A DNA stretch of 64,000 nt from Phyllobacterium zundukense (GTDB lineage Bacteria; Pseudomonadota; Alphaproteobacteria; Rhizobiales; Rhizobiaceae): contig NZ_CP104973.1 in NCBI RefSeq assembly GCF_025452195.1, forward strand, positions 992,001-1,056,000, in the 5' to 3' direction. Positions 1 through 64,000 of this stretch are shown one piece after another (the first letter of the stretch is position 1; each line of letters starts with the position of its first letter). The notes under the pieces were generated by a model. It did not search any database. It saw nothing but the letters and a program-made list of their open reading frames with translations, and was not told the DNA's origin. Both the position numbers and the translations under genes were made by a program.

Positions 1-698
1 CGCGGGAGATCTTTCCCCGACTCTCGTTCGACCTGATCTACGCCCGGCCCGACCAGACGATTGCCGCATGGCGCGACGAACTGGCAAAAGCCATCTCCTA
101 TGCCGCGGATCATCTTTCGCTCTACCAGTTGACCATTGAAGAAGGGACGCCGTTCTATAACCTCTGGAAAGCCGGCAAACTGGTGACGCCCGATGGTGAT
201 CATGCAGCAATGCTCTATCAGGAGACGCAAGACGTGACGGCCCGGCATGGCTTGCCCGCCTATGAGATTTCCAATCACGCCGCGCCGGGCGCAGAATCGC
301 AGCACAATCTCGTCTATTGGCGCTACGGCGAATATGTCGGTATCGGACCGGGCGCGCATGGCCGCTTTATCGAGAACGACACCCGCGCAGTGACAATCAC
401 CGAACGGCACCCGGAAACCTGGGTGCAGAACGTCGAAACCACCGGTCACGGAGTGGTCGAAGAAGAGTTTCTGACGCATGAACAGGAGGGCGATGAATTC
501 CTGCTCATGGGATTGCGGCTCGTCGAGGGTATCGACCTTTCCCGTTACGAACGCCTGGCCGGACACAGCGTCAAGGAGAGCCGCGTGATTTCCTTGGCCG
601 AACAGGGTCTTATCGAATATATCGGCAATAGCCGCATCCGCACGACGCCCGCAGGCGCGATCGTGCTCAATGCGGTCATCGCCGATCTCGCAGCTTAG
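1..698 (+). CDS. hemW: HemW-type radical SAM protein, C-terminal part (5' end outside window)
   Basis: The reading frame is open from base 3, so the N-terminal radical SAM core with its CxxxCxxC cluster lies upstream; about 231 residues are visible. The stretch YEISNHAAPGAESQHN followed by YWRYGEYVGIGPGAHGR is typical of HemW, the heme chaperone once called oxygen-independent coproporphyrinogen oxidase-like. The remainder is the HemN C-terminal helical domain. It sits directly ahead of rsmI and yraN, a common rhizobial order. True HemN cannot be fully excluded without the N-terminus, but the short C-terminal domain favours HemW. Confidence 0.9.
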   Translation, partial: REIFPRLSFDLIYARPDQTIAAWRDELAKAISYAADHLSLYQLTIEEGTPFYNLWKAGKLVTPDGDHAAMLYQETQDVTARHGLPAYEISNHAAPGAESQHNLVYWRYGEYVGIGPGAHGRFIENDTRAVTITERHPETWVQNVETTGHGVVEEEFLTHEQEGDEFLLMGLRLVEGIDLSRYERLAGHSVKESRVISLAEQGLIEYIGNSRIRTTPAGAIVLNAVIADLAA

Positions 699-707
699 GG
701 AAGAGAC

Positions 708-1607
708 TTGTCCGAAGGGGAAGCAAAAGAGCGGGACTATCAGATCGGCAGCGCGTCGTTCCGCGCCCGGCCGCTGGAGCCAGCGCTTTATATCGTGGCG
801 ACACCGATCGGCAATCTCGGCGACATGACCATTCGCGGGATCGAAACCCTGGCCGCTGCGGATATCATCGCTTGCGAGGACACGCGGGTCAGCCGCGTTT
901 TGCTTGATAGATATGGCATTTCGCGGCGTCCCTATGCGTATCACGAACACAATGCGGATATGGCGGGACCCAAGCTGATCGAAGCGCTGCTGTCGGGGAA
1001 AAGTGTCGCGCTGATTTCCGATGCGGGCACGCCGCTGGTCTCCGATCCGGGCGGACGTCTGGTACCCGAAGCCAAGGCGGCAGGCATTCGCGTCGTCCCG
1101 ATCCCCGGCGCATCGTCGGTTCTGGCGGCGCTCACGGCGTCTGGTCTGTTCAAGGATGCGTTTTATTTTGCCGGCTTCCTTTCATCCAGACAAGGCCAGC
1201 GCCGCGCCAAGCTTGAGCAACTGAAGTCGCTCGATGCGGCATTGGTGTTCTTTGAATCGCCCAATCGCGCGGCGGCGACCCTGGCAGATATGGTCGAAGT
1301 GTTCGGCCCTGAGCGCCAGGCCTCGCTGTGCCGCGAGCTGACCAAGACCTATGAGACAATCGTCACCCTGCGACTCAAGGAGCTGGCAGCGGAATTCGAC
1401 GGCGAAGATCGGATAAGGGGAGAGGTCGTGCTGGTCATCGCTCCGCCTCCGGAAGATGAACACGTGCCTCGAACCGACCATGACATCGACGCGCTGTTGC
1501 GTGCACTCAGCCTTGAAATGTCTCCCGCCAAGGCGGCTGGTGAGGCCTCGCGCATGACCGGACGACCCAAAGGCGAGCTGTATCAGCGGCTCCTGGCGAT
1601 GAAATGA
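708..1607 (+). CDS. rsmI: 16S rRNA (cytidine-1402 2'-O)-methyltransferase RsmI
   Basis: A 299-residue tetrapyrrole-methylase-fold protein. It methylates the 2'-O of C1402 in the decoding centre of 16S rRNA using SAM. Visible signatures are ATPIGNLGD (about residues 31-39), ACEDTRVS and [10 protein letters not shown]. No ATG precedes the conserved N-terminus in frame, so the TTG at 708 is chosen; GGGAAGAG just upstream is a good ribosome-binding site. The stop overlaps the next start (ATGA at 1604-1607), so translation with yraN is probably coupled. Confidence 0.93.
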
Positions 1608-1969
1608 CAGAGCCCGGCAAGCGCCACAAGGCCTACCGTCGCGGTCATTCCGCCGAGCGCCTTGCCGCCGTTGCCTTGATGCTGAAGGGTTATCGCATTA
1701 TCGGCCGCCGCTATCGCACGAAACTCGGAGAGATCGATCTGATCGCGCGGCGTAAGGATGTCGTGCTCATCGTCGAGGTCAAGGCTCGAACAACGCTTGA
1801 GCAGGCGATGGATTCTGTCAACGTTCTGACCATGGGCCGTATCGAAGCCGCCGCCGATCTGTGGCTCGCGCGCCAGCCAGACCATTCCCGCCTCTCCCTT
1901 CGCTTCGATCTTGTTGCTATTCTGCCATGGCGCTGGCCTGTGCACGTGCCTGCGGTATTTACAGCCTGA
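1604..1969 (+). CDS. yraN: UPF0102 (YraN) nuclease-fold protein
   Basis: A 121-residue UPF0102 family protein. GEIDLIARR (residues 42-50) and EVKAR (58-62) match the PD-(D/E)xK-like acidic and lysine positions of the family. The role is not firmly known; it is predicted to be a nuclease-like protein. It overlaps rsmI by four bases. In many Rhizobiales gshB follows yraN; here a membrane methyltransferase follows and gshB lies 49 kb further on. Confidence 0.9.
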
Positions 1970-1980
1970 GGAGAAATATC

Positions 1981-2679
1981 GTGACAACGCAACAACTTGA
2001 CCTCGAAAAACTGCGTAAAACGGCAATCGGGGGATGCATCAAGGCCTTGGTGGCATTGGTGCTACTGGTGCATGTTCCCGCCTGGACCTTCAGCTTCTGG
2101 CAGGGCTGGCTTTATCTGGTTGTCTTTACGCTTTGCATGTTCTGGCTGACATTCTATTTTCTCAAGCATGATCCAGCGCTCGTTGCCAGCCGGCAGAAAG
2201 CCGGTGCGGGTGCCGAGCGTGAAACTTCGCAGAAATGGATTCAGGGCGCGGCCAGCGTGGTCGGCCTCCTGATGTATATCGTACCGGGAATAGAGCGCCA
2301 CTTTACCGGACTGCCCTTGCCGGTTTGGCTCGTCATCGTGGCCAACATACTTGTTGTCGTCGGGTTCTGGATCATGTTTCTGGCTTTGCGCGAGAATGGC
2401 TACGCGTCGAGCATCGTCGAGGTGAAATCCGGCCAGAGCGTTATCTCCAGCGGCCCTTACGCCTTGGTGCGTCATCCCATGTATTCAGGCGCAGTTGTGC
2501 TTTTTCTGGCAACGCCTTTGGCGCTCGGCTCGCTCTGGGCACTGCCTGTTGCAATCGTCTTGAGCGTCGTCATCGCCATACGATTGCTTGATGAGGAACG
2601 TTATCTGAAGGCAAATCTATCGGGATATGATGCCTATTGCGGGAAGGTGAAGTCGCACCTCATCCCCGGTATCTGGTAA
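1981..2679 (+). CDS. Isoprenylcysteine carboxyl methyltransferase (ICMT)-like membrane protein
   Basis: 232 residues from the GTG at 1981, which follows GAGGAG; upstream in-frame ATGs lie inside yraN and are not used. At least five hydrophobic segments are visible. The C-terminal GPYALVRHPMYSG and the later LLDEERYL...YDAY are the SAM-binding RHPxY and EE motifs of the ICMT/PEMT-like family. It probably methylates a lipid or small hydrophobic substrate at the inner membrane; the true substrate is unknown. The gene ends at a strong hairpin shared with the converging VOC gene. Confidence 0.8.
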   Translation: MTTQQLDLEKLRKTAIGGCIKALVALVLLVHVPAWTFSFWQGWLYLVVFTLCMFWLTFYFLKHDPALVASRQKAGAGAERETSQKWIQGAASVVGLLMYIVPGIERHFTGLPLPVWLVIVANILVVVGFWIMFLALRENGYASSIVEVKSGQSVISSGPYALVRHPMYSGAVVLFLATPLALGSLWALPVAIVLSVVIAIRLLDEERYLKANLSGYDAYCGKVKSHLIPGIW

Positions 2680-2682
2680 AAT

Positions 2683-2718
2683 GCAATTGGCCGCCCTCGC
2701 ATGAGGAGGGCCAATTGC
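2683..2718. terminator. Bidirectional hairpin between converging genes
   Basis: Arms GCAATTGGCC... and ...GGCCAATTGC pair over about 16 bases with a small internal mismatch and a short loop. It lies exactly between the stop codons of the + strand methyltransferase and the - strand VOC gene. On the minus strand the stem is followed by TTTT, so it is a better terminator for the VOC gene's opposite neighbour. Confidence 0.65.
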
Positions 2719-2730
2719 TGCAGAGTTTTC

Positions 2731-3126
2731 CTACTGTGCGGACATGTCCATGTACGCGACTTCCCAGACATGGCCATCGATGTCCTGGAAGCTGCGTCCA
2801 TACATGAAACCGAGATCCTGAATCGGCTTCCACGCCTTGCCGCCTGCGCTAAGCGCCTTGGCCAGCATGTCGTCCACTTCCGCACGGCTCCCGGCGGAAA
2901 GCGCGATCAATACCTCCTGCGCCTTGGTGGCGTCGCTGATATCATTGTTGATGAAATCCCGAAACCGATCCTCCTCCATGAGCATCGCAAAGATGTTTTC
3001 CTCGATAACCATGCAGGCGGTCTTGTCGTCAGAAAAATCGGGATTGAAACTGAATCCCAAAGCAGCAAAGAAGGCCCGCGTAGCCTCTATCTTCTTGACC
3101 GGCAGGTTCACGAAAATCATGCGCAT
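2731..3126 (-). CDS. VOC (glyoxalase/bleomycin-resistance) superfamily protein
   Basis: 131 residues with the two beta-alpha-beta-beta-beta halves of the vicinal oxygen chelate fold: N-terminal FVNLPVKKIEATRAFFAALGF and C-terminal DIDGHVWEVAYMD. This subgroup is often annotated as lactoylglutathione lyase-like, but the substrate is unknown. The start has AGGAG eight bases upstream on the minus strand. It is monocistronic and converges on the methyltransferase gene. Confidence 0.85.
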   Translation of the reverse strand: MRMIFVNLPVKKIEATRAFFAALGFSFNPDFSDDKTACMVIEENIFAMLMEEDRFRDFINNDISDATKAQEVLIALSAGSRAEVDDMLAKALSAGGKAWKPIQDLGFMYGRSFQDIDGHVWEVAYMDMSAQ

Positions 3127-3470
3127 GAAATAAATCTCCTCTTCATTCAGCGGCTTTCCTATAGAGGACGAAGGAAGGTTGCGCGATCCGACATTGGCAA
3201 TGACAAAAAAATAACTTGCATTTGCTTGCTAACACGATAAATCTAGTCGTGTATCGACGCCTCGCGGATACGGACAATCAAGCATGTCGTGCTTTGCCTT
3301 CAGGAGGCAATGGCGGGGCGTGTGTCCTTTTGAATGCTGGGAATGCGAATCCTCTTGTTCCGGCATTTTCAGAAATTCCATGCTCACCCGCGACAATCGG
3401 CGCATTTCTGTTCCTTATAAAACGAAGACGGATCATGGATAATCCCCGGAACCATCGGGATATCTTGATT
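3127..3470. other. Intergenic leader between the VOC gene and cysG
   Basis: This 344-bp stretch separates divergent genes and must hold both promoters. The part near 3205-3245 is A+T-rich. I see no convincing gene or riboswitch here. An open frame runs through it into cysG, but its composition is unlike a protein and cysG homologues begin at or near 3471. Confidence 0.5.
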
Positions 3471-4922
3471 ATGTCTATCCGTTCCAGCCAGCTATCTGTC
3501 TTTCCAGCCTTCTTCCGCGTGCGGAATGAAGTGCTTGTCGTTGTTGGGAACGGCGAGGAAGCCTTGAACAAGGCGCGGCTTTTAGGCCAGACCAACGCCA
3601 CCATCCGGGTCATCGCACCAGAGCCGGAGCCCGAACTCGCCGCATTCCTGCGTGATGGCCGCTACGAACACATCGCGACAAAATTTGCTCCCAAGCAACT
3701 GACCGGCGCAAAACTGGTCTTCGTCGCTACTGGCGACGAAGACCAGGATGCGGAGATCGCCGAGGAAGCGCGCCGCCAGCACATTCCGGTCAATGTCGTC
3801 GATCGCCCCGAGCTTTGCGATTTCTACACGCCTGCCATCGTCAATCGCGCACCGCTCGCCATTGCCATCGGTTCGGAAGGCACTGGCCCCGTGCTGACGC
3901 AGATGATCCGCACCCGTATTGATGCCGCTTTCTCGCCGCGGCTCGGCGATCTCGCACGTCTTGCCAATGCCTATCGCCCTGTGGTCGAGAAGCTGGTCAA
4001 AAAAGGAGTGCCGCGCCGCCTGTTCTGGCGCTCTTTCTTTTCGGGCGATGTCGCCGGCAAGATTTACAACAATGACCTTACAGGCGCCCACCAGGCAGCA
4101 GCCGGTCTCCTCGAGGACCAGGCCGCCCCGAAGGGTTACGTCTGGCTGGTTGGTGCGGGACCCGGCGCCGAAGATCTTCTGACACTGCGCGCGCACCGCG
4201 TCCTTATGGAGGCCGACGTTATCGTCTATGACGCGCTGGTTCCGGAAGCGGTCGTTGCCATGGGCCGCCGCGATGCAACCCGGCTCTCCGTCGGCAAGCG
4301 CAAGGGTTGCCACACCAAGAGCCAGAGCGAGATCAATGATCTCCTCGTCGCGCTTGGACGTGAAGGCAAGCGCGTCGTTCGCCTGAAGTCGGGTGATCCG
4401 CTGGTCTATGGCCGCGCAGGCGAAGAAATGGCCGCCTTGCGGGACGCCGGCGTTGCCTTCGAGATCGTACCCGGCATTACCTCGGCCTTTGCCGCTGCTG
4501 CGGATATGCAACTGCCTCTGACCCTGCGCGGTGTCGCATCCTCCCTCGTCTTCACCACGGGTCACGACATGGCGGGCGAAGTGCTGCCCGACTGGGCGCG
4601 CCTTGCCATTTCCGGCGCAACCATCGCCGTTTACATGGGCCGCAGCGTTGCGGCTTCAGTCGCGGAACGGCTGATGCAGGCAGGGCTTCATGCCGATACC
4701 GGCGTTGCCGTCATCGAGAATGCAGGACGGGTAGACCGGCGCATGTTCCATGGCACGCTCAATGATTTGCCGGCGCTGGAACAGCGCGACGATCTCGGCG
4801 GCCCGGTCATGGTCATTATTGGCGATGCGGTTGCCGGCGCAGCCATCGACAAGGCCGAACCGCTTTCCGCCAATGCAAAGAATTCCGTGGAGCAGCACCA
4901 CCTTGAACCCAATGCTGCATAA
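3471..4922 (+). CDS. cysG: Siroheme synthase CysG (dehydrogenase/ferrochelatase + uroporphyrinogen-III methyltransferase)
   Basis: 483 residues from ATG 3471; an in-frame ATG at 3435 is an alternative. The N-terminal half (about 1-215) is the precorrin-2 dehydrogenase/sirohydrochlorin ferrochelatase with VVVGNGEEALNKARLL. The C-terminal half (about 225-470) is the SAM-dependent uroporphyrinogen-III methylase with VGAGPGAEDLLTL, VRLKSGDPLVYGRAGEE and VPGITSA. It makes siroheme, the cofactor of the sulfite reductase encoded two genes downstream. It heads the sulfur operon, with DUF2849 19 bases later. Confidence 0.93.
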   Translation: MSIRSSQLSVFPAFFRVRNEVLVVVGNGEEALNKARLLGQTNATIRVIAPEPEPELAAFLRDGRYEHIATKFAPKQLTGAKLVFVATGDEDQDAEIAEEARRQHIPVNVVDRPELCDFYTPAIVNRAPLAIAIGSEGTGPVLTQMIRTRIDAAFSPRLGDLARLANAYRPVVEKLVKKGVPRRLFWRSFFSGDVAGKIYNNDLTGAHQAAAGLLEDQAAPKGYVWLVGAGPGAEDLLTLRAHRVLMEADVIVYDALVPEAVVAMGRRDATRLSVGKRKGCHTKSQSEINDLLVALGREGKRVVRLKSGDPLVYGRAGEEMAALRDAGVAFEIVPGITSAFAAAADMQLPLTLRGVASSLVFTTGHDMAGEVLPDWARLAISGATIAVYMGRSVAASVAERLMQAGLHADTGVAVIENAGRVDRRMFHGTLNDLPALEQRDDLGGPVMVIIGDAVAGAAIDKAEPLSANAKNSVEQHHLEPNAA

Positions 4923-4940
4923 CTGCGAAGGATAAAGATC

Positions 4941-5249
4941 ATGAGCGTTAAAGTCTTGACTGCAAACCGCCTGACCGATGGCGAAGTTGTATGGCTCGGC
5001 GCCAATGGCGAGTGGCTGGAGCATATCGATGGAGCGCTGATCGCGCGCCACGCGGAAGCGGTCAGTGCGCTGGAAGAAGCCGGCAAGTCCGCCATCAAGT
5101 CCAACCTCGTCATCGACGTGAATGTCATCGACGTCGAAGAGCGCGGCACAGATCTCTATCCGGTCCGCTTGCGCGAGCGCATCCGTCAGCTCGGACCCAC
5201 TATTCGCCTCGACCTCGGCAAACAGGCTGAAAAGCCCAAAGCCGCCTGA
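4941..5249 (+). CDS. DUF2849 protein of the sulfite reductase operon
   Basis: 102 residues, no signal peptide or membrane segment. It resembles DUF2849, which in alphaproteobacteria is typically found between cysG and cysI. AGGATAAAGATC precedes the ATG. The function is unknown; the fixed position suggests a role in sulfite reductase assembly or siroheme delivery (inference). Confidence 0.8.
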   Translation: MSVKVLTANRLTDGEVVWLGANGEWLEHIDGALIARHAEAVSALEEAGKSAIKSNLVIDVNVIDVEERGTDLYPVRLRERIRQLGPTIRLDLGKQAEKPKAA

Positions 5250-5272
5250 CTTGAAAATCGAAAGACCGCAGT

Positions 5273-6943
5273 ATGTATCGTTATGATGAGTTTGATCACG
5301 CGTTCGTCTCTGCTCGCGTTGAACAGTTCAAAGATCAGGTGGAGCGCCGTCTTTCCGGCGAACTGACGGAAGAGCAGTTCCGGCCGCTGCGGCTGATGAA
5401 TGGCGTCTATCTGCAGTTGCACGCCTATATGCTGCGTGTTGCGGTTCCTTATGGCACGCTGTCCAGCCGTCAGATGCACAAGCTCGCTCATATCGCCCGA
5501 CACTATGATCGCGGTTATGGCCATTTCACCACGCGCCAGAACATCCAGTACAACTGGCCTGCGCTCAAGGATATTCCAGCAGTTCTCGACGAGCTCGCCT
5601 CGGTGGAAATGCACGCGCTGCAGACCTCGGGCAATTGCATTCGTAACGTGACCGCCGATCATTTTGCCGGCGCCGCTGCGGATGAGGTCGGGGATCCCCG
5701 CCCTTATGCCGAGATCCTTCGGCAGTGGTCGTCGATGCACCCGGAATTCTCCTATCTGCCGCGGAAATTCAAGATCGCCGTGACCGGCGCTGACCGCGAT
5801 CGCGCCGCGATCCAGGTTCATGATATCGGCCTGCACCTGAAGAAGAACGAAGCCGGTGAACTCGGCTTTGCCGTCTATGTCGGCGGTGGTCAGGGCCGCA
5901 CGCCGATGGTCGCCAAGAAAATCCGCGATTTCCTGCCCGTCGAGGATTTGCTGACCTACACGACAGCCATCGTGCGCGTTTACAATCTCAATGGACGCAG
6001 GGATAACAAGTACAAGGCGCGCATCAAGATCCTCGTGCATGAGACCGGTACCGAAGAAATCACCCGCCAGATCGAGGCCGAATGGCAAGCGATCAGGGAA
6101 ACCGATCTCAAACTGCCGCAGCAGGACGTCGATGCCATCGATACCTACTTCGCGCCGCCAAATCTGGTCCAGCGACCGGAAGGCTGGTCCGGGCTTGCAG
6201 CCGCGCGCAAGGCCGATCATGCGTTCTCCGCTTGGGTCGACCAGAACGTCACACCGCACAAAAATCCAGATTACGGCGTCGTGACCATTTCGCTAAAGCC
6301 AATCGGCGGTATTCCGGGCGATGCCACCGACGCGCAGATGGATCTGGTTGCCGATATCGCCGAGAAATTCTCCTATGACGAGATACGCGTCAGCCATGAA
6401 CAGAACCTTGTTCTGCCGCATGTGGCGATTGCCGATCTGCGCATCGTTTACGATCTGCTTTTGACGGATGGTTTGGCAACGGCCAATGCCGGTTTGATTA
6501 CCGATATCATTTCCTGCCCCGGTCTCGACTATTGTGCTCTGGCGACGGCGCGTTCGATCCCCGTCGCGCAGCGCATTTCCGAACGCTTCGGCGATCCGGA
6601 GCGTCAGGCGGATATCGGCGAACTCAAGCTCAAGATTTCCGGATGCATCAATGCTTGCGGCCATCATCATGTCGGCCACATCGGCATTCTCGGCGTCGAG
6701 AAGAAGGGTGAAGAGCTCTATCAGATTTCGCTCGGCGGTTCGGGCGACGAGATATGCACGATCGGTGACATCACTGGCCGCGGCTTCTCGTCTGAAGAGA
6801 TCGTCGATGCAATCGAAACGATCGTCGATCGCTACCTGGAAATCAGAACCGACAAGGAAGAGACCTTCCTTGCCACCTACCGGCGCGTGGGCGCAGCACC
6901 GTTCAAGGATGCGCTCTATAGCGAGGTTGCAAATGCTGCTTGA
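5273..6943 (+). CDS. cysI: Nitrite/sulfite reductase hemoprotein (CysI-type)
   Basis: 556 residues. It reduces sulfite to sulfide using siroheme coupled to a [4Fe-4S] cluster. The cluster cysteines are visible as CPGLDYC (about residue 414) and KISGCINACGHHH (about 456-468). Two ferredoxin-like half domains and two siroheme domains are in the usual order. The context (cysG, cysH, no nitrate genes) supports assimilatory sulfite rather than nitrite reduction. No CysJ flavoprotein is nearby; electrons probably come from the downstream ferredoxin pair. It overlaps cysH by 11 bases. Confidence 0.93.
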   Translation: MYRYDEFDHAFVSARVEQFKDQVERRLSGELTEEQFRPLRLMNGVYLQLHAYMLRVAVPYGTLSSRQMHKLAHIARHYDRGYGHFTTRQNIQYNWPALKDIPAVLDELASVEMHALQTSGNCIRNVTADHFAGAAADEVGDPRPYAEILRQWSSMHPEFSYLPRKFKIAVTGADRDRAAIQVHDIGLHLKKNEAGELGFAVYVGGGQGRTPMVAKKIRDFLPVEDLLTYTTAIVRVYNLNGRRDNKYKARIKILVHETGTEEITRQIEAEWQAIRETDLKLPQQDVDAIDTYFAPPNLVQRPEGWSGLAAARKADHAFSAWVDQNVTPHKNPDYGVVTISLKPIGGIPGDATDAQMDLVADIAEKFSYDEIRVSHEQNLVLPHVAIADLRIVYDLLLTDGLATANAGLITDIISCPGLDYCALATARSIPVAQRISERFGDPERQADIGELKLKISGCINACGHHHVGHIGILGVEKKGEELYQISLGGSGDEICTIGDITGRGFSSEEIVDAIETIVDRYLEIRTDKEETFLATYRRVGAAPFKDALYSEVANAA

Positions 6944-7684
6944 AGTCAATGACATTACCGTGGCGGACGAGGCGCGTGCGCTTCAGGCCCGCTATGGTAA
7001 TCTCGAGCCGATGGATGTCATCGAGCTCGCGGTCGATCACCTCTTCAACGAGGAGATCGCCGTCGTTTCCTCTTTCGGCGCTGACAGCGCAGTGATGCTG
7101 CACATGATCGCGCAGATCGACCGCGCAACGCCGGTGCTTTTCCTTGAGACCGGCAAGCATTTTCCGGCAACGCTGCGCTACCGCGACCAGCTCATAGCCG
7201 AGCTTGGCATGACGGACGTGCATGATATCCACCCGCTGAAGCAGAGCCTCAAGGATGAGGACCCGTTCGGCGCACTGTCCATGACCAACAAGGATCGCTG
7301 CTGCTATATCCGCAAGGTCGAGCCGATGGCCCGTGCCGTCGCGCCCTACCGCGCATGGATGACCGGCCGCAAGCAATTCCAGGCATCGACGCGTACGGCA
7401 CTGCCTGTGTTCGAATCTGTGGGGGCGCGTGTCCGCATCAACCCGCTTGCGCACTGGACCTCCGCCGACCTCAAGGCATATATGGCCGAGCATGATTTGC
7501 CGCCGCATCCGTTGGTCGCCGAAGGCTACCGGTCGATCGGCTGCATGCCCTGCACCTTGCCGGTCAAGGACGGCGAAGATGATCGCGCTGGCCGTTGGGC
7601 TGGCTCCGACAAGACCGAGTGCGGCATTCACCTGACCGGACTTACCGACGAACTGAGCAACATCTCGCTGACGGATTCGAGTTT

Positions 7685-7688
<4 letters not shown>
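6933..7688 (+). CDS. cysH: Adenylyl-sulfate (APS) reductase, CysH family
   Basis: 251 residues from ATG 6933 inside the end of cysI; the longer open frame upstream is out-of-frame cysI. The PP-loop appears as SSFGADSAVML. The cysteine pairs KDRCCYIRK and IGCMPC are the [4Fe-4S] ligands that mark the APS-using form, and the C-terminal ECGIHL carries the catalytic cysteine. It reduces APS to sulfite with thioredoxin. ATGA overlap with the next gene indicates coupled translation. Confidence 0.93.
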
Positions 7689-9284
<1,596 letters not shown>

Positions 9285-9293
9285 GTAACCCTG

Positions 9294-9641
9294 ATGAGCT
9301 CAGAGTCCCTCTATATCCACGTCACCGATCAGCACGGCAAGCGCCATACGCTGGAAGCCCTCGAAGGCTTTCGCGTCATGGAAGTCATCCGCGATTGGGG
9401 ACTAGACATCAAGGCGGAATGCGGCGGCGCCTGCGCCTGCGGCACGTGCCATGTCTATGTCGATCAGGATTGGTCGGAAAAGCTCTTTGCACCGCTTGAT
9501 GAGGAAGTCGACCAGCTCGACGTGACCTTTCACGTCGAGGACAATTCTCGTCTTTCCTGCCAGCTGATCATGACCGAAGAATTGAACGGTCTCGAAATCA
9601 CCCTGGCTCCGGACACCCAGCGGGAGAGCGTCGCAGCCTAG
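9294..9641 (+). CDS. 2Fe-2S ferredoxin
   Basis: 115 residues. The adrenodoxin/plant-type cluster ligands are visible in ECGGACACGTCHVY with the fourth cysteine in LSCQL. It lies nine bases after the ferredoxin reductase and is the last gene of the sulfur run, so it is the likely electron donor to CysI. Its TAG stop is the first three bases of the long palindromic repeat that follows. Confidence 0.92.
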   Translation: MSSESLYIHVTDQHGKRHTLEALEGFRVMEVIRDWGLDIKAECGGACACGTCHVYVDQDWSEKLFAPLDEEVDQLDVTFHVEDNSRLSCQLIMTEELNGLEITLAPDTQRESVAA

Positions 9642-9911
9642 AGCAAGTTTTGTTTATTCAGAGCCAGTTCTGTTTCTCGGATGGCGAGACAATCCACGCG
9701 GAAGGTGGCGAGGTCGATGTGGTTCATCGGACGAAGCCGCCTGACAAAGTGGTTGTCCGCCAGCCGGAAACCCAAAGGGCCGGGTGAATTTTGCCCAATT
9801 TCTTCGAGCTTCGGCTTCGTCCGATGGATAAACATCGGCCTCGCCAAATCCCTTGATCTTGAACCAAATTCCTTCCGGCAGAACGACTCTGAATAGACAA
9901 AATTTGCTCTA
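9639..9911. repeat. Long palindromic intergenic repeat, family A, copy 1
   Basis: About 273 bp with terminal inverted repeats TAGAGCAAGTTTTG at the left and CAAAATTTGCTCTA at the right. Internally it has nested palindromes such as CATCGGACGAAGCCGCC mirrored by CGAAGC...CGTCCGATG. A near-identical copy is at 58477-58748 and a half-size relative at 38711-38874. The left end supplies the ferredoxin stop codon and the right end that of the L,D-transpeptidase. No transposase is visible; it behaves like a MITE/RIME-type element. Confidence 0.85.
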
Positions 9912-10475
9912 GATTACGACGACTCTGGCACCTACCGGCACTCGCGCATACAGATCCATGACGTGTTCGTTGACCATGCGGATGCAGCCATTCGATACGG
10001 CGCGTCCTATCGTCCACGGCTCCGTCGTTCCGTGGATGCGATAATGCGTGTCGCGTCCATTGCGATAAAGATAGAGCGCGCGGGCGCCCAGCGGATTGCG
10101 GGGACCACCCGCGACACCACCGGCATAGCGCGCATATTTTTCCGGTTGGCGTCTGATCATACCGTTCGTCGGGATCCAGCGCGGCCATTTCGCCTTGCGG
10201 CCGACTTTCGCGACGCCATGGAAGACCCGGCCAGCCCGTCCGACCCCAACGCCATAACGCCGTGCGGTGAAACTGTCTTCGATCAGGTAAAGGAACCGGC
10301 CACGAGGGTCGATCACCACTGTGCCCGGCGCGTAGGATGAATCGTACGATACATATTGTGGGCGGAATTCCGGATTGATGACGAAGATTTTCTTCTTCTT
10401 TGGCGCCGCCAACGCAGCCTGCGGCGCCAGCGCCGCTGCAAGTATACCGGTAAGAACATCGCGACGTGTCAGCAT
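9909..10475 (-). CDS. L,D-transpeptidase (YkuD/ErfK family)
   Basis: 188 residues from the ATG at 10475; an upstream in-frame ATG would add 13 residues. The N-terminus MLTRRDVLTGILAAALAP is a Tat-like signal peptide ending at ALAA. The catalytic motif HGTTEPWTIGRAVSNGCIRM contains the histidine and the SxGCIRM cysteine. It would form 3-3 peptidoglycan cross-links or attach proteins to the wall in the periplasm. Its TAG stop is the right end of repeat family A. Confidence 0.92.
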   Translation of the reverse strand: MLTRRDVLTGILAAALAPQAALAAPKKKKIFVINPEFRPQYVSYDSSYAPGTVVIDPRGRFLYLIEDSFTARRYGVGVGRAGRVFHGVAKVGRKAKWPRWIPTNGMIRRQPEKYARYAGGVAGGPRNPLGARALYLYRNGRDTHYRIHGTTEPWTIGRAVSNGCIRMVNEHVMDLYARVPVGARVVVI

Positions 10476-10628
10476 ATCAAACCCCAAGTTCTCTGCTGTC
10501 CATCCTTTGGACACTACTCGCTCAAGGGGATTTTGTCCGAGAATTACTTATTGATGGTTTACGCGATTTCAACTTTCCGTGAATAAACAAAGGGATAGGC
10601 CCAGCAAACCAGCCAGACCTGTATGGGC

Positions 10629-11567
10629 TCACGGCAGGCGTGCAACGCGTTCGGTCAAGAGATCGAAGAAACCTTCATCGTCGACATGGCGGATATAGAG
10701 CGCGTTCTTGGGGCGATGGGTCACCCCCCACCAATCGACAACGGTCATGCCGAGCGTCAATTCGTTCGTGGCGTCGACGACGACGTTGCAATGCCTGCCT
10801 CGATAGAGCTCAGGTTTCAGCACGTAGGCGATGACATTCGGATCATGCAGCGGACCGCCATCCCGGCCGTATTTTTCCTCGTCAAACCGTTCGAAGAATT
10901 CCAGAAGGGCAACGGAGGCATCCCCGGCCTTTGTCCCCATTGCCCGGAAACGCTCGATACGCTTGGCGGTTGTCAGCGTCTTGTGTGTTACGTCGAGCGG
11001 CAGGATGACCACGGGAACGTCTGACCTGAGCACGATCTGCGCCGCATGCGGATCCACATAGATATTGAACTCCGCCGTCGGTGTAATGTTGCCGCCTTCG
11101 AAGAACCCGCCGCCCATGAGGACGATTTCCTGGATACGGGGTGCAAGCTCCGGGGCGCGAATCAGGACTTGTGCAATGTTGGTGAGGGGTCCAAGTGCGC
11201 AGAGCGTAACGCTTCCCGTTTCTTCCTTGCGCAAGGTCTCGATGATGAAATCGACCGCGTGCTGATCTTGCAGCAGCATCGCCGGTTCCGGCAGATCAGG
11301 GCCGTCAAGCCCCGTCTTTCCGTGCACGTGCTCGGCCGTGACCAGCGGGCGCATCAAGGGGCGATCGGCGCCGGCGAAAACGCGCGCGTCAGGGCGGCCG
11401 GCAAGCTCGCAGATCTTGCGTGCGTTCAATTCGGTCAAAGCCAGTGACACATTGCCGGCGACAACCGTCACTCCGAGGACTTCCAGTTCCGGGCTGGCGA
11501 ACGCCAGAAGGATTGCGAGAGCATCGTCTTGGCCGGGATCGGTGTCGATTATGATTTTACGCGTCAT
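10629..11567 (-). CDS. Nucleoside hydrolase (inosine-uridine preferring family)
   Basis: 312 residues, normal for the family. The N-terminal IIIDTDPGQDDALAIL is the calcium-binding DTDPGxDD signature, and VLMGGGF plus EFNIYVDPHAA are further active-site segments. It cleaves the N-glycosidic bond of nucleosides for salvage. It is monocistronic; the exact base preference cannot be read from the sequence. Confidence 0.92.
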   Translation of the reverse strand: MTRKIIIDTDPGQDDALAILLAFASPELEVLGVTVVAGNVSLALTELNARKICELAGRPDARVFAGADRPLMRPLVTAEHVHGKTGLDGPDLPEPAMLLQDQHAVDFIIETLRKEETGSVTLCALGPLTNIAQVLIRAPELAPRIQEIVLMGGGFFEGGNITPTAEFNIYVDPHAAQIVLRSDVPVVILPLDVTHKTLTTAKRIERFRAMGTKAGDASVALLEFFERFDEEKYGRDGGPLHDPNVIAYVLKPELYRGRHCNVVVDATNELTLGMTVVDWWGVTHRPKNALYIRHVDDEGFFDLLTERVARLP

Positions 11568-11701
11568 TTCTTACTTTCTTTAGGCCTTAAACCGGCACTC
11601 TCTTGAAGTCTGCAGTTCAATCGCCATATCAATGAACAGAAGTGAAATGCCTTAACATCACGGGTTTTGCTTTTAGGTCGCTTTTCTCAAGGACTGCACA
11701 A

Positions 11702-12124
11702 ATGACACGAATGACACCGTTTTCAAGCCCCCTGTTGCTTGGTTTCGATTCGATGGAAAAGACGCTGGAGCGTATCGCCAAGTCCGGCGACGGCTATCCG
11801 CCTTACAATATCGAGCGCATCCGCGGCAACAATGACCGTGAACAGCTTCGAATTATTCTCGCCGTTGCGGGCTTCTCCAATGACGATCTCGAAGTGACCA
11901 CGGAAGACAATCAGCTGATCATTCGCGGCAGGCAGGCCGAAGAAGAGACCCGCGAATATCTGCATCGTGGTATTGCCGCACGTCAGTTCCAGCGCATCTT
12001 CGTTCTTGCCGATGGAATGCGCGTCAGCGCCGCCGCTTTGAAGAATGGGCTTCTGTCGATCGATCTCGACCGGCCGGAACCCGAACGACTGGTCAAGCGC
12101 ATCAATATTGCGGTTCAGGACTAG
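11702..12124 (+). CDS. Small heat-shock protein, Hsp20 (IbpA-like)
   Basis: 140 residues from ATG 11702 with AAGGA upstream. The alpha-crystallin domain spans about 35-130, with the conserved end motif LKNGLLSIDLDRP. It is an ATP-independent holdase that binds unfolding proteins. The following DUF1150 gene is its usual rhizobial partner. Heat control is likely, but I could not identify a ROSE thermometer with confidence. Confidence 0.92.
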   Translation: MTRMTPFSSPLLLGFDSMEKTLERIAKSGDGYPPYNIERIRGNNDREQLRIILAVAGFSNDDLEVTTEDNQLIIRGRQAEEETREYLHRGIAARQFQRIFVLADGMRVSAAALKNGLLSIDLDRPEPERLVKRINIAVQD

Positions 12125-12125
12125 C

Positions 12126-12240
12126 CCCATGATCCCAAAATCATGTCGATTTTGGACAGGATCATGGGTAGTTGAAAGTGCTACTTCGACCTTTACGCGT
12201 CCAAGCGGACGCGCGGCGCAGTAGAAGCTCTAACTGGACG
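12126..12240. repeat. Palindromic repeat region between hsp20 and DUF1150
   Basis: The arms CCCATGATCC and GGATCATGGG (12127-12169) enclose an inner pair CAAAATC/GATTTTG, forming a long stem. Further on is the common rhizobial intergenic string ACGCGTCCAAGCGGACGCG. It may act as a terminator or mRNA stabiliser between the two genes. Confidence 0.6.
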
Positions 12241-12277
12241 GGGCCTAAGAATGGACTGTCCGAACATGGAGGCTATT

Positions 12278-12535
12278 ATGCAAACCACCGATCACAAGAA
12301 TCTCCTGACCGAGCTTGAATTTGCGCGCCTTGGCGCTGGCCAGGTGGCTTATATGCGCAAGGTCAAAACCGATGACCTTGCTACGAGTTTCCCGGCGCTC
12401 CCGCCGATGACGCCGGGCGTCGAACTCTGGGCGCTTTTTGCGGCCAATGGCGAGCCGATCGTGCTTTCCGATGAACGTGACAATGTGCTTGTCGGCGCGC
12501 AGGAACACGAATTGCGCACCGTGATGCTGCAGTAG
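12278..12535 (+). CDS. DUF1150 protein
   Basis: 85 residues from ATG 12278, chosen because GGAGG sits six bases upstream; an earlier in-frame ATG at 12251 would place that site inside the coding region. It resembles DUF1150, a small alphaproteobacterial family usually encoded after hsp20. PALPPMTPGVELWALFAANG is the most family-like segment. The function is unknown. Confidence 0.85.
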   Translation: MQTTDHKNLLTELEFARLGAGQVAYMRKVKTDDLATSFPALPPMTPGVELWALFAANGEPIVLSDERDNVLVGAQEHELRTVMLQ

Positions 12536-12690
12536 TCAATCAATGCGCGTGGTTCGGCGTTTTTGCCGGGCCACGCATATGTACTTCGGCGCGGCAACGC
12601 GCCGCGAACTTTGAGCTCCATTCCCCTTTGCGCGGGCAACAAAAGGCATTAAACAGCATTTGTTGCCCGCTTGCATTTTAGGAGAGCTCG

Positions 12691-13659
12691 ATGACAATCA
12701 TCAAGCCAAAACTCGTCACCGTTTTCGGAGGCTCCGGCTTTATCGGTCGTCATGTCGTGCGTGCGCTGACCAAGCGCGGCTACCGCGTTCGCGTTGCCGT
12801 CCGTCATCCCGATCTGGCTTTCCATTTGCAGCCGCTTGGCGGCGTCGGCCAGATCCAGGCCGTACAGGCAAATCTGCGTAACCGCGCTTCAGTGGATCGT
12901 GCCGTAGCGGGCTCCGACCACGTGATCAACCTTGTCGGGCTGCTGTTCGAAGGCGGCAAGCAGAAGTTCAGCGCGGTGCACGATTTCGGTGCTCGTGCCG
13001 TCGCCGAAGCGGCCCGTGCAGCGGGCGTCCCCCTTACCCACATGTCGGCGATTGGCGCCGATCCCCGCTCTCATTCCGCCTATGCCAGCACCAAGGGCCG
13101 CGCCGAGGTAGCCGTGCACGATACGCTACCGGACGCCATCATTATTCGCCCGTCGATCGTCTTCGGCCCTGAAGATAGTTTCTTCAATAAATTTGCCGGC
13201 ATGGCGCGTATTTCGCCCTTCCTGCCGCTGATCGGCGGCGGCCATACCAGGTTCCAGCCGGTCTATGTCGGTGATGTCGCCGATGTCTTTGCACGTTCCG
13301 TCGATGGCACCTTGCAGCCGGGCAAAGTCTACGAACTTGGCGGCGGTGAAGTCTTGACGTTCAAGCAGTGCCTCGAAGAAATGCTGCGTGTCATTGGCCG
13401 CAAGCGTATGTTCGTATCGATCCCGTTCTGGATCGCCAAGATTCAGGGCTCTATCCTTGGCTATCTGCCAAAGCCACCACTGACAAGGGATCAGGTCTTG
13501 CTCCTGCAGCACGACAACGTGGTTTCGAACGCTGCGAAGGAAGAAGGGCGCACGCTCGAGGGCCTTGGAATCCGGCCGCAGACGATCGAGACGATCCTGC
13601 CGTCCTATCTCTGGCGTTTCCGGAGCCACGGACAATATTCCAGCCATACACCCGCCTGA
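12691..13659 (+). CDS. NAD(P)-binding epimerase-like protein, complex I NDUFA9 subfamily
   Basis: 322 residues of an extended SDR fold. VFGGSGFIGRHVVRALTKRG is the nucleotide-binding motif; SAIGADPRSHSAYASTKG holds the Tyr/Lys region but not a strict YxxxK. This subgroup is related to the NDUFA9 accessory subunit of respiratory complex I. Whether it works with NADH dehydrogenase here is inference. GGAGAGCTCG precedes the start. Confidence 0.87.
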   Translation: MTIIKPKLVTVFGGSGFIGRHVVRALTKRGYRVRVAVRHPDLAFHLQPLGGVGQIQAVQANLRNRASVDRAVAGSDHVINLVGLLFEGGKQKFSAVHDFGARAVAEAARAAGVPLTHMSAIGADPRSHSAYASTKGRAEVAVHDTLPDAIIIRPSIVFGPEDSFFNKFAGMARISPFLPLIGGGHTRFQPVYVGDVADVFARSVDGTLQPGKVYELGGGEVLTFKQCLEEMLRVIGRKRMFVSIPFWIAKIQGSILGYLPKPPLTRDQVLLLQHDNVVSNAAKEEGRTLEGLGIRPQTIETILPSYLWRFRSHGQYSSHTPA

Positions 13660-13681
13660 GGCTTGATCATTGGGCGCTGAG

Positions 13682-13799
13682 ATTCAGGTCAGGACGCGCC
13701 GAAAATGGTGGTTTTCGAGACCCGGAGCGCAGTGAAGTTTTGGGTTCATGAGCACCGGATCGCAGAAGAGCGCCATTCGCAGGCCGTCCTGGCGTGAAT
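13682..13799. repeat. Palindromic repeat family B, degenerate copy
   Basis: Contains the family core GGTTTTCGAGACCCGGAGCG and GAGCACCGGATCGCAGAA, flanked by the inverted arms TCAGGTCAGGACG and CGTCCTGGCGTGA. It lies between the converging NDUFA9-like and uppP genes. Better copies are at 17796-17941 and 27096-27240. Confidence 0.75.
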
Positions 13800-13803
13800 A
13801 TCA

Positions 13804-14610
13804 TCACCGCGTCAAAATCAGCGCGACCAGTCCGAGCGTCCCGACGACGAGCCGCCACCATGCGAACAATGCAAAGCCGTGGCGCGAGACATAGTCCAGC
13901 AGAAAGCGGACGACGAAGACGCCCGAGATGAACGCCGCGATAAATCCTACAAAGATCAGCGACGCATCGTTGAAGGTCAGTATGTGACGGTTTTTGAAGA
14001 GATCATAGGCGAAGGCGCCGGCCATTGTCGGCATTGCCAGGAAGAATGAAAATTCGGCTGCCGAGCGCTTGTCTGTTCCCAGCAGCAGGGCTCCAACGAT
14101 TGTCGCCCCGGAACGCGACGTACCGGGAATCATGGCAAAACACTGGATCAAGCCGATCTTGAAACAGAGACCCAGCGGATAATCCATGACATTGGTATAG
14201 CGCGGCTTCAGTTCGACCCGGTCGACCCAGAGCAGGATCAGCCCGCCGATGATGAGCATCACGCAGATCAGCATGGGCGATTCAAACAGCACGGTCTTGA
14301 TGACGTCATGGGCGAGCGCCCCGACGACTGCTGCCGGGAGGAAGGCGATAAGCACGCCAGCGACGAAACGGCGGGCTTTCGGATCGGTTGGAAGATCGCG
14401 CGCGATCTTCACGAGGCGGCCGAAATAGACGCTGAGGATCGCCAGGATAGCACCGAGCTGGATCAACACCTCGAATGTCTTGCCGTTCGATTCGAAGCCT
14501 AGAAAATGCCCCGCGAGCAACAGATGCCCAGTCGATGATACCGGCAGGAATTCGGTTATTCCTTCCAGCAAGCCAAGGAAGAGGGCTTCGACAATCGTCT
14601 GTGTTTCCAT
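13804..14610 (-). CDS. uppP: Undecaprenyl-diphosphatase UppP (BacA)
   Basis: 268 residues, about eight membrane segments. The family signatures [15 protein letters not shown] (about 15-29) and [17 protein letters not shown] (about 168-184) are intact. It recycles the undecaprenyl carrier lipid for peptidoglycan synthesis in the inner membrane and confers bacitracin tolerance. Confidence 0.95.
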
Positions 14611-14779
14611 AATTACCGCTTTCTTGATGGGTGCCGGCTGGGAGAACCGGCTGTTGGTGAAATCCTGTTTACTTGTCTCGTGCTAGTGTTGCGCCTATAG
14701 GTTTGACGCAGGTCCGACGCGGCTGTCGCGAGACGACGGTGCGGATAAAATACCAGTTTGAAAGATTTACCAATCTGCC

Positions 14780-15472
14780 ATGTTGACGCTCTTCCATCAT
14801 CCCATGTCCACCGGCTCGCGCTATACCCGGCTTATCCTCAATGAATATGACATTGAAGTGGAGCTGATCGAAGAAAACAGCTGGGCACGGCGCAAGGAGT
14901 TTCTGGCGCTCAACCCGGCGGGAACCCTGCCCGTACTCCTGGCGGAAGGCGATGTTCCGGTTTCAGGGGCTTCCGTGATCGCCGAATACATCGATGAAAC
15001 CCGCGGCGCACTCAAGCGCAGCCGCCGGTTGTTTCCTGAAGATTCGCTCAACCGTGCCGAAGTACGGCGGCTGGTCGACTGGTTCCTTACAAAGCTGGAA
15101 AATGAAGTGACCCGGCACATGGCACGTGAACGCATCTTCAAATTGCACATGACCGCCGAACAGGGCGGTGGAGCGCCGGATTCGGGCGCTATTCGTGCTG
15201 CCCGTACCAATATTACCCAGCACATGAAATATATCGACTGGCTGACGGCCACGCGCAACTGGCTGGCCGGACCGGCCCCGAGCTATGCGGACATGTCGGC
15301 CGCGGCTTCGATCTCGATTCTCGACTATCTTGGCGAAATCAAATGGGGCGATTATAAAGCGGCGCGCGACTGGTACACGCGGATGAAATCGCGTCCGTCG
15401 TTCCGGCCATTGTTGTCGGATCGGGTGCGCGGCTTGCCGCCTTCGTCGCATTATGGCGATCTGGATTTTTAA
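14780..15472 (+). CDS. Glutathione S-transferase family protein
   Basis: 230 residues. The thioredoxin-like N-terminal domain has the start MLTLFHHPMSTGSRYTR and NPAGTLPVL with the conserved cis-proline, followed by VSGASVIAEYIDE (glutathione-binding region). The all-helical C-terminal domain follows from about residue 90. The substrate is unknown. Confidence 0.9.
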   Translation: MLTLFHHPMSTGSRYTRLILNEYDIEVELIEENSWARRKEFLALNPAGTLPVLLAEGDVPVSGASVIAEYIDETRGALKRSRRLFPEDSLNRAEVRRLVDWFLTKLENEVTRHMARERIFKLHMTAEQGGGAPDSGAIRAARTNITQHMKYIDWLTATRNWLAGPAPSYADMSAAASISILDYLGEIKWGDYKAARDWYTRMKSRPSFRPLLSDRVRGLPPSSHYGDLDF

Positions 15473-15524
15473 TTGACCTCCAAATAATCCTTTTAGTCGA
15501 TCCATCCGTGATCTTTGAATCTCA

Positions 15525-15721
15525 ACCTCTCCGTCATCCTCGGGCTTGACCCGAGGACCCACGGCCAGGAAGTGCTTTCATAACAGCTTGCGCGGCGCGT
15601 TCCAGATGGCTATCCCTCAATCAACTCTTATAGCGCTCTCTGGATTTCCTCGCAGTTTTCCAAGACAGTGGCGCTCCTCTGCCATGGGTCCTCGGGTCAA
15701 GCCCGAGGATTACGGAGAGGT
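15525..15721. repeat. 197-bp element with 37-bp inverted arms
   Basis: The arm at 15525-15561 (CCTCGGGCTTGACCCGAGGA within it) is repeated inverted at 15685-15721 with one mismatch. Each arm is itself a small palindrome. This string is a widespread intergenic repeat in Rhizobiales genomes. It separates the GST and queG genes; no gene lies inside. Confidence 0.8.
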
Positions 15722-15771
15722 GGGTGCTTACGAAAACAGAGAGACGGCGGTCTCTGACAAGGTTCATGCAA

Positions 15772-16913
<1,142 letters not shown>

Positions 16914-16914
<1 letters not shown>

Positions 16915-17783
16915 TGAATATTTTTCTCTTCGGTGCCGGATACTCGGCGCGAGCCTTTGCCAAAGTCATCGATGGTCAAGCGGATTTCATCGGCGGGACG
17001 ACGCGCGATAGCGCCAAATTTTCAGATCTCAAGAAGGATGGCATCACGCCGTTCCTGTTTCACGGTACCCATGCCTCACAGGAGATCGTCGATGTTCTCG
17101 CCGGTGTCACGCATCTCGTCATCTCGACGTCACCCGGGCAGAGCGGCGATCCGGTGCTGGCACAGTTTGGCAAGACCATTCGGCACGCCATGCCCAAGCT
17201 GCAATGGATCGGCTATCTTTCCACCGTTGGCGTCTATGGCAATCATGGCGGTGCATGGGTCGACGAGACTACACCATGCCACCCGCTTTCCGCCCGTTCC
17301 ACCGAACGTGTCGCCGCCGAGCAGGGCTGGCAGCAACTGGCCGATGAGCGCGGTGTTCCGCTCGCTATCCTGAGGCTTGCCGGCATTTACGGGCCGGGAC
17401 GCAACGCTTTCGTCAATCTCGCCAACGGCAGCGCGCGCCGGCTGAACAAAAGCGGGCAGGTGTTCAACCGTATCCATGTCGATGATATTGCCGGTGCACT
17501 GGTTTTTCTCAGCCTGCGCAATGAGGCCGGCGTTTTCAACATAACGGATGATGAACCTGCACCGCCGCAGGACGTCGTCGCCTATGCGGCGGAGCTGATG
17601 GGCGTCGAACCGCCGGAAGAGGCCGATTTCGATACAGCACCGCTGACGCCGATGGCACGCTCGTTCTACGGCGAGAACAAACGCGTTTCCAATAAGCGCA
17701 TCAAGGCGCTCGGCTTTTCCTTCCGCTATCCCGATTACGGCACCGCCTTTGCCACCATGTGGCGCGATGGCAGCTGGAAATAG
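16914..17783 (+). CDS. NAD-dependent epimerase/dehydratase family protein (YeeZ-like)
   Basis: 289 residues from ATG 16914, which shares its A with the queG stop codon. The Rossmann motif is FLFGAGYSARAFA rather than the usual GxxGxxG, as in YeeZ-type proteins. YLSTVGVYGNHGG and LRLAGIYGPGR are the usual SDR segments. The substrate is unknown. Confidence 0.85.
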
Positions 17784-17795
17784 CGCCGCTGGCGC

Positions 17796-17938
17796 TAGAG
17801 ACCGTTTTGAGAATTCAGCCTGACGAGGCAGCTGGTGCGGTTTTCGAGAACCGGAGCGCAGTGGACTTTTGGGTCCATGAGCACCGGAAGCGCAGAAAAT
17901 CGCATTGGATGCTCGTCAGGGTGGATTGGCAAAGGTCT

Positions 17939-17941
<3 letters not shown>
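17796..17941. repeat. Palindromic repeat family B, complete copy
   Basis: 146 bp with ends TAGAGACC and GGTCTCTA and inner arms AGCCTGACGA / TCGTCAGG. The core reads CGGTTTTCGAGAACCGGAGC and GAGCACCGGAAGCGCAGAAA. The right-hand CTA is the TAG stop codon of the alcohol dehydrogenase on the minus strand. The same core occurs at 13682-13799 and 27096-27240. Confidence 0.85.
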
Positions 17942-18979
<1,038 letters not shown>

Positions 18980-19106
18980 GGCGATGTTCCGTTCGAATCA
19001 ATGTGAGGTCCGCATTGCTATATTGCGACTTTCCCGCGAATCTGGCCATCATAAAGCCCCGATCCGAAGCATAAATTCGCCAAGGTCACTTGTGGGGACA
19101 GCGATC

Positions 19107-20120
19107 ATGAAATCGAAAACCCTGTTGCGTCTCGCCCTCGGCGCACTCATTTCGTTCACCAGCACCATCGATGCCATTGCCGTGGATGGTCCTGCCAAGC
19201 AATTGTTCGGAGCACAGAGCCTTCCGACCGTCAGTGCACCTCAATCGGCGGGTTTTTACTCCAAAGGCTGTCTTGCAGGCGGTGTCGCGTTGCCCGTGGA
19301 TGGACCGGCCTGGCAAGTTATGCGCCTGTCGCGCAATCGCCGCTGGGGACATCCGCGCATGATCGCCCTCCTGGAAAGGCTGGCGCGCGATGCCGCGACG
19401 AAGGATGGTTGGCCGGGTCTGCTCGTGGGCGACATATCGCAGCCGCGCGGTGGCCCGATGCTGACCGGACATGCCTCGCATCAGGTGGGACTGGACGCCG
19501 ATATCTGGCTGACGCCGATGCCGAAACAGCGCTTTACCGACGATCAGCGTGAGAATGTGGCAGCAACCTCCATGCTCAAGGGCGACACACTCTATGTCGA
19601 TCCGGACAGATGGACCCAGTCACGAACGGCGCTTCTGAAACGCGCTGCCAGCTACCCCGAAGTCGAACGCATTTTCGTACACCCCGGCATCAAGAAGAAG
19701 CTGTGCGACAGTGTTCAGGGCGATCGCAGCTGGATGGCGAAGGTCCGGCCCTACTGGGGACATTATTACCATTTCCATGTGCGTATAAAATGCCAGCCGG
19801 GATCACCCAATTGCAAGCCGCAGGAGCCGATCGGTGCCGATGACGGTTGTGGCAAGTCGCTGGCGTGGTGGTTTACGGATGAGCCGTGGAAAAAGGCACC
19901 CGAACCTGCCAAACCCAAGAAGCCGAAGGTGACAATGCTCTCCGATCTGCCGAAGGCTTGCGCGATGATCCTCAACGCGCCAGGGCCGAAATCGGTTGAT
20001 CAAGTGACCTACGGCGCAGGTGCGAAAGTTGCGCAGCCTGCTGCGGCGGGAACTCCGGCAACGGCCTATGCCCCGGAAGGCGGCGATTTGCCGGAAGACG
20101 TGCCGGCGCAAGGTCAATGA
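19107..20120 (+). CDS. mepA: Penicillin-insensitive murein endopeptidase MepA
   Basis: 337 residues from ATG 19107. The N-terminus MKSKTLLRLALGALISFTS is a Sec signal peptide. Zinc ligands appear in GHASHQVGLDADIW and HYYHFHVRI. It cleaves D-Ala-mDAP cross-links of peptidoglycan in the periplasm. The C-terminal tail (from about 285) is proline- and alanine-rich and probably disordered. Confidence 0.93.
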   Translation: MKSKTLLRLALGALISFTSTIDAIAVDGPAKQLFGAQSLPTVSAPQSAGFYSKGCLAGGVALPVDGPAWQVMRLSRNRRWGHPRMIALLERLARDAATKDGWPGLLVGDISQPRGGPMLTGHASHQVGLDADIWLTPMPKQRFTDDQRENVAATSMLKGDTLYVDPDRWTQSRTALLKRAASYPEVERIFVHPGIKKKLCDSVQGDRSWMAKVRPYWGHYYHFHVRIKCQPGSPNCKPQEPIGADDGCGKSLAWWFTDEPWKKAPEPAKPKKPKVTMLSDLPKACAMILNAPGPKSVDQVTYGAGAKVAQPAAAGTPATAYAPEGGDLPEDVPAQGQ

Positions 20121-20205
20121 CCACCAAAAAAGGCGAAATTTACCGCGTTGGGATTTTCTTTTGGTAGAGATTGTGTCCAGTATCTTCTTTTACGAGGAAG
20201 ATATT

Positions 20206-20283
20206 ATGAGAGATTTTTATTCAAGTCTAACAACTCGCTGGCCTGATTATCTGGCTGAGGTCAGCTCGGCGTGCAACTCATGA
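20206..20283 (+). CDS. Micro-ORF, 25-residue peptide
   Basis: ATG 20206 is preceded by GAGGAAG at a good distance. The 25-residue product begins MRDFYSSLTTRWPDYL. Its TGA overlaps the next start (ATGA at 20280-20283), so it may be a leader peptide coupling translation. It matches nothing I recognise. Confidence 0.5.
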   Translation: MRDFYSSLTTRWPDYLAEVSSACNS

Positions 20284-20507
20284 CTGCCAGTGAGATCGAA
20301 CGGATCAAACTTCGAGCCAACTTCATCAATGGACTGGCAATCGGTGTAGTCCTGATCGGCGTATTCACTCCAATCACGCGCGCCGCATATGATCCGGTTA
20401 TGAAGGGCGATGTTTTCCTGTTCATGGCGCTGTCGGCGGGGGTGTGCCTTGTGCTTGGGGTTGTCCTCCATTACTATGCAACACGCCATCTGAGCGAGAT
20501 GCTATAA
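20280..20507 (+). CDS. Small two-helix membrane protein
   Basis: 75 residues from ATG 20280, the ATGA overlap with the preceding micro-ORF. Two hydrophobic helices are visible: LAIGVVLIGVFTPI and LFMALSAGVCLVLGVVL. The stop codon TAA shares its last base with the next ATG. The function is unknown; the three linked small genes suggest a membrane micro-complex. Confidence 0.65.
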   Translation: MTASEIERIKLRANFINGLAIGVVLIGVFTPITRAAYDPVMKGDVFLFMALSAGVCLVLGVVLHYYATRHLSEML

Positions 20508-20593
20508 TGACCATATACAATTATCTATCTTTGTTGATTCCGATCGTTGCTGTGGCTGCGGTGCTTGCGGCCTTGCATCTGCAGAAGCATTAA
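20507..20593 (+). CDS. 28-residue single-span membrane peptide
   Basis: Begins at the TAATG overlap and reads MTIYNYLSLLIPIVAVAAV... ending in HLQKH. One hydrophobic helix fills most of it and the end is basic, as in many small membrane peptides. It is the third of three overlapping micro-genes. It is too short for ordinary gene callers. Confidence 0.5.
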   Translation: MTIYNYLSLLIPIVAVAAVLAALHLQKH

Positions 20594-20704
20594 TCGCCGT
20601 CGGGCAGATAATTCAACTTCGAACTACCTCCGGCCTTTTCATGCTGTCATGAATTGAGTATAGGGTTTCAATCGATTTAGGGTTGGACCCGATACAGAGT
20701 TTTC

Positions 20705-21154
20705 ATGACACAGCCATTTCGCCTCGCGTTGATCGCGCATGACCAGAAAAAGGACGACATGGTGGATTTTGCCCGCACCTATGAAAGGTTGCTTGCTCCT
20801 TGCACGATCGTCGCCACAGGTACGACGGGCGGGCTCGTTCAGGATGCTTGCCCTTCGCTGACCATCGCGCGAGTGAAGAGCGGACCGCTCGGCGGCGACC
20901 AGCAGATCGGCGCACTGATTGCCGAGGGGAAGATCGACGGATTGATTTTCTTTGTCGACCCGCTGTCTCCAATGCCGCATGATGTCGACGTCAAGGCGCT
21001 GATGCGGCTCGCAAGCGTCTACGATATTCCGATGGCCTTGAATCGGGCGACAGCCGAGGTTCTGGTGCAAAAGCGAGGTTTGCTGCGCGATGACGCAGCG
21101 GAAAATACACTTACTGCGCCGCGCGCTCTGAACGACACGCAAAGGTCGCAGTAA
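20705..21154 (+). CDS. mgsA: Methylglyoxal synthase
   Basis: 149 residues. It converts dihydroxyacetone phosphate to methylglyoxal as a glycolytic bypass. [13 protein letters not shown] carries the early HDxKK motif, ATGTTGGL is phosphate-binding, and [10 protein letters not shown] and [14 protein letters not shown] contain the catalytic aspartates. It lies upstream of glucokinase. Confidence 0.95.
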
Positions 21155-21175
21155 CACTAAAATAGGGAAGCGATA

Positions 21176-22204
21176 ATGGTTACACAGGCAGATACCGACC
21201 ACATCATGAAGTTTCCGATCCTGGTTGGTGACATCGGTGGTACCAATGCGCGATTTGCCATTCTGGTCGACGCTTATGCGGACCCGAAGGAATTTCCGGT
21301 TTTGCAGACCGCCGATTATCCGACCATCGACGAGGCGATCCAGAACGCCATTCTCGACCATACCTCAATCCAGCCGCGTTCGGCGGTCCTCGCCATCGCC
21401 GGTCCGGTGGAAGGCGACGAAATCGATCTCACCAATTGCGCGTGGGTGGTCAAGCCGCACCAGATGATGGAGACACTCGGCCTGCGCGATATCACCGTGC
21501 TCAACGATTTCGAAGCGCAGGCGCTCGCCGTCGTGTCGCTAGAACCCAAGCATCTGGAAAAACTCGGCGGCGGTGCAGGCGATCCGCATGGCAGCCGCGC
21601 CGTGCTCGGACCCGGCACCGGCCTTGGCGTCGCCGGCATGGTCCGCGCACGCTCGAGCTGGGTCCCGGTTCCCGGCGAAGGCGGCCACGTGGATATGGGG
21701 CCACGCACGCCACGCGATCTCGAGATCTTCCCGCATCTCGAGCATATCGAGGGGCGCATCTCGGGCGAACAGCTGCTCTGCGGCCGTGGTCTGCAGAATA
21801 TCTATCGCGCGATCTGCAAGGTTAACGGTACCGATGCGACACTGCAGACGCCAGCCGATATCACTTCGGCCGGCCTTTCCGGAGAATCCGCTGAGGCCAA
21901 GGAAACCCTGGCGCTATTTGTCATCTATCTCGGCCGCCTTGCCGGTGATTTCGCCCTGACGTTCATAGCCCGCGGCGGCGTTTACCTCGCCGGCGGCATC
22001 GTCCAGAAGATCATCGAACCGTTGAAGGATCCGGCTTTTCGCCAAGCTTTCGAGGACAAGGCACCGCATGGAGAGATCCTGCGTGAGACGCCGGTTTATG
22101 TCATTACCCATCCGCTCGCGGCGCTCAGCGGCCTATCCGCGTTCGCGCGGACACCGACCCGCTTTGGGGTTTCCATCGAGGGACGGCGCTGGCGACGCGA
22201 CTAG
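21176..22204 (+). CDS. glk: Glucokinase
   Basis: 342 residues from ATG 21176 (GGGAAG upstream; ATG 21206 is a possible later start). [14 protein letters not shown] is the ATP phosphate-binding motif; [12 protein letters not shown] and [12 protein letters not shown] are sugar-binding segments typical of the Glk family. It phosphorylates glucose with ATP. Its TAG stop begins the string TAGCGTTTTTCATGCC, which resembles the end of a palindromic element seen at 38711. Confidence 0.95.
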
Positions 22205-22499
22205 CGTTTTTCATGCCTAAATAGAATTGTCTCGCCGGAGATGATTCGTTCGGGGCTAGCGAAGCCAATTGAAACGCCAGTTTCGGTTGCCAACAAGCCT
22301 TGGAGCGAATGACGTCGTTCGCGCCAATTCCGCCTCTGCGCCGCCATACGAGCCTTTGCAAAAAAATACGTCAACCTCGTATTTACTTCTATGTTTCTGT
22401 ATGTTCTCATTAACATGAGACGTTTACTTATATTTCTGTCTCAGACGCCGCCCTTTTATAACTATACTTTAGTATTATTGTGATTTTTACCAAGGAGAT
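22202..22499. promoter_or_regulatory. Region upstream of the lasso operon: partial repeat, palindromes and a candidate promoter
   Basis: The first part carries CATGCCTAAATAG, shared with repeats at 38717 and in inverted form at 44613. A hairpin sequence GCGAATGACGTCGTTCGC lies at 22305-22322. The DNA then becomes A+T-rich. A perfect inverted repeat TCTCAT-TAAC-ATGAGA is at 22405-22420, and TATACT at 22463-22468 is a plausible -10 box. The -35 box is weak, so the promoter call is tentative. Confidence 0.4.
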
Positions 22500-22502
22500 A
22501 TG

Positions 22503-22721
22503 ATGTTGGCGAGATTTAAGCGCGTGACTTTTGAAATGAGCAACGTTTCTGGCATTGTTATTACGAAATTGACCGAGAGTGCCACCAGACTCACTTTGGG
22601 TGATAAAGGTCCAGTCCCAGAATATTTCCCTGATCCTTTTTTGGATGATGACGGGCCCTGCAAGTCCAGGCCCGGGGTGCCCTCCCGTTGCAAAGGACCC
22701 CCTGTTACTTTTTACGGGTAA
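22503..22721 (+). CDS. Lasso peptide precursor, microcin J25-like with enlarged loop (McjA-type)
   Basis: Two ATGs (22500, 22503) follow AAGGAG at 22492-22497; the second has better spacing, giving 72 residues. The leader ends SATRLTL, with the conserved threonine at -2, and resembles the McjA leader end SASQLTK. The predicted 40-residue core starts GDKGPVPEYF (J25: GGAGHVPEYF) and ends PPVTFYG (J25: TPISFYG). Gly1 and Glu8 would form the eight-residue macrolactam ring. Between Phe10 and the C-terminal segment lies a long insert rich in Asp and Pro with Cys21 and Cys31 in PCKSRPGVPSRCKGP. By homology it would be exported and may inhibit RNA polymerase. The downstream B, C and D genes confirm the call. 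Confidence 0.9.
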   Translation: MLARFKRVTFEMSNVSGIVITKLTESATRLTLGDKGPVPEYFPDPFLDDDGPCKSRPGVPSRCKGPPVTFYG

Positions 22722-22732
22722 ATATCAATTGT

Positions 22733-22757
22733 GAGGACCGATTATTAATCGGTCCTC
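22733..22757 (+). terminator. Hairpin between lasso precursor and maturation genes
   Basis: GAGGACCGAT and ATCGGTCCTC form a perfect ten-base stem with a five-base loop, followed by TTCCTCC but no strong T-run. It lies 12 bases after the precursor stop. It probably acts as an attenuator or mRNA-stabilising element that keeps precursor message above that of the enzymes (inference). Confidence 0.65.
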
Positions 22758-22790
22758 TTCCTCCAAACAACAATTTTGTGCTCTACAATA

Positions 22791-23469
22791 ATGTATTATA
22801 TCCTCCGAAATAACATAAAAGCAGCGCATTACTCAGATGATTTGATACTTCTGAACACATCACGAAATCGTTTTACGGTGCTCCACGATGTTGACCGTAC
22901 GCGAGTAAATAAAGTTTTTTCTGAGCCATTTCTACAGGAGAGTTCCGATACTCTCCGGGCGTTGTTGTCATTAGACGTACTCGATAAAAGCTCTGCCCCC
23001 CGAAACTAATACCGGCTGTTGAACATCAAGGATATTATGATCACAGATGGATTACACCAGTCCATGTTGCTGAAAATTTTAAGCGAGCGGACTGTGCCAA
23101 AGCACTGGCTGCCCTTTGGCGGAGCGGGCTGATAGTCAGGCTGGCAGGATATCGAGGAATTCTAAAAAGACTTGGTGGAACTGTCGCAACAAACAGCATT
23201 TGCGGCGACCTCGATCGCGAACGTGATAAACTTTCTAGAATCATATCTGCCCTAAACAAAACTTTTATATTCGATTTCAGTGGCAACAAATGCCTGACAT
23301 ATGCACTAGCACTTGTGCTCCTTGCGCGATCCAAAAGATAGCTCTGAAGCTCATCATCGGCGCCAAGACAAGACCATTCTGTGCGCATGCCTGGGTTGAG
23401 CATGATGGAACAGTGATCAATGATGATCCCGCACTCCGCAACAAACTCGCAGTCCTGTTGGAGTGTTGA
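22791..23469 (+). pseudogene. Lasso leader peptidase B (McjB-type, RRE + transglutaminase-like protease), two frameshifts
   Basis: The ATG at 22791 opens a PqqD-like leader-binding (RRE) domain, MYYILRNNIKAAHYSDDLIL, which stops at 23009. The protease part continues in another frame from about 23001 (VEHQGYYDHRWITPVH) to KCLTYALALVLLARSK, then shifts again to IALKLIIGAKTRPFCAHAW...INDDP, ending at 23469. The pattern follows McjB closely, including its CLTY cysteine and HAW/HSW histidine motif. Adding one base at C6 (22996-23001) and one at A4 (23333-23336) restores a single protein of about 226 residues. It overlaps gene C (TGATG). Confidence 0.85.
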
Positions 23470-25180
23470 TGTTTATTCTACATCAGGACAAAATCTCAAC
23501 AGAAAATGCCACAAGAGTAGCTATCTTCGCAGCTAAACGCGGGATGTCCAAACATGTCTTGTCAGGATGTACTATATATTGCGGCGATTTATTCTTGATC
23601 GCGACCATCGAAAAAAACATGGTTTCTATTTTGGAATGGCATTCAGCGGCAGTACCAAGATAAATCCGTATGATCATCACTGTTTAGTTCACCTGGCGAA
23701 GACGCTGGAATCTGCAGTGGGATTTTTTCTGTGTATCGTAGTAGGCGACAAGGGCGTGACCGTTTTTTCAAGCTTGTATCGCGGCAAGGATTGCTTCTTT
23801 AGCGATGGCAGTGATGGATTCATTCTCGCTACGGACCCTGCTTTCTTGCAGTCCCTGTCTAATAATACAGCGGCACCTTTAAACGTCGAGTACTGCACGA
23901 ATTTCATTCTAAACGACCACACCTATAATGGAGATACCGCATTCGCGAATGTTAGCCAGATAATGCTTGGGGAAATTCTTACTTTTCACCGGAATGGTCT
24001 TATTGATCGAAATGGAATCACAGCAGCGATACCTGATTGCAGTGACATCATTGATATCCATAAGCACAACATGCAGACCTTCGTTCCGCTTTTTAAGAGT
24101 GTCTCTCTGATGTTCTCGGGTGGCCTCGACTCAAGCACATTGTTTTTTGTCCTTGATGGATTGGGCTTTGATTTCTCGTGTCTGCATACGACGACGACCG
24201 AAGATCCGAATTCGACTGAGATCGATGAGGCGAGGTCGGTAGCGGCTTCTCGCGGGCGAGATATTGTGGAGTTGAGAGCGAAGGTGCCGTCCATGGAGAA
24301 AAAGCGTTTTACCCTATGTACGCTTGATACCGTCACTTCGCCATATGATGTTGATATAATGGAATTGTTAGATGGTTCCGAAAAACCTGACAATCACGAC
24401 CCAAAAGTGAACGCAACCCATTCGCACGACTTATTACAATTGAACGGACATGGCGGAGAACATTTGTTTCTGCAGAACCCAAGTAGGGCGATTGGATATG
24501 ATGCGTTTTATTATGGCGACGTCGTAAACGCAGTGAAGGAAATAGTGAAGTTCTGCACTCTGAAAAAAGAGTTTGTATTTCCGGTGATCCTTACAACTAT
24601 TGCGAATCTCTTGAGAATCGGACATCCGCGTCGAAGCTGCGACCAACATCGTTCAGAATGGTGTCAGGCCAGTAGCACCGTCCCCAGTCGCCGACACCAT
24701 TTGCTGATGGGCGCTGATCCGCGAAGCGCAAAATATCAGCATTTGCTTGGCATCCTGTCGGTCCTCCATTCTTGTCCCCGCATCGATTCACTCGAAAATA
24801 TATCTTTGAGCCCATTCGTGCTTCAGAACATGGTGAGTTACGTAATCAATCTACCCGTAAGCAAATTATACTCCGATACATTTGACCGTTTGCCCATCAG
24901 GAAAGCACTATATGAATATAGCCGCAACGAAGTGGCGTGGCGAAGAACAAAGCGATCATCTTCTGGCTTCCTGTTTAATGTACTTAGAAGAAACCATGAC
25001 AATTTTAACAAAGCCCTTTGTGAGGGAACTGTTGCCAGAACGTTGGGCATTTATGTATCCAAACTGAATTCATGCATTTCATATAATGCTCACATTGCGT
25101 TGACAGATGACTTGCCGGCGCTTCTCAGAATGTATCAGTTAGAGACATTCATCCGAAAACCACTGTATCGATTTAACTAG
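23469..25180 (+). pseudogene. Lasso cyclase C (McjC-type asparagine synthetase-like), one frameshift
   Basis: ATG 23469 overlaps the B stop. The first frame runs to about 23617, then an A7 tract (23611-23617) needs one more A to join the long frame ending at 25180; restored length is about 570 residues (McjC 513). The ATP pyrophosphatase motif SLMFSGGLDSSTLFF, NGHGGEHLFLQNPS and FDRLPIRK...WRRTKRSSSGFLF match McjC closely. It would adenylate the Glu8 side chain and close the ring onto Gly1. Translation from an internal start might yield the synthetase domain alone, but the N-terminal amidotransferase-like part would be lost. Confidence 0.87.
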
Positions 25181-25240
25181 TTTGATTTGGAGAATTGCTC
25201 GCCACATCCACAGATGTGGGGCAGAGACGGGATAATATTG

Positions 25241-26992
25241 ATGACGAATTGGTCAAGCCTGTGGATGTTTGTGCTTTATGATCTGGAACGTACCACCAAG
25301 TACAGGTGCGCTTCGATAATGGCCATCACCATAGGCACATCGATAATATTTGGAATTGCGCCATTCGCCCTTTCCAAGATTACAGATTTGGTTGCCAGTG
25401 GCAATCTCGCCGCAGGTATCTCCTCAAACACGATATTCTTATGGGCTTCGATCTATCTCGTCTGTCTCGCGGTCGGCAGATTCTCATCGACTTTGTCGTT
25501 GTATTTTCAAAGCATGCTCCGGCTCGACGTTGTTAACGTTTTGTCGAAGATCTATTTTCGCTACATTATTGGACAAAAGGCGGACTTTTTCACAATTAAG
25601 AATTCCGGCGATCTTTCTCAAGAACTAAACCAAGCAAACAATGACTTTTACGTAATTATCCGAAGTTTTTCGGGGAGCGTGGTATCACCCATTATTCAAA
25701 TCGCTTCATCCTTCCTCGTTCTGTTGTATACCGAAAATTACCCCGTAGTGGTGTATTTCATTATATATATACTCGCGTTCTCTATAAATAACGCATACTT
25801 CACAAAAAAATTATATGATAAGAAGATTAAATTGATGGACGCTGGGCGGCAATCGCACTCGGTGTTAGTCGATTCTATAGCCAACATTTCTGTTGCGAAA
25901 CAGTATGGTTCTTTTGATTTTTTCTTCGCACGTTATACCGGCGTGTTGGATCAAGACCGCGCCACACAGTCCGAATATTGGCGTACCACTATACTTATGC
26001 TTTTATTGAATACGACGCTCTTTACAACTCTCTACGTTGTCAGCTTTTTGCAAGTTGTTTATGGCGTGATCGCTGGTAGTGTGACCATTGGCGAGTTTGT
26101 TATGGTTGCGTCGTATATTGTGATTTTAGCTAGCCCCATTGAAAACTTGGGCAGTATGTTTACAGAAGTTAACCAGTCGGTAATGACATTTGGAGCTTTT
26201 CTGTCCCGCATTCGTGACCAAGTAACACGCGCTCCCAAAGCAATTTCGCCAATATTTTCCAACAACAAGATTGCACTAAAGGTCACGCAGCTTTCTTTTT
26301 CCTATATGCAATCTTCGCACAATGCATTGGAAGATGTTTCGTTTGAAATCCGTTCGGGCAATAGCATTATATGGACGGGCGAAAGTGGTTCCGGAAAAAG
26401 TACGCTCGTCAAGATTTTAACAGGCCAATACGAACCGTCGTCGGGACAAATTCAAGTATTTGGAGTTAATCTGGAGGACATTGATCCGGCGACTCTTAAT
26501 GGAACCGTGGGAGTGGTTTCGCAAGATGTTATGATCTTCAAGGACACCCTGCGTTTCAATCTATTGATGGCCAAACCTGACGCGGACGATAACCAGTTAG
26601 TGGAGGCACTGATAAATGCAGGCCTAGGAGAATTCTTTGATCAATTACCTGAAAAGTTGGACACACTCTTAGGCGACCGTGGAACAAAACTTTCAGGTGG
26701 ACAAAGGCAAAGGATTTCCTTTGCTCGTTTATTTCTCACCAGCCCCTCTATTGTGATCGTTGACGAGGGTACATCCTCCTTGGATGTGGTGACCGAACGA
26801 AAAGTACTGGAAAAGCTGGCTGATTATTTCAAAACAAGAACAGTCATTACCATTAGCCATCGAGCTAGTGCCATGGTCAATAGTGACGCGATTTTCGTAT
26901 TTAACAGGGGACGCCTACAAGATCGAGGTACTCGCTCTGAACTTAAGGGAAGAAACCCATATTTCGCGCAACTTTTGGAACTATCATTATAG
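25241..26992 (+). CDS. Lasso peptide exporter/immunity ABC transporter D (McjD-type)
   Basis: 583 residues from ATG 25241 (McjD is 580); ATG 25214 is an alternative. The N-terminal part has six membrane helices, with ELNQANNDFYVIIRS and EFVMVASYIVILASPIENLGS very close to McjD. The nucleotide-binding domain has WTGESGSGKSTLVKI (Walker A), [15 protein letters not shown] (signature) and IVIVDEGTSS (Walker B; Gly replaces the usual Ala). It would export the mature peptide and give self-immunity. The gene is intact, unlike B and C. Confidence 0.93.
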   Translation: MTNWSSLWMFVLYDLERTTKYRCASIMAITIGTSIIFGIAPFALSKITDLVASGNLAAGISSNTIFLWASIYLVCLAVGRFSSTLSLYFQSMLRLDVVNVLSKIYFRYIIGQKADFFTIKNSGDLSQELNQANNDFYVIIRSFSGSVVSPIIQIASSFLVLLYTENYPVVVYFIIYILAFSINNAYFTKKLYDKKIKLMDAGRQSHSVLVDSIANISVAKQYGSFDFFFARYTGVLDQDRATQSEYWRTTILMLLLNTTLFTTLYVVSFLQVVYGVIAGSVTIGEFVMVASYIVILASPIENLGSMFTEVNQSVMTFGAFLSRIRDQVTRAPKAISPIFSNNKIALKVTQLSFSYMQSSHNALEDVSFEIRSGNSIIWTGESGSGKSTLVKILTGQYEPSSGQIQVFGVNLEDIDPATLNGTVGVVSQDVMIFKDTLRFNLLMAKPDADDNQLVEALINAGLGEFFDQLPEKLDTLLGDRGTKLSGGQRQRISFARLFLTSPSIVIVDEGTSSLDVVTERKVLEKLADYFKTRTVITISHRASAMVNSDAIFVFNRGRLQDRGTRSELKGRNPYFAQLLELSL

Positions 26993-27082
26993 ATGACCCT
27001 AAGTCAGCGTAGGCACAAGAGCAACACTCGTCCAATCCCTGCGAAACCGCGGCCAAAACCGATAGGCAAGCCGGGTCAATAA
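26993..27082 (+). CDS. Possible cationic proline-rich 29-residue peptide after the exporter gene
   Basis: The ATG follows the exporter stop with no gap (TAGATG). The 29-residue product starts MTLSQRRHKSNTRP and ends IGKPGQ. It has six prolines, four arginines, four lysines and no acidic residues, a composition like proline-rich antimicrobial peptides. The ribosome-binding site is weak (GGAA about 13 bases upstream), so translation would rely on coupling. It could be a chance open frame. Confidence 0.3.
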   Translation: MTLSQRRHKSNTRPIPAKPRPKPIGKPGQ

Positions 27083-27095
27083 CGCTATAGGGACG

Positions 27096-27240
27096 TAGAG
27101 CCCGTTTGGAAAGTCGCTGCGGCGAGACATATGGCGCGGTTTTCGAGAACCGGAGCGGAGCGTATATTGAGTACGTGAGCACCGGAAGCACAGAAAATCG
27201 CATCAGATGACCGCCGCAGTAGAGTTTCGAAACGGGCTCT
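27096..27240. repeat. Palindromic repeat family B, complete copy
   Basis: 145 bp with ends TAGAGCCCGTTT and AAACGGGCTCT. The core CGGTTTTCGAGAACCGGAGC and GAGCACCGGAAGCACAGAAA matches the copy at 17796-17941. It marks the return to GC-rich chromosomal DNA right of the lasso operon. Together with the 29-codon frame it accounts for nearly all of the gap before the next ABC gene. Confidence 0.85.
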
Positions 27241-27301
27241 GAATAAGCGGCAAAAGCAATGCCTTTGCCGGATTTTTGGTACCAGCGAGTTGCCGCCTCT
27301 A

Positions 27302-29134
27302 ATGAGCGAACAGACCAGGAAAAAGAAGATCGATCCATCCGAGGCGAAGCGCGTCATCGGCCGGGTTCTTGGCGAAAATGTCCGCGATCACCGGTCTTCC
27401 TATGCCATTGCCATCGTCGCCATGCTTGCGGTTGCCTGCACGACGGCTTTCGTCGCCTATATCTTCAAGGACGTGATCAACAAGATCTATTACGAACGCC
27501 GCGAGGACCTCATACTTCCGATCAGTCTCGGCATTCTTGGTGCTTTCGTCATTCGCGGCATTGCGACTTATGTCCAGTCCGTCACCATGGCGAGAATCGG
27601 CAATAACATCGTTGCGCGTTATCAAGCCCGCGTCTTCGATCACCTGATGAAGCTCGGCCTCGATTTCTATCACGACACCCGCTCTGGCCAGCTTGCTGCC
27701 CGTATCAACCAGAACGTCGGCGGTGTGCGCGAGCTTTTGGATATCGTCGTCACGACCATTGCCAAGGACGTGCCGACGCTGATCGCGCTCATCGTGAGCA
27801 TGGTTTTGCTCGATCCATTCCTGTCGCTGATCGCGCTGCTCGTCGGGCCGCCGTTGATACTTGTGGTCCGCTACCTGGCGAGACGGCTGCGCAGCATCCA
27901 TCGCGAATCCGTGACGCTGAACTCGCATCTGCTCGGCGCCATGCAGGAGGCGACGCAGGGCATCGCCATCGTCAAGGCGTTCACGATGGAAGACCAGTTG
28001 CGCATCAAGATCAGCGCGCTGATCAAGCGGGCCGAGGAACGCGCCAACAAGATCGCTCGTGTTTCGGAGCGTATGACGCCGATCACCGAACTCATCGCCG
28101 GCATCGCCATCGCTTCGATGATCATCTATACGGGCTACCGCGCTGTCTACAATGCCGAGCCGCCCGGTGCCATGTTCGGCTTCATGACTGCAGTACTGCT
28201 CGCCTATGATCCCGTGCGCCGTCTGGCGCGTGTCCAGGTTGGACTCGAACGTTCGCTGGTCAATGCGCGCATGATTTACGAGATCCTCGATATCGAGCCG
28301 CGTCAGGCGGACAGCATCGGCGCCGTGCCGATAACCGTGCAGAGCGGTGAGGTGCAATTCGACAATGTCAACTTCAGCTATGGCAATGGCGTGCCGGTGC
28401 TGCATGGCATCAGCTTCACGGCGGAAGCCGGCAAGACCACCGCCATCATCGGCGCTTCCGGCGCAGGCAAATCGACGCTGATCGGCCTTGTCCAACGCTT
28501 CTACGATATCAATGGCGGGCGTATTCTCGTCGATGGGCAGGATATCGCCTATGTCAGCAAGCGCTCGCTGCGCCAGCAGATCGCCTATGTCTCGCAGCAA
28601 CCCTATCTCTTCGAAGGAACGATCGCCGACAATATCCGCTACGGCCGACCGGATGCCACCGATGAGGAGATCATCGAGGCGGCGAAGCTTGCCAACGCCG
28701 ACGAGTTCATCCGCCAGCAGCCGCAGAGCTATGGCACGGAAGTCGGCGAGAACGGCGTGACCCTTTCCGGTGGCCAGCGCCAGCGTCTTTCCATCGCCCG
28801 CGCCATCGTCCGCAATGCGTCCATCCTTCTTCTCGACGAAGCGACGTCCGCACTCGACAATGAATCGGAAAAACGCGTGCAGCAGGCACTGGAGCGCGTC
28901 ATGCAGGGGCGTACCACGATCGTCATTGCCCACCGCCTGTCGACCATCGTCAACGCCGACCATATCGTCGTCATGGAGGCCGGCCGGGTCGTGGAGGAAG
29001 GCGTGCACGAAACGTTGCTCGCCCGTCCCAACGGGGTCTATGCCCGCTTCTACCAGTTGCAGGGCAAGGAAGAGTCGCCCATCATCGATGACAGCGAAGA
29101 AGTATCCCATCGGATAGCGAGACCAGCCGAATGA
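27302..29134 (+). CDS. MsbA-like ABC exporter (fused permease and ATPase)
   Basis: 610 residues from ATG 27302; an ATG at 27290 is possible. Six membrane helices precede the ATPase with [15 protein letters not shown] (Walker A), [15 protein letters not shown] (signature) and [12 protein letters not shown] (Walker B). It resembles lipid or polysaccharide exporters next to dapB in rhizobia. GC content and codon use are like the core genes, unlike the lasso exporter before it. The stop overlaps dapB (ATGA). Confidence 0.92.
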
Positions 29135-29967
29135 GCAGAGCGGAACAGCCCACGACACCAATGAGACTTGCAGTCGTCGGTGCCGCGGGGCGCATGGGCC
29201 AGACGTTGATCCGCGTCATTCACGCCACCCCCGGCGCGATACTTGCCGGAGCCATTGAAAGGCCCGGCTCACCCCATATCGGCGCTGATGCGGGTGACCT
29301 TGCCGGCGTCGGCAATCTTGGCGTTCCGATCACCGATGACGCGGCCACAGCATTTGCCCGCGTCGAGGGCGTGCTCGATTTCACGACGCCCGCCGCGACC
29401 GTGGCGTTTTCCGGGCTGGCAGCACAGGCGCGTATCGTCCACGTCATCGGCACGACCGGCTGCACGAGCGACAACGAAGCAAAGATCGCCGCAGCCGCCC
29501 GTCATGCGGTCGTCATCAAATCTGGCAATATGAGCCTCGGCGTCAATCTGCTCGCCGTCCTCGTCAAACAGGCGGCGCGTGCGCTCGGCGCGGATGATTT
29601 CGACATCGAGATTCTGGAAATGCACCACAAGCACAAGGTCGATGCGCCCTCGGGCACCGCATTGCTGCTCGGCGAAGCCGCAGCCGAAGGCCGCGACATC
29701 GGGCTCGGCCAGCATAGCGTGCGGGTGCGCGACGGCCATACGGGGCCACGCGAAAACGGCACGATCGGTTTTGCCGCATTGCGCGGCGGATCCGTCGTCG
29801 GCGACCATTCCGTCATCCTTGCCGGTCAGGGCGAGCGCATCACCCTTTCGCACCATGCGGAAGATCGCACGATATTCGCGCGCGGCGCCGTCAAGGCAGC
29901 GCTGTGGGGCAGAGGCCGCAAACCCGGCCTTTATTCCATGTCCGACGTTCTCGGTCTCAATTCATAA
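29131..29967 (+). CDS. dapB: 4-hydroxy-tetrahydrodipicolinate reductase
   Basis: 278 residues starting in the ATGA overlap with the ABC gene. [14 protein letters not shown] binds NAD(P)H and [18 protein letters not shown] is the catalytic signature with the paired histidines and lysine. It makes tetrahydrodipicolinate for lysine and diaminopimelate synthesis. Confidence 0.96.
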
Positions 29968-29990
29968 GTCTGTCAAACAGGAGTACTGCA

Positions 29991-30611
29991 ATGTCCGGAA
30001 CCCTCGTCCTTGTCCGCCATGGCCAGAGCGAATGGAATTTGAAGAACCTCTTCACCGGCTGGCGCGACCCCGCGCTGACCGAGCTCGGCCACGAGGAAGC
30101 CAAGGATGCGGGCCAGCGGCTGAAGGCCATGGGATTGCATTTCGACATCGCCTTTACCTCGGTGCTCTCGCGCGCCGAGGCGACCCTCGACCACATTCTC
30201 GAAGAGGTTGGCCAGACCGGCCTCGAAACGATCCGCGACCAGGCCTTGAACGAACGTGACTATGGCGACCTGTCCGGTCTCAACAAGGATGATGCCCGCG
30301 TCAAGTGGGGCGAAGAGCAGGTGCATGTCTGGCGCCGCTCCTATGACGTTCCGCCGCCCGGCGGCGAAAGCCTGCGCGATACCGGCGCGCGCGTCTGGCC
30401 TTATTACATGCACGACATGCAGCCGCATGTGCTGCGCGGCGAAAATGTGCTGGTGGTCGCGCATGGCAATTCGCTGCGCTCGCTGGTCATGGCTCTGGAC
30501 GGCCTGACGGGCGAGGAGATCGTCGCACAGGAAATCGCGACCGGCGTTCCGATCGTCTACAAGCTCAACGCGGATTCGACGGTCGCTTCCAAGAAAGTTC
30601 TCGAAGGCTGA
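29991..30611 (+). CDS. gpmA: 2,3-bisphosphoglycerate-dependent phosphoglycerate mutase
   Basis: 206 residues from ATG 29991 with AGGAG upstream. [12 protein letters not shown] holds the phosphorylated histidine; [26 protein letters not shown] and [11 protein letters not shown] complete the active site. It is slightly shorter than the 250-residue E. coli enzyme, as is usual for alphaproteobacteria. It catalyses 3-phosphoglycerate/2-phosphoglycerate exchange. Confidence 0.95.
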
Positions 30612-30703
30612 CCGGGCGGCGCGCCAAAGGCTGACAATCGCTGACGAATTCCCCGGCAAATGGATTGACAGACTCTGAAGCGCCCCTTACATGGAACCCC
30701 GCT

Positions 30704-30788
30704 GCCCAGATGGCGGAATTGGTAGACGCGCACGGTTCAGGTCCGTGTGCCGCAAGGCGTGGAGGTTCGAGTCCTCTTCTGGGCACCA
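30704..30788 (+). tRNA. tRNA-Leu (anticodon CAG)
   Basis: 85 bases with encoded CCA. The acceptor stem GCCCAGA pairs with TCTGGGC. The D-arm GCGGAATTGGTAGACGC is typical of leucine tRNA, and the anticodon stem CACGG/CCGTG encloses TTCAGGT, giving anticodon CAG. A long variable arm and the T-loop GGTTCGAGTCC follow. Confidence 0.97.
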
Positions 30789-30836
30789 TTTCCAAATACG
30801 CTAACGTTCGCGACTGTTCGTTAATGTCTTGAATAA

Positions 30837-30859
30837 GCCTCGGTTTTCCGGGGCTTTTT
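30837..30859 (+). terminator. Rho-independent terminator after tRNA-Leu
   Basis: GCCTCGG, loop TTTT, CCGGGGC, then TTTTT. It lies about 50 bases after the tRNA and fits a classic intrinsic terminator. Confidence 0.85.
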
Positions 30860-30965
30860 CGTTTGTGGCTTCCCCTCGTACACCAGTTCAGACAATTCCA
30901 TGTTCAGGCAAGCTTGAGAGAGCTAGATGCTCGGAGTCGAACATGAGAATGGGATCAAGGCGAAG

Positions 30966-31406
30966 ATGAACATGAGAAGAATCTCCACCGTCGCGGTGCT
31001 GGTAACATTTTCGGTCGCGATATCTGCGTGCGTAACTCACAAGGGTCCCGACGCGACGAACTCGCAATATGTCAATGTAGAGAAGATAGCACTATCCGGA
31101 CAACGAACTGCCCTTTGGCGAAATTTTCAGGCTAATGAAGATTGTTCGCCCGGCGTAGTGCCCTCCATGAAGGTGACCTCACAACCAGCGCATGGAAAAA
31201 TCGATATCGTTGTTGAGGCGTTTGATCCTAAATTTCCGAAGAGCAACATCCGGTTCAAATGCAACTCCAGGAAATACACTGGTCCCGTAGCCTATTACAC
31301 GTCCTCGGATGGTTATAGCGGGACAGACAAGGTGAGCCTGGCCACTCAATTCAAGGGCATGGATTCACCCAACCTTACAGCAATAGTGGTCAAGGTAGGC
31401 AAATAG
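30966..31406 (+). CDS. Hypothetical lipoprotein
   Basis: 146 residues from ATG 30966. MNMRRISTVAVLVTFSVAISAC ends in a lipobox-like ISAC, so cysteine lipidation is likely. The mature part has two further cysteines (ANEDCSPG, RFKCNS) and a C-terminal SDGYSGTDKVSL segment seen in Ig/cadherin-like bacterial surface domains. The function is unknown. It lies just right of the tRNA gene, a frequent insertion point. Confidence 0.7.
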   Translation: MNMRRISTVAVLVTFSVAISACVTHKGPDATNSQYVNVEKIALSGQRTALWRNFQANEDCSPGVVPSMKVTSQPAHGKIDIVVEAFDPKFPKSNIRFKCNSRKYTGPVAYYTSSDGYSGTDKVSLATQFKGMDSPNLTAIVVKVGK

Positions 31407-31589
31407 CTTGTCGTTGGTTCGATGGGTATTCGGCCTGTAGCGTGCACCAGTCACAGCTTTGTGGTCGCAGATTCGTGTCGTCGGTAAACCTGTTAATCGC
31501 GGCGACGGGATTCAAAGTGTATTCCGGAGCGACGTTGCAGGCGCGATGATCCGCATTGCCATTATCGCTGGCACCCCCATTTCCACCAC

Positions 31590-31855
31590 TCCTCACCCAT
31601 CCCCCCATACCTCTTCCGGTACTCCGCCAGCGTCACACCAACCCGCCGGACAAAGACGCGCCGCAGCGTGTCGACATCGGCAAAGCCGCAGCGTCCGGCT
31701 ACCTGCTTCGGGGCAGCGTCTCCGGTCTCCTGCAGTTCTCGTGCGGCGGTGACGCGGACTTTTGTCACCCAATCCCCGGCGTCATCCAGACCTCTTGACG
31801 GAGAGCCGCGCGAAGGTGTTCCGGGAGTTCCCCCCACCCTGCCCGGTTGAAGCCA
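31590..31855 (-). pseudogene. Fragment of a GlxA/AraC-type regulator (C-terminal HTH)
   Basis: The minus strand encodes ETGDAAPKQVAGRCGFADVD and RRVFVRRVGVTLAEYRKRY, nearly identical to the C-terminus of the intact regulator at 32465-33466. The upstream piece LRQEVWMTPG matches it in another frame, so there is a frameshift and the N-terminal DJ-1 domain is missing. It is a decayed partial duplicate. The 180 bases between it and the lipoprotein gene hold nothing I can identify. Confidence 0.8.
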
Positions 31856-31862
31856 TTATCGC

Positions 31863-32327
31863 TCACGGCAAAGCAGCGACGATCAGGAATGCAGCAACTA
31901 TTGCCACGACGTCCTCGATGATCGCGGCGGGCCGGTCCTGACCAAAGCTCCTGGCCAAGCGCCCGCGGATGTCGGCGCCCGCCAGAGTGCCAACTACTGC
32001 GCCGATCACGCCGGCGACAGCACCGCCTATGGCCAAACCGCCGCTGATTCCAATCGCCGCGCCGCACAAGGCTCCCATGACAATACGTGCACCGAATTGC
32101 ACCGGGACCTTTCGGCTTGGCGTGGACGGCAGTTGATCGGTGACCAGCTCCACGATTGCCAGGAGGGTGAATATCCAGGGTGTGAGTGCATAACCGAGGA
32201 ATGCGAGCCAACTGTCGCCGAGATGCAGCCAACCGAGATGCGCCGCCCAGCTGATAGCCGCCGGGGCCGTCATCGCACGCAAACCAGCTACGATCCCGAT
32301 CAGAAGTGCCAAGAGCAAGATCATCAT
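31863..32327 (-). CDS. DUF4126-type membrane protein
   Basis: 154 residues from the ATG at 32327 (AAGGA upstream); the longer open frame beyond is not protein-like. It is glycine/alanine-rich with several hydrophobic helices, starting MMILLLALLIGIVAGLRAMT, and matches the DUF4126 pattern. The function is unknown. It lies between the regulator fragment and the intact regulator, as if enclosed by the duplication. Confidence 0.72.
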   Translation of the reverse strand: MMILLLALLIGIVAGLRAMTAPAAISWAAHLGWLHLGDSWLAFLGYALTPWIFTLLAIVELVTDQLPSTPSRKVPVQFGARIVMGALCGAAIGISGGLAIGGAVAGVIGAVVGTLAGADIRGRLARSFGQDRPAAIIEDVVAIVAAFLIVAALP

Positions 32328-32464
32328 GTTCCTTTGTCCAATCCGGTAGGCAGGTCCATTTCGATGTGAATATGACACGAACAAAGTTTGGTGCAACTCC
32401 AGCGCGCCACAGCGTTCCGCATGCAACCGCGCTTGGGTGGCTTGCGCCCATATAGACGTAGCCC

Positions 32465-33466
32465 CTATCTGTTTCGCGAAGTGGCGACTTTCATGTCCTC
32501 CCTCGCGTATCGCTTGCGGTACTCCGCCGGCGTCACACCAACCCGCCGGACAAAGGCGCGGCGCAGCGTGTCGACATCGGCAAAGCCGCATTGTCCGGCT
32601 ACCTGCTTCGGGGCAGCGTCTCCGCTCTCCAGCAGCTCCCGTGCGGCGGCGACGCGGGCTTCCTCCACCCAGTCCCCCGGCGTCATGCCGACCTCCTGGC
32701 GGAAGAGCCTGGCGAAATGGCGTGCGCTCAACCCCGTTCGCTGCGCGAGGCTGCCGACACTATGGTCTTCGGCGGGGTTTGCGGCGACCCATCGCTGCAC
32801 CTCCTGCAGTGCCGACCGCCCAACAGGCGCCGCCTCGCCTTTCCGGCTGAACTGCATCTGCCCGCCGGGCCGCTTGAAGAACATCACGAGCTGTCCCGCT
32901 ACCCTCATCGCCACTTCGCGGCCGAGATCCTCCTCGACCAGAGCCAGGGCCAGATCGAGACCGGCGGTTACGCCCGCTGCCGTCCACAGGCGGCCGTCGC
33001 GGATGTGGAGTGCGTCAGCGTCCACGCTCACCCCCGGAAATTCCCGGACCAGCCGCTCGGCCACCGCCCAATGGGTCGTGACCCGCTTTCCGTCCAGCAG
33101 GCCCGCCTGCGCCAGGAAAAACGCGCCGCTGCAGACCGAGCCATAGCGGCGCGCGACCGGTACCGTCGATCGAAGCCACTCGACCATCCCGCCACCCTGC
33201 GGCACGTCCGCCGCATTGGGCGCACCCGCCACCAGCAACGTATCGATCTTCGGGTTCGGGCTTTCCCCGAGCACCATGTCCGGCATCAGCCGCACACCCG
33301 ATGAACTTCGGATGGCGCCATGCCGGGTGCCGAGGACGCAAAGCTCGTAGACCGTCCGGCCGGCCTGCGCATTCGCCTCGGCAAAAACGTCGAGCGGCCC
33401 TGACACATCCAGCAGCTGAACACCGGGTACAGCCAGTATCGCAACCCTCAACGGCCCGCTCGGCAT
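32465..33466 (-). CDS. GlxA family transcriptional regulator (DJ-1/PfpI + AraC HTH)
   Basis: 333 residues. Residues about 5-175 form a DJ-1/PfpI domain with VCSGAFFLAQAGLLDGKRVTTH around the nucleophile-elbow cysteine. Residues about 220-320 carry two AraC helix-turn-helix units. It is divergent from the HD hydrolase gene; an ACGTAATACGT palindrome between them (33507-33517) is a candidate operator. It probably controls that neighbour (inference). Confidence 0.9.
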   Translation of the reverse strand: MPSGPLRVAILAVPGVQLLDVSGPLDVFAEANAQAGRTVYELCVLGTRHGAIRSSSGVRLMPDMVLGESPNPKIDTLLVAGAPNAADVPQGGGMVEWLRSTVPVARRYGSVCSGAFFLAQAGLLDGKRVTTHWAVAERLVREFPGVSVDADALHIRDGRLWTAAGVTAGLDLALALVEEDLGREVAMRVAGQLVMFFKRPGGQMQFSRKGEAAPVGRSALQEVQRWVAANPAEDHSVGSLAQRTGLSARHFARLFRQEVGMTPGDWVEEARVAAARELLESGDAAPKQVAGQCGFADVDTLRRAFVRRVGVTPAEYRKRYAREDMKVATSRNR

Positions 33467-33506
33467 CGATCCCGTGTCCCTTTCTGGCGGAGAATGTCTG
33501 TTTTTG

Positions 33507-33517
33507 ACGTAATACGT
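33507..33517. promoter_or_regulatory. Palindrome between GlxA-type regulator and HD hydrolase
   Basis: ACGTA-A-TACGT is a perfect five-base inverted repeat centred in the 110-bp divergent promoter region. It is a candidate binding site for the AraC-type regulator; no second copy was seen. Confidence 0.35.
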
Positions 33518-33576
33518 TTATTGCAGCCAAACTAGCGCATCCCCTACACTTTGCCAACGGAAAGAAGGAGAGTTCC

Positions 33577-34218
33577 ATGGCATTGACAATCGAAGGGGTC
33601 AGCATCCCTGACAGCAAGCTCGCACGCGAGGTCACCGAACTGGTCCGCGACACCGCTTCGCCGTTGTTGTTTCACCATTCGAGCCGCGTCTATTATTTCG
33701 GCGCGCTCTCCGGCAAGCATCGCGGCCTCAGGTTCGACCCGGAGCTGCTCTATACCGGCGCCATGTTCCACGATATGGGCCTCACCCGTCAGCACAGCAG
33801 TGCGCATGAGCGGTTCGAGGTCGATGGTGCCAACGCCGCGCGCGATTTCCTGCGCGGACATGGCATCGCCCTGACCGACATCGATCTCGTCTGGACCGCC
33901 ATCGCTCTGCATACGACACCCGGCATACCGCAGCACATGCACCCGGTCGTCGCACTCGTGACCGCAGGCGTTGAAATGGATGTGCTCGGGCTGACCTATG
34001 CCGAATACAGCGATATGGAGCGGGAGACTGTCGTCCACGCCCATCCACGCAGCGATCACTTCAAGGAGGATATCATCCAGGCCTTCTATGATGGCATCAA
34101 GCACAAGCCCGACACCACCTTCGGCAACGTCAAGGCCGATGTGCTTGCCGACAAGGATCCGCATTTTCACCGTGGCAACTTCTGCAGCGTCATCCGCGGC
34201 TCGGCATGGACAGCATAA
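33577..34218 (+). CDS. HD domain hydrolase (cyanamide hydratase-like)
   Basis: 213 residues with AAGGAG upstream. The metal site is visible as FHHSSRVY, MFHDMGLT (HD pair) and a later ALHTT histidine. The layout fits the HD subgroup that includes fungal cyanamide hydratase, though the substrate here is unknown. It is divergent from a GlxA-type regulator, a frequent pairing. Confidence 0.85.
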   Translation: MALTIEGVSIPDSKLAREVTELVRDTASPLLFHHSSRVYYFGALSGKHRGLRFDPELLYTGAMFHDMGLTRQHSSAHERFEVDGANAARDFLRGHGIALTDIDLVWTAIALHTTPGIPQHMHPVVALVTAGVEMDVLGLTYAEYSDMERETVVHAHPRSDHFKEDIIQAFYDGIKHKPDTTFGNVKADVLADKDPHFHRGNFCSVIRGSAWTA

Positions 34219-34305
34219 GCGAGATCATGCCCCGGGCTCTTTTCTGAATGCATTGCAATGACTATCTAAGGGCCATATCGAAGCACATACAGAGGAGCCA
34301 CGGCG

Positions 34306-34506
34306 ATGTCCCGGCTAGACACGACCGTCCGCGTGTTCATTGTCGAGGGAAGGTTGACGATAACGGCAATCAAATACCCATGCGCCAAGGACGCCTTCCG
34401 CGCAGTACAGAAATATCCGGTGCTGCAGGTGGAGGTCGAAGGCGAAGGCATGATGTTGCCGGAAGAGTTCATGACCTATTGCGCTGACCGCGGCCTGAAA
34501 AATTAA
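34306..34506 (+). CDS. Small hypothetical protein
   Basis: 66 residues with GAGGAG eight bases before the ATG, which supports expression. It has no signal peptide or membrane segment; the middle reads QKYPVLQVEVEGEGM. I do not recognise a family. Confidence 0.65.
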   Translation: MSRLDTTVRVFIVEGRLTITAIKYPCAKDAFRAVQKYPVLQVEVEGEGMMLPEEFMTYCADRGLKN

Positions 34507-34617
34507 CGCTCCAATGGTGAGCGTCTCTGCCTGCTCGCAAAAGTTACCAATAATTATACAGAAGGCGGTTAAGTTGCCTTCCAGCAATAATAACAATGCA
34601 TTTCTGGCAGAGACGCG

Positions 34618-36606
34618 ATGAGCCCCAACCAACCTGCAGAAGCGCTTGCGCTGCCCTTGCGGCATCTGATCGCCGCCGACCAGCTATTGGCCGTGCGCCG
34701 CAGCATGCTTATTTCCGTTCCCGTCAGTATTATCCTGGGGTTGATCAGTCTGCTCGTCGCCCTTCACTACGGACAAGGACTGGCCGGTTTGTTGTGGTTT
34801 CTCGCTTCCAGCCTCGTGAATGTGGTCCGGATGCTTCTGTGCCGTTTTCCGGTGCGGCTGCTTGATCCCGGCGGCCCGGTGGAGCCAAAGAATCTGGACC
34901 CCGCCTCGGTAAGACAACATCTTTTCCTGCAGTCGCTCGTGGCGGCGGCCTCAGGTGTGGTATGGGCCTTCGTCGCAATTCTGTGCGACGGTTATACCGC
35001 CCCGCAATCGATATTCTACCTGGTCGTCCTGTGTGGAATTACTGCGGGCGCAATTACCGCCGGCTTTGCCTATGCGCTGATGCCAATCTGTTACATTGTA
35101 CCGGTTCTACTGTCGGTTGCCGGATGCCTCGTCTATGCCGGTGGCTTTGACCGGTATTGTCTGGCAGCAACGACGATCATTTACCTCGCCGCCCTCATAC
35201 GCGGCGCACGGGAAAGCGAAGCATTGTTCCGTCAGTCCAGCAGGCTGAAGAACGAGGCCACCGCAATGGCAATTTCGCTGGAAGTGGCCAGGGATCAGGC
35301 GACGCAAGCCGCTGCCAAAATGGGACATCGCGCCACTCACGATGAACTGACCGGACTTCTCAACCGCAGCGGGTTCATGCAGGAGGTTGCGTCTTTACCG
35401 TCCTCCGGCGAGGCCGGGTTCGCGCTCATGCTTCTCGATCTCGATGGCTTCAAATCGATCAACGACGCGTTCGGTCACAAAGCGGGCGACAGGGTGCTTG
35501 TGGAAGTCGGCAGGAGGCTTCGTCAGAGTCTGAGTAACGACGTACTTGTGGCACGTCTGGGTGGAGATGAGTTTGCCGTTCTGCTCGACACCGCGCGTCA
35601 TGACGATACGCCGTCGATACTGGCGACCAAGTTGATCGCCGCAATATCCATTCCGTTCGCCACCTTCGATGCCGGCCGTATCGGCGTCAGCATCGGCGTT
35701 TGCGTATCCAGCGAACGTGACGTCGACGAGATGCTGGTCCGTGCAGATGCGGCGCTTTACAGGGCGAAGTCACAGGGCCGCAATCGGCATTATGTGTTCG
35801 ACGACGATTTGCGCGATCACCTCGCGATGCGGCGCGATATAGAGCGCGACGTTGCCAAGGCATTGAGCAATGACGCATTGGAGGTCTGGTTTCAGCCAAT
35901 TTTTGGAAATGGCGGGCGCAAGATTACCGATCTCGAAGCGCTTGTACGATGGAACCACCCGCGACATGGCTGGATTCCCCCGACGGACCTGGTAGCGGTG
36001 GCATCGTTTTCCGGACTCGCCGAACCGCTGTTCCGATACATATTGAAGGACGTCTGCACCATGATGCAGACATTGCGCGCAATGAACCTCGGTCATTTGC
36101 GTGTGGCGATGAACATGTCCCCGCGCGAGATGTCTCAACTCGCCGTGGACGATCTTATCATCACCAAACTGCGCAAACTCGATCTGCCGGCTTCCATGCT
36201 GGAGATCGAGATCACCGAAGACACTGCAAAGGACATCAGCTCGGTGCAAGGCAAACTGGCTGCGTTGGCCAAAGAGGGCGTGCGCATTGCCATCGACGAT
36301 TTTGGCGTCGGCTATTCGTCGATGTCATCGCTGCGGCAATTGCATGTCGACCGGATCAAGATCGACCGTTCTTTCGTCTACGGCATCGCTCAGTCAGTGG
36401 ACGATCGCAAAGTGGTGCAATCCATTCTCGGCCTCGGCAAGTCGCTCGGAATCGAAGTTGTCGCCGAAGGCGTTGAAACGGAAGCAGACCTGCGCATTCT
36501 GCGGCAACTCGGGTGCGTGAGCATGCAAGGCCATTACTTTGCGAAGCCCATGCCGCATCACGAAGCGATCGACTGGATCAACCAGTCCAGATCGCTCGTG
36601 CAGTAG
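34618..36606 (+). CDS. Membrane GGDEF-EAL protein (cyclic di-GMP turnover)
   Basis: 662 residues. About six membrane helices occupy residues 25-200. The GGDEF domain has the intact motif RLGGDEFAVLLD (about 313-324); the usual RxxD inhibitory site before it is absent (LSND at that place). The EAL domain begins at about 420 with LEALVRWNHP and contains FGVGYSSMSSL and VAEGVETEADL. Both domains look catalytically competent, so the net direction cannot be read. It is monocistronic. Confidence 0.92.
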   Translation: MSPNQPAEALALPLRHLIAADQLLAVRRSMLISVPVSIILGLISLLVALHYGQGLAGLLWFLASSLVNVVRMLLCRFPVRLLDPGGPVEPKNLDPASVRQHLFLQSLVAAASGVVWAFVAILCDGYTAPQSIFYLVVLCGITAGAITAGFAYALMPICYIVPVLLSVAGCLVYAGGFDRYCLAATTIIYLAALIRGARESEALFRQSSRLKNEATAMAISLEVARDQATQAAAKMGHRATHDELTGLLNRSGFMQEVASLPSSGEAGFALMLLDLDGFKSINDAFGHKAGDRVLVEVGRRLRQSLSNDVLVARLGGDEFAVLLDTARHDDTPSILATKLIAAISIPFATFDAGRIGVSIGVCVSSERDVDEMLVRADAALYRAKSQGRNRHYVFDDDLRDHLAMRRDIERDVAKALSNDALEVWFQPIFGNGGRKITDLEALVRWNHPRHGWIPPTDLVAVASFSGLAEPLFRYILKDVCTMMQTLRAMNLGHLRVAMNMSPREMSQLAVDDLIITKLRKLDLPASMLEIEITEDTAKDISSVQGKLAALAKEGVRIAIDDFGVGYSSMSSLRQLHVDRIKIDRSFVYGIAQSVDDRKVVQSILGLGKSLGIEVVAEGVETEADLRILRQLGCVSMQGHYFAKPMPHHEAIDWINQSRSLVQ

Positions 36607-36618
36607 TGCGGTATCCCG

Positions 36619-37005
36619 CTAGTTCAAAAGTGTCGGCTCTGTCTCCACCTCGATCCGGTCCGCCACGCGCCGGATATGCAGCGCCGGCTGTTTCTCTCCA
36701 ACGGCAACGGGGATCGAGATCGAGTGGGACTGGCCCGGCTGCAGCACCGCGGAGAACCTTACCACGGCGTGATTTCCGGTCCCGGAACTGATGGCTGCGT
36801 TCTTCGTATCGACTGTTGTCACGACATGCCAGCCATCGGCTTGGCTGACCCAGTAGGTTACAGCGGACGTATCACTACCAAGGGTCGTAACGACGGCCTG
36901 GCCTTCTTTGACATTGTGATCTGGTTCGGTGGCCTGAACCGGCGATGTAGCGGCAACCATACCATACAGGGCGGCACTGCCAGCGATTTTCAAATATCCA
37001 GTCAT
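36619..37005 (-). CDS. Small exported protein under a MarR-like operator
   Basis: 128 residues. The N-terminus MTGYLKIAGSAALYGMVAA is a signal peptide with cleavage near PVQA. The remainder is beta-rich with no cysteines. GGAG precedes the start. A palindrome GTGCGTATGCAC 29 bases upstream repeats the one before the MarR gene, suggesting shared control. The function is unknown. Confidence 0.7.
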   Translation of the reverse strand: MTGYLKIAGSAALYGMVAATSPVQATEPDHNVKEGQAVVTTLGSDTSAVTYWVSQADGWHVVTTVDTKNAAISSGTGNHAVVRFSAVLQPGQSHSISIPVAVGEKQPALHIRRVADRIEVETEPTLLN

Positions 37006-37033
37006 TTCAGTCTCCTACATTTTGTAACGTTAT

Positions 37034-37045
37034 GTGCGTATGCAC
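37034..37045. promoter_or_regulatory. MarR-type operator candidate 1
   Basis: GTGCGTATGCAC, an inverted repeat with one central mismatch, upstream of the exported-protein gene. It differs by one base from the perfect palindrome at 37525. Confidence 0.55.
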
Positions 37046-37080
37046 ACTATTTGGCACGCAATTTCAATTTCTGATACATT

Positions 37081-37509
37081 CTAGGTACTGTGTGTCATTT
37101 CCAGAAAATCGTGCCGCCATTGTGCGGCTCGCTCGGACCCTACCTGGGCCTCGAATTCCTGCTGGGCCTTTTGCCACAACGGTCTGGCCTCCCGAACCTT
37201 GCTCTGACCCGGTTCAGTCAGTGACAGCACCAGCTTTCGCGGCTCATTTTGAGCCGGCTCCGTTTTAAGCCAGCCATCGCGTTGCATTGGTTTGATGGCC
37301 CGTACGAGTGACGTCCTGTCCATGACCATTGCCTGCGCAAGCTCGCTCATCGTGATACCCGGTCTCTCATTGAGCAGCACCAATATCGAGAACTGGGTGC
37401 TCGTCACGTGCGCTGCCGCAAGATGCCGCTCGTAAAGCCTCGTGATGTAACGAGCAGCACGTCTCGTCGCGAAACCATTGCAGGCGTGCATGGATGATGT
37501 TTCACTCAT
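37081..37509 (-). CDS. MarR family transcriptional regulator
   Basis: 142 residues from the ATG at 37509; nine more codons are open upstream but would run into the operator. The winged helix region QFSILVLLNERPGITMSELAQAM and MDRTSLVRAIKPMQRDGWL is clear. A perfect palindrome lies 16 bases upstream, consistent with autoregulation. The ligand is unknown. Confidence 0.9.
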   Translation of the reverse strand: MSETSSMHACNGFATRRAARYITRLYERHLAAAHVTSTQFSILVLLNERPGITMSELAQAMVMDRTSLVRAIKPMQRDGWLKTEPAQNEPRKLVLSLTEPGQSKVREARPLWQKAQQEFEAQVGSERAAQWRHDFLEMTHST

Positions 37510-37524
37510 ACCCGCAATATAAGT

Positions 37525-37536
37525 GTGCATATGCAC
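37525..37536. promoter_or_regulatory. MarR-type operator candidate 2
   Basis: GTGCATATGCAC is a perfect 12-base palindrome between the MarR gene and the divergent XRE-like gene. Its near-copy at 37034 precedes the other minus-strand gene. Confidence 0.6.
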
Positions 37537-37641
37537 TACGTCAAGACCATTTCGATTTTAGTATCTGCCGTCTCCGCTGGGAACCAAACATGGTCCAGGG
37601 CATTTCGGGAGACCGAAACCTGCCAGATCCGGAGATCCGCC

Positions 37642-37872
37642 ATGGCCGATACGATTGAAACGACGGCTTCCGCCATCGCCTCCAGCGTAAATCTGGTGAA
37701 AATGATCAAGCAAAAATTCAACTACACTGTCGAGGATCTCGCTATCGCGTGCGGCCTGACCGTCGATGAACTCAACGGCATCGAGATGGGCGAAAACACC
37801 GAGCCGGGGAAGTTGCATCGCATTGCCCATTCCGTTGGTCTTCCGGACGATATTGCCGGCGTCGCCCACTAG
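37642..37872 (+). CDS. Small XRE-like helix-turn-helix protein
   Basis: 76 residues from ATG 37642, preceded by GGAGA. FNYTVEDLAIACGLTVDELNGIEMG reads as a helix-turn-helix of the Cro/C1 type. Its TAG stop opens TAGAGC, followed by a hairpin at 37889-37916. The target is unknown. Confidence 0.65.
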   Translation: MADTIETTASAIASSVNLVKMIKQKFNYTVEDLAIACGLTVDELNGIEMGENTEPGKLHRIAHSVGLPDDIAGVAH

Positions 37873-37888
37873 AGCTGATCCGTTTGTC

Positions 37889-37916
37889 AGAATGACGAAC
37901 TCCGATACGTCATTCT
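37889..37916 (+). terminator. Hairpin after the XRE-like gene
   Basis: AGAATGACG and CGTCATTCT pair perfectly around a ten-base loop and are followed by TT. A second outer pair CTGATCC/GGATCA extends the structure. Confidence 0.55.
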
Positions 37917-37944
37917 TTCAGGATCACCATCGGGAGAATTCGTC

Positions 37945-38436
37945 ATGGATAACTTCATGCATATTCTATCGCTGCTGCTCGTTGCCGTTGCGATGGGACT
38001 TTCATTGGCGCATGCCCTGGAGTTTCCAGGGAAGAAGCGGCTCGACAAGGATACATACAGCATCGTCCAGCCAATCTATTACCCGGGCTTCACTCTGGGC
38101 GGTCTGGTCGGCGAATTTGGCGGTATCGTGGCTCTCGCCATTCTACTCTTTATCCTGCCCTATGGCACTTCGCGCTTCTGGTGGAGCGCTATAGCGCTGG
38201 CTTGCCTCGTCGTCGTCAATCTCATCTATTGGACGTTCACCCACAGAGTGAACAATTTCTGGCTGAGGGATACCAAACTATCCGGCGCCGGAAACGCCTT
38301 CTTTTCGAGTTTCGCCGGTAAAGCCGGCAAAGAGGACTGGAAGCAGTTTCGGGACATCTGGGAATATTCACATGTCGCACGCGCTGTCTTTGCGATGCTC
38401 AGCCTTGTCTCAATAGCCATCGCATTGACCGCGTAG
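37945..38436 (+). CDS. Uncharacterised four-helix membrane protein
   Basis: 163 residues with four hydrophobic helices: LLLVAVAMGLSLAHAL, GGIVALAILLFILP, ALACLVVVNLIYW and ARAVFAMLSLVSIAIAL. The arrangement and the conserved-looking VNNFWLRD and RDIWEYSHVAR resemble DUF1772-type proteins, but the match is weak. GGGAGAATTCGTC precedes the start. Confidence 0.7.
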   Translation: MDNFMHILSLLLVAVAMGLSLAHALEFPGKKRLDKDTYSIVQPIYYPGFTLGGLVGEFGGIVALAILLFILPYGTSRFWWSAIALACLVVVNLIYWTFTHRVNNFWLRDTKLSGAGNAFFSSFAGKAGKEDWKQFRDIWEYSHVARAVFAMLSLVSIAIALTA

Positions 38437-38466
38437 TAAATCACGACCTAATCAGAATGATCCGGA

Positions 38467-38571
38467 TTACGACCCGTCATCGTCCTGAACGGGAGGACGG
38501 TCATCGATCTCGGACTGATAAGCGAGAAGAACAATAGCGAAGATTGCCAGGACTATCGTTAGGTCGTGCAT
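38467..38571 (-). CDS. 34-residue single-span membrane peptide
   Basis: Starts with ATG at 38571 behind a near-perfect AAGGAGG six bases away. The product is MHDLTIVLAIFAIVLLAYQ then an acidic tail ending DDDGS. One helix and a soluble acidic C-terminus suggest a small regulatory membrane peptide. It is too short for ordinary callers, but the ribosome-binding site is among the best in the window. Confidence 0.6.
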   Translation of the reverse strand: MHDLTIVLAIFAIVLLAYQSEIDDRPPVQDDDGS

Positions 38572-38710
38572 CTGACTATCCTCCTTGGGCGGAAATAGTA
38601 CCCTCGGCGCGAACGTCTAAAGCGAGGTTGTGTTCAGTTTAGGTCTGTTTTTGATCAAAAGGAGGCTTGAGGACGACGATTCCGCGAAGTTCGATCACAC
38701 TGCATTTACC

Positions 38711-38874
38711 AGAGCCTTTCATGCCTAAATAGTGTCTCTTCTGCCGGAGGGAATTCGTCACAAGGTCAGGGGATTTGGCGACGCCGATGTCTTTCCATCG
38801 GACGATGCCGAAGCCCGATGGGTTTGGCCCGAATCCACCCGGAAGGACGATTCCATTCAGGCATGGAAAAGCTA
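38711..38874. repeat. Palindromic repeat, half-size relative of family A
   Basis: Ends AGAGCCTTTCATGCCTAAA and TTCAGGCATGGAAAAGCTA are inverted relatives. The interior shares GGATTTGGCGACGCCGATG and CCATCGGACGA.GCC with family A at 58477-58748. The right end supplies the TAG stop codon of the DUF2971 gene. Confidence 0.75.
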
Positions 38875-39900
38875 CCCCCCCATTGCCTTCGCACGCACTG
38901 GCATCCCCGATATGACAACCTTCGATGCGGGATCTTCAATCTTTCTCTGCGCCAATTTCGCGATGATCGCATCGCGGATCGGCCCGGCATATGCTGTCGG
39001 ACCAATGATCACGCGGTCGATGAGCTCGGGCAGTTCTATACCCAGCACATTGTCGGCGGGGTTGTTTTTCAGCGGCATCCGGTAGACCGTCTGCGGAACT
39101 CCATTGATGACGTCATGGTGTTCGATCAGCTGGGGTGATGGCCAGAGTTGGGGATTGGTCAATACTCGCCACTCGCGCTCGTCGCCCAGTCCGGGATGTT
39201 TGGAGCATGTCGCTGCGAAGACCAGCATCAGGAACAGCATTTCGATCAGTGCGGGCTTCGGTAATTTTGACAGGAAATCCTTGTTGGCAGACACGCGCTG
39301 GGCGACGACCTTGAACTCGTCGTCGAGCTGGTGCCGCGTCCAGTACGCCACCGGGCTGGAGAAGGCTTTAAGGGCCTCCGTCACCTGCATGAAAGGCGCG
39401 ACCTTGACGACGACGGCGACCCCGGTTTCGCTTTTTTCGTATGCCCGCCACATCGACAGCCGCCCGGTGTCATTTTCAGCAGGATCGTGTTCGGCGACCG
39501 ACAAGACATAGGATTGGGTGCGCAAGCTCGGCAACGCGTGGTAGTATTTCTTGATTGCCTCACCCCAAATCCCTGGGCTGCTGGCTTCAAGCGCTTTCGC
39601 AAGGCGCTCGCTGCTTTCCCCGTCATTGTTCCACTGGTGCAGCTGCATGACCCCCTGTTCCACATCGCGATAGTCGTTCATGCATCGCGTGTTTCGGAAC
39701 CGTATTTCCTCCTGATCGAGAATGCGAAACAGATTTTCAGCCGTGGTGTAATGGACGAAGCGGGAATGCCCCTTGATGGCCAGGCGCCTGTCAAAAGTGG
39801 TCGGCATGAAGATGCTGAGCATCTTGACTACGTTAGGGTCCCAGTCTTCCAAATCATACTCCGAACACTCGAACTGGCATGCTCGTCTGCATGTCTTCAC
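38872..39900 (-). CDS. DUF2971 family protein
   Basis: 342 residues at most; the ATG at residue 27 (MLSIFMPTTFD) is an alternative start. FVHYTTAENLFRILDQEEIRFRN and CMNDYRDVEQG are typical of DUF2971, a family often found in accessory and defence-like regions. The biochemical role is unknown. Its stop codon comes from the adjacent palindromic element. Confidence 0.8.
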   Translation of the reverse strand: MKTCRRACQFECSEYDLEDWDPNVVKMLSIFMPTTFDRRLAIKGHSRFVHYTTAENLFRILDQEEIRFRNTRCMNDYRDVEQGVMQLHQWNNDGESSERLAKALEASSPGIWGEAIKKYYHALPSLRTQSYVLSVAEHDPAENDTGRLSMWRAYEKSETGVAVVVKVAPFMQVTEALKAFSSPVAYWTRHQLDDEFKVVAQRVSANKDFLSKLPKPALIEMLFLMLVFAATCSKHPGLGDEREWRVLTNPQLWPSPQLIEHHDVINGVPQTVYRMPLKNNPADNVLGIELPELIDRVIIGPTAYAGPIRDAIIAKLAQRKIEDPASKVVISGMPVRAKAMGG

Positions 39901-39920
39901 TATTCGTACGGGTTTTCAGC

Positions 39921-41042
39921 TCACAGGATGAGATCGGCTGAAGGCACAGTACCGTCAAGATCGACATCCCACAATCGAACGTAGAAGTCTACCTGCCCGT
40001 CGCCATTCATATCGCCCTCGAGATCACCGTGAAATTCGCCGAGAATAAAGCCAAACCGGAGCTCACCGGCGACTCCTGAAAAATCGTCACTACCGATATA
40101 ATGGAATGCCTGATCGCCCTCGATCATTAAATTTGCGTCTATAGCTTGCACGTTGATGATATCGCCGGTCTGTACACCGAACAAATATGTGTTGACCTCC
40201 GTAGGCGACGTGAAGACAAAGATATCATTCCCCTCCCCACCGAAAACATCGTCGTCTCCGCTGCAAATGAAAGTGTCGTCACCGCCTTCTCCGCTGAGAC
40301 GATCGTATCCCTGCCCGCCGATGATCAGGTCGTCGCCTACACCGCCCTCGATCGTGTCCCAGCCGTCTCCGCCGACTAGCTTATCGTCCCCGGCACCGCC
40401 AGTTATCCTGTCGTAGCCGTCCCCACCGTCCAGCCAGTCGTTGTCATCGCCTCCATCGAGAACATCGCTGCCAGAGCCGCCGTTCAGGCGATCCTCGCCT
40501 GCGCCGCCGTTAAGGGTGTCATAATTGTCTCCGCCGCGAAGCCAGTCGTCGCCGTCTCCACCAAGCAGGTGATCGGGTCCGGCACCACCGTCCAGCCAGT
40601 CTGTCCCGACTCCGCCGATGAGCGTGTCGGCTCCAGCGCCACCGCTAAGCCGATCGTCGTCCGCGCCGCCGTCAACGACATCATTGCCGTCGCCACCATA
40701 CAGCCAGTCATCGCCGTTTCCGCCGTAGATATGATCGTTGCCTCCAGCCCCGTCGATCCAGTCGGTGCCAGCGGTCCCAATGAGATGGTCCGGGCCATCG
40801 CTATCTTTCAACGGCTCTCCGGCCAGCAACTCGCCACTACCTGCGCCGCCGTTCACGCGGTCTTCATCGCCAGCGCCATTCAGCGTGTCACCGCCCGAAT
40901 AGCCGGCGATCCATTCATCGTCCGGTGTCCCGCGAAGATTGTCATCAGCCAGCGTACCGCCGGGCCAATTTGCATGGTCGCCGGCGATCAGGCCATAACG
41001 CCAGTCGTAATCACCTTGCCTTGAACCCACCTGATCGACCAC
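39921..41042 (-). CDS. RTX-type calcium-binding secreted protein
   Basis: 373 residues made largely of glycine/aspartate nonapeptides such as GGDGNDVVDGGADDDRLSGG, forming calcium-binding beta-rolls. No signal peptide; a C-terminal region (from about 270) would serve type I secretion. The C-terminal QAFHYIGSDDFSGVAGELRF is shared with the next gene, so they are paralogues. No type I secretion genes are in the window and no catalytic domain is visible. Confidence 0.88.
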   Translation of the reverse strand: MVDQVGSRQGDYDWRYGLIAGDHANWPGGTLADDNLRGTPDDEWIAGYSGGDTLNGAGDEDRVNGGAGSGELLAGEPLKDSDGPDHLIGTAGTDWIDGAGGNDHIYGGNGDDWLYGGDGNDVVDGGADDDRLSGGAGADTLIGGVGTDWLDGGAGPDHLLGGDGDDWLRGGDNYDTLNGGAGEDRLNGGSGSDVLDGGDDNDWLDGGDGYDRITGGAGDDKLVGGDGWDTIEGGVGDDLIIGGQGYDRLSGEGGDDTFICSGDDDVFGGEGNDIFVFTSPTEVNTYLFGVQTGDIINVQAIDANLMIEGDQAFHYIGSDDFSGVAGELRFGFILGEFHGDLEGDMNGDGQVDFYVRLWDVDLDGTVPSADLIL

Positions 41043-41057
41043 GTTGTTCCTTATTCA

Positions 41058-42554
41058 TCACATCACGAAGTCATGCACCGACAGTCCATCCTCGACGTTC
41101 CCCGAGACCTCGGCGATCAGGTCGGCGATACCATCGCCATTCGTGTCGCCTTCGACCAGCCAATGGTCGATGGCCGTGCCTTCCGAGTGGTCCTGTGGAA
41201 CGTGGAAAACCCGCAATTCGCCGGCAACGCCAGAGAAGTCGCTTTCGCCGATGAAATGGAAACCCTGATTGCCCGAGGTGCCCGTGTCGGCATCGATCCG
41301 ACCGAGATCGATCCTGTCGCCTTCGCTGGCATTGAAATCGACGATCGAAGTCACGGCGCTGTGTCCGCCCTGGGTTTGGAAACCGGTTTCGACCTGACCG
41401 AATATGAACATGTCCGCGCCGGTCCCGCCCGCAAGGATATCGGATCCCGGGCCGCCAATGAGTTGATCATTCCCGGCACCACCATTCAGCGTGTCGTTGC
41501 CGGTGCCGCCATCGAGCGTATCGTTGTTGTCTCCGCCGCGCAGGAAATCATCGCCGGAACCACCAAGGAGATGATCGGCACCCGCGCCGCCATCCAGCCA
41601 GTCCGTACCTGAACCGCCAACGAGCGTGTCATCGCCGGCCTCTCCGTTCATCCGGTCCTCGCCCGAGCCGCCATCGAGCGTGTCATTGCCATCGCCGCCG
41701 TAGAGCCAGTCCTGTCCTGACCCGCCTTCAAGCCGGTCGTCGCCGGCTCCACCGTCCATCCAGTCGCTGCCCTGGCCGCCGGCGATGTAGTCGGTACCCG
41801 TACCGCCGTTCAGGCGGTCATCGCCGGAGCCACCGTTCAACGTGTCATCACCGGCGCCGCCAATCAGCGTATCGGCGCCGCGGCTACCATCGAGCAAATC
41901 GTTGCCGTCACCGCCATCGAGATAATCGGCACCATTGCCGCCATCGAGCCAGTCCGTGCCGCCACCGCCAAGCAGGTGGTCATCGCCGTTGCCGCCGTCG
42001 AGGCGATCCTCGCCTTCTCCGCCATTGAGCGTATCGTCGCCGTCCCGGCCATAAAGATAGTCCTCGCCGTCACCGCCGAGGAGCGTGTCATCGCCAGTTC
42101 CACCATCGAGCCAGTCGGTGCCTGCACCACCAACCAGCGTGTCATTGCCTTCACCGCCGGAGAGACCGTCATCGCCATCCATGCCGACAAGCACATTGTC
42201 ACCGGCGTCGCCGGAGAGCTTGTCGTCAAAGGCGGAACCCACGAGATTCTCGAAACCGACGGCAAGCCGGTCGCCTTCGGCATCCCCGCCCCACGTACCG
42301 AGCGCACCGGATCCGTGGAGGCCGCCAAGGTGAACCATCACACCTTCGGACGATCCGACATAGGCCAGCGTATCGATACCCTCATAACCGAAGAGCAGAT
42401 CGCTGCCGGCCTTGCCCTGGATAAAGTCGTTGCCGCTGCCTCCGAACAAAATGTCGGGTCCGTCGCCGCCGGTGAGTATCTGGTCCAGGCCGTTTTCCGG
42501 GTGGATATTGAGGAGGTCGAGCAGGGAATTGTTCAGCGCCATCATGGCCCCCAT
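41058..42554 (-). CDS. RTX-type calcium-binding secreted protein (paralogue, upstream gene)
   Basis: 498 residues, 15 bases upstream of its paralogue and probably first in the operon. Residues about 22-380 are RTX repeats such as LYGGDGNDTLDGGSGEDR. The C-terminal segment has VTSIVDFNASEGDRIDLGRI and GFHFIGESDFSGVAGELRV, typical of the peptidase M10 serralysin C-terminal domain used for secretion. No protease domain precedes it. An adhesin-like or matrix role is inference. Confidence 0.88.
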   Translation of the reverse strand: MGAMMALNNSLLDLLNIHPENGLDQILTGGDGPDILFGGSGNDFIQGKAGSDLLFGYEGIDTLAYVGSSEGVMVHLGGLHGSGALGTWGGDAEGDRLAVGFENLVGSAFDDKLSGDAGDNVLVGMDGDDGLSGGEGNDTLVGGAGTDWLDGGTGDDTLLGGDGEDYLYGRDGDDTLNGGEGEDRLDGGNGDDHLLGGGGTDWLDGGNGADYLDGGDGNDLLDGSRGADTLIGGAGDDTLNGGSGDDRLNGGTGTDYIAGGQGSDWMDGGAGDDRLEGGSGQDWLYGGDGNDTLDGGSGEDRMNGEAGDDTLVGGSGTDWLDGGAGADHLLGGSGDDFLRGGDNNDTLDGGTGNDTLNGGAGNDQLIGGPGSDILAGGTGADMFIFGQVETGFQTQGGHSAVTSIVDFNASEGDRIDLGRIDADTGTSGNQGFHFIGESDFSGVAGELRVFHVPQDHSEGTAIDHWLVEGDTNGDGIADLIAEVSGNVEDGLSVHDFVM

Positions 42555-43053
42555 TTTGAGACAGTTAGAAACGGATTTATTTAGCTATATTTGGATATAG
42601 AACTAAATTTGGTATTTCATGCAAATGAATTTTTCATAACGAAGTATCGCAGAATATAATGGAAATGTACTTCAAAATTTGAATTAAATTATGCTTCGGA
42701 TTACTGCTGTTTTTGGGGGGCCGTACCAGACGTTACGGCTCGCACCGGCAAAAAAATTCCACGCGACACCGATAATTACGGACTGCAGATTCCCGATAAA
42801 AATTTTCAGGCACAGGGGCTCAAATCGCGTCCATGTTTGCGCAAGAAAGCCGGAAAATGGAACAAGAGTTAGCAATTCCCATGCAAGAATGTGCGAAACT
42901 GGCGTAAGAATTTCAGCTGGCGCGTGTAATTCGGTTGCGAGCGGTTGATCATACCCCCCGCTGGATCTTCCGATGGCGTAATAGGTCCATCTTGCCACAT
43001 TGCAACTGGCGCCGGATCTAATTAATATATTAATTGACCAGTTGGAGAATTCG
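42555..43053. other. Intergenic region between RTX genes and uxaA
   Basis: About 500 bp holding the promoters of two divergent transcripts. The left part is A+T-rich. The only clear structure is the palindrome at 43021-43034. Open frames on both strands here look like noise, with no ribosome-binding site and no recognisable protein. Confidence 0.5.
43021..43034. promoter_or_regulatory. Uronate-regulon operator candidate upstream of uxaA
   Basis: ATTAATATATTAAT is a perfect 14-base palindrome 20 bases before the uxaA start. Versions matching at 12 of 14 positions lie at 44891-44904 and 47968-47981. The likely binder is the GntR-type regulator at 48105. Confidence 0.6.
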
Positions 43054-44580
43054 ATGGACACGCTTACCGCTCCCCGGCACTTGCGCCTTCACGCCAGCGA
43101 CAATGTGATTGTTGCTGTCGATACGTTTCAGGTGGGCCAAAAAATCGAGGCGGTGACCGTGGCAAGCCGCGTTCCACGCGGGCACAAGCTGGCTTCCCGC
43201 GTGATTGCGGCGGGTGAACCTGTGCGCAAGTTCGGCCAGATCATCGGCTCCGCTTCCAAGCGGATCGAAGCCGGCGAATGGGTGCACGAACACAATCTCG
43301 ACTACAGCAATTTCGTTCGCGAACCCGATGCAACGCACTTGATTCCTGCGAATGGCATTTTGCCGTTAGAGCAGCGCGCAACGTTCGAAGGCTTCCGCCG
43401 GGCCAATGGCCGGGCGGGTACGCGCAACTATATCGGCGTACTGACCTCCGTAAACTGTTCGGCTTCCGTCGCGCGGTTCATCGCAGAGGCGGTCCAGAAA
43501 TCCGGCCTGCTTGACGAATATCCGATGATCGATGGCATTATTCCCCTGGTGCACGGCGGCGGCTGTGCGCTCGACGTCAAGGGCGAAGGCTACGAAGTTC
43601 TCAAGCGCACGCAGTGGGGCTATGCCTCCAACCCGAACATCGCCGCCGTGCTGATGGTTGGTCTGGGTTGTGAAGGTTTCCAGATCGGCCGCTGGAAGGA
43701 AGCCTATAATATCGTCGAGAGTGACACGTTCCGCAGCCTGACGATCCAGGAAGTCGGTGGCACGCGCAAGACCATGGAGGCAGGCATTGCTGCCGTACGC
43801 GACATGCTGCCGACCGCCGCCAATGTGAAACGTGAGACCATTCCGGCATCAGAACTCATGCTCGCCCTGCAGTGTGGCGGTTCCGACGGCTACTCCGGCA
43901 TCACCGCCAACCCGGCGCTCGGTGCTGCCGTCGATCTTCTGGTGCAGCAGGGCGGCACTGCGATCCTTTCGGAAACACCGGAGATTTACGGAGCCGAGCA
44001 TCTGCTCATCGAGCGTGCTTCCAACCCGGAGGCTGTCGAGCGCCTGCAATCGATCATCGCCTGGTGGGAGGACTATACCGCCCGCAACAAAATGGAAATG
44101 AACAATAATCCTTCACCCGGGAACAAGGCTGGGGGCTTGACCACGATCCTGGAAAAGTCCCTCGGGGCCGTGGCCAAATCCGGCACGACACCACTTGAAG
44201 CGGTTTACGGTTATGCGGAGCCTGTCACGTCGCATGGGCTCGTTTTCATGGACACGCCCGGGTATGACCCGGTCTCGGCCACGGGACAGGTCGCGGGCGG
44301 TGCCAACATACTCGCCTTCACCACAGGGCGCGGCTCGGCATATGGCTGCAAGCCGACACCATCGATCAAGCTTGCCACCAATACGCCGATGTATACCCAG
44401 ATGATCGAGGACATGGACATCAATTGCGGCGATGTGCTCGACGGCGTGTCGATCAAGGACAAGGGCCGCGAGATTTTCGAGCATATTCTGAAGATCGCCT
44501 CGGGCCAGCGCAGCAAATCCGAAGAACTCGGCTACGGCGATGCTGAATTCGTGCCCTGGCAGATCGGCGCCACGATGTAA
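43054..44580 (+). CDS. uxaA: Altronate dehydratase (UxaA family)
   Basis: 508 residues from ATG 43054 with GGAGA upstream. An N-terminal SAF domain (about 1-90) is followed by the catalytic part with NGRAGTRNYIGVL, VHGGGCALDVKGEGYE and LQCGGSDGYSG. It dehydrates D-altronate to 2-keto-3-deoxygluconate in galacturonate breakdown. A related hexonate cannot be ruled out, but the surrounding uxaC/uxuA/uxuB support the call. Confidence 0.9.
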   Translation: MDTLTAPRHLRLHASDNVIVAVDTFQVGQKIEAVTVASRVPRGHKLASRVIAAGEPVRKFGQIIGSASKRIEAGEWVHEHNLDYSNFVREPDATHLIPANGILPLEQRATFEGFRRANGRAGTRNYIGVLTSVNCSASVARFIAEAVQKSGLLDEYPMIDGIIPLVHGGGCALDVKGEGYEVLKRTQWGYASNPNIAAVLMVGLGCEGFQIGRWKEAYNIVESDTFRSLTIQEVGGTRKTMEAGIAAVRDMLPTAANVKRETIPASELMLALQCGGSDGYSGITANPALGAAVDLLVQQGGTAILSETPEIYGAEHLLIERASNPEAVERLQSIIAWWEDYTARNKMEMNNNPSPGNKAGGLTTILEKSLGAVAKSGTTPLEAVYGYAEPVTSHGLVFMDTPGYDPVSATGQVAGGANILAFTTGRGSAYGCKPTPSIKLATNTPMYTQMIEDMDINCGDVLDGVSIKDKGREIFEHILKIASGQRSKSEELGYGDAEFVPWQIGATM

Positions 44581-44585
44581 GGCTC

Positions 44586-44638
44586 TAGAGTCTGTCATGC
44601 CTAGATAGAACTGTTCTATTTAGGCATGACAGACTCTA
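44586..44638. repeat. Perfect hairpin with TAGAG ends
   Basis: TAGAGTCTGTCATGCCTA and TAGGCATGACAGACTCTA pair across a very short loop, with one mismatch in about 25 base pairs. It shares the CATGCCTAAATAG string with elements at 22211 and 38717. It may end uxaA transcription, and its right end is the stop codon of the permease remnant. Confidence 0.8.
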
Positions 44639-44830
44639 TGCGGTGGTCTGCTGCTGTTTGGCGCGGGCTACGATCTGCGTCGGATTGACAAAACGCAGCG
44701 CGGGTCAGCTCGAACATCGCTACAGTACGCACCAGAACCAGCAGCAAGGCCGCCAGAATACCAGGCAGCAGCATGGGCAACAGCACATGTCTGAACAGCT
44801 GGAATGTTCCGGCGCAAAAGCCAGCGCACG
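44636..44830 (-). pseudogene. Remnant of an ABC transporter permease
   Basis: The minus strand reads QLFRHVLLPMLLPGILAALL (the cytoplasmic EAA-loop motif) to RTVAMFELT, then in another frame ALRFVNPTQIVARAKQQ to TAG at 44636. Both pieces are typical of permease C-termini, but the roughly 50 residues normally between them are missing. An internal deletion has destroyed the gene. Confidence 0.75.
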
Positions 44831-44890
44831 CGCTGGATCTATGGAGAGCCAGATCGAACTGCCAAGCTCGGCCGTCCGCGGCGCATGAGA

Positions 44891-44904
44891 TTTGATATAT
44901 TAAT
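44891..44904. promoter_or_regulatory. Uronate-regulon operator candidate beside the permease remnant
   Basis: TTTGATATATTAAT matches the uxaA palindrome at 12 of 14 positions. It lies upstream of the decayed permease on the minus strand, suggesting the lost transporter belonged to the same regulon. Confidence 0.5.
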
Positions 44905-44937
44905 CTATCAGATCGGGACAGCAAGGGCTTTCGCGCC

Positions 44938-46419
44938 TTATGACGTCATCCCGGCAACGGTTCGTGCCGCACCATCCTCTAGAAGCTTTTCCAGAGCGCG
45001 GCCGACGGTTTGGCGAAATTCCAGGTTTCCGGGAAGGTCTTTACCGAATATCTGGTCAAAACCGAGATAGGCATTCAGAAGGTCGTCAGAGGATATTTTC
45101 CCGGTCGTACGCTGTTTGAATTGGTCAGTGAGCGGATCGCGCACATCGATCGGCTTGCCGTTTTCGTCCACTCCCGTAGCGTAGCGCATCCAGCCGGCGA
45201 CGCCGAGAGCGAGACGGTCGAAAGGCTTCTTCTGCTCCAAACGCTGCCGGATCGTGTTCAGCAGGCGTTGCGGCAGTTTCTGCGAGCCGTCCATGGCGAT
45301 CTGCCACGTGCGATGGCGCAGGGCCGGGTTGCGAAAGCGTTCGCGTAGCTGAGCCTTATAGGCGTCCAGATCAAACCCTGGAAGCGGCGGAAGTGTCGGC
45401 GTGATTTCCTCGTCCATCATTGCTTCAATGAAAGTACTGAAGCCTTCCGCCTTCATCACATCGGAGACGGTTTCATGACCCGCGAGATAACCGAGATAAG
45501 CCAAGGTTGAGTGGCTGCCATTCAACAGCCGGAGTTTCATCAGTTCGAATGCATCGACATTATCGACGAATGTTGCGCCGAATCTCTCCCATGTCGGACG
45601 GCCGGAAGGGAAATGATCTTCCACCACCCACTGTGTGAAGGGCTCGGTCATGATAGGCCATGCATCGAATAGTCCAGTGGCCTGGGCCGTCATGGTACGA
45701 TCTGCATCGGTCGTAGCCGGGACAATCCGGTCAACCATGGTCGAAGGAAAGGCGATGTTTTCGCCAATATATCGCCCAAGCGCAGCATCGCGCAGTTCGG
45801 CAAAACGTGTAACCACGCGCTTCAGCGTTTCGCCATTGGAGGGAAGGTTATCGCAGGACAACAGCGTGAAAGGCTCGGTACCATTGGCACGGCGCCGAGC
45901 CAACGCTTCTACGATAAAACCGATGGCCGAGCGCGGCGCGGCAAGATCAGCAAGGTCGTGGATGATATCGGCATGAGATTCGTCGAGCGATACCGTGGCG
46001 GGCGAATAGCAATACCCCTTTTCCGTCACGGTCAAGGAAACGATCCTGACGTCGGGATCTGTCATTGCCGCGAGTACCGATTCCGGATTTTCGGGTGCGA
46101 CCAGAACTTTTGCGACGCTGCCGATCACACGGAAGCTATCCCCGTCCCCATCGCGGGATGCGACCATATAAAGTCCGTCTTGCGGTTCGATTGCCTCTCT
46201 CGTATCGCTACTGCGCAACGAAACACCCAGTATGCACCAGCGATTGTCGCCACTGGCGATTACGCTGTCCGTATAGACGGCCTGATGTGCCCTGTGAAAC
46301 GCACCAATGCCGAGATGCACGATACCAATGCGAACCTTGCTTCGATCATAGCCGGGTTGCTTCACATTTGTTGCCAGATGATGCAGCGTCGCGTCGGAGA
46401 GGCGGAGCTTTTCAGTCAT
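44938..46419 (-). CDS. uxuB: Fructuronate reductase / mannitol dehydrogenase family protein
   Basis: 493 residues from the ATG at 46419. VHLGIGAFHRAHQAVYTD is the NAD-binding start of the long-chain mannitol dehydrogenase family, and KLRLLNGSHSTLAYLGYLAG carries the catalytic lysine/asparagine motif. Next to uxaC and uxuA it most likely reduces fructuronate to mannonate. No separate UxaB is seen, so it might also act on tagaturonate (inference). Confidence 0.9.
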   Translation of the reverse strand: MTEKLRLSDATLHHLATNVKQPGYDRSKVRIGIVHLGIGAFHRAHQAVYTDSVIASGDNRWCILGVSLRSSDTREAIEPQDGLYMVASRDGDGDSFRVIGSVAKVLVAPENPESVLAAMTDPDVRIVSLTVTEKGYCYSPATVSLDESHADIIHDLADLAAPRSAIGFIVEALARRRANGTEPFTLLSCDNLPSNGETLKRVVTRFAELRDAALGRYIGENIAFPSTMVDRIVPATTDADRTMTAQATGLFDAWPIMTEPFTQWVVEDHFPSGRPTWERFGATFVDNVDAFELMKLRLLNGSHSTLAYLGYLAGHETVSDVMKAEGFSTFIEAMMDEEITPTLPPLPGFDLDAYKAQLRERFRNPALRHRTWQIAMDGSQKLPQRLLNTIRQRLEQKKPFDRLALGVAGWMRYATGVDENGKPIDVRDPLTDQFKQRTTGKISSDDLLNAYLGFDQIFGKDLPGNLEFRQTVGRALEKLLEDGAARTVAGMTS

Positions 46420-46447
46420 TCGGTGCCTGCATTTGTAGTGTCTATTT

Positions 46448-47845
46448 TCAAAGCTTGTAGGCCTGTTTCGCCAGCCCGTAGGCAAGGTCGTGCGCAACCT
46501 CATGCGCCTCATCCTCATTCAACCGGTGATCGGCGACAAGCCGAGCCAGATACGCGCAATCGACGCGCCGGGCCATGTCGTGCCGCGCGGGAATGGATAA
46601 ATAGGCGCGCGTATCGTCGTTAAAGCCGACCGTATTGTAGAAACCGGCTGTCTCCGTGGTCAGTTCACGGAAGCGGCGCATACCTTCCGGACTATCATGG
46701 AACCACCAGGCTGGGCCAAGGCGCAAGGCGGGATAATGGCCCGCCAAGGGGGCAAGTTCCCGGCTGTAACTGGTTTCATCGAGCGTGAACAGAATGAGCG
46801 TCAGCCGAGGATCATTGCCAAACGCATCGAGCAGAGGTTTCAGTTCCTCGACATAGCCGGTAGAACGCGGAATATCGGCGCCCTTGTCCGCACCAAACCG
46901 TTCGAAAAGAGCAGGATTGTGATTTCGATATGAGCCGGGATGTATCTGCATGACCAGACCATCCTCGACGCTCATTCGCGCCATTTCCGTCAGCATTTGC
47001 GCGCGGAAGAGGTCGGCGTCTTCAGGCGAAGCGCCTTTCAGCACGCGTTCGAACAAAGCTGACGCTGCGGAGACAGAAAGATCAGCGGTACGCGCGTTCG
47101 GATGCCCGTGATCGCTGGACGTGGCGCCACGCTGTTTGAAATAGGCACGGCGCACCCGATGCGCTTCGAGATACCCCTCATAGTCGAGCTTGGTGCCTGC
47201 TAGTGCAACGAAATCCTCAACGTTGGCGAGGAAGTCTGCACGCGATGCATCTACGACGGCATCAGGACGATAGGCGGGAACGACGCGGCCATCCCAGCCT
47301 GACTTCAAGATCGCATAGTGCGCAGCAAGTTCATCAGTCGCTGCATCGGTCGTCGATATGACTTCGATGCCAAATTGTTTGTAGAGCGCCCGAGGACGCA
47401 GGGAGGGTTGCGTCAGGCGCTCTGCAATCCGGTCATAAAGCGCCTCTGCATTCTTCTCGTCAAGCCGCTCCTCAATGCCGAAAACCGTTTCCAGAGCATG
47501 CTCGAACCAGAGGCGGGAGGGTGTCCCCCGAAACAGATAGAAGTGCTTCGCAAACAGCTGCCATATCTTGCGGCCGTCAACTTCCACCGGCCCGCCATCC
47601 TGACGTGGTACGCCTAGATCTTCGAGCCTCACACCCTGCGAGTAGAGCATGCGAAAAATATAGTGATCTGGTTTGACGAACAGGCTGGCCGGGTCCGGAA
47701 AAGCCTCGTCATTGGCATACCAAAGGGGGTCAGTGTGACCATGCGGCGAGATGATCGGCAGCCTCTCGATCACGCTGAACAGACGGCGGGCAATTCCTCG
47801 TGCATCGGGCTCGATCGGGAAAAGTCGGTCAGGATGAAGTGCCAT
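46448..47845 (-). CDS. uxaC: Glucuronate (uronate) isomerase
   Basis: 465 residues, full length. PIISPHGHTDPLWYAND carries the metal-binding HxH of this amidohydrolase-like fold, and GFNDDTRAYLSIPARHDMARR is the conserved C-terminal part. It converts glucuronate to fructuronate and galacturonate to tagaturonate. It is 28 bases upstream of uxuB and shares an operon with it. Confidence 0.95.
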   Translation of the reverse strand: MALHPDRLFPIEPDARGIARRLFSVIERLPIISPHGHTDPLWYANDEAFPDPASLFVKPDHYIFRMLYSQGVRLEDLGVPRQDGGPVEVDGRKIWQLFAKHFYLFRGTPSRLWFEHALETVFGIEERLDEKNAEALYDRIAERLTQPSLRPRALYKQFGIEVISTTDAATDELAAHYAILKSGWDGRVVPAYRPDAVVDASRADFLANVEDFVALAGTKLDYEGYLEAHRVRRAYFKQRGATSSDHGHPNARTADLSVSAASALFERVLKGASPEDADLFRAQMLTEMARMSVEDGLVMQIHPGSYRNHNPALFERFGADKGADIPRSTGYVEELKPLLDAFGNDPRLTLILFTLDETSYSRELAPLAGHYPALRLGPAWWFHDSPEGMRRFRELTTETAGFYNTVGFNDDTRAYLSIPARHDMARRVDCAYLARLVADHRLNEDEAHEVAHDLAYGLAKQAYKL

Positions 47846-47967
47846 TATGCGTCCTTGCTACCATCGTTCGTGTGCCTTGCCCTGGATCCCAGGTCGTCAT
47901 GGCAGTTTATGATGGCAGTCGTCCCGTTTGTGAACATCGATAACGATGATCTTGGCGAACAGTAAAT

Positions 47968-47981
47968 AATAATATATTAGT
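47968..47981. promoter_or_regulatory. Uronate-regulon operator candidate between uxaC and the GntR gene
   Basis: AATAATATATTAGT matches the uxaA palindrome at 12 of 14 positions and lies in the divergent promoter region of uxaC-uxuB and the regulator-uxuA unit. Confidence 0.55.
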
Positions 47982-48104
47982 ATGTCAACCGAAACTATGC
48001 TTACGATATCGTCGCATAACGGCGGTCTCGGACTATGAATTCAAATGGAATTCCATCATTCAATAGATCGGATGATCTGTGAATATGGAAAATGGAGCAC
48101 TGCA

Positions 48105-48872
48105 ATGACAGCAGAGAACCAGGGAGAAAAAGGCTTAGCCATTGCAGCGCCGCCCGAGGCGCAAACGTCAGGTGTCAATCGCGGTGCGCGCCCCGGAGCG
48201 CGCGGGGCACCAGCCGGGCGGATGACCACTGCCACCGCAATTTACCGAGAACTCCACGCAGCCATCGTATCGATGGAAATGACACCGGGAACGGCCCTCA
48301 ACGAGAAGGTCCTGACCGAACGGTTCGGCGTCAGTCGCACGCCGGTGCGCGAGGCGTTGATCCGCCTGGTTGAAGACGGACTTGTCGATGTCTTTCCGCA
48401 ATCAGGAACATTTGTTGCCCGTATTCCTGTTGCGCTGATCCCCGAGGCCGTCGTGATCCGCCAGGCGCTCGAGGGAGCAACAGTGGAGCGTGCAGCGGCG
48501 GTCGCAACGGCCAAGGATGTCGAATGGCTTGATGAAATCCTCGCCCGCCAGCGCTTCTTTGCTGATCGTCAGAACACGAGCGCGTTTCACGAGGCCGACG
48601 AGGCCTTCCACGAAGCGATTGCCGGAATTTCCGGCCATCCCGGCATCTGGCACTATCTCAAGCCGGTGAAAGTGCAGATCGATAGGGCGCGGCGCATGAC
48701 GTTACCGGGTTTGGGCCGCATGGAGCATGTCCTGTCCGAGCATCAGATCATCCGTAATGCCATTGAAGCCCATGACGTGCCCGCCGCCTGTGCGGCGATG
48801 AAACAGCATCTGAACGCCGTCATCCCCGATATTGAAACCTTGAGAAAGAGCCATCCTGGATCATTTGTCTGA
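48105..48872 (+). CDS. GntR-family (FCD) regulator of uronate catabolism
   Basis: 255 residues from ATG 48105, with GGAG eight bases upstream. The winged helix lies at about 45-110 with ERFGVSRTPVREALIRLVEDGLV. The C-terminal FCD ligand domain has the metal histidines in FHEADEAFHEAI and the later EHQII and MKQHL. Position between the divergent uxaC and uxuA transcripts indicates it controls the cluster, probably as a repressor released by a uronate intermediate. Confidence 0.9.
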   Translation: MTAENQGEKGLAIAAPPEAQTSGVNRGARPGARGAPAGRMTTATAIYRELHAAIVSMEMTPGTALNEKVLTERFGVSRTPVREALIRLVEDGLVDVFPQSGTFVARIPVALIPEAVVIRQALEGATVERAAAVATAKDVEWLDEILARQRFFADRQNTSAFHEADEAFHEAIAGISGHPGIWHYLKPVKVQIDRARRMTLPGLGRMEHVLSEHQIIRNAIEAHDVPAACAAMKQHLNAVIPDIETLRKSHPGSFV

Positions 48873-48906
48873 TAGGGATTGGCGATGTAATTTGACGGAG
48901 GAATGA

Positions 48907-50097
48907 ATGCGTCAGGCATGGCGATGGTTTGGCCCAAAAGCCGGTGTCTCACTCGATAATGTACGGCAGGCCGGCGCGACCGATATCGTTTCGGCGCTCC
49001 ACGAAGTGCCCATCGGTGAAGCGTGGACAATAGCGCAGGTGCACGAGCGCAAATCACTGATTGAATCAACACCTGCAGGGCGGACGCCGCTGACCTGGTC
49101 GGTCGTCGAGAGCATTCCGATTCCTGATGCGGTGAAGCGCCTCGGCGGTGCTGCCAAGGATGAGATTGCCGCCTGGATCGCCAGCATGGAGGCAGTCGCG
49201 GCAAACGACATCAAGGTCATCTGCTATAACTTCATGCCTGTGGTCGACTGGTGCCGTACCGATCTCGACTATGTCACGCCGACCGGGTCGACGGCCATGC
49301 GCTTCGACCACAACGTCTTCGCTGTATTCGATTTGCACATCCTGCAGCGAAAGGGCGCCGAAAATGATTACTCAGAAGCTGACCGCGAGATTGCCAGCGA
49401 CCTTTATAAAGCCATGGGCGCACCAGAAATCGCTGATCTTACGCGCAATATTGCCAGCGCGCTCCCTGGCTCGACCACTGAACCGCTGACCATACCGGCG
49501 TTCCGCGACAAGCTCGAAACCTATTCCGGCATCGATGCGAACCGGTTGCGTCAGCATCTGGTTGAATTCCTGGCGGCTGTGACACCGGTCGCCGAAAAGC
49601 TGGGTGTCAAGCTGACCCTGCATCCGGATGATCCGCCCCGTTCGCTCTTCGGCCTGCCGCGTATTGCCTCCACCGAGGTGGATTATGCGGCGCTGTTCGA
49701 TGCGGTACCCTCGCCTGCAAATGGCATGTGCTTTTGTACAGGCAGTCTTGGTGTGCGGGCCGACAATGACCTGCCCGAGATCGCCAGGCGCTTTGCTTCG
49801 CGCATTCACTTCACCCATCTGCGGGCGACGACCCGCGAGGGTGATGGCCGCAGCTTCCACGAAGCAGCTCACCTCGAAGGCGACGTGGATATGGTCGCGG
49901 TGTTGCGCAAACTCCTCATCGAAGACCACAAGCGCGACAGGGCCAACAGCATTATTTTCCGCTCCGATCATGGGCACCGCATGCTCGACGATCTGAACAA
50001 GGACGTGACGCCCGGTTATCCGGCAATTGGTCGCCTGCGCGGTCTTGCCGAACTGCGCGGTATCATCCACGCTTTGGATGCCTCCGCGCTCGTATAA
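48907..50097 (+). CDS. uxuA: Mannonate dehydratase
   Basis: 396 residues with GGAGG five bases before the ATG; an out-of-frame ATG at 48903 is ignored. MRQAWRWFGP, CYNFMPVVDWCRTDL and KLTLHPDDPP are family hallmarks with metal-binding histidine and cysteine residues. It dehydrates D-mannonate to 2-keto-3-deoxygluconate. The kinase and aldolase for that product are not in the window. Confidence 0.95.
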   Translation: MRQAWRWFGPKAGVSLDNVRQAGATDIVSALHEVPIGEAWTIAQVHERKSLIESTPAGRTPLTWSVVESIPIPDAVKRLGGAAKDEIAAWIASMEAVAANDIKVICYNFMPVVDWCRTDLDYVTPTGSTAMRFDHNVFAVFDLHILQRKGAENDYSEADREIASDLYKAMGAPEIADLTRNIASALPGSTTEPLTIPAFRDKLETYSGIDANRLRQHLVEFLAAVTPVAEKLGVKLTLHPDDPPRSLFGLPRIASTEVDYAALFDAVPSPANGMCFCTGSLGVRADNDLPEIARRFASRIHFTHLRATTREGDGRSFHEAAHLEGDVDMVAVLRKLLIEDHKRDRANSIIFRSDHGHRMLDDLNKDVTPGYPAIGRLRGLAELRGIIHALDASALV

Positions 50098-50120
50098 TCC
50101 GGGCTGATTTTCTGGTTTTT

Positions 50121-50151
50121 AAAGCCCTGGTTTTCACGAGCCGGGGCTTTT
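50121..50151 (+). terminator. Rho-independent terminator after uxuA
   Basis: AAAGCCCTGG and CCGGGGCTTT flank a ten-base loop, ending in TTTT. Confidence 0.8.
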
Positions 50152-50515
50152 CTACATCCGAAGGTACACCGATTTTTCTACGTATTCGCCAACATGCGGT
50201 CGCCGCTAAATAACTTTGTTAGAATTCATCACATTGTGGCCATATTCTCGGCCGTTGGCAGTCATACCGCATTTAACTGCAAGCATACGTCATCACTTTT
50301 TGAGTCATATTAAGACAAGTTTTTTGAGTAACTTAGACCATATGCTCGATTGATCTCGAGAAAGTTTCCAAAACGGGTCACCTCAAGGCCACATTTCTCC
50401 AAAATAGAGAGAGCTACTCGCTCACGCCACGATCTACTTGCCCGGGGGTCAATCTTTATGCGTGTGTCTTCAGTCCGGCAATTCTGCCGCGGGCTACTCA
50501 AAGTGTGAATTTCAC
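50152..50515. other. Intergenic region before the RlpA-like gene
   Basis: About 360 A+T-rich bases. A 73-codon frame on the minus strand (50310-50531) overlaps the next gene's start and has no ribosome-binding site; I do not accept it as a gene. No RNA structure was recognised. Confidence 0.4.
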
Positions 50516-50875
50516 ATGGTTTCTTTCGCAAGTGTCCGCACGGCGCTTATTTCATCCATCCTTTTTCTGATGTTGGGCGCTGTATCCGCCAGTGCCGGTT
50601 CGGCCTGTGGCGGTGCTTCCTGGTACGCTCTCCATTCCAGAACCGCTTCTGGCGAGAGGATGAATCCCTCCGCTCTCACCGCCGCTCATCGCACCTTGCC
50701 GCTCGGCTCGCGGGTCAAGGTAACCAACCAGCGCAATGGCAAGACGGTCGTAGTACGCATCAACGATCGCGGCCCGTTTGTCAGGGGCCGCATGCTCGAT
50801 CTTTCCAAAGGCGCGGCCGGCCGCCTTGGCTTTATCGGCGCTGGTCACACCAATATCTGCATGGCCCGTTTGTAA
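50516..50875 (+). CDS. RlpA-like double-psi beta-barrel protein
   Basis: 119 residues from ATG 50516. The N-terminus [21 protein letters not shown] is a Sec signal. The mature part has [46 protein letters not shown] and LDLSKGAA, the RlpA core including the catalytic-type aspartates. It has no SPOR domain. It would act on, or bind, peptidoglycan in the periplasm. Confidence 0.9.
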
Positions 50876-50965
50876 CTCGCAGGATGTTGATGCCGTCTCG
50901 GCATTGACCTTGATCATTGAACGTGACATCGCCATGTGAACACTCCTAATCCACGGGGACGTTCC

Positions 50966-51907
50966 ATGGCACTCAAAGTCGCGGTCCAGATGGACCATAT
51001 CAAATCGATCCGGATCGCCGGCGATACAACTTTTGCGCTTTGCCTCGAGGCGCAAAAGCGCGGCCATGCACTCTACCACTATACCCCTGACCGGCTCAGT
51101 ATGCGCGACGGCGTGGTTTCTGCGCGCGTTGAAGAACTCAGCGTCCGCGATATCGAAGGCGATTATTATACGCTGGGAGAACAGGTTTCACGCGATCTGT
51201 CGGAAATGGACGTGGTTCTGCTACGCCAGGACCCGCCCTTCGACATGAATTACATCACGACCACGCACATGCTGGAGCGGATCCATCCGAAGACGCTTGT
51301 CGTCAACGATCCTGCCTGGGTGCGCAACAGCCCCGAGAAGATTTTCGTCACCGAGTTTCCCGATCTGATGCCGGAAACACTGATCACCAAGGATCCATTG
51401 GAAATCGCGGCATTCCGCAAGGAATTCGGTGATATCATTCTGAAACCGCTTTATGGCAATGGCGGCGCAGGTGTATTTCACCTGGCCGATGGCGACCGCA
51501 ACTTGACGTCATTGCTGGAAATGTTCGGCCAGATGTTCCGCGAATCGTTCATTGCACAGCGTTATTTGAAAGATGTGCGCTCGGGTGACAAACGTATCAT
51601 CCTGATCGATGGCGAGCCTGTTGGCGCGATCAACCGAGTGCCATCTGAAACCGATTCTCGCTCCAACATGCACGTGGGCGGCCGCGCCGAAAAGACCGAA
51701 CTCACGGATCGTGAACGCGAAATCTGCGCTCGGATCGGTCCGTCCTTGCGAGAGCGCGGCTTCATTCTGGTGGGCATTGACGTGATCGGCGACTATATGA
51801 CCGAGATCAATGTCACTTCTCCGACGGGCGTTCGGGAGGTCAAGCGCTTTGGCGGTGCCGATATTGCCGCGCTGTTTTGGGATGCGGTGGAAGCCAAACG
51901 CCCGTAG
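50966..51907 (+). CDS. gshB: Glutathione synthetase
   Basis: 313 residues from ATG 50966. [43 protein letters not shown] (ATP-grasp) and [13 protein letters not shown] are diagnostic. It joins gamma-glutamylcysteine and glycine. In many rhizobia it directly follows yraN; in this window yraN is at 1.6 kb. Confidence 0.96.
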
Positions 51908-52021
51908 CTCATCCTTCCGATCTGTTCCCTTATTGTTCTTGTCATGCGGATTGAAGTGTGCTGATGTGTGTTCATCAGCATGCTTCATTTTTTAAACGAC
52001 TGCATTTTCAAGAAAGATTTC

Positions 52022-53551
52022 ATGGTTACCCGCGTTCGTACGGTTGCCTTTCAAGGTATTGAAGCCCAGCCCGTAGATGTGCAGGTGATGATTGCCCCCG
52101 GCAAAATGGGAATGCATATCGTCGGTCTTCCGGACAAGGCAGTCGCCGAAAGCCGGGAACGTGTCCAGGCGGCCTTGCATGCCTCCGGGCTTTCAATGCC
52201 GGTCAAGAAGGTTACGGTGAATCTCGCGCCTGCCGATTTGCCCAAGGAGGGAAGCCATTACGATCTGCCGATCGCCGTGGGGTTGATGGCAGGGCTTGGC
52301 GCCATGCCTGCCGACGCGCTGCAGAATTATGTGGTGCTCGGTGAACTGTCACTTGATGGAACTATTACTCATGTCGCGGGCGTGCTGCCCGCAGCAATTG
52401 CTGCCAACCGACAAGACAAAGGCCTCATATGCCCGGCATCGTGCGGCCCGGAAGCCGCATGGGCCGGCTCCGACATCGACATCCTCGCGCCACGCAGTTT
52501 GATTCAGCTTGCTAATCATTTTCGCGGCACACAAGTCTTGTCGCGTCCTGAGCCGGTCATGCAGACCAGCGCTACAGGACTGCCAGATCTTGCAGATATA
52601 AGAGGCCAGGAAAGTGCGAGGCGCGCGCTCGAGGTCGCCGCAGCGGGCGGACACAACCTCTTGATGATGGGCCCGCCAGGGTCCGGCAAATCCATGCTGG
52701 CGCAGCGTCTGCCCTCTATTCTGCCGCCACTGCTGCCGCGTGAGCTGCTGGATGTCTCGATGATCGCCTCGATCGCGGGTGAACTAATGGGCGGCAAGTT
52801 GACGGACAGGCGGCCATTCCGCGCGCCTCATCACTCGGCGTCCATGGCAGCTATGGTTGGGGGCGGCATTCGAGCAAGGCCGGGGGAAGTCTCGCTGGCC
52901 CACCGCGGCGTACTGTTTCTCGATGAGTTCCCCGAGTTTACGCCGCAAGTCCTTGATTCCCTTCGCCAGCCTTTGGAGACTGGCGAATGCATGATTGCGC
53001 GCGCCAATCACCGTATCTCCTACCCGGCGCAAATCCAGCTTGTCGCGGCTATGAACCCGTGCCGTTGCGGCATGGCCGGGGAACCCGGTCACCAATGTGC
53101 GAGGGGCCCACGATGCCGGCAGGATTATCAGGCAAGGATTTCTGGCCCCCTGCTGGATCGTATCGACATCAGGATTGATGTCCCGTCGGTGAGCGCTAGC
53201 GATCTCATACGCCCGCATTCATCTGAAAGCAGCGCATCCGTCGCTGAACGGGTTGCGCGGGCCCGGGCAATCCAAAAGAGACGTTACGAGGAATTGGGTT
53301 TTCCAACGATCACCACAAACGCGCAGTGCTCCGTTGCTCTGATCGAACAGGTGGCACGACCGGATGGATCCGGTCTTTCCTTGCTTCAACAGGCGAGCGA
53401 GCAAATGCGTTTCTCCGCCCGTGCCTATCATCGCGTGCTGAAAGTTGCGCGGACCCTTGCAGACCTTGACGGACACGAAATCGTCGGGCGCATTCATCTT
53501 GCCGAAGCTATTTCATATCGGATGGGAGCGGACACGATGTCGACAGCTTGA
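52022..53551 (+). CDS. comM: YifB/ComM-type Mg-chelatase-like AAA ATPase
   Basis: 509 residues from ATG 52022. N-terminal domain MVTRVRTVAFQGIEAQPV, Walker A MMGPPGSGKSMLAQRL, APHHSASMAAMVGGG, Walker B GVLFLDEFPEF and the zinc-like MNPCRCGM are present. In other bacteria this helicase promotes branch migration during natural transformation. No competence genes are nearby. Confidence 0.93.
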   Translation: MVTRVRTVAFQGIEAQPVDVQVMIAPGKMGMHIVGLPDKAVAESRERVQAALHASGLSMPVKKVTVNLAPADLPKEGSHYDLPIAVGLMAGLGAMPADALQNYVVLGELSLDGTITHVAGVLPAAIAANRQDKGLICPASCGPEAAWAGSDIDILAPRSLIQLANHFRGTQVLSRPEPVMQTSATGLPDLADIRGQESARRALEVAAAGGHNLLMMGPPGSGKSMLAQRLPSILPPLLPRELLDVSMIASIAGELMGGKLTDRRPFRAPHHSASMAAMVGGGIRARPGEVSLAHRGVLFLDEFPEFTPQVLDSLRQPLETGECMIARANHRISYPAQIQLVAAMNPCRCGMAGEPGHQCARGPRCRQDYQARISGPLLDRIDIRIDVPSVSASDLIRPHSSESSASVAERVARARAIQKRRYEELGFPTITTNAQCSVALIEQVARPDGSGLSLLQQASEQMRFSARAYHRVLKVARTLADLDGHEIVGRIHLAEAISYRMGADTMSTA

Positions 53552-53594
53552 GCAGAGCTAGCTCACGACACGATTTCGTTAACACACACACAAA

Positions 53595-53622
53595 AACTGC
53601 CAGACCTTCCGATCTGGCAGTT
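53595..53622. terminator. Hairpin between comM and the transglutaminase-like peptidase
   Basis: AACTGCCAGA and TCTGGCAGTT form a perfect ten-base stem with an eight-base loop. It lies between converging genes and is preceded by AAAA, so it can end minus-strand transcription best. Confidence 0.7.
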
Positions 53623-53649
53623 CGAATAGATTGACGTCGCTTCGCCCGA

Positions 53650-54261
53650 TTATTGGACCGAACCAACCAGAATATTCGTGGGCGCCTCAATGCTGACCCA
53701 GCGACCCGAATTGTTGGTCGCTTGGCGTTTAAGGTAGGTATATGGGGTTTCTGACCAGTTTTTTACGCCGTCAACAAGGTTGTCGAGGACGAAGTCGCCC
53801 TTGTCAGTGCGGACGGTCAGCACAGCGTGACCTTCGCCATCGGGCTTGCGCACCACGGTAATCAATAGATTGGCCGGAGAAATTCCCGACTGCATCAGAT
53901 CACGGCGCTTCAAAAGGACATAATCCTCGCAATCGCCCACCTTGTCGGGATAGGCCCAATATTCCTCCACGCCGTAGATTTCCATATCCGTCAACGGCTT
54001 GATCTTGTGGTTGTCATTGCTGTTGACGTTGACGATCAACTGCCAGAAATCATGGTTCATCTTTTCAGGCATGACATTCCGGCTGCGGATAGCGCATTCT
54101 TCCGGCAGTCTCTTGCAAAATTCATAATGGCCGATTGGCTGTGATGTCAGACCGCCAGTGGTCATGAATGCTTCGGAGGCAAAAGCGTTTGCGCCAAGCA
54201 TGCCCATGAAGAGCGCCGCGGCGACACCTATGGTCTTTACAACCCCTGCTACCCCGAACAT
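53650..54261 (-). CDS. Transglutaminase-like cysteine peptidase (BTLCP, LapG-type fold)
   Basis: 203 residues. A signal peptide (VGVAAALFMGMLGANAFA) is followed by the Cys-His-Asp triad visible as VGDCEDYVLLKR, EGHAVLTVR and FVLDNLVD. The family includes LapG, the periplasmic protease that releases RTX adhesins. No LapD-like gene is adjacent. A link to the RTX proteins at 40-42.5 kb is speculative. Confidence 0.88.
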   Translation of the reverse strand: MFGVAGVVKTIGVAAALFMGMLGANAFASEAFMTTGGLTSQPIGHYEFCKRLPEECAIRSRNVMPEKMNHDFWQLIVNVNSNDNHKIKPLTDMEIYGVEEYWAYPDKVGDCEDYVLLKRRDLMQSGISPANLLITVVRKPDGEGHAVLTVRTDKGDFVLDNLVDGVKNWSETPYTYLKRQATNNSGRWVSIEAPTNILVGSVQ

Positions 54262-54589
54262 GCTTTACTCCAGCCCCGATCGCTATCCTTAACAAAACGT
54301 TAATGGCGGGAGGGGACGTGAGTCAATCACAATGGCGCCACGATCCAGCCATTGTTAATATATGGTTAAAATTTGAATTTTCGGAACTCCGCAATATTCA
54401 TGAGAGATCATAAGCCGAAAGGAAACCACAATGGCCCGCCGATCCGACGGTGCAAATCGCTGTGATCAAACAAGACAAGCCACTGATTTTTCTCGATTTT
54501 ACAATTCGACGGCCCCCGTGATAAACCGAGGTATCCGATCATAACGCGGCGTCGGTCAGTGTCGTCCCGGTACATCCACCGGCCTAGCG
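54262..54589. other. Intergenic region between peptidase and phaZ genes
   Basis: About 330 bp. It should contain the peptidase promoter (minus strand). A 61-codon minus-strand frame at 54408-54593 has no ribosome-binding site and no family resemblance. Nothing else was recognised. Confidence 0.4.
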
Positions 54590-55861
54590 TCACGCACGCT
54601 TGACGATCGGAGTCACGTTGGTCCTGCGGTTCATTTGTGCGTGATCATTAACGAACTGGACAATGCGTGGAGCAATCTCCGCGCGAAACCGCGAGCCATT
54701 GAATACGCCGTAATGGCCAACCTTCGGTTGCAGGTAATGCATACGCATCTCGTCCGGAATATTGACGCACAGTGTCTGGGCAGCCTTGGTCTGGCCGACG
54801 CCGGAGATATCGTCGTTCTCCCCTTCGACTGTCAGTAGCGCAACATTGCGAATAGCGGCGGGATTGACCGGGAGGCCCCGGTGAGTCATTTCGCCTTTCG
54901 GCAATGCCTGGCGGACGAATACCGTATCCACAGTCTGCAAATAGAATTCCGCGGTCAAATCCATGACCGCGAGGTATTCATCATAGAATTCACGATGCTT
55001 GTCGGCGGAATCGCCATCTTCGTGCACGAGATGCATGAAGAATTCCTTGTGGGCAGTGATGTGGCGATCGAGATTCATACTCATGAAGCCGGACAACTGC
55101 AGGAACCCCGGGTAGACATCACGCATGAACCCGCCATGCGGCCACGGCACCGACATGATTACGTTATCGCGGAACCAGTTGATCCCCTTTTCTTCCGCCA
55201 GCTTGTTGACGGCAGTCGGATTCTTGCGGGTGTCGATCGGCCCGCCCATCAACGTCATGCTGGAAGGAGCGAATCTGTCACCATTGGTCTCCATGATGGA
55301 AACTGCAGCAAGCACCGGAACGGATGGCTGACAGACGGCCACGACATGGGCATCTTCGCCCAATGCATGAAGCATTTCAATAACATAGTCGATATAATCA
55401 TCGAGATCGAATTTACCGTCGCTAAGCGGCACGGTGCGCGCATCGACCCAATCGGTAATATAGACCTCAGCATGCGGCAGCAACGCTTCCACCGTGCCAC
55501 GAAGCAAAGTCGCATAGTGACCCGACATTGGTGCCACCACGAGAATCTTCGGGTCGGCGGGACGTTTGGCACTCAATGCGCGCTTGAAATGGATGACGTT
55601 ACAGAATGGTTTCGACCAGACGATTTTTTCTTTTATGTCTGTTTCGACACCGTCAACGATCGTCGTCGGCAAGCCGAAGGAGGGTTTGCCGTAGCATCGC
55701 GTCGTGCGTTCGAACAGCTCGCACATGGCGGTAACCGAGCGTCCGACCACCGTTTGAGACAATGGATTCAAGGGGTTATCATAGAACAGCTTGGTGGCGT
55801 CGGCGAGTGCGCGATAGGGTTGGAGTGCGGCATGGTTCAGTTCATAGAGCTGATAAAACAT
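54590..55861 (-). CDS. phaZ: Intracellular polyhydroxyalkanoate depolymerase
   Basis: 423 residues of the PHB_depo_C type. Instead of GxSxG the nucleophile lies in AVCQPSVPVLAAV, as usual for this intracellular family. VAPMSGHYATLLRGTVE, TLMGGPIDTR and KVGHYGVFNGSRFR are conserved. It mobilises stored polyhydroxybutyrate in the cytoplasm. Confidence 0.93.
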   Translation of the reverse strand: MFYQLYELNHAALQPYRALADATKLFYDNPLNPLSQTVVGRSVTAMCELFERTTRCYGKPSFGLPTTIVDGVETDIKEKIVWSKPFCNVIHFKRALSAKRPADPKILVVAPMSGHYATLLRGTVEALLPHAEVYITDWVDARTVPLSDGKFDLDDYIDYVIEMLHALGEDAHVVAVCQPSVPVLAAVSIMETNGDRFAPSSMTLMGGPIDTRKNPTAVNKLAEEKGINWFRDNVIMSVPWPHGGFMRDVYPGFLQLSGFMSMNLDRHITAHKEFFMHLVHEDGDSADKHREFYDEYLAVMDLTAEFYLQTVDTVFVRQALPKGEMTHRGLPVNPAAIRNVALLTVEGENDDISGVGQTKAAQTLCVNIPDEMRMHYLQPKVGHYGVFNGSRFRAEIAPRIVQFVNDHAQMNRRTNVTPIVKRA

Positions 55862-56039
55862 CCAATTTCCGATCGATCAACGCAAAGTCAGTTCCAAGAA
55901 CGCCTCCCTTAAATATGAAAGATTTCTTGACTGGTCAGCGACCGTAACCGGTTTCCTCAATATTGCAATGCAACAATGGGATAAGATCGGGTATAAATGT
56001 TCACAACTTCGCGTGCTGGAAACCACGGCCCGCCAGCGA

Positions 56040-56327
56040 TCAAGCGCCTTCGACGACCAGCATCTCTCCATCAGCAACGGTAATGCGAATTGCCTTAGCT
56101 GCTTGATATTCCACAGAATTATAGCAATCGAGGGCGGCCTGAACCGAGGGAAATTCGATGACCACGTTGCGGCCACGAGCCTGACCTTCAAGCACATGGT
56201 ACTGGCCGCCACGAGCCAGGAAATTGGCACCGTATTTCTCAAATGCAGGCTTGGCTGTGGAAATATAGTCCTTGTAGCGTTCCGCGTCCCTGACATCGAT
56301 CCGTGCGATCCAATATCCTTTGGCCAT
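56040..56327 (-). CDS. DUF1330 protein
   Basis: 95 residues from the ATG at 56327 (AGAGGAA upstream). MAKGYWIARIDVRDAERYKD, ARGGQYHVLEG and VVIEFPS are typical of the DUF1330 dimeric alpha/beta-barrel family. Function unknown. Confidence 0.88.
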   Translation of the reverse strand: MAKGYWIARIDVRDAERYKDYISTAKPAFEKYGANFLARGGQYHVLEGQARGRNVVIEFPSVQAALDCYNSVEYQAAKAIRITVADGEMLVVEGA

Positions 56328-56447
56328 TTCCTCTACCTTCCACAATCAAATTACACCAGCAGGTTGATATTCTTACCCCAGTTCCGGGTGTTCATGCGCC
56401 AGAATCAAACAATTCTTGTCCCAATTTCAGGCAAAGTCGCCCAATCT

Positions 56448-57161
56448 TCACCCCATCCCAGCACTTACGCCAGCCATTTCTGCAAGAATTGCCTTGGCGG
56501 CCGATTTCCGGTCTGAAGCGCCGACGATCGGCCGGCCAATCACCAGATGGCTTGCTCCGGAGCGCAGCGCATCGGCTGGTATCATCACCCGCTTCTGATC
56601 GCCCGCGTCGGCACCGGCCGGACGGATTCCGGGTGTGACGATTGCCAGCTCCGGTCCGACGATCTTGCGGACGGCGGCGGCTTCCGTTGCCGCACAGACG
56701 ATCCCGCCCATTCCCGCCTGAAGCGCCTGCTCGGCTCGGATGAGGACCAGCGTATGGGGATCGTGCTCGTAGCCTGCATCGGCCAGGTCCTGCTCGTCCA
56801 TCGAAGTCAGCACCGTTACACCGAGAAGACAAAGGTCCGATCCCCTGGCTGCCTCGACGGCCGCCCTCATCGCCTTGGGGTAGGCGTGCAAGGTGAGCAT
56901 GGAAACGCCCATCCTGACGATGTTCTCGACGCCTTTGGCGACGGTATTGTCTATGTCGAGAAGTTTCATGTCGAGAAAGACTTTCTTGCCCGAACTGACA
57001 AGTTCGCTGGCAAAGCCAAGGCCGCCGGCAAATGCCAGCTGATAGCCGATCTTGTAGAATGACACCGTATCGCCAAGTTCGGCGACCGCCTGTTCGGCTG
57101 CTTTCAATGTCGGCACATCAAGTCCGACGATCAGGCGCTCGCGCAAGGCCGCATCCGTCAT
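56448..57161 (-). CDS. pyrF: Orotidine 5'-phosphate decarboxylase
   Basis: 237 residues. [17 protein letters not shown], the catalytic [13 protein letters not shown] and [17 protein letters not shown] are intact. It makes UMP in pyrimidine synthesis. Confidence 0.95.
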
Positions 57162-57223
57162 GACAACTCACCCTTTTTGTTGATCGAACCTCAATCGCAC
57201 AGATCAACCGGATAGGAAATATG

Positions 57224-57808
57224 CTAGCGGCGAGAAATGGCGAATCTCGTTTGATCGATCAAGGATTGGCACGTGCGCTGCATCGATTTGGCAGTTCGCT
57301 CATCCTTGAACGAACCATCCTCGGCGAATGCGTCCTGGGCGCGCGGCACCGAACATTGTTCCGTAATGATCTGGGTGCCAACATTCATCATGACGGAGCG
57401 CAGGTGATAGAGGCCGCGAGCACCTGCGAAATTGCCGTCCGAAGACGAGCACAGCGCCACGACCTTTCCGGCATAGGGCTTCAGCGGCTTGTCGCCGTCC
57501 TTCGAGATGCGGCTGACCCAATCGATGGTATTCTTCACAAGCGGCGGGATCGACGAGTTATATTCCGGCGATGCGATCAAAATGCCATCATGCGCGGCGA
57601 ACAGCCGGCCAAGTTTCATGGCATTTTCCGGAATGCCTTTTTCCTGTTCCAGATCCTGATCCATGAGCGGCAGCGGATAGTCGATCAGTGCAATCCGTGT
57701 GACATCGGCGCCAAGTTCCACCAGCGTCCTGACTGCAACATTCGCAACCTGGCCACTAAAGGCGCCCGTACGATTCGAGCCCGCGAAAACAAGAATTTTC
57801 GGCAGCAT
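57224..57808 (-). CDS. NADPH-dependent FMN reductase family protein (ChrR-like)
   Basis: 194 residues of a flavodoxin fold. VFAGSNRTGAFSG binds FMN phosphate, and SPEYNSSIPPLVKNTIDW is the family signature. It may be a quinone or metal reductase; the substrate is unknown. Confidence 0.9.
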   Translation of the reverse strand: MLPKILVFAGSNRTGAFSGQVANVAVRTLVELGADVTRIALIDYPLPLMDQDLEQEKGIPENAMKLGRLFAAHDGILIASPEYNSSIPPLVKNTIDWVSRISKDGDKPLKPYAGKVVALCSSSDGNFAGARGLYHLRSVMMNVGTQIITEQCSVPRAQDAFAEDGSFKDERTAKSMQRTCQSLIDQTRFAISRR

Positions 57809-57856
57809 TGAGTCCCCTCTGAGGAGTTTATCAGATTACGGCGAAACTATAGGAGA

Positions 57857-58453
57857 TCAATCGACCCGGCGGTAGACCCACAAACGCGCCGGCGGCACAT
57901 TACGGATGATGAAATCGAGATGTTCGATCTTGTAATTGCCACGCCCGGCCGGAACCGGCGACATCGGCCCATAGGTGATCTGCACAATCGGACGGCCATG
58001 CGGAATACGGCGCAGCAAATCTTCGATGATCTTGACGCGGTCACCGACGGGGAAATTCAAAAGCGGTACGGCTGAAACGACCGAATCGAATTTCTGCTCG
58101 CGTTTGTCGCCAAGGGTCACGTCCAGGTCGAAGGCATCGCCCTCGATGATATTCACGCCGGGAAAATCCTCGCGCAAATGCTCGGCAAAATCCGCTGAAT
58201 ATTCGACGCTGTAGAGTTTGGACGGAGCAACACCGCGATCGAGAATTGCGCGGGTGATAACGCCGGTGCCCGGCCCCAGCTCAAGCACGGGAAGGCCCGA
58301 GTGCGGGTTGACGACACTGGCCATGCGGCGCGCGGTAATGGAACTTGTCGGCAGGATCGAGCCCACGGCCTTGGGGCCATGCATCCATCCCTTGAAGAAC
58401 CGGATCTCCTCGCCGAACTTTTCGGCCAGTTTTTTTCCCAAGGGTCGTGACAT
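57857..58453 (-). CDS. pmtA: Class I SAM methyltransferase, PmtA-type phosphatidylethanolamine N-methyltransferase
   Basis: 198 residues from the ATG at 58453; the open frame upstream is repeat DNA. VLELGPGTGVITRAIL is the SAM-binding motif; AVPLLNFPVG and QITYGPMSPVP match the rhizobial PmtA group. It would methylate phosphatidylethanolamine to phosphatidylcholine. KsgA-like enzymes share the fold but not the C-terminus. The position beside dnaJ is usual in this group. Confidence 0.82.
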   Translation of the reverse strand: MSRPLGKKLAEKFGEEIRFFKGWMHGPKAVGSILPTSSITARRMASVVNPHSGLPVLELGPGTGVITRAILDRGVAPSKLYSVEYSADFAEHLREDFPGVNIIEGDAFDLDVTLGDKREQKFDSVVSAVPLLNFPVGDRVKIIEDLLRRIPHGRPIVQITYGPMSPVPAGRGNYKIEHLDFIIRNVPPARLWVYRRVD

Positions 58454-58476
58454 CCCGCTTATCCTCCGTCGCAGCA

Positions 58477-58748
58477 AGAGCAAATTTTGCCTATGGAGAA
58501 CCAGTTCTGTTTCTCGGATGGCGAGACAATTCACTAGGAAGGTGGCGAGGCCGATGTTTTTCCATCGGACGAAGCCGCCTGACAAAGTGGGTGTCCGCCA
58601 GCCGGAAACCCGAAGGGCCGGGTGAATGTGCTTCAAATCCTTCGGGCTTTGGCTTCGTCCGATGGATAAACATCGGCCTCGCCAAATCCCTCGACCTTGA
58701 ACCACATTCCCTCCGGCAGAACGGCTCTCAATAGGCAAAACTTGCTCT
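58477..58748. repeat. Long palindromic intergenic repeat, family A, copy 2
   Basis: About 272 bp with ends AGAGCAAATTTTGC and CAAAACTTGCTCT. It aligns with 9639-9911 in the same order over its whole length with scattered differences. It separates pmtA from dnaJ and probably contains or displaces the pmtA promoter. Confidence 0.85.
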
Positions 58749-58812
58749 GGACAAGTTTATGACGCAACCTATGGCGGAAGCAAGACCGACACCCGGAAAA
58801 GTTCCAATAAAA

Positions 58813-59940
58813 TTATTCGCTTAGACCCTCGAAGAACTCTTTCATCCGCGCGAAGAAGCCCGACGATTGCGGGCTGTTGTCCTGCGACGAGATGCGGTCG
58901 AACTCTTCCAGCAACTCGCGCTGACGCTTGTTGAGGTTTTGCGGCGTCTCGATTGCGATCTGAATATAGAGGTCACCCATGGCCGGCTGGCGCAGGACCG
59001 GCATGCCTTTGCCCTTCAGGCGGAATTGCTTGGCGTTCTGCGTACCGTCAGGAATCTTGACACGCGTCTGCGTGCCGTCGAGCGTCGCTACCTCGAACTG
59101 ACCGCCAAGCGCCGCGGTCGTCATCGAGATGGGCACTTTGCAATAAAGATCGGCACCATCGCGCTGGAAGAATTCATGCGGCTTCAACGAGAGGAAAATA
59201 TAAAGATCGCCGGCGGGGCCGCCACGCAGGCCCGCTTCGCCCTCGCCCGTCAGCCGGATACGCGTGCCATCTTCGATGCCAGCGGGAATATTGACCGAAA
59301 GAGCGCGCTCCTCGGTTATACGCCCCTGGCCACTGCATTTGGGGCAAGGATCCTTGATGATCTGGCCGCGGCCATGGCAGGTCGGGCAGGTGCGTTCGAT
59401 CGAGAAGAAACCTTGCGCCGCCCGAACACGCCCGGAGCCGCTGCACATGCTGCAGGTGACCGGCTGCGTACCTGGCCTGGCTCCACTGCCTGAACATTCG
59501 TCACAGGTGATCGAAGTCGGGACCCTGATCTGCGCCGTCTTGCCCGCATAGGCTTCTTCCAGCGTTATTTCCATATTGTAACGCAGATCAGCGCCGCGCT
59601 CGCGTCCGCCTGACCGGCGCTGGCGTCCGCCGCCCATCATCTCGCCGAAAATATCTTCGAAAATATCAGCAAAGCCACCGGCGCCGCCAAAGCCGCCGCC
59701 GCCATTCATCCCGCCGTTTTCGAAGGCAGCATGACCGAACCGGTCATAGGCAGCACGTTTCTGCGGGTCCTTCAGGGTTTCATAGGCCTCGCCTATTTCC
59801 TTGAAGCGGTGCTCGGCATCGGCATCGCCCGGATTCTTGTCAGGGTGAAATTGCATTGCCAGTTTACGGAAAGCGCTCTTCAGCTCTTTCTCATCAGCGC
59901 TTTTGGCTACGCCGAGGGTTTCGTAATAGTCAGCCTTCAT
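58813..59940 (-). CDS. dnaJ: Chaperone DnaJ
   Basis: 375 residues. The J domain has [10 protein letters not shown]; a glycine-rich linker follows (about 78-125). Four zinc-finger repeats read [24 protein letters not shown] and CPKCSGQG. It stimulates DnaK ATPase. It lies on the same strand as dnaK, but a toxin-antitoxin pair in the opposite direction separates the two. Confidence 0.97.
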
Positions 59941-60153
59941 CCAGACACTCGTTCCCAGAAAATCGCAAACGCTTCTTCAGAAGCACATTTAAAGCCGGTA
60001 TTTAGGTGCTCACGGCCGAGAATGCCATAGCCAACTTATATTGATTCGCCCGAAATGGCGCATATTTGCTGATTATTGCGTTTGTGTGGCAAGTGCTCCA
60101 CGAATGTTTCTTTTGCTTTTCCGTAGTCGGATGCTATTTCGCGCTGTTGCAAT

Positions 60154-60174
60154 TGGTAGTAAGCTTACCTACCA
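60154..60174. promoter_or_regulatory. ParD operator candidate
   Basis: The near-palindrome TGGTAGTAAGCTTACCTACCA, with a perfect GTAAGCTTAC core, lies 25 bases before parD. Such sites usually bind the antitoxin for autoregulation. Confidence 0.6.
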
Positions 60175-60198
60175 CAGTGCTTTCGGAGAACCCTAGCC

Positions 60199-60480
60199 AT
60201 GGCAAATGTTGAAAAAGTGAGCGTTGCTCTCACTCCTGAAATGGCAACCATGATGCGCCAGGCGGTGGAAGCTGGGGAATATGCATCCGCGAGCGAAGTC
60301 ATGCGCGAGGCTCTGCGCGAATGGAAGCTTCGGCGAACCGAGCGCCAGCGAGCTCTCGACGAACTTGGCCGTCTTTGGGATGAAGGAGTTGCAAGCGGTC
60401 CGCCTGTAGCGAGGGACGAAGCCTTTATTCGCATTAAAAGCGAGCTTGACGCCAAACTTGGAAAACACGCAACACGATGA
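60199..60480 (+). CDS. parD: ParD-type antitoxin
   Basis: 93 residues with GGAGA upstream. The N-terminal ribbon-helix-helix reads KVSVALTPEMATMMRQAVEA, followed by YASASEVMREALREWK. The acidic C-terminus would wrap the toxin. Its stop overlaps the toxin start by four bases. Confidence 0.9.
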   Translation: MANVEKVSVALTPEMATMMRQAVEAGEYASASEVMREALREWKLRRTERQRALDELGRLWDEGVASGPPVARDEAFIRIKSELDAKLGKHATR

Positions 60481-60761
60481 TTGTCCGCCTTCGCCCCCAA
60501 GCCGAGACGGATATCGAAAGAATCGTTCTTTACATCGCCGAAGATAGCCCAACTGCGGCGCGGCGCTGGTATGATGAAATTTATGATCTATGTGGCCGTG
60601 TCGGAGAAATGCCGCGGATGGGCACTGCGAGGCCGGAGGTACGACCGGATCTGCGCACATTTCCCATGGGAAATTATCTTGTTCTCTATCGCGAAATCGA
60701 TAAGGACGTGGAGATCGTGCGCGTGATCCATAGTGCGCGACAGTGGCAGGAATTGCTGTAG
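60477..60761 (+). CDS. parE: ParE-type toxin (RelE/ParE superfamily)
   Basis: 94 residues. VRLRPQAETDIERIVLYIAE and MGTARPEVRPDLRTFPMGNYLVLYRE are typical of ParE. Members poison DNA gyrase. The pair with ParD is complete and appears intact. Confidence 0.9.
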   Translation: MIVRLRPQAETDIERIVLYIAEDSPTAARRWYDEIYDLCGRVGEMPRMGTARPEVRPDLRTFPMGNYLVLYREIDKDVEIVRVIHSARQWQELL

Positions 60762-60863
60762 TTATCGGTCGGGCATGTTGATTTAAAGTTCTATCTAAAT
60801 TTTCGCCATTAGGTCACACTCTGGCAGTCTATGTGAACACTGCTAAACACCTGAATGGTCATA

Positions 60864-60890
60864 AAAAGCCCGGCACGAGGCCGGGCTTTT
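60864..60890. terminator. Bidirectional terminator between parE and dnaK
   Basis: AAAAGCCCGGC, loop ACGAG, GCCGGGCTTTT. The symmetrical A and T flanks allow termination of both converging transcripts. Confidence 0.88.
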
Positions 60891-60915
60891 CGTTTGGAAC
60901 TCAGTCGTCGGCCGG

Positions 60916-62841
60916 TTAAGCAGACTTCTTCTTGCCGTCTTCGTCGATTTCTTCGAAATCGGCATCGACGACATCATCATCCGCCTTGGCGGTCGCATCG
61001 GCTTCGCCACCTTCGGCAGAAGCGGCCTCGGCAGCCTGTGAGGCTTCATACATGGCCTGACCAAGCTTCATCGAAACTTCGGCAAGCGTCTGGGTCTTTG
61101 CCTTGATTACCTCGGCATCGTCGCCTTCGACCGCCGTCTTCAACTCGGCAAGTGCCGTTTCGATCGATGCCTTGTCCTCGGCCGAAACCTTGTCGCCATA
61201 ATCCTTGAGCGACTTCTCGGTCGAATGGACCAAAGCTTCAGCCTGGTTCTTCGACTCGACGGCCTCGCGGCGCTTCTTGTCGCTTTCGGCGTTGGCTTCG
61301 GCGTCCTTGACCATCTTTTCGATATCGGCGTCAGAGAGACCACCGGATGCCTGGATACGGATCTGGTGCTCCTTGCCCGTGCCCTTGTCCTTGGCCGAGA
61401 CGTTGACGATACCATTGGCGTCGATGTCGAACGTCACCTCGATCTGCGGAACGCCACGCGGTGCGGGCGGAATGCCGACGAGGTCGAACTGGCCGAGAGA
61501 CTTGTTGTCGGCAGCCATTTCACGCTCGCCCTGGAAGACGCGGATCGTCACGGCGGACTGGCTGTCCTCGGCCGTGGAGAAGGTCTGCGACTTCTTGGTC
61601 GGGATCGTGGTGTTGCGCTCGATCAGACGGGTAAAGACACCGCCAAGTGTTTCGATGCCGAGCGAAAGCGGGGTAACGTCGAGCAGGAGAACATCCTTGA
61701 CGTCGCCCTGCAGGACGCCGGCCTGAATGGCAGCACCCATGGCAACAACTTCGTCAGGATTGACGCCCTTGTGGGGTTCCTTGCCGAAGAAGGCTTTCAC
61801 GATTTCCTGGATCTTCGGCATGCGGGTCATACCGCCGACGAGAACCACTTCATCGATCTCGCCAGCCTTGAGGCCGGCATCCTTGAGCGCCGACTTGCAA
61901 GGCTCGACAGTGCGCTGAACCAGATCATCGACCAGGCTCTCGAACTTGGCACGCGACAGTTTCATCGTCAGGTGCTTCGGGCCGGTAGCGTCGGCGGTGA
62001 TGAAGGGCAGGTTGATTTCCGTCTGCTGGGCGGACGAAAGCTCGATCTTGGCCTTTTCGGCAGCTTCCTTGAGGCGCTGCAGAGCCAGCTTGTCGTTCTT
62101 CAGGTCGATGCCCTGTTCCTTCTTGAACTCAGCTGCAAAATATTCGACCAGACGCATGTCGAAGTCTTCACCGCCAAGGAACGTATCGCCATTGGTGGAT
62201 TTGACTTCAAAAACGCCGTCGCCGATCTCGAGGATCGAAACGTCGAAAGTACCGCCGCCAAGATCGTAGACGGCAATGGTCTTGCCTTCCTTCTTGTCGA
62301 GGCCATAGGCAAGGGCAGCCGCAGTCGGCTCGTTGATGATGCGCAGGACCTCAAGGCCAGCGATCTTGCCGGCATCCTTGGTGGCCTGACGCTGCGCGTC
62401 GTTGAAGTATGCAGGAACAGTGATGACAGCCTTCTCGACTTTTTCGCCAAGATAGGCTTCTGCCGTTTCCTTCATCTTCTGCAGGATCATCGCCGAGATC
62501 TGCGATGGCGAATACTTCTTCTTGTGAACCTCTACCCATGCGTCGCCATTGTCGCCTTTGACAATGTTGTAAGGAACAAGCTTCTTGTCCTTCTCGACGG
62601 TCGGGTCTTCATAACGCCGGCCAATGAGGCGCTTCACCGCAAAAACGGTCCCTTCCGGATTGGTGACAGCCTGGCGCTTGGCCGGCTGGCCAGCGAGGCG
62701 CTCATCGCTATCCGTAAAAGCGATGATCGAAGGTGTCGTGCGTGCACCTTCCGCATTTTCAATAACCTTCGCGTTTTTGCCATCCATGACAGCTACGCAG
62801 GAATTAGTGGTACCTAGATCAATACCGATAACTTTAGCCAT
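60916..62841 (-). CDS. dnaK: Chaperone DnaK (Hsp70)
   Basis: 641 residues from the ATG at 62841 ([15 protein letters not shown]). [20 protein letters not shown] and [16 protein letters not shown] are ATPase motifs; the substrate domain and the EEID-like acidic tail follow. It refolds proteins with DnaJ and GrpE. A heat-shock-type promoter lies about 120 bases upstream and a terminator right after the gene, so dnaJ is transcribed separately. Confidence 0.98.
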
Positions 62842-62957
62842 TACTCTTCTCCATTCAGCAGGCTGCCGGGACCTCTGCCGAGCATTCCATACGGCAGCCT
62901 CTAGGGGTTTCACAATCCAGAGCTGCCGAGACGGGCGGTTCTAGCGTGTTGAGGGCT

Positions 62958-62986
62958 ATATAAGAAGGGGAAAATTACCATGCAAG
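62958..62986 (-). promoter_or_regulatory. RpoH-type heat-shock promoter of dnaK
   Basis: On the minus strand CTTG, an 18-base spacer and CTTATAT match the alphaproteobacterial sigma-32 consensus (CTTG, about 17-18, CYTATNT). It is about 120 bases upstream of dnaK. Confidence 0.75.
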
Positions 62987-63036
62987 TCGGAAGAAGCTGC
63001 ATTTGCATGCATAATCACCCTAAAAGACTCGGCAAA

Positions 63037-64000
63037 ATGCGTTTTTCGCTCCATATGTTGCCTATGACGGACAATGCACTCCACCTCCCCTTGCCTGGAC
63101 ATCGCCGGAACCGGCTTATCAACAGGCTGCACACATGGCTGCTGCTGGCGGGAAGCCTGCTATTGCTCATCGTTTGCGCCTGGACCCTGGCGGGGCCCGC
63201 CGGCATCATATACGCCTTCGTGTTTGGCGGCATCAGTCTTTATGCCATCAGGCGCATAAGCCCTCAAATGGTGCTGACGATGTATAAGGCAAGGCCTGTT
63301 ACACGCGCCGAATTCCCGCAAGGACTGGCGATCGTCGAGGAGCTTGCGCGGCGCGCCGGCCTGCCAAAGCCGCCGAAACTACATGTCATTCCCTCGCGCA
63401 TGATGAACGCCTTTGCTGTGGGGCGGAAAGACAATTCCGTCGTCGCCGTTACCGACCAGCTCATCCGGGCACTGACAGCGCGCGAGCTTACCGGCGTTCT
63501 GGCACATGAAATCAGCCATATTCACAACGAGGACCTCAAGGTCATGGCTCTGGCCGATACGGTCTCGCGCTTTACCTCACTGATGTCCACCGTGGGAATC
63601 GTTTCCCTCCTTTTCAACATCACCTGGATGGCCAGCGGATCGTCGGCGCAAGTGCCGTGGCTCGGCGTGATCGTGCTGCTGTTTGCGCCAACCATCGGCG
63701 GATTGCTGCAGATGGCGCTGTCACGCACCCGCGAATTCGATGCCGATCTCGGCGCAGCGATGCTGACCGGCGATCCCGATGGTCTGGCCGATGCACTGAC
63801 GAAGCTGGAAAAGGCACAAGGCAGGATCTGGGAAAACCTCATCCTTCCCGGCGGACGCATTCCCGACCCCTCGATACTCCGCACGCACCCGCTGACGGAA
63901 GCCCGTGTGGCGCGGCTCCACGCGCTAAAAGAAGCGTGCGATATGGCGGCTCGCGGCGATATCCTGACTGATCTGGAGCTGAAACCGGAGGATCATATCC
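63037..64000 (+). CDS. M48 family zinc metalloprotease, HtpX-like (3' end outside window)
   Basis: 321 codons are visible and the frame is open to the window edge. ATGs at 63037, 63055 and 63064 are possible starts; none has a strong ribosome-binding site. Two membrane helices at the N-terminus (LLLAGSLLLLIVCAWTL, YAFVFGGISLYAI) precede ELTGVLAHEISHIHNEDL, the HExxH zinc motif. A further SRTREFDAD supplies the third ligand. HtpX-type proteases remove damaged membrane proteins; the divergent dnaK suggests a stress role. Confidence 0.88.
   Translation, partial: MRFSLHMLPMTDNALHLPLPGHRRNRLINRLHTWLLLAGSLLLLIVCAWTLAGPAGIIYAFVFGGISLYAIRRISPQMVLTMYKARPVTRAEFPQGLAIVEELARRAGLPKPPKLHVIPSRMMNAFAVGRKDNSVVAVTDQLIRALTARELTGVLAHEISHIHNEDLKVMALADTVSRFTSLMSTVGIVSLLFNITWMASGSSAQVPWLGVIVLLFAPTIGGLLQMALSRTREFDADLGAAMLTGDPDGLADALTKLEKAQGRIWENLILPGGRIPDPSILRTHPLTEARVARLHALKEACDMAARGDILTDLELKPEDHI

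What the first reader, a model, noticed from the sequence alone, without database searches (positions are those of the whole stretch)
22503..22721. Microcin J25-type lasso precursor with an exceptionally long, cysteine-containing loop
The predicted core keeps both ends of microcin J25: ring segment G..G.VPEYF with Glu8 and the C-terminal FYG. The loop between them is expanded from about 8 to about 27 residues and gains Cys21 and Cys31. The resulting 40-residue peptide would be longer than the J25-like lasso peptides I know (ubonodin has 28 residues). A disulfide closing the symmetrical CKSRPGVPSRCK segment would make a bicyclic lasso. In J25 the loop governs receptor recognition, so a changed uptake receptor is plausible while the RNA polymerase-binding residues are kept.
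Basis: partly seen in the sequence, partly recalled or inferred. Interest (0 to 1): 0.95.

Follow-up and report, generated by a model that had tools for sequence, protein, structure and literature searches.

The report
Record-length J25-type lasso precursor, broken cluster
A bacterium that is likely a Phyllobacterium carries, on a roughly 4.8 kb stretch of DNA absent from 19 other genomes of its genus, an intact gene for a microcin J25-type peptide whose predicted 40-residue core is longer than in any relative found here, but the two genes that would fold it into its knot are broken as sequenced, so it probably makes no finished peptide today.

Summary
Window 22500/22503-22721 encodes a J25-family lasso precursor (NF033471, 30.4 bits, cut-off 23) whose predicted 40-residue core keeps the VPEYF ring end and FYG tail, with Cys21 and Cys31 in the loop. 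Of 28 proteins from a profile search, 27 show the core motif; the next longest core has 28 residues and no other counted core has a cysteine. Reviews name 20 residues (achromonodin-1) as the largest loop; counted alike, this would be 30.

A and D (closest solved structure McjD) are intact. The low-GC insert is absent from 19 other genomes of the genus. Frame breaks are rare elsewhere (55 of 58 orthologues full-length, 1 split), so real decay is more likely than assembly error, but the control is imperfect and resequencing must decide. The cysteine-bearing part of the loop is GC-rich and may be an in-frame insert. Novel as a precursor; production by this strain is doubtful.

The parts
22205..27010 (+). 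Inserted lasso island (approximate ends) between the glucokinase gene and a chromosomal ABC exporter gene
   Evidence: GC 0.40-0.46 in 500-base windows from 22500 to 26999 against 0.50-0.65 on either side; in relatives L033 and L034 the blocks matching 22203 and 27239 lie 93 bp apart
22492..22497 (+). Shine-Dalgarno-like AAGGAG upstream of gene A
   Evidence: read from the sequence
22503..22721 (+). Gene A: J25-type lasso precursor, 72 aa (73 aa from the ATG at 22500)
   Evidence: NF033471 30.4 bits over cut-off 23
22599..22718 (+). Predicted 40-residue core (predicted ring 1-8, loop 9-38, tail 39-40)
   Evidence: alignment with 8 relatives: Thr -2, Gly1, Gly4, Glu8 and the penultimate Tyr invariant; codons
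22653..22703 (+). GC-rich segment (73%) coding residues 19-35 with both cysteines; possible in-frame insert
   Evidence: GC3 13 of 17 codons against 6 of 23 in the rest of the core, boundaries chosen after looking; no match in plasmids or phages; in the own genome only itself and four short matches of 14-23 nt
22791..23009 (+). Gene B, piece 1: N-terminal (likely leader-recognition) part
   Evidence: weak tblastn to B of L002 and L004, 27-35% identity over 33-40 residues; frame ends at 23009
22988..23341 (+). Gene B, piece 2: first part of the transglutaminase-like protease
   Evidence: 39% identity to L002 B over 23024-23329; open frame 22988-23338; NF033537 23 bits, below its cut-off of 33
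23338..23469 (+). Gene B, piece 3: end of the protease
   Evidence: 67.5% identity to L002 B over 23347-23466; NF033537 40.6 bits over cut-off 33
23469..23663 (+). Gene C, likely N-terminal piece; its ATG overlaps the stop of B
   Evidence: frame ends at 23663; L003 has the same one-base B-stop/C-start overlap, L002 and L004 overlap by four. Assigned by position, not by a significant match
23567..25180 (+). Gene C, body (Asn-synthase-like lasso cyclase) in another frame
   Evidence: PF00733; 25-30% identity to ten relatives of 548-575 aa, invariant FSGGLDSS (P0013, 428 aa, was not aligned)
25187..26992 (+). Gene D: McjD-type ABC exporter, intact
   Evidence: best solved structure McjD 4pl0, E 5.4e-104, next 1.1e-82; single-frame match to residues 1-581 of 585 of L002 D, 37%; Walker A and LSGGQ present

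Best explanation
This is a likely acquired microcin J25-type lasso cluster (A-B-C-D) whose intact precursor encodes a predicted 40-residue core with a predicted 30-residue, two-cysteine loop, and whose processing genes B and C are frame-broken as sequenced, so the strain is likely a non-producer that still carries the exporter. Shown: precursor, gene order, empty site in relatives, frame breaks, intact D. Inferred: before the breaks, B would have removed the 32- or 33-residue leader after Thr-Leu, C would have joined Gly1 to Glu8 around the tail with Phe38/Tyr39 as plugs, D would have exported it, and a Cys21-Cys31 disulfide would have formed outside the cytoplasm; the retained ring and FYG end would have inhibited RNA polymerase in a susceptible neighbour while the loop set which receptor lets it in. 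Retained D may still protect the strain from related peptides (inferred, untested).
For: J25-family model over cut-off; invariant Thr -2/Gly1/Gly4/Glu8 with eight relatives; longest core of 27. B of L002 and L004 maps to three frames of the window, B of L003 to two of them; the cyclase body matches from about residue 55 of L003 C, while its frame opens only at 23537 and the ATG overlapping the stop of B is in another frame. B and C are single frames in L002-L004 and annotated as genes in L038 and L040-L043 (L040 and L043 are both microcin J25). No other lasso B over the cut-off and no second C in the genome (one further B-like stretch at 13.2 bits, below cut-off). Frame breaks are rare elsewhere: 71 of 78 relatives' ORFs match full-length in one frame near the island and 55 of 58 in 200 kb, with one split and two partial. 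No matching DNA or C in 19 of 19 other genomes of the genus.
Against: Two of the three break intervals contain a homopolymer run of six or more, where sequencing errors cluster, and the flanking genes used as control have few such runs (3 in 20.5 kb against 10 in 4.5 kb of the island), so the control is imperfect. The DNA-level gap count of the flanks was noisy: dozens of gaps not divisible by three, mostly compensating pairs a few bases apart, a few unpaired and not followed up. The pieces stay recognisable (up to 67% identity), so any decay is recent. The N-terminal C piece is assigned by position only. No second isolate is available.
Confidence: 0.6

Rival explanations
1. The frame breaks are assembly errors; the cluster is live and makes a 40-residue lasso peptide with a loop disulfide.
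For: Two of three break intervals hold homopolymer runs of six or more; the pieces keep recognisable B and C sequence; A and D are intact.
Against: 1 of 58 orthologous genes was split in 200 kb of the same chromosome; the genome is rated 99.9% complete; the second B break interval holds no run of six or more.
Confidence: 0.22
2. The long loop is itself decay: a GC-rich segment landed in frame in the precursor after the pathway was dead, so no 40-residue lasso was ever made; the core without residues 19-35 would have had 23 residues, an ordinary J25-type length.
For: Residues 19-35 have GC 73% and GC3 13 of 17 against 6 of 23 in the rest of the core; B and C are broken; a review passage says no increase of loop size by engineering has been reported (PMC13352647).
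Against: The segment keeps frame and has no stop; no source copy was found in the genome, plasmids or phages; boundaries were chosen after looking; Pro/Gly/Arg codons are GC-rich anyway.
Confidence: 0.15
3. B and C are expressed despite the breaks by slippage during transcription or translation.
For: Homopolymer runs lie in two of three break intervals.
Against: Three separate slips would be needed, one without a long run; the compared clusters (L002-L004, L038, L040-L043) have single-frame or annotated B and C.
Confidence: 0.03

Closest known systems
Microcin J25 (mcjABCD)
   Same: VPEYF ring end, FYG tail, Thr at -2, A/B/C/D gene set; D's closest solved structure is McjD
   Different: Core 40 against 21 residues; two cysteines; one-strand A-B-C-D order (mcjA is on the other strand in L040); B and C broken
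Achromonodin-1 and the Achromobacter sp. RTa cluster
   Same: RTa has the closest C protein by score apart from the window's own (P0003, 32%); 8-residue ring; loop starts with a similar Pro/Asp stretch (PDP here and in RTa, IDP in achromonodin-1)
   Different: Achromonodin-1 has 30 residues with a 20-residue loop (PMC13352647, PMC12016500), RTa core 27, no cysteine; B and C are single frames in RTa
Ubonodin
   Same: 8-residue ring, EYF, long loop, C-terminal YG (sequence in PMC12427821)
   Different: 28 residues, no cysteine
Pandonodin and class IV lasso peptides
   Same: Long, one disulfide in the part after the ring
   Different: 33 residues with the disulfide in the threaded tail (PMC13352647, PMC9266682); here both Cys would lie in the loop, which none of classes I-IV as described there covers

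Membership tests
J25-type lasso precursor (NF033471) | Score over the curated cut-off | tested here: met
   30.4 bits against 23; 26.8 in the genome search
J25-type lasso precursor (NF033471) | Thr -2, Gly1, Glu8 and penultimate Tyr | tested here: met
   invariant with eight relatives
J25-type lasso precursor (NF033471) | Core length within the range of known members (18-28 found here; 30 in print); a range, not a definition | tested here: not met
   40 residues
Functional lasso peptide cluster | Intact B (leader protease) | tested here: not met
   three frames
Functional lasso peptide cluster | Intact C (cyclase) | tested here: not met
   body open, N-terminal part in another frame
Functional lasso peptide cluster | Exporter D | tested here: met
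Functional lasso peptide cluster | Threaded, dehydrated product | not testable with these tools
   needs mass spectrometry or NMR
RNA polymerase-inhibiting lasso peptides | Inhibition of transcription | not testable with these tools
   only ring and tail residues are shared
Class IV (tail-tail disulfide) lasso peptides | One disulfide within the threaded tail | not testable with these tools
   Cys21 and Cys31 are predicted to lie in the loop, not the tail; bond untested

The most novel reading that the evidence does not exclude
The cluster is live (breaks are artefacts or bypassed) and makes a 40-residue lasso peptide with a 30-residue loop closed on itself by a disulfide: the longest loop of any lasso peptide and a new disulfide class (loop-loop), in which an inserted cysteine hairpin re-targets a J25-type RNA polymerase inhibitor to a new receptor.
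Probability: 0.18. Interest if true: 0.85.

Novelty: new variant of a known kind. Interest (0 to 1): 0.5.

Why it matters
If the 40-residue core can be threaded, it would show that J25-type cyclases accept loops far longer than the 20-residue record, and that a disulfide-closed insert can sit in the loop that faces the uptake receptor. If the cluster is dead, it is still the only J25-type precursor that the family model found in samples of its family and class (this genome alone: 1 of 394 and 1 of 385; the class is likely Alphaproteobacteria) and a caution: precursor-only mining would list it as a product of a strain that probably cannot make it.

Tried and rejected
Rejected or empty: (1) the precursor alone found only itself among proteins and one weak plasmid hit in Acinetobacter soli (E 0.4). 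(2) A second lasso B or C in the genome acting in trans: for B, the two local pieces and one stretch at 13.2 bits, below the cut-off; for C, own locus only. (3) The long loop as a hairpin or repeat element: fold z -0.69, only short matches of 14-23 nt elsewhere in the genome, no plasmid or phage match. (4) Solved structure of the core: no match. (5) Promoter and terminator scans did not clearly exceed shuffles (12 against mean 9.3, sd 3.0; 3 against 4.4, sd 2.2). (6) A 16S search for naming the organism found nothing. The Phyllobacterium label is inferred from the three best plasmid matches to 20 kb of another contig, each covering only 7-11% of it (of 100 matching records 5 are Phyllobacterium, 44 Sinorhizobium, 23 Rhizobium; 8 rows were shown, none Sinorhizobium). 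(7) Literature: the listings showed me no lasso peptide with a loop above 20 residues or a loop-loop disulfide, but these are titles and abstract starts, five of the nine lists were complete and four capped (30 of 66, 20 of 57, 15 of 34, 15 of 250), only open-licence PMC is held, and only passages of four papers were seen (PMC13352647, PMC9266682, PMC12427821, PMC12016500). The protein search scored only the 7996 candidates sharing most words.

Rows dropped: P0040 had no core motif and is not among the 27; P0039 (a 24-aa fragment) is counted; for P0038 the last of two motifs was counted, and one Cys lies between the two. In one search, 7 of 78 ORFs were not full-length: four partial, three matched in two frames; two of those three lie mostly over intervals that other relatives' ORFs cover in one frame, the third (9303-10188) only in part. 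In one search, 2 of 58 were partial and 1 split.

Full report
The precursor. Window 22500/22503-22721 (+) encodes a small protein (73 or 72 aa) with AAGGAG just upstream. It passes the curated J25-family model (NF033471) with 30.4 bits against a cut-off of 23. Aligned with eight precursors from Achromobacter, Cronobacter, E. coli (microcin J25), Klebsiella (klebsidin), Acinetobacter (two) and Cupriavidus (two), Thr at -2, Gly1, Gly4, Glu8 and the penultimate Tyr are invariant. The core is 40 residues with Cys21 and Cys31.

How unusual it is. A profile search with that alignment returned 28 proteins among 309 candidates; 27 have a recognisable core motif, several of them near-duplicates. The window's core has 40 residues; the next are 28 (two), then 27 (four); none of the other 26 counted cores has a cysteine (P0038 has one between its two motifs). 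The search sees only relatives that share short words with the query. In print, achromonodin-1 is named as the largest loop (20 of 30 residues) and pandonodin as the longest tail (33 residues in all) (PMC13352647, passages; PMC12016500, passages). Counting as for achromonodin-1 (8 + 20 + 2), this would be 8 + 30 + 2, if the plugs sit at Phe38/Tyr39 as in J25 (inferred). The disulfide classes I-IV described in PMC13352647 and PMC9266682 (passages) put disulfides at ring-loop and ring-tail, nowhere, ring-tail or tail-tail; class V (lariocidin B) is an isopeptide bond (PMC12427821, passages). A loop-loop bond would be new to that scheme, but it is untested.

The cluster. The order is A-B-C-D on one strand. 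D is intact and its best solved-structure match is McjD (352 bits; next 282). The closest cyclase by score among 12 proteins found (one of them the window's own) is from Achromobacter sp. RTa, whose locus L002 carries an A-B-C-D cluster.

The breaks. The B proteins of L002 and L004 match the window in three frames: an N-terminal part (weak), the first part of the protease, and its end; B of L003 matches in the last two. The open pieces overlap only within 22988-23009 and 23239-23341. C should start at the ATG overlapping the stop of B (23469), but that frame ends at 23663, while the cyclase body is open in another frame from 23537 to 25177. B and C are single frames in L002-L004 and annotated as genes in L038 and L040-L043. 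The genome holds no other lasso B over the cut-off and no second C.

Decay or artefact. In the 30 kb around the island, 71 of 78 relatives' ORFs match the window full-length in one frame; four are partial and three match in two frames. In another 200 kb, against one relative, 55 of 58 are full-length, two partial and one split. The DNA-level gap count was too noisy to add much. The island has more homopolymer runs (10 of six or more in 4.5 kb) than the flanking genes (3 in 20.5 kb), and two of three break intervals contain one, so sequencing error is not excluded. The middle break interval has no run of six or more. I favour real, recent decay.

Origin. GC falls from 0.50-0.65 to 0.40-0.46 over the cluster. 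Close relatives have the same flanks without the cluster; the matching blocks lie 93 bp apart. None of 19 other genomes of the genus has matching DNA or C. The J25-family model found only this genome in samples of 394 (family), 385 (class) and 398 (phylum) genomes, which overlap. Within the precursor, codons 19-35, with both cysteines, are GC-rich (73%; GC3 13 of 17 against 6 of 23 in the rest of the core; Fisher p 0.003, boundaries chosen after looking). Without them the core would have 23 residues. An in-frame insert is therefore a fair guess for how the loop grew, but no source was found.

How it would work. Inferred from the J25 pathway: leader removal by B, Gly1-Glu8 ring closure by C around the tail, export by D, disulfide formation outside the cytoplasm, uptake by a receptor and RNA polymerase inhibition in a target cell. 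None of these steps was tested here. As sequenced the strain probably stops before the first one.

Verdict. A real and record-length member of the J25 precursor family in a cluster that is probably dead. New variant of a known kind; interest moderate, rising sharply if resequencing shows B and C intact.

Noticed in passing
window 27097-27240: A 144 bp element with 19-nt inverted ends (89% complementary), absent from the empty sites of two relatives; looks like a small palindromic repeat element.
   Followed up: partly
window 30704-30788 and beyond: tRNA-Leu (CAG); synteny with the four relatives fetched ends at about 30.6-30.8 kb, so a further genomic island may start at this tRNA.
   Followed up: partly
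L041:1435-1608 (-): J25-type precursor with a 28-residue core on a Cronobacter dublinensis plasmid, on the strand opposite to its B, C and D genes as in microcin J25; not in the gene table shown, though NCBI names the protein (P0017).
   Followed up: partly
L039:1907-2068: J25-type precursor with an 18-residue core on a Cupriavidus necator plasmid record without gene annotation in the collection used; NCBI names the protein (P0016).
   Followed up: partly
P0038: An 84-aa protein with two J25-like ring motifs in a row (TQGGSGNMHE and TLGGKGNLVE), perhaps a two-core precursor.
   Followed up: no
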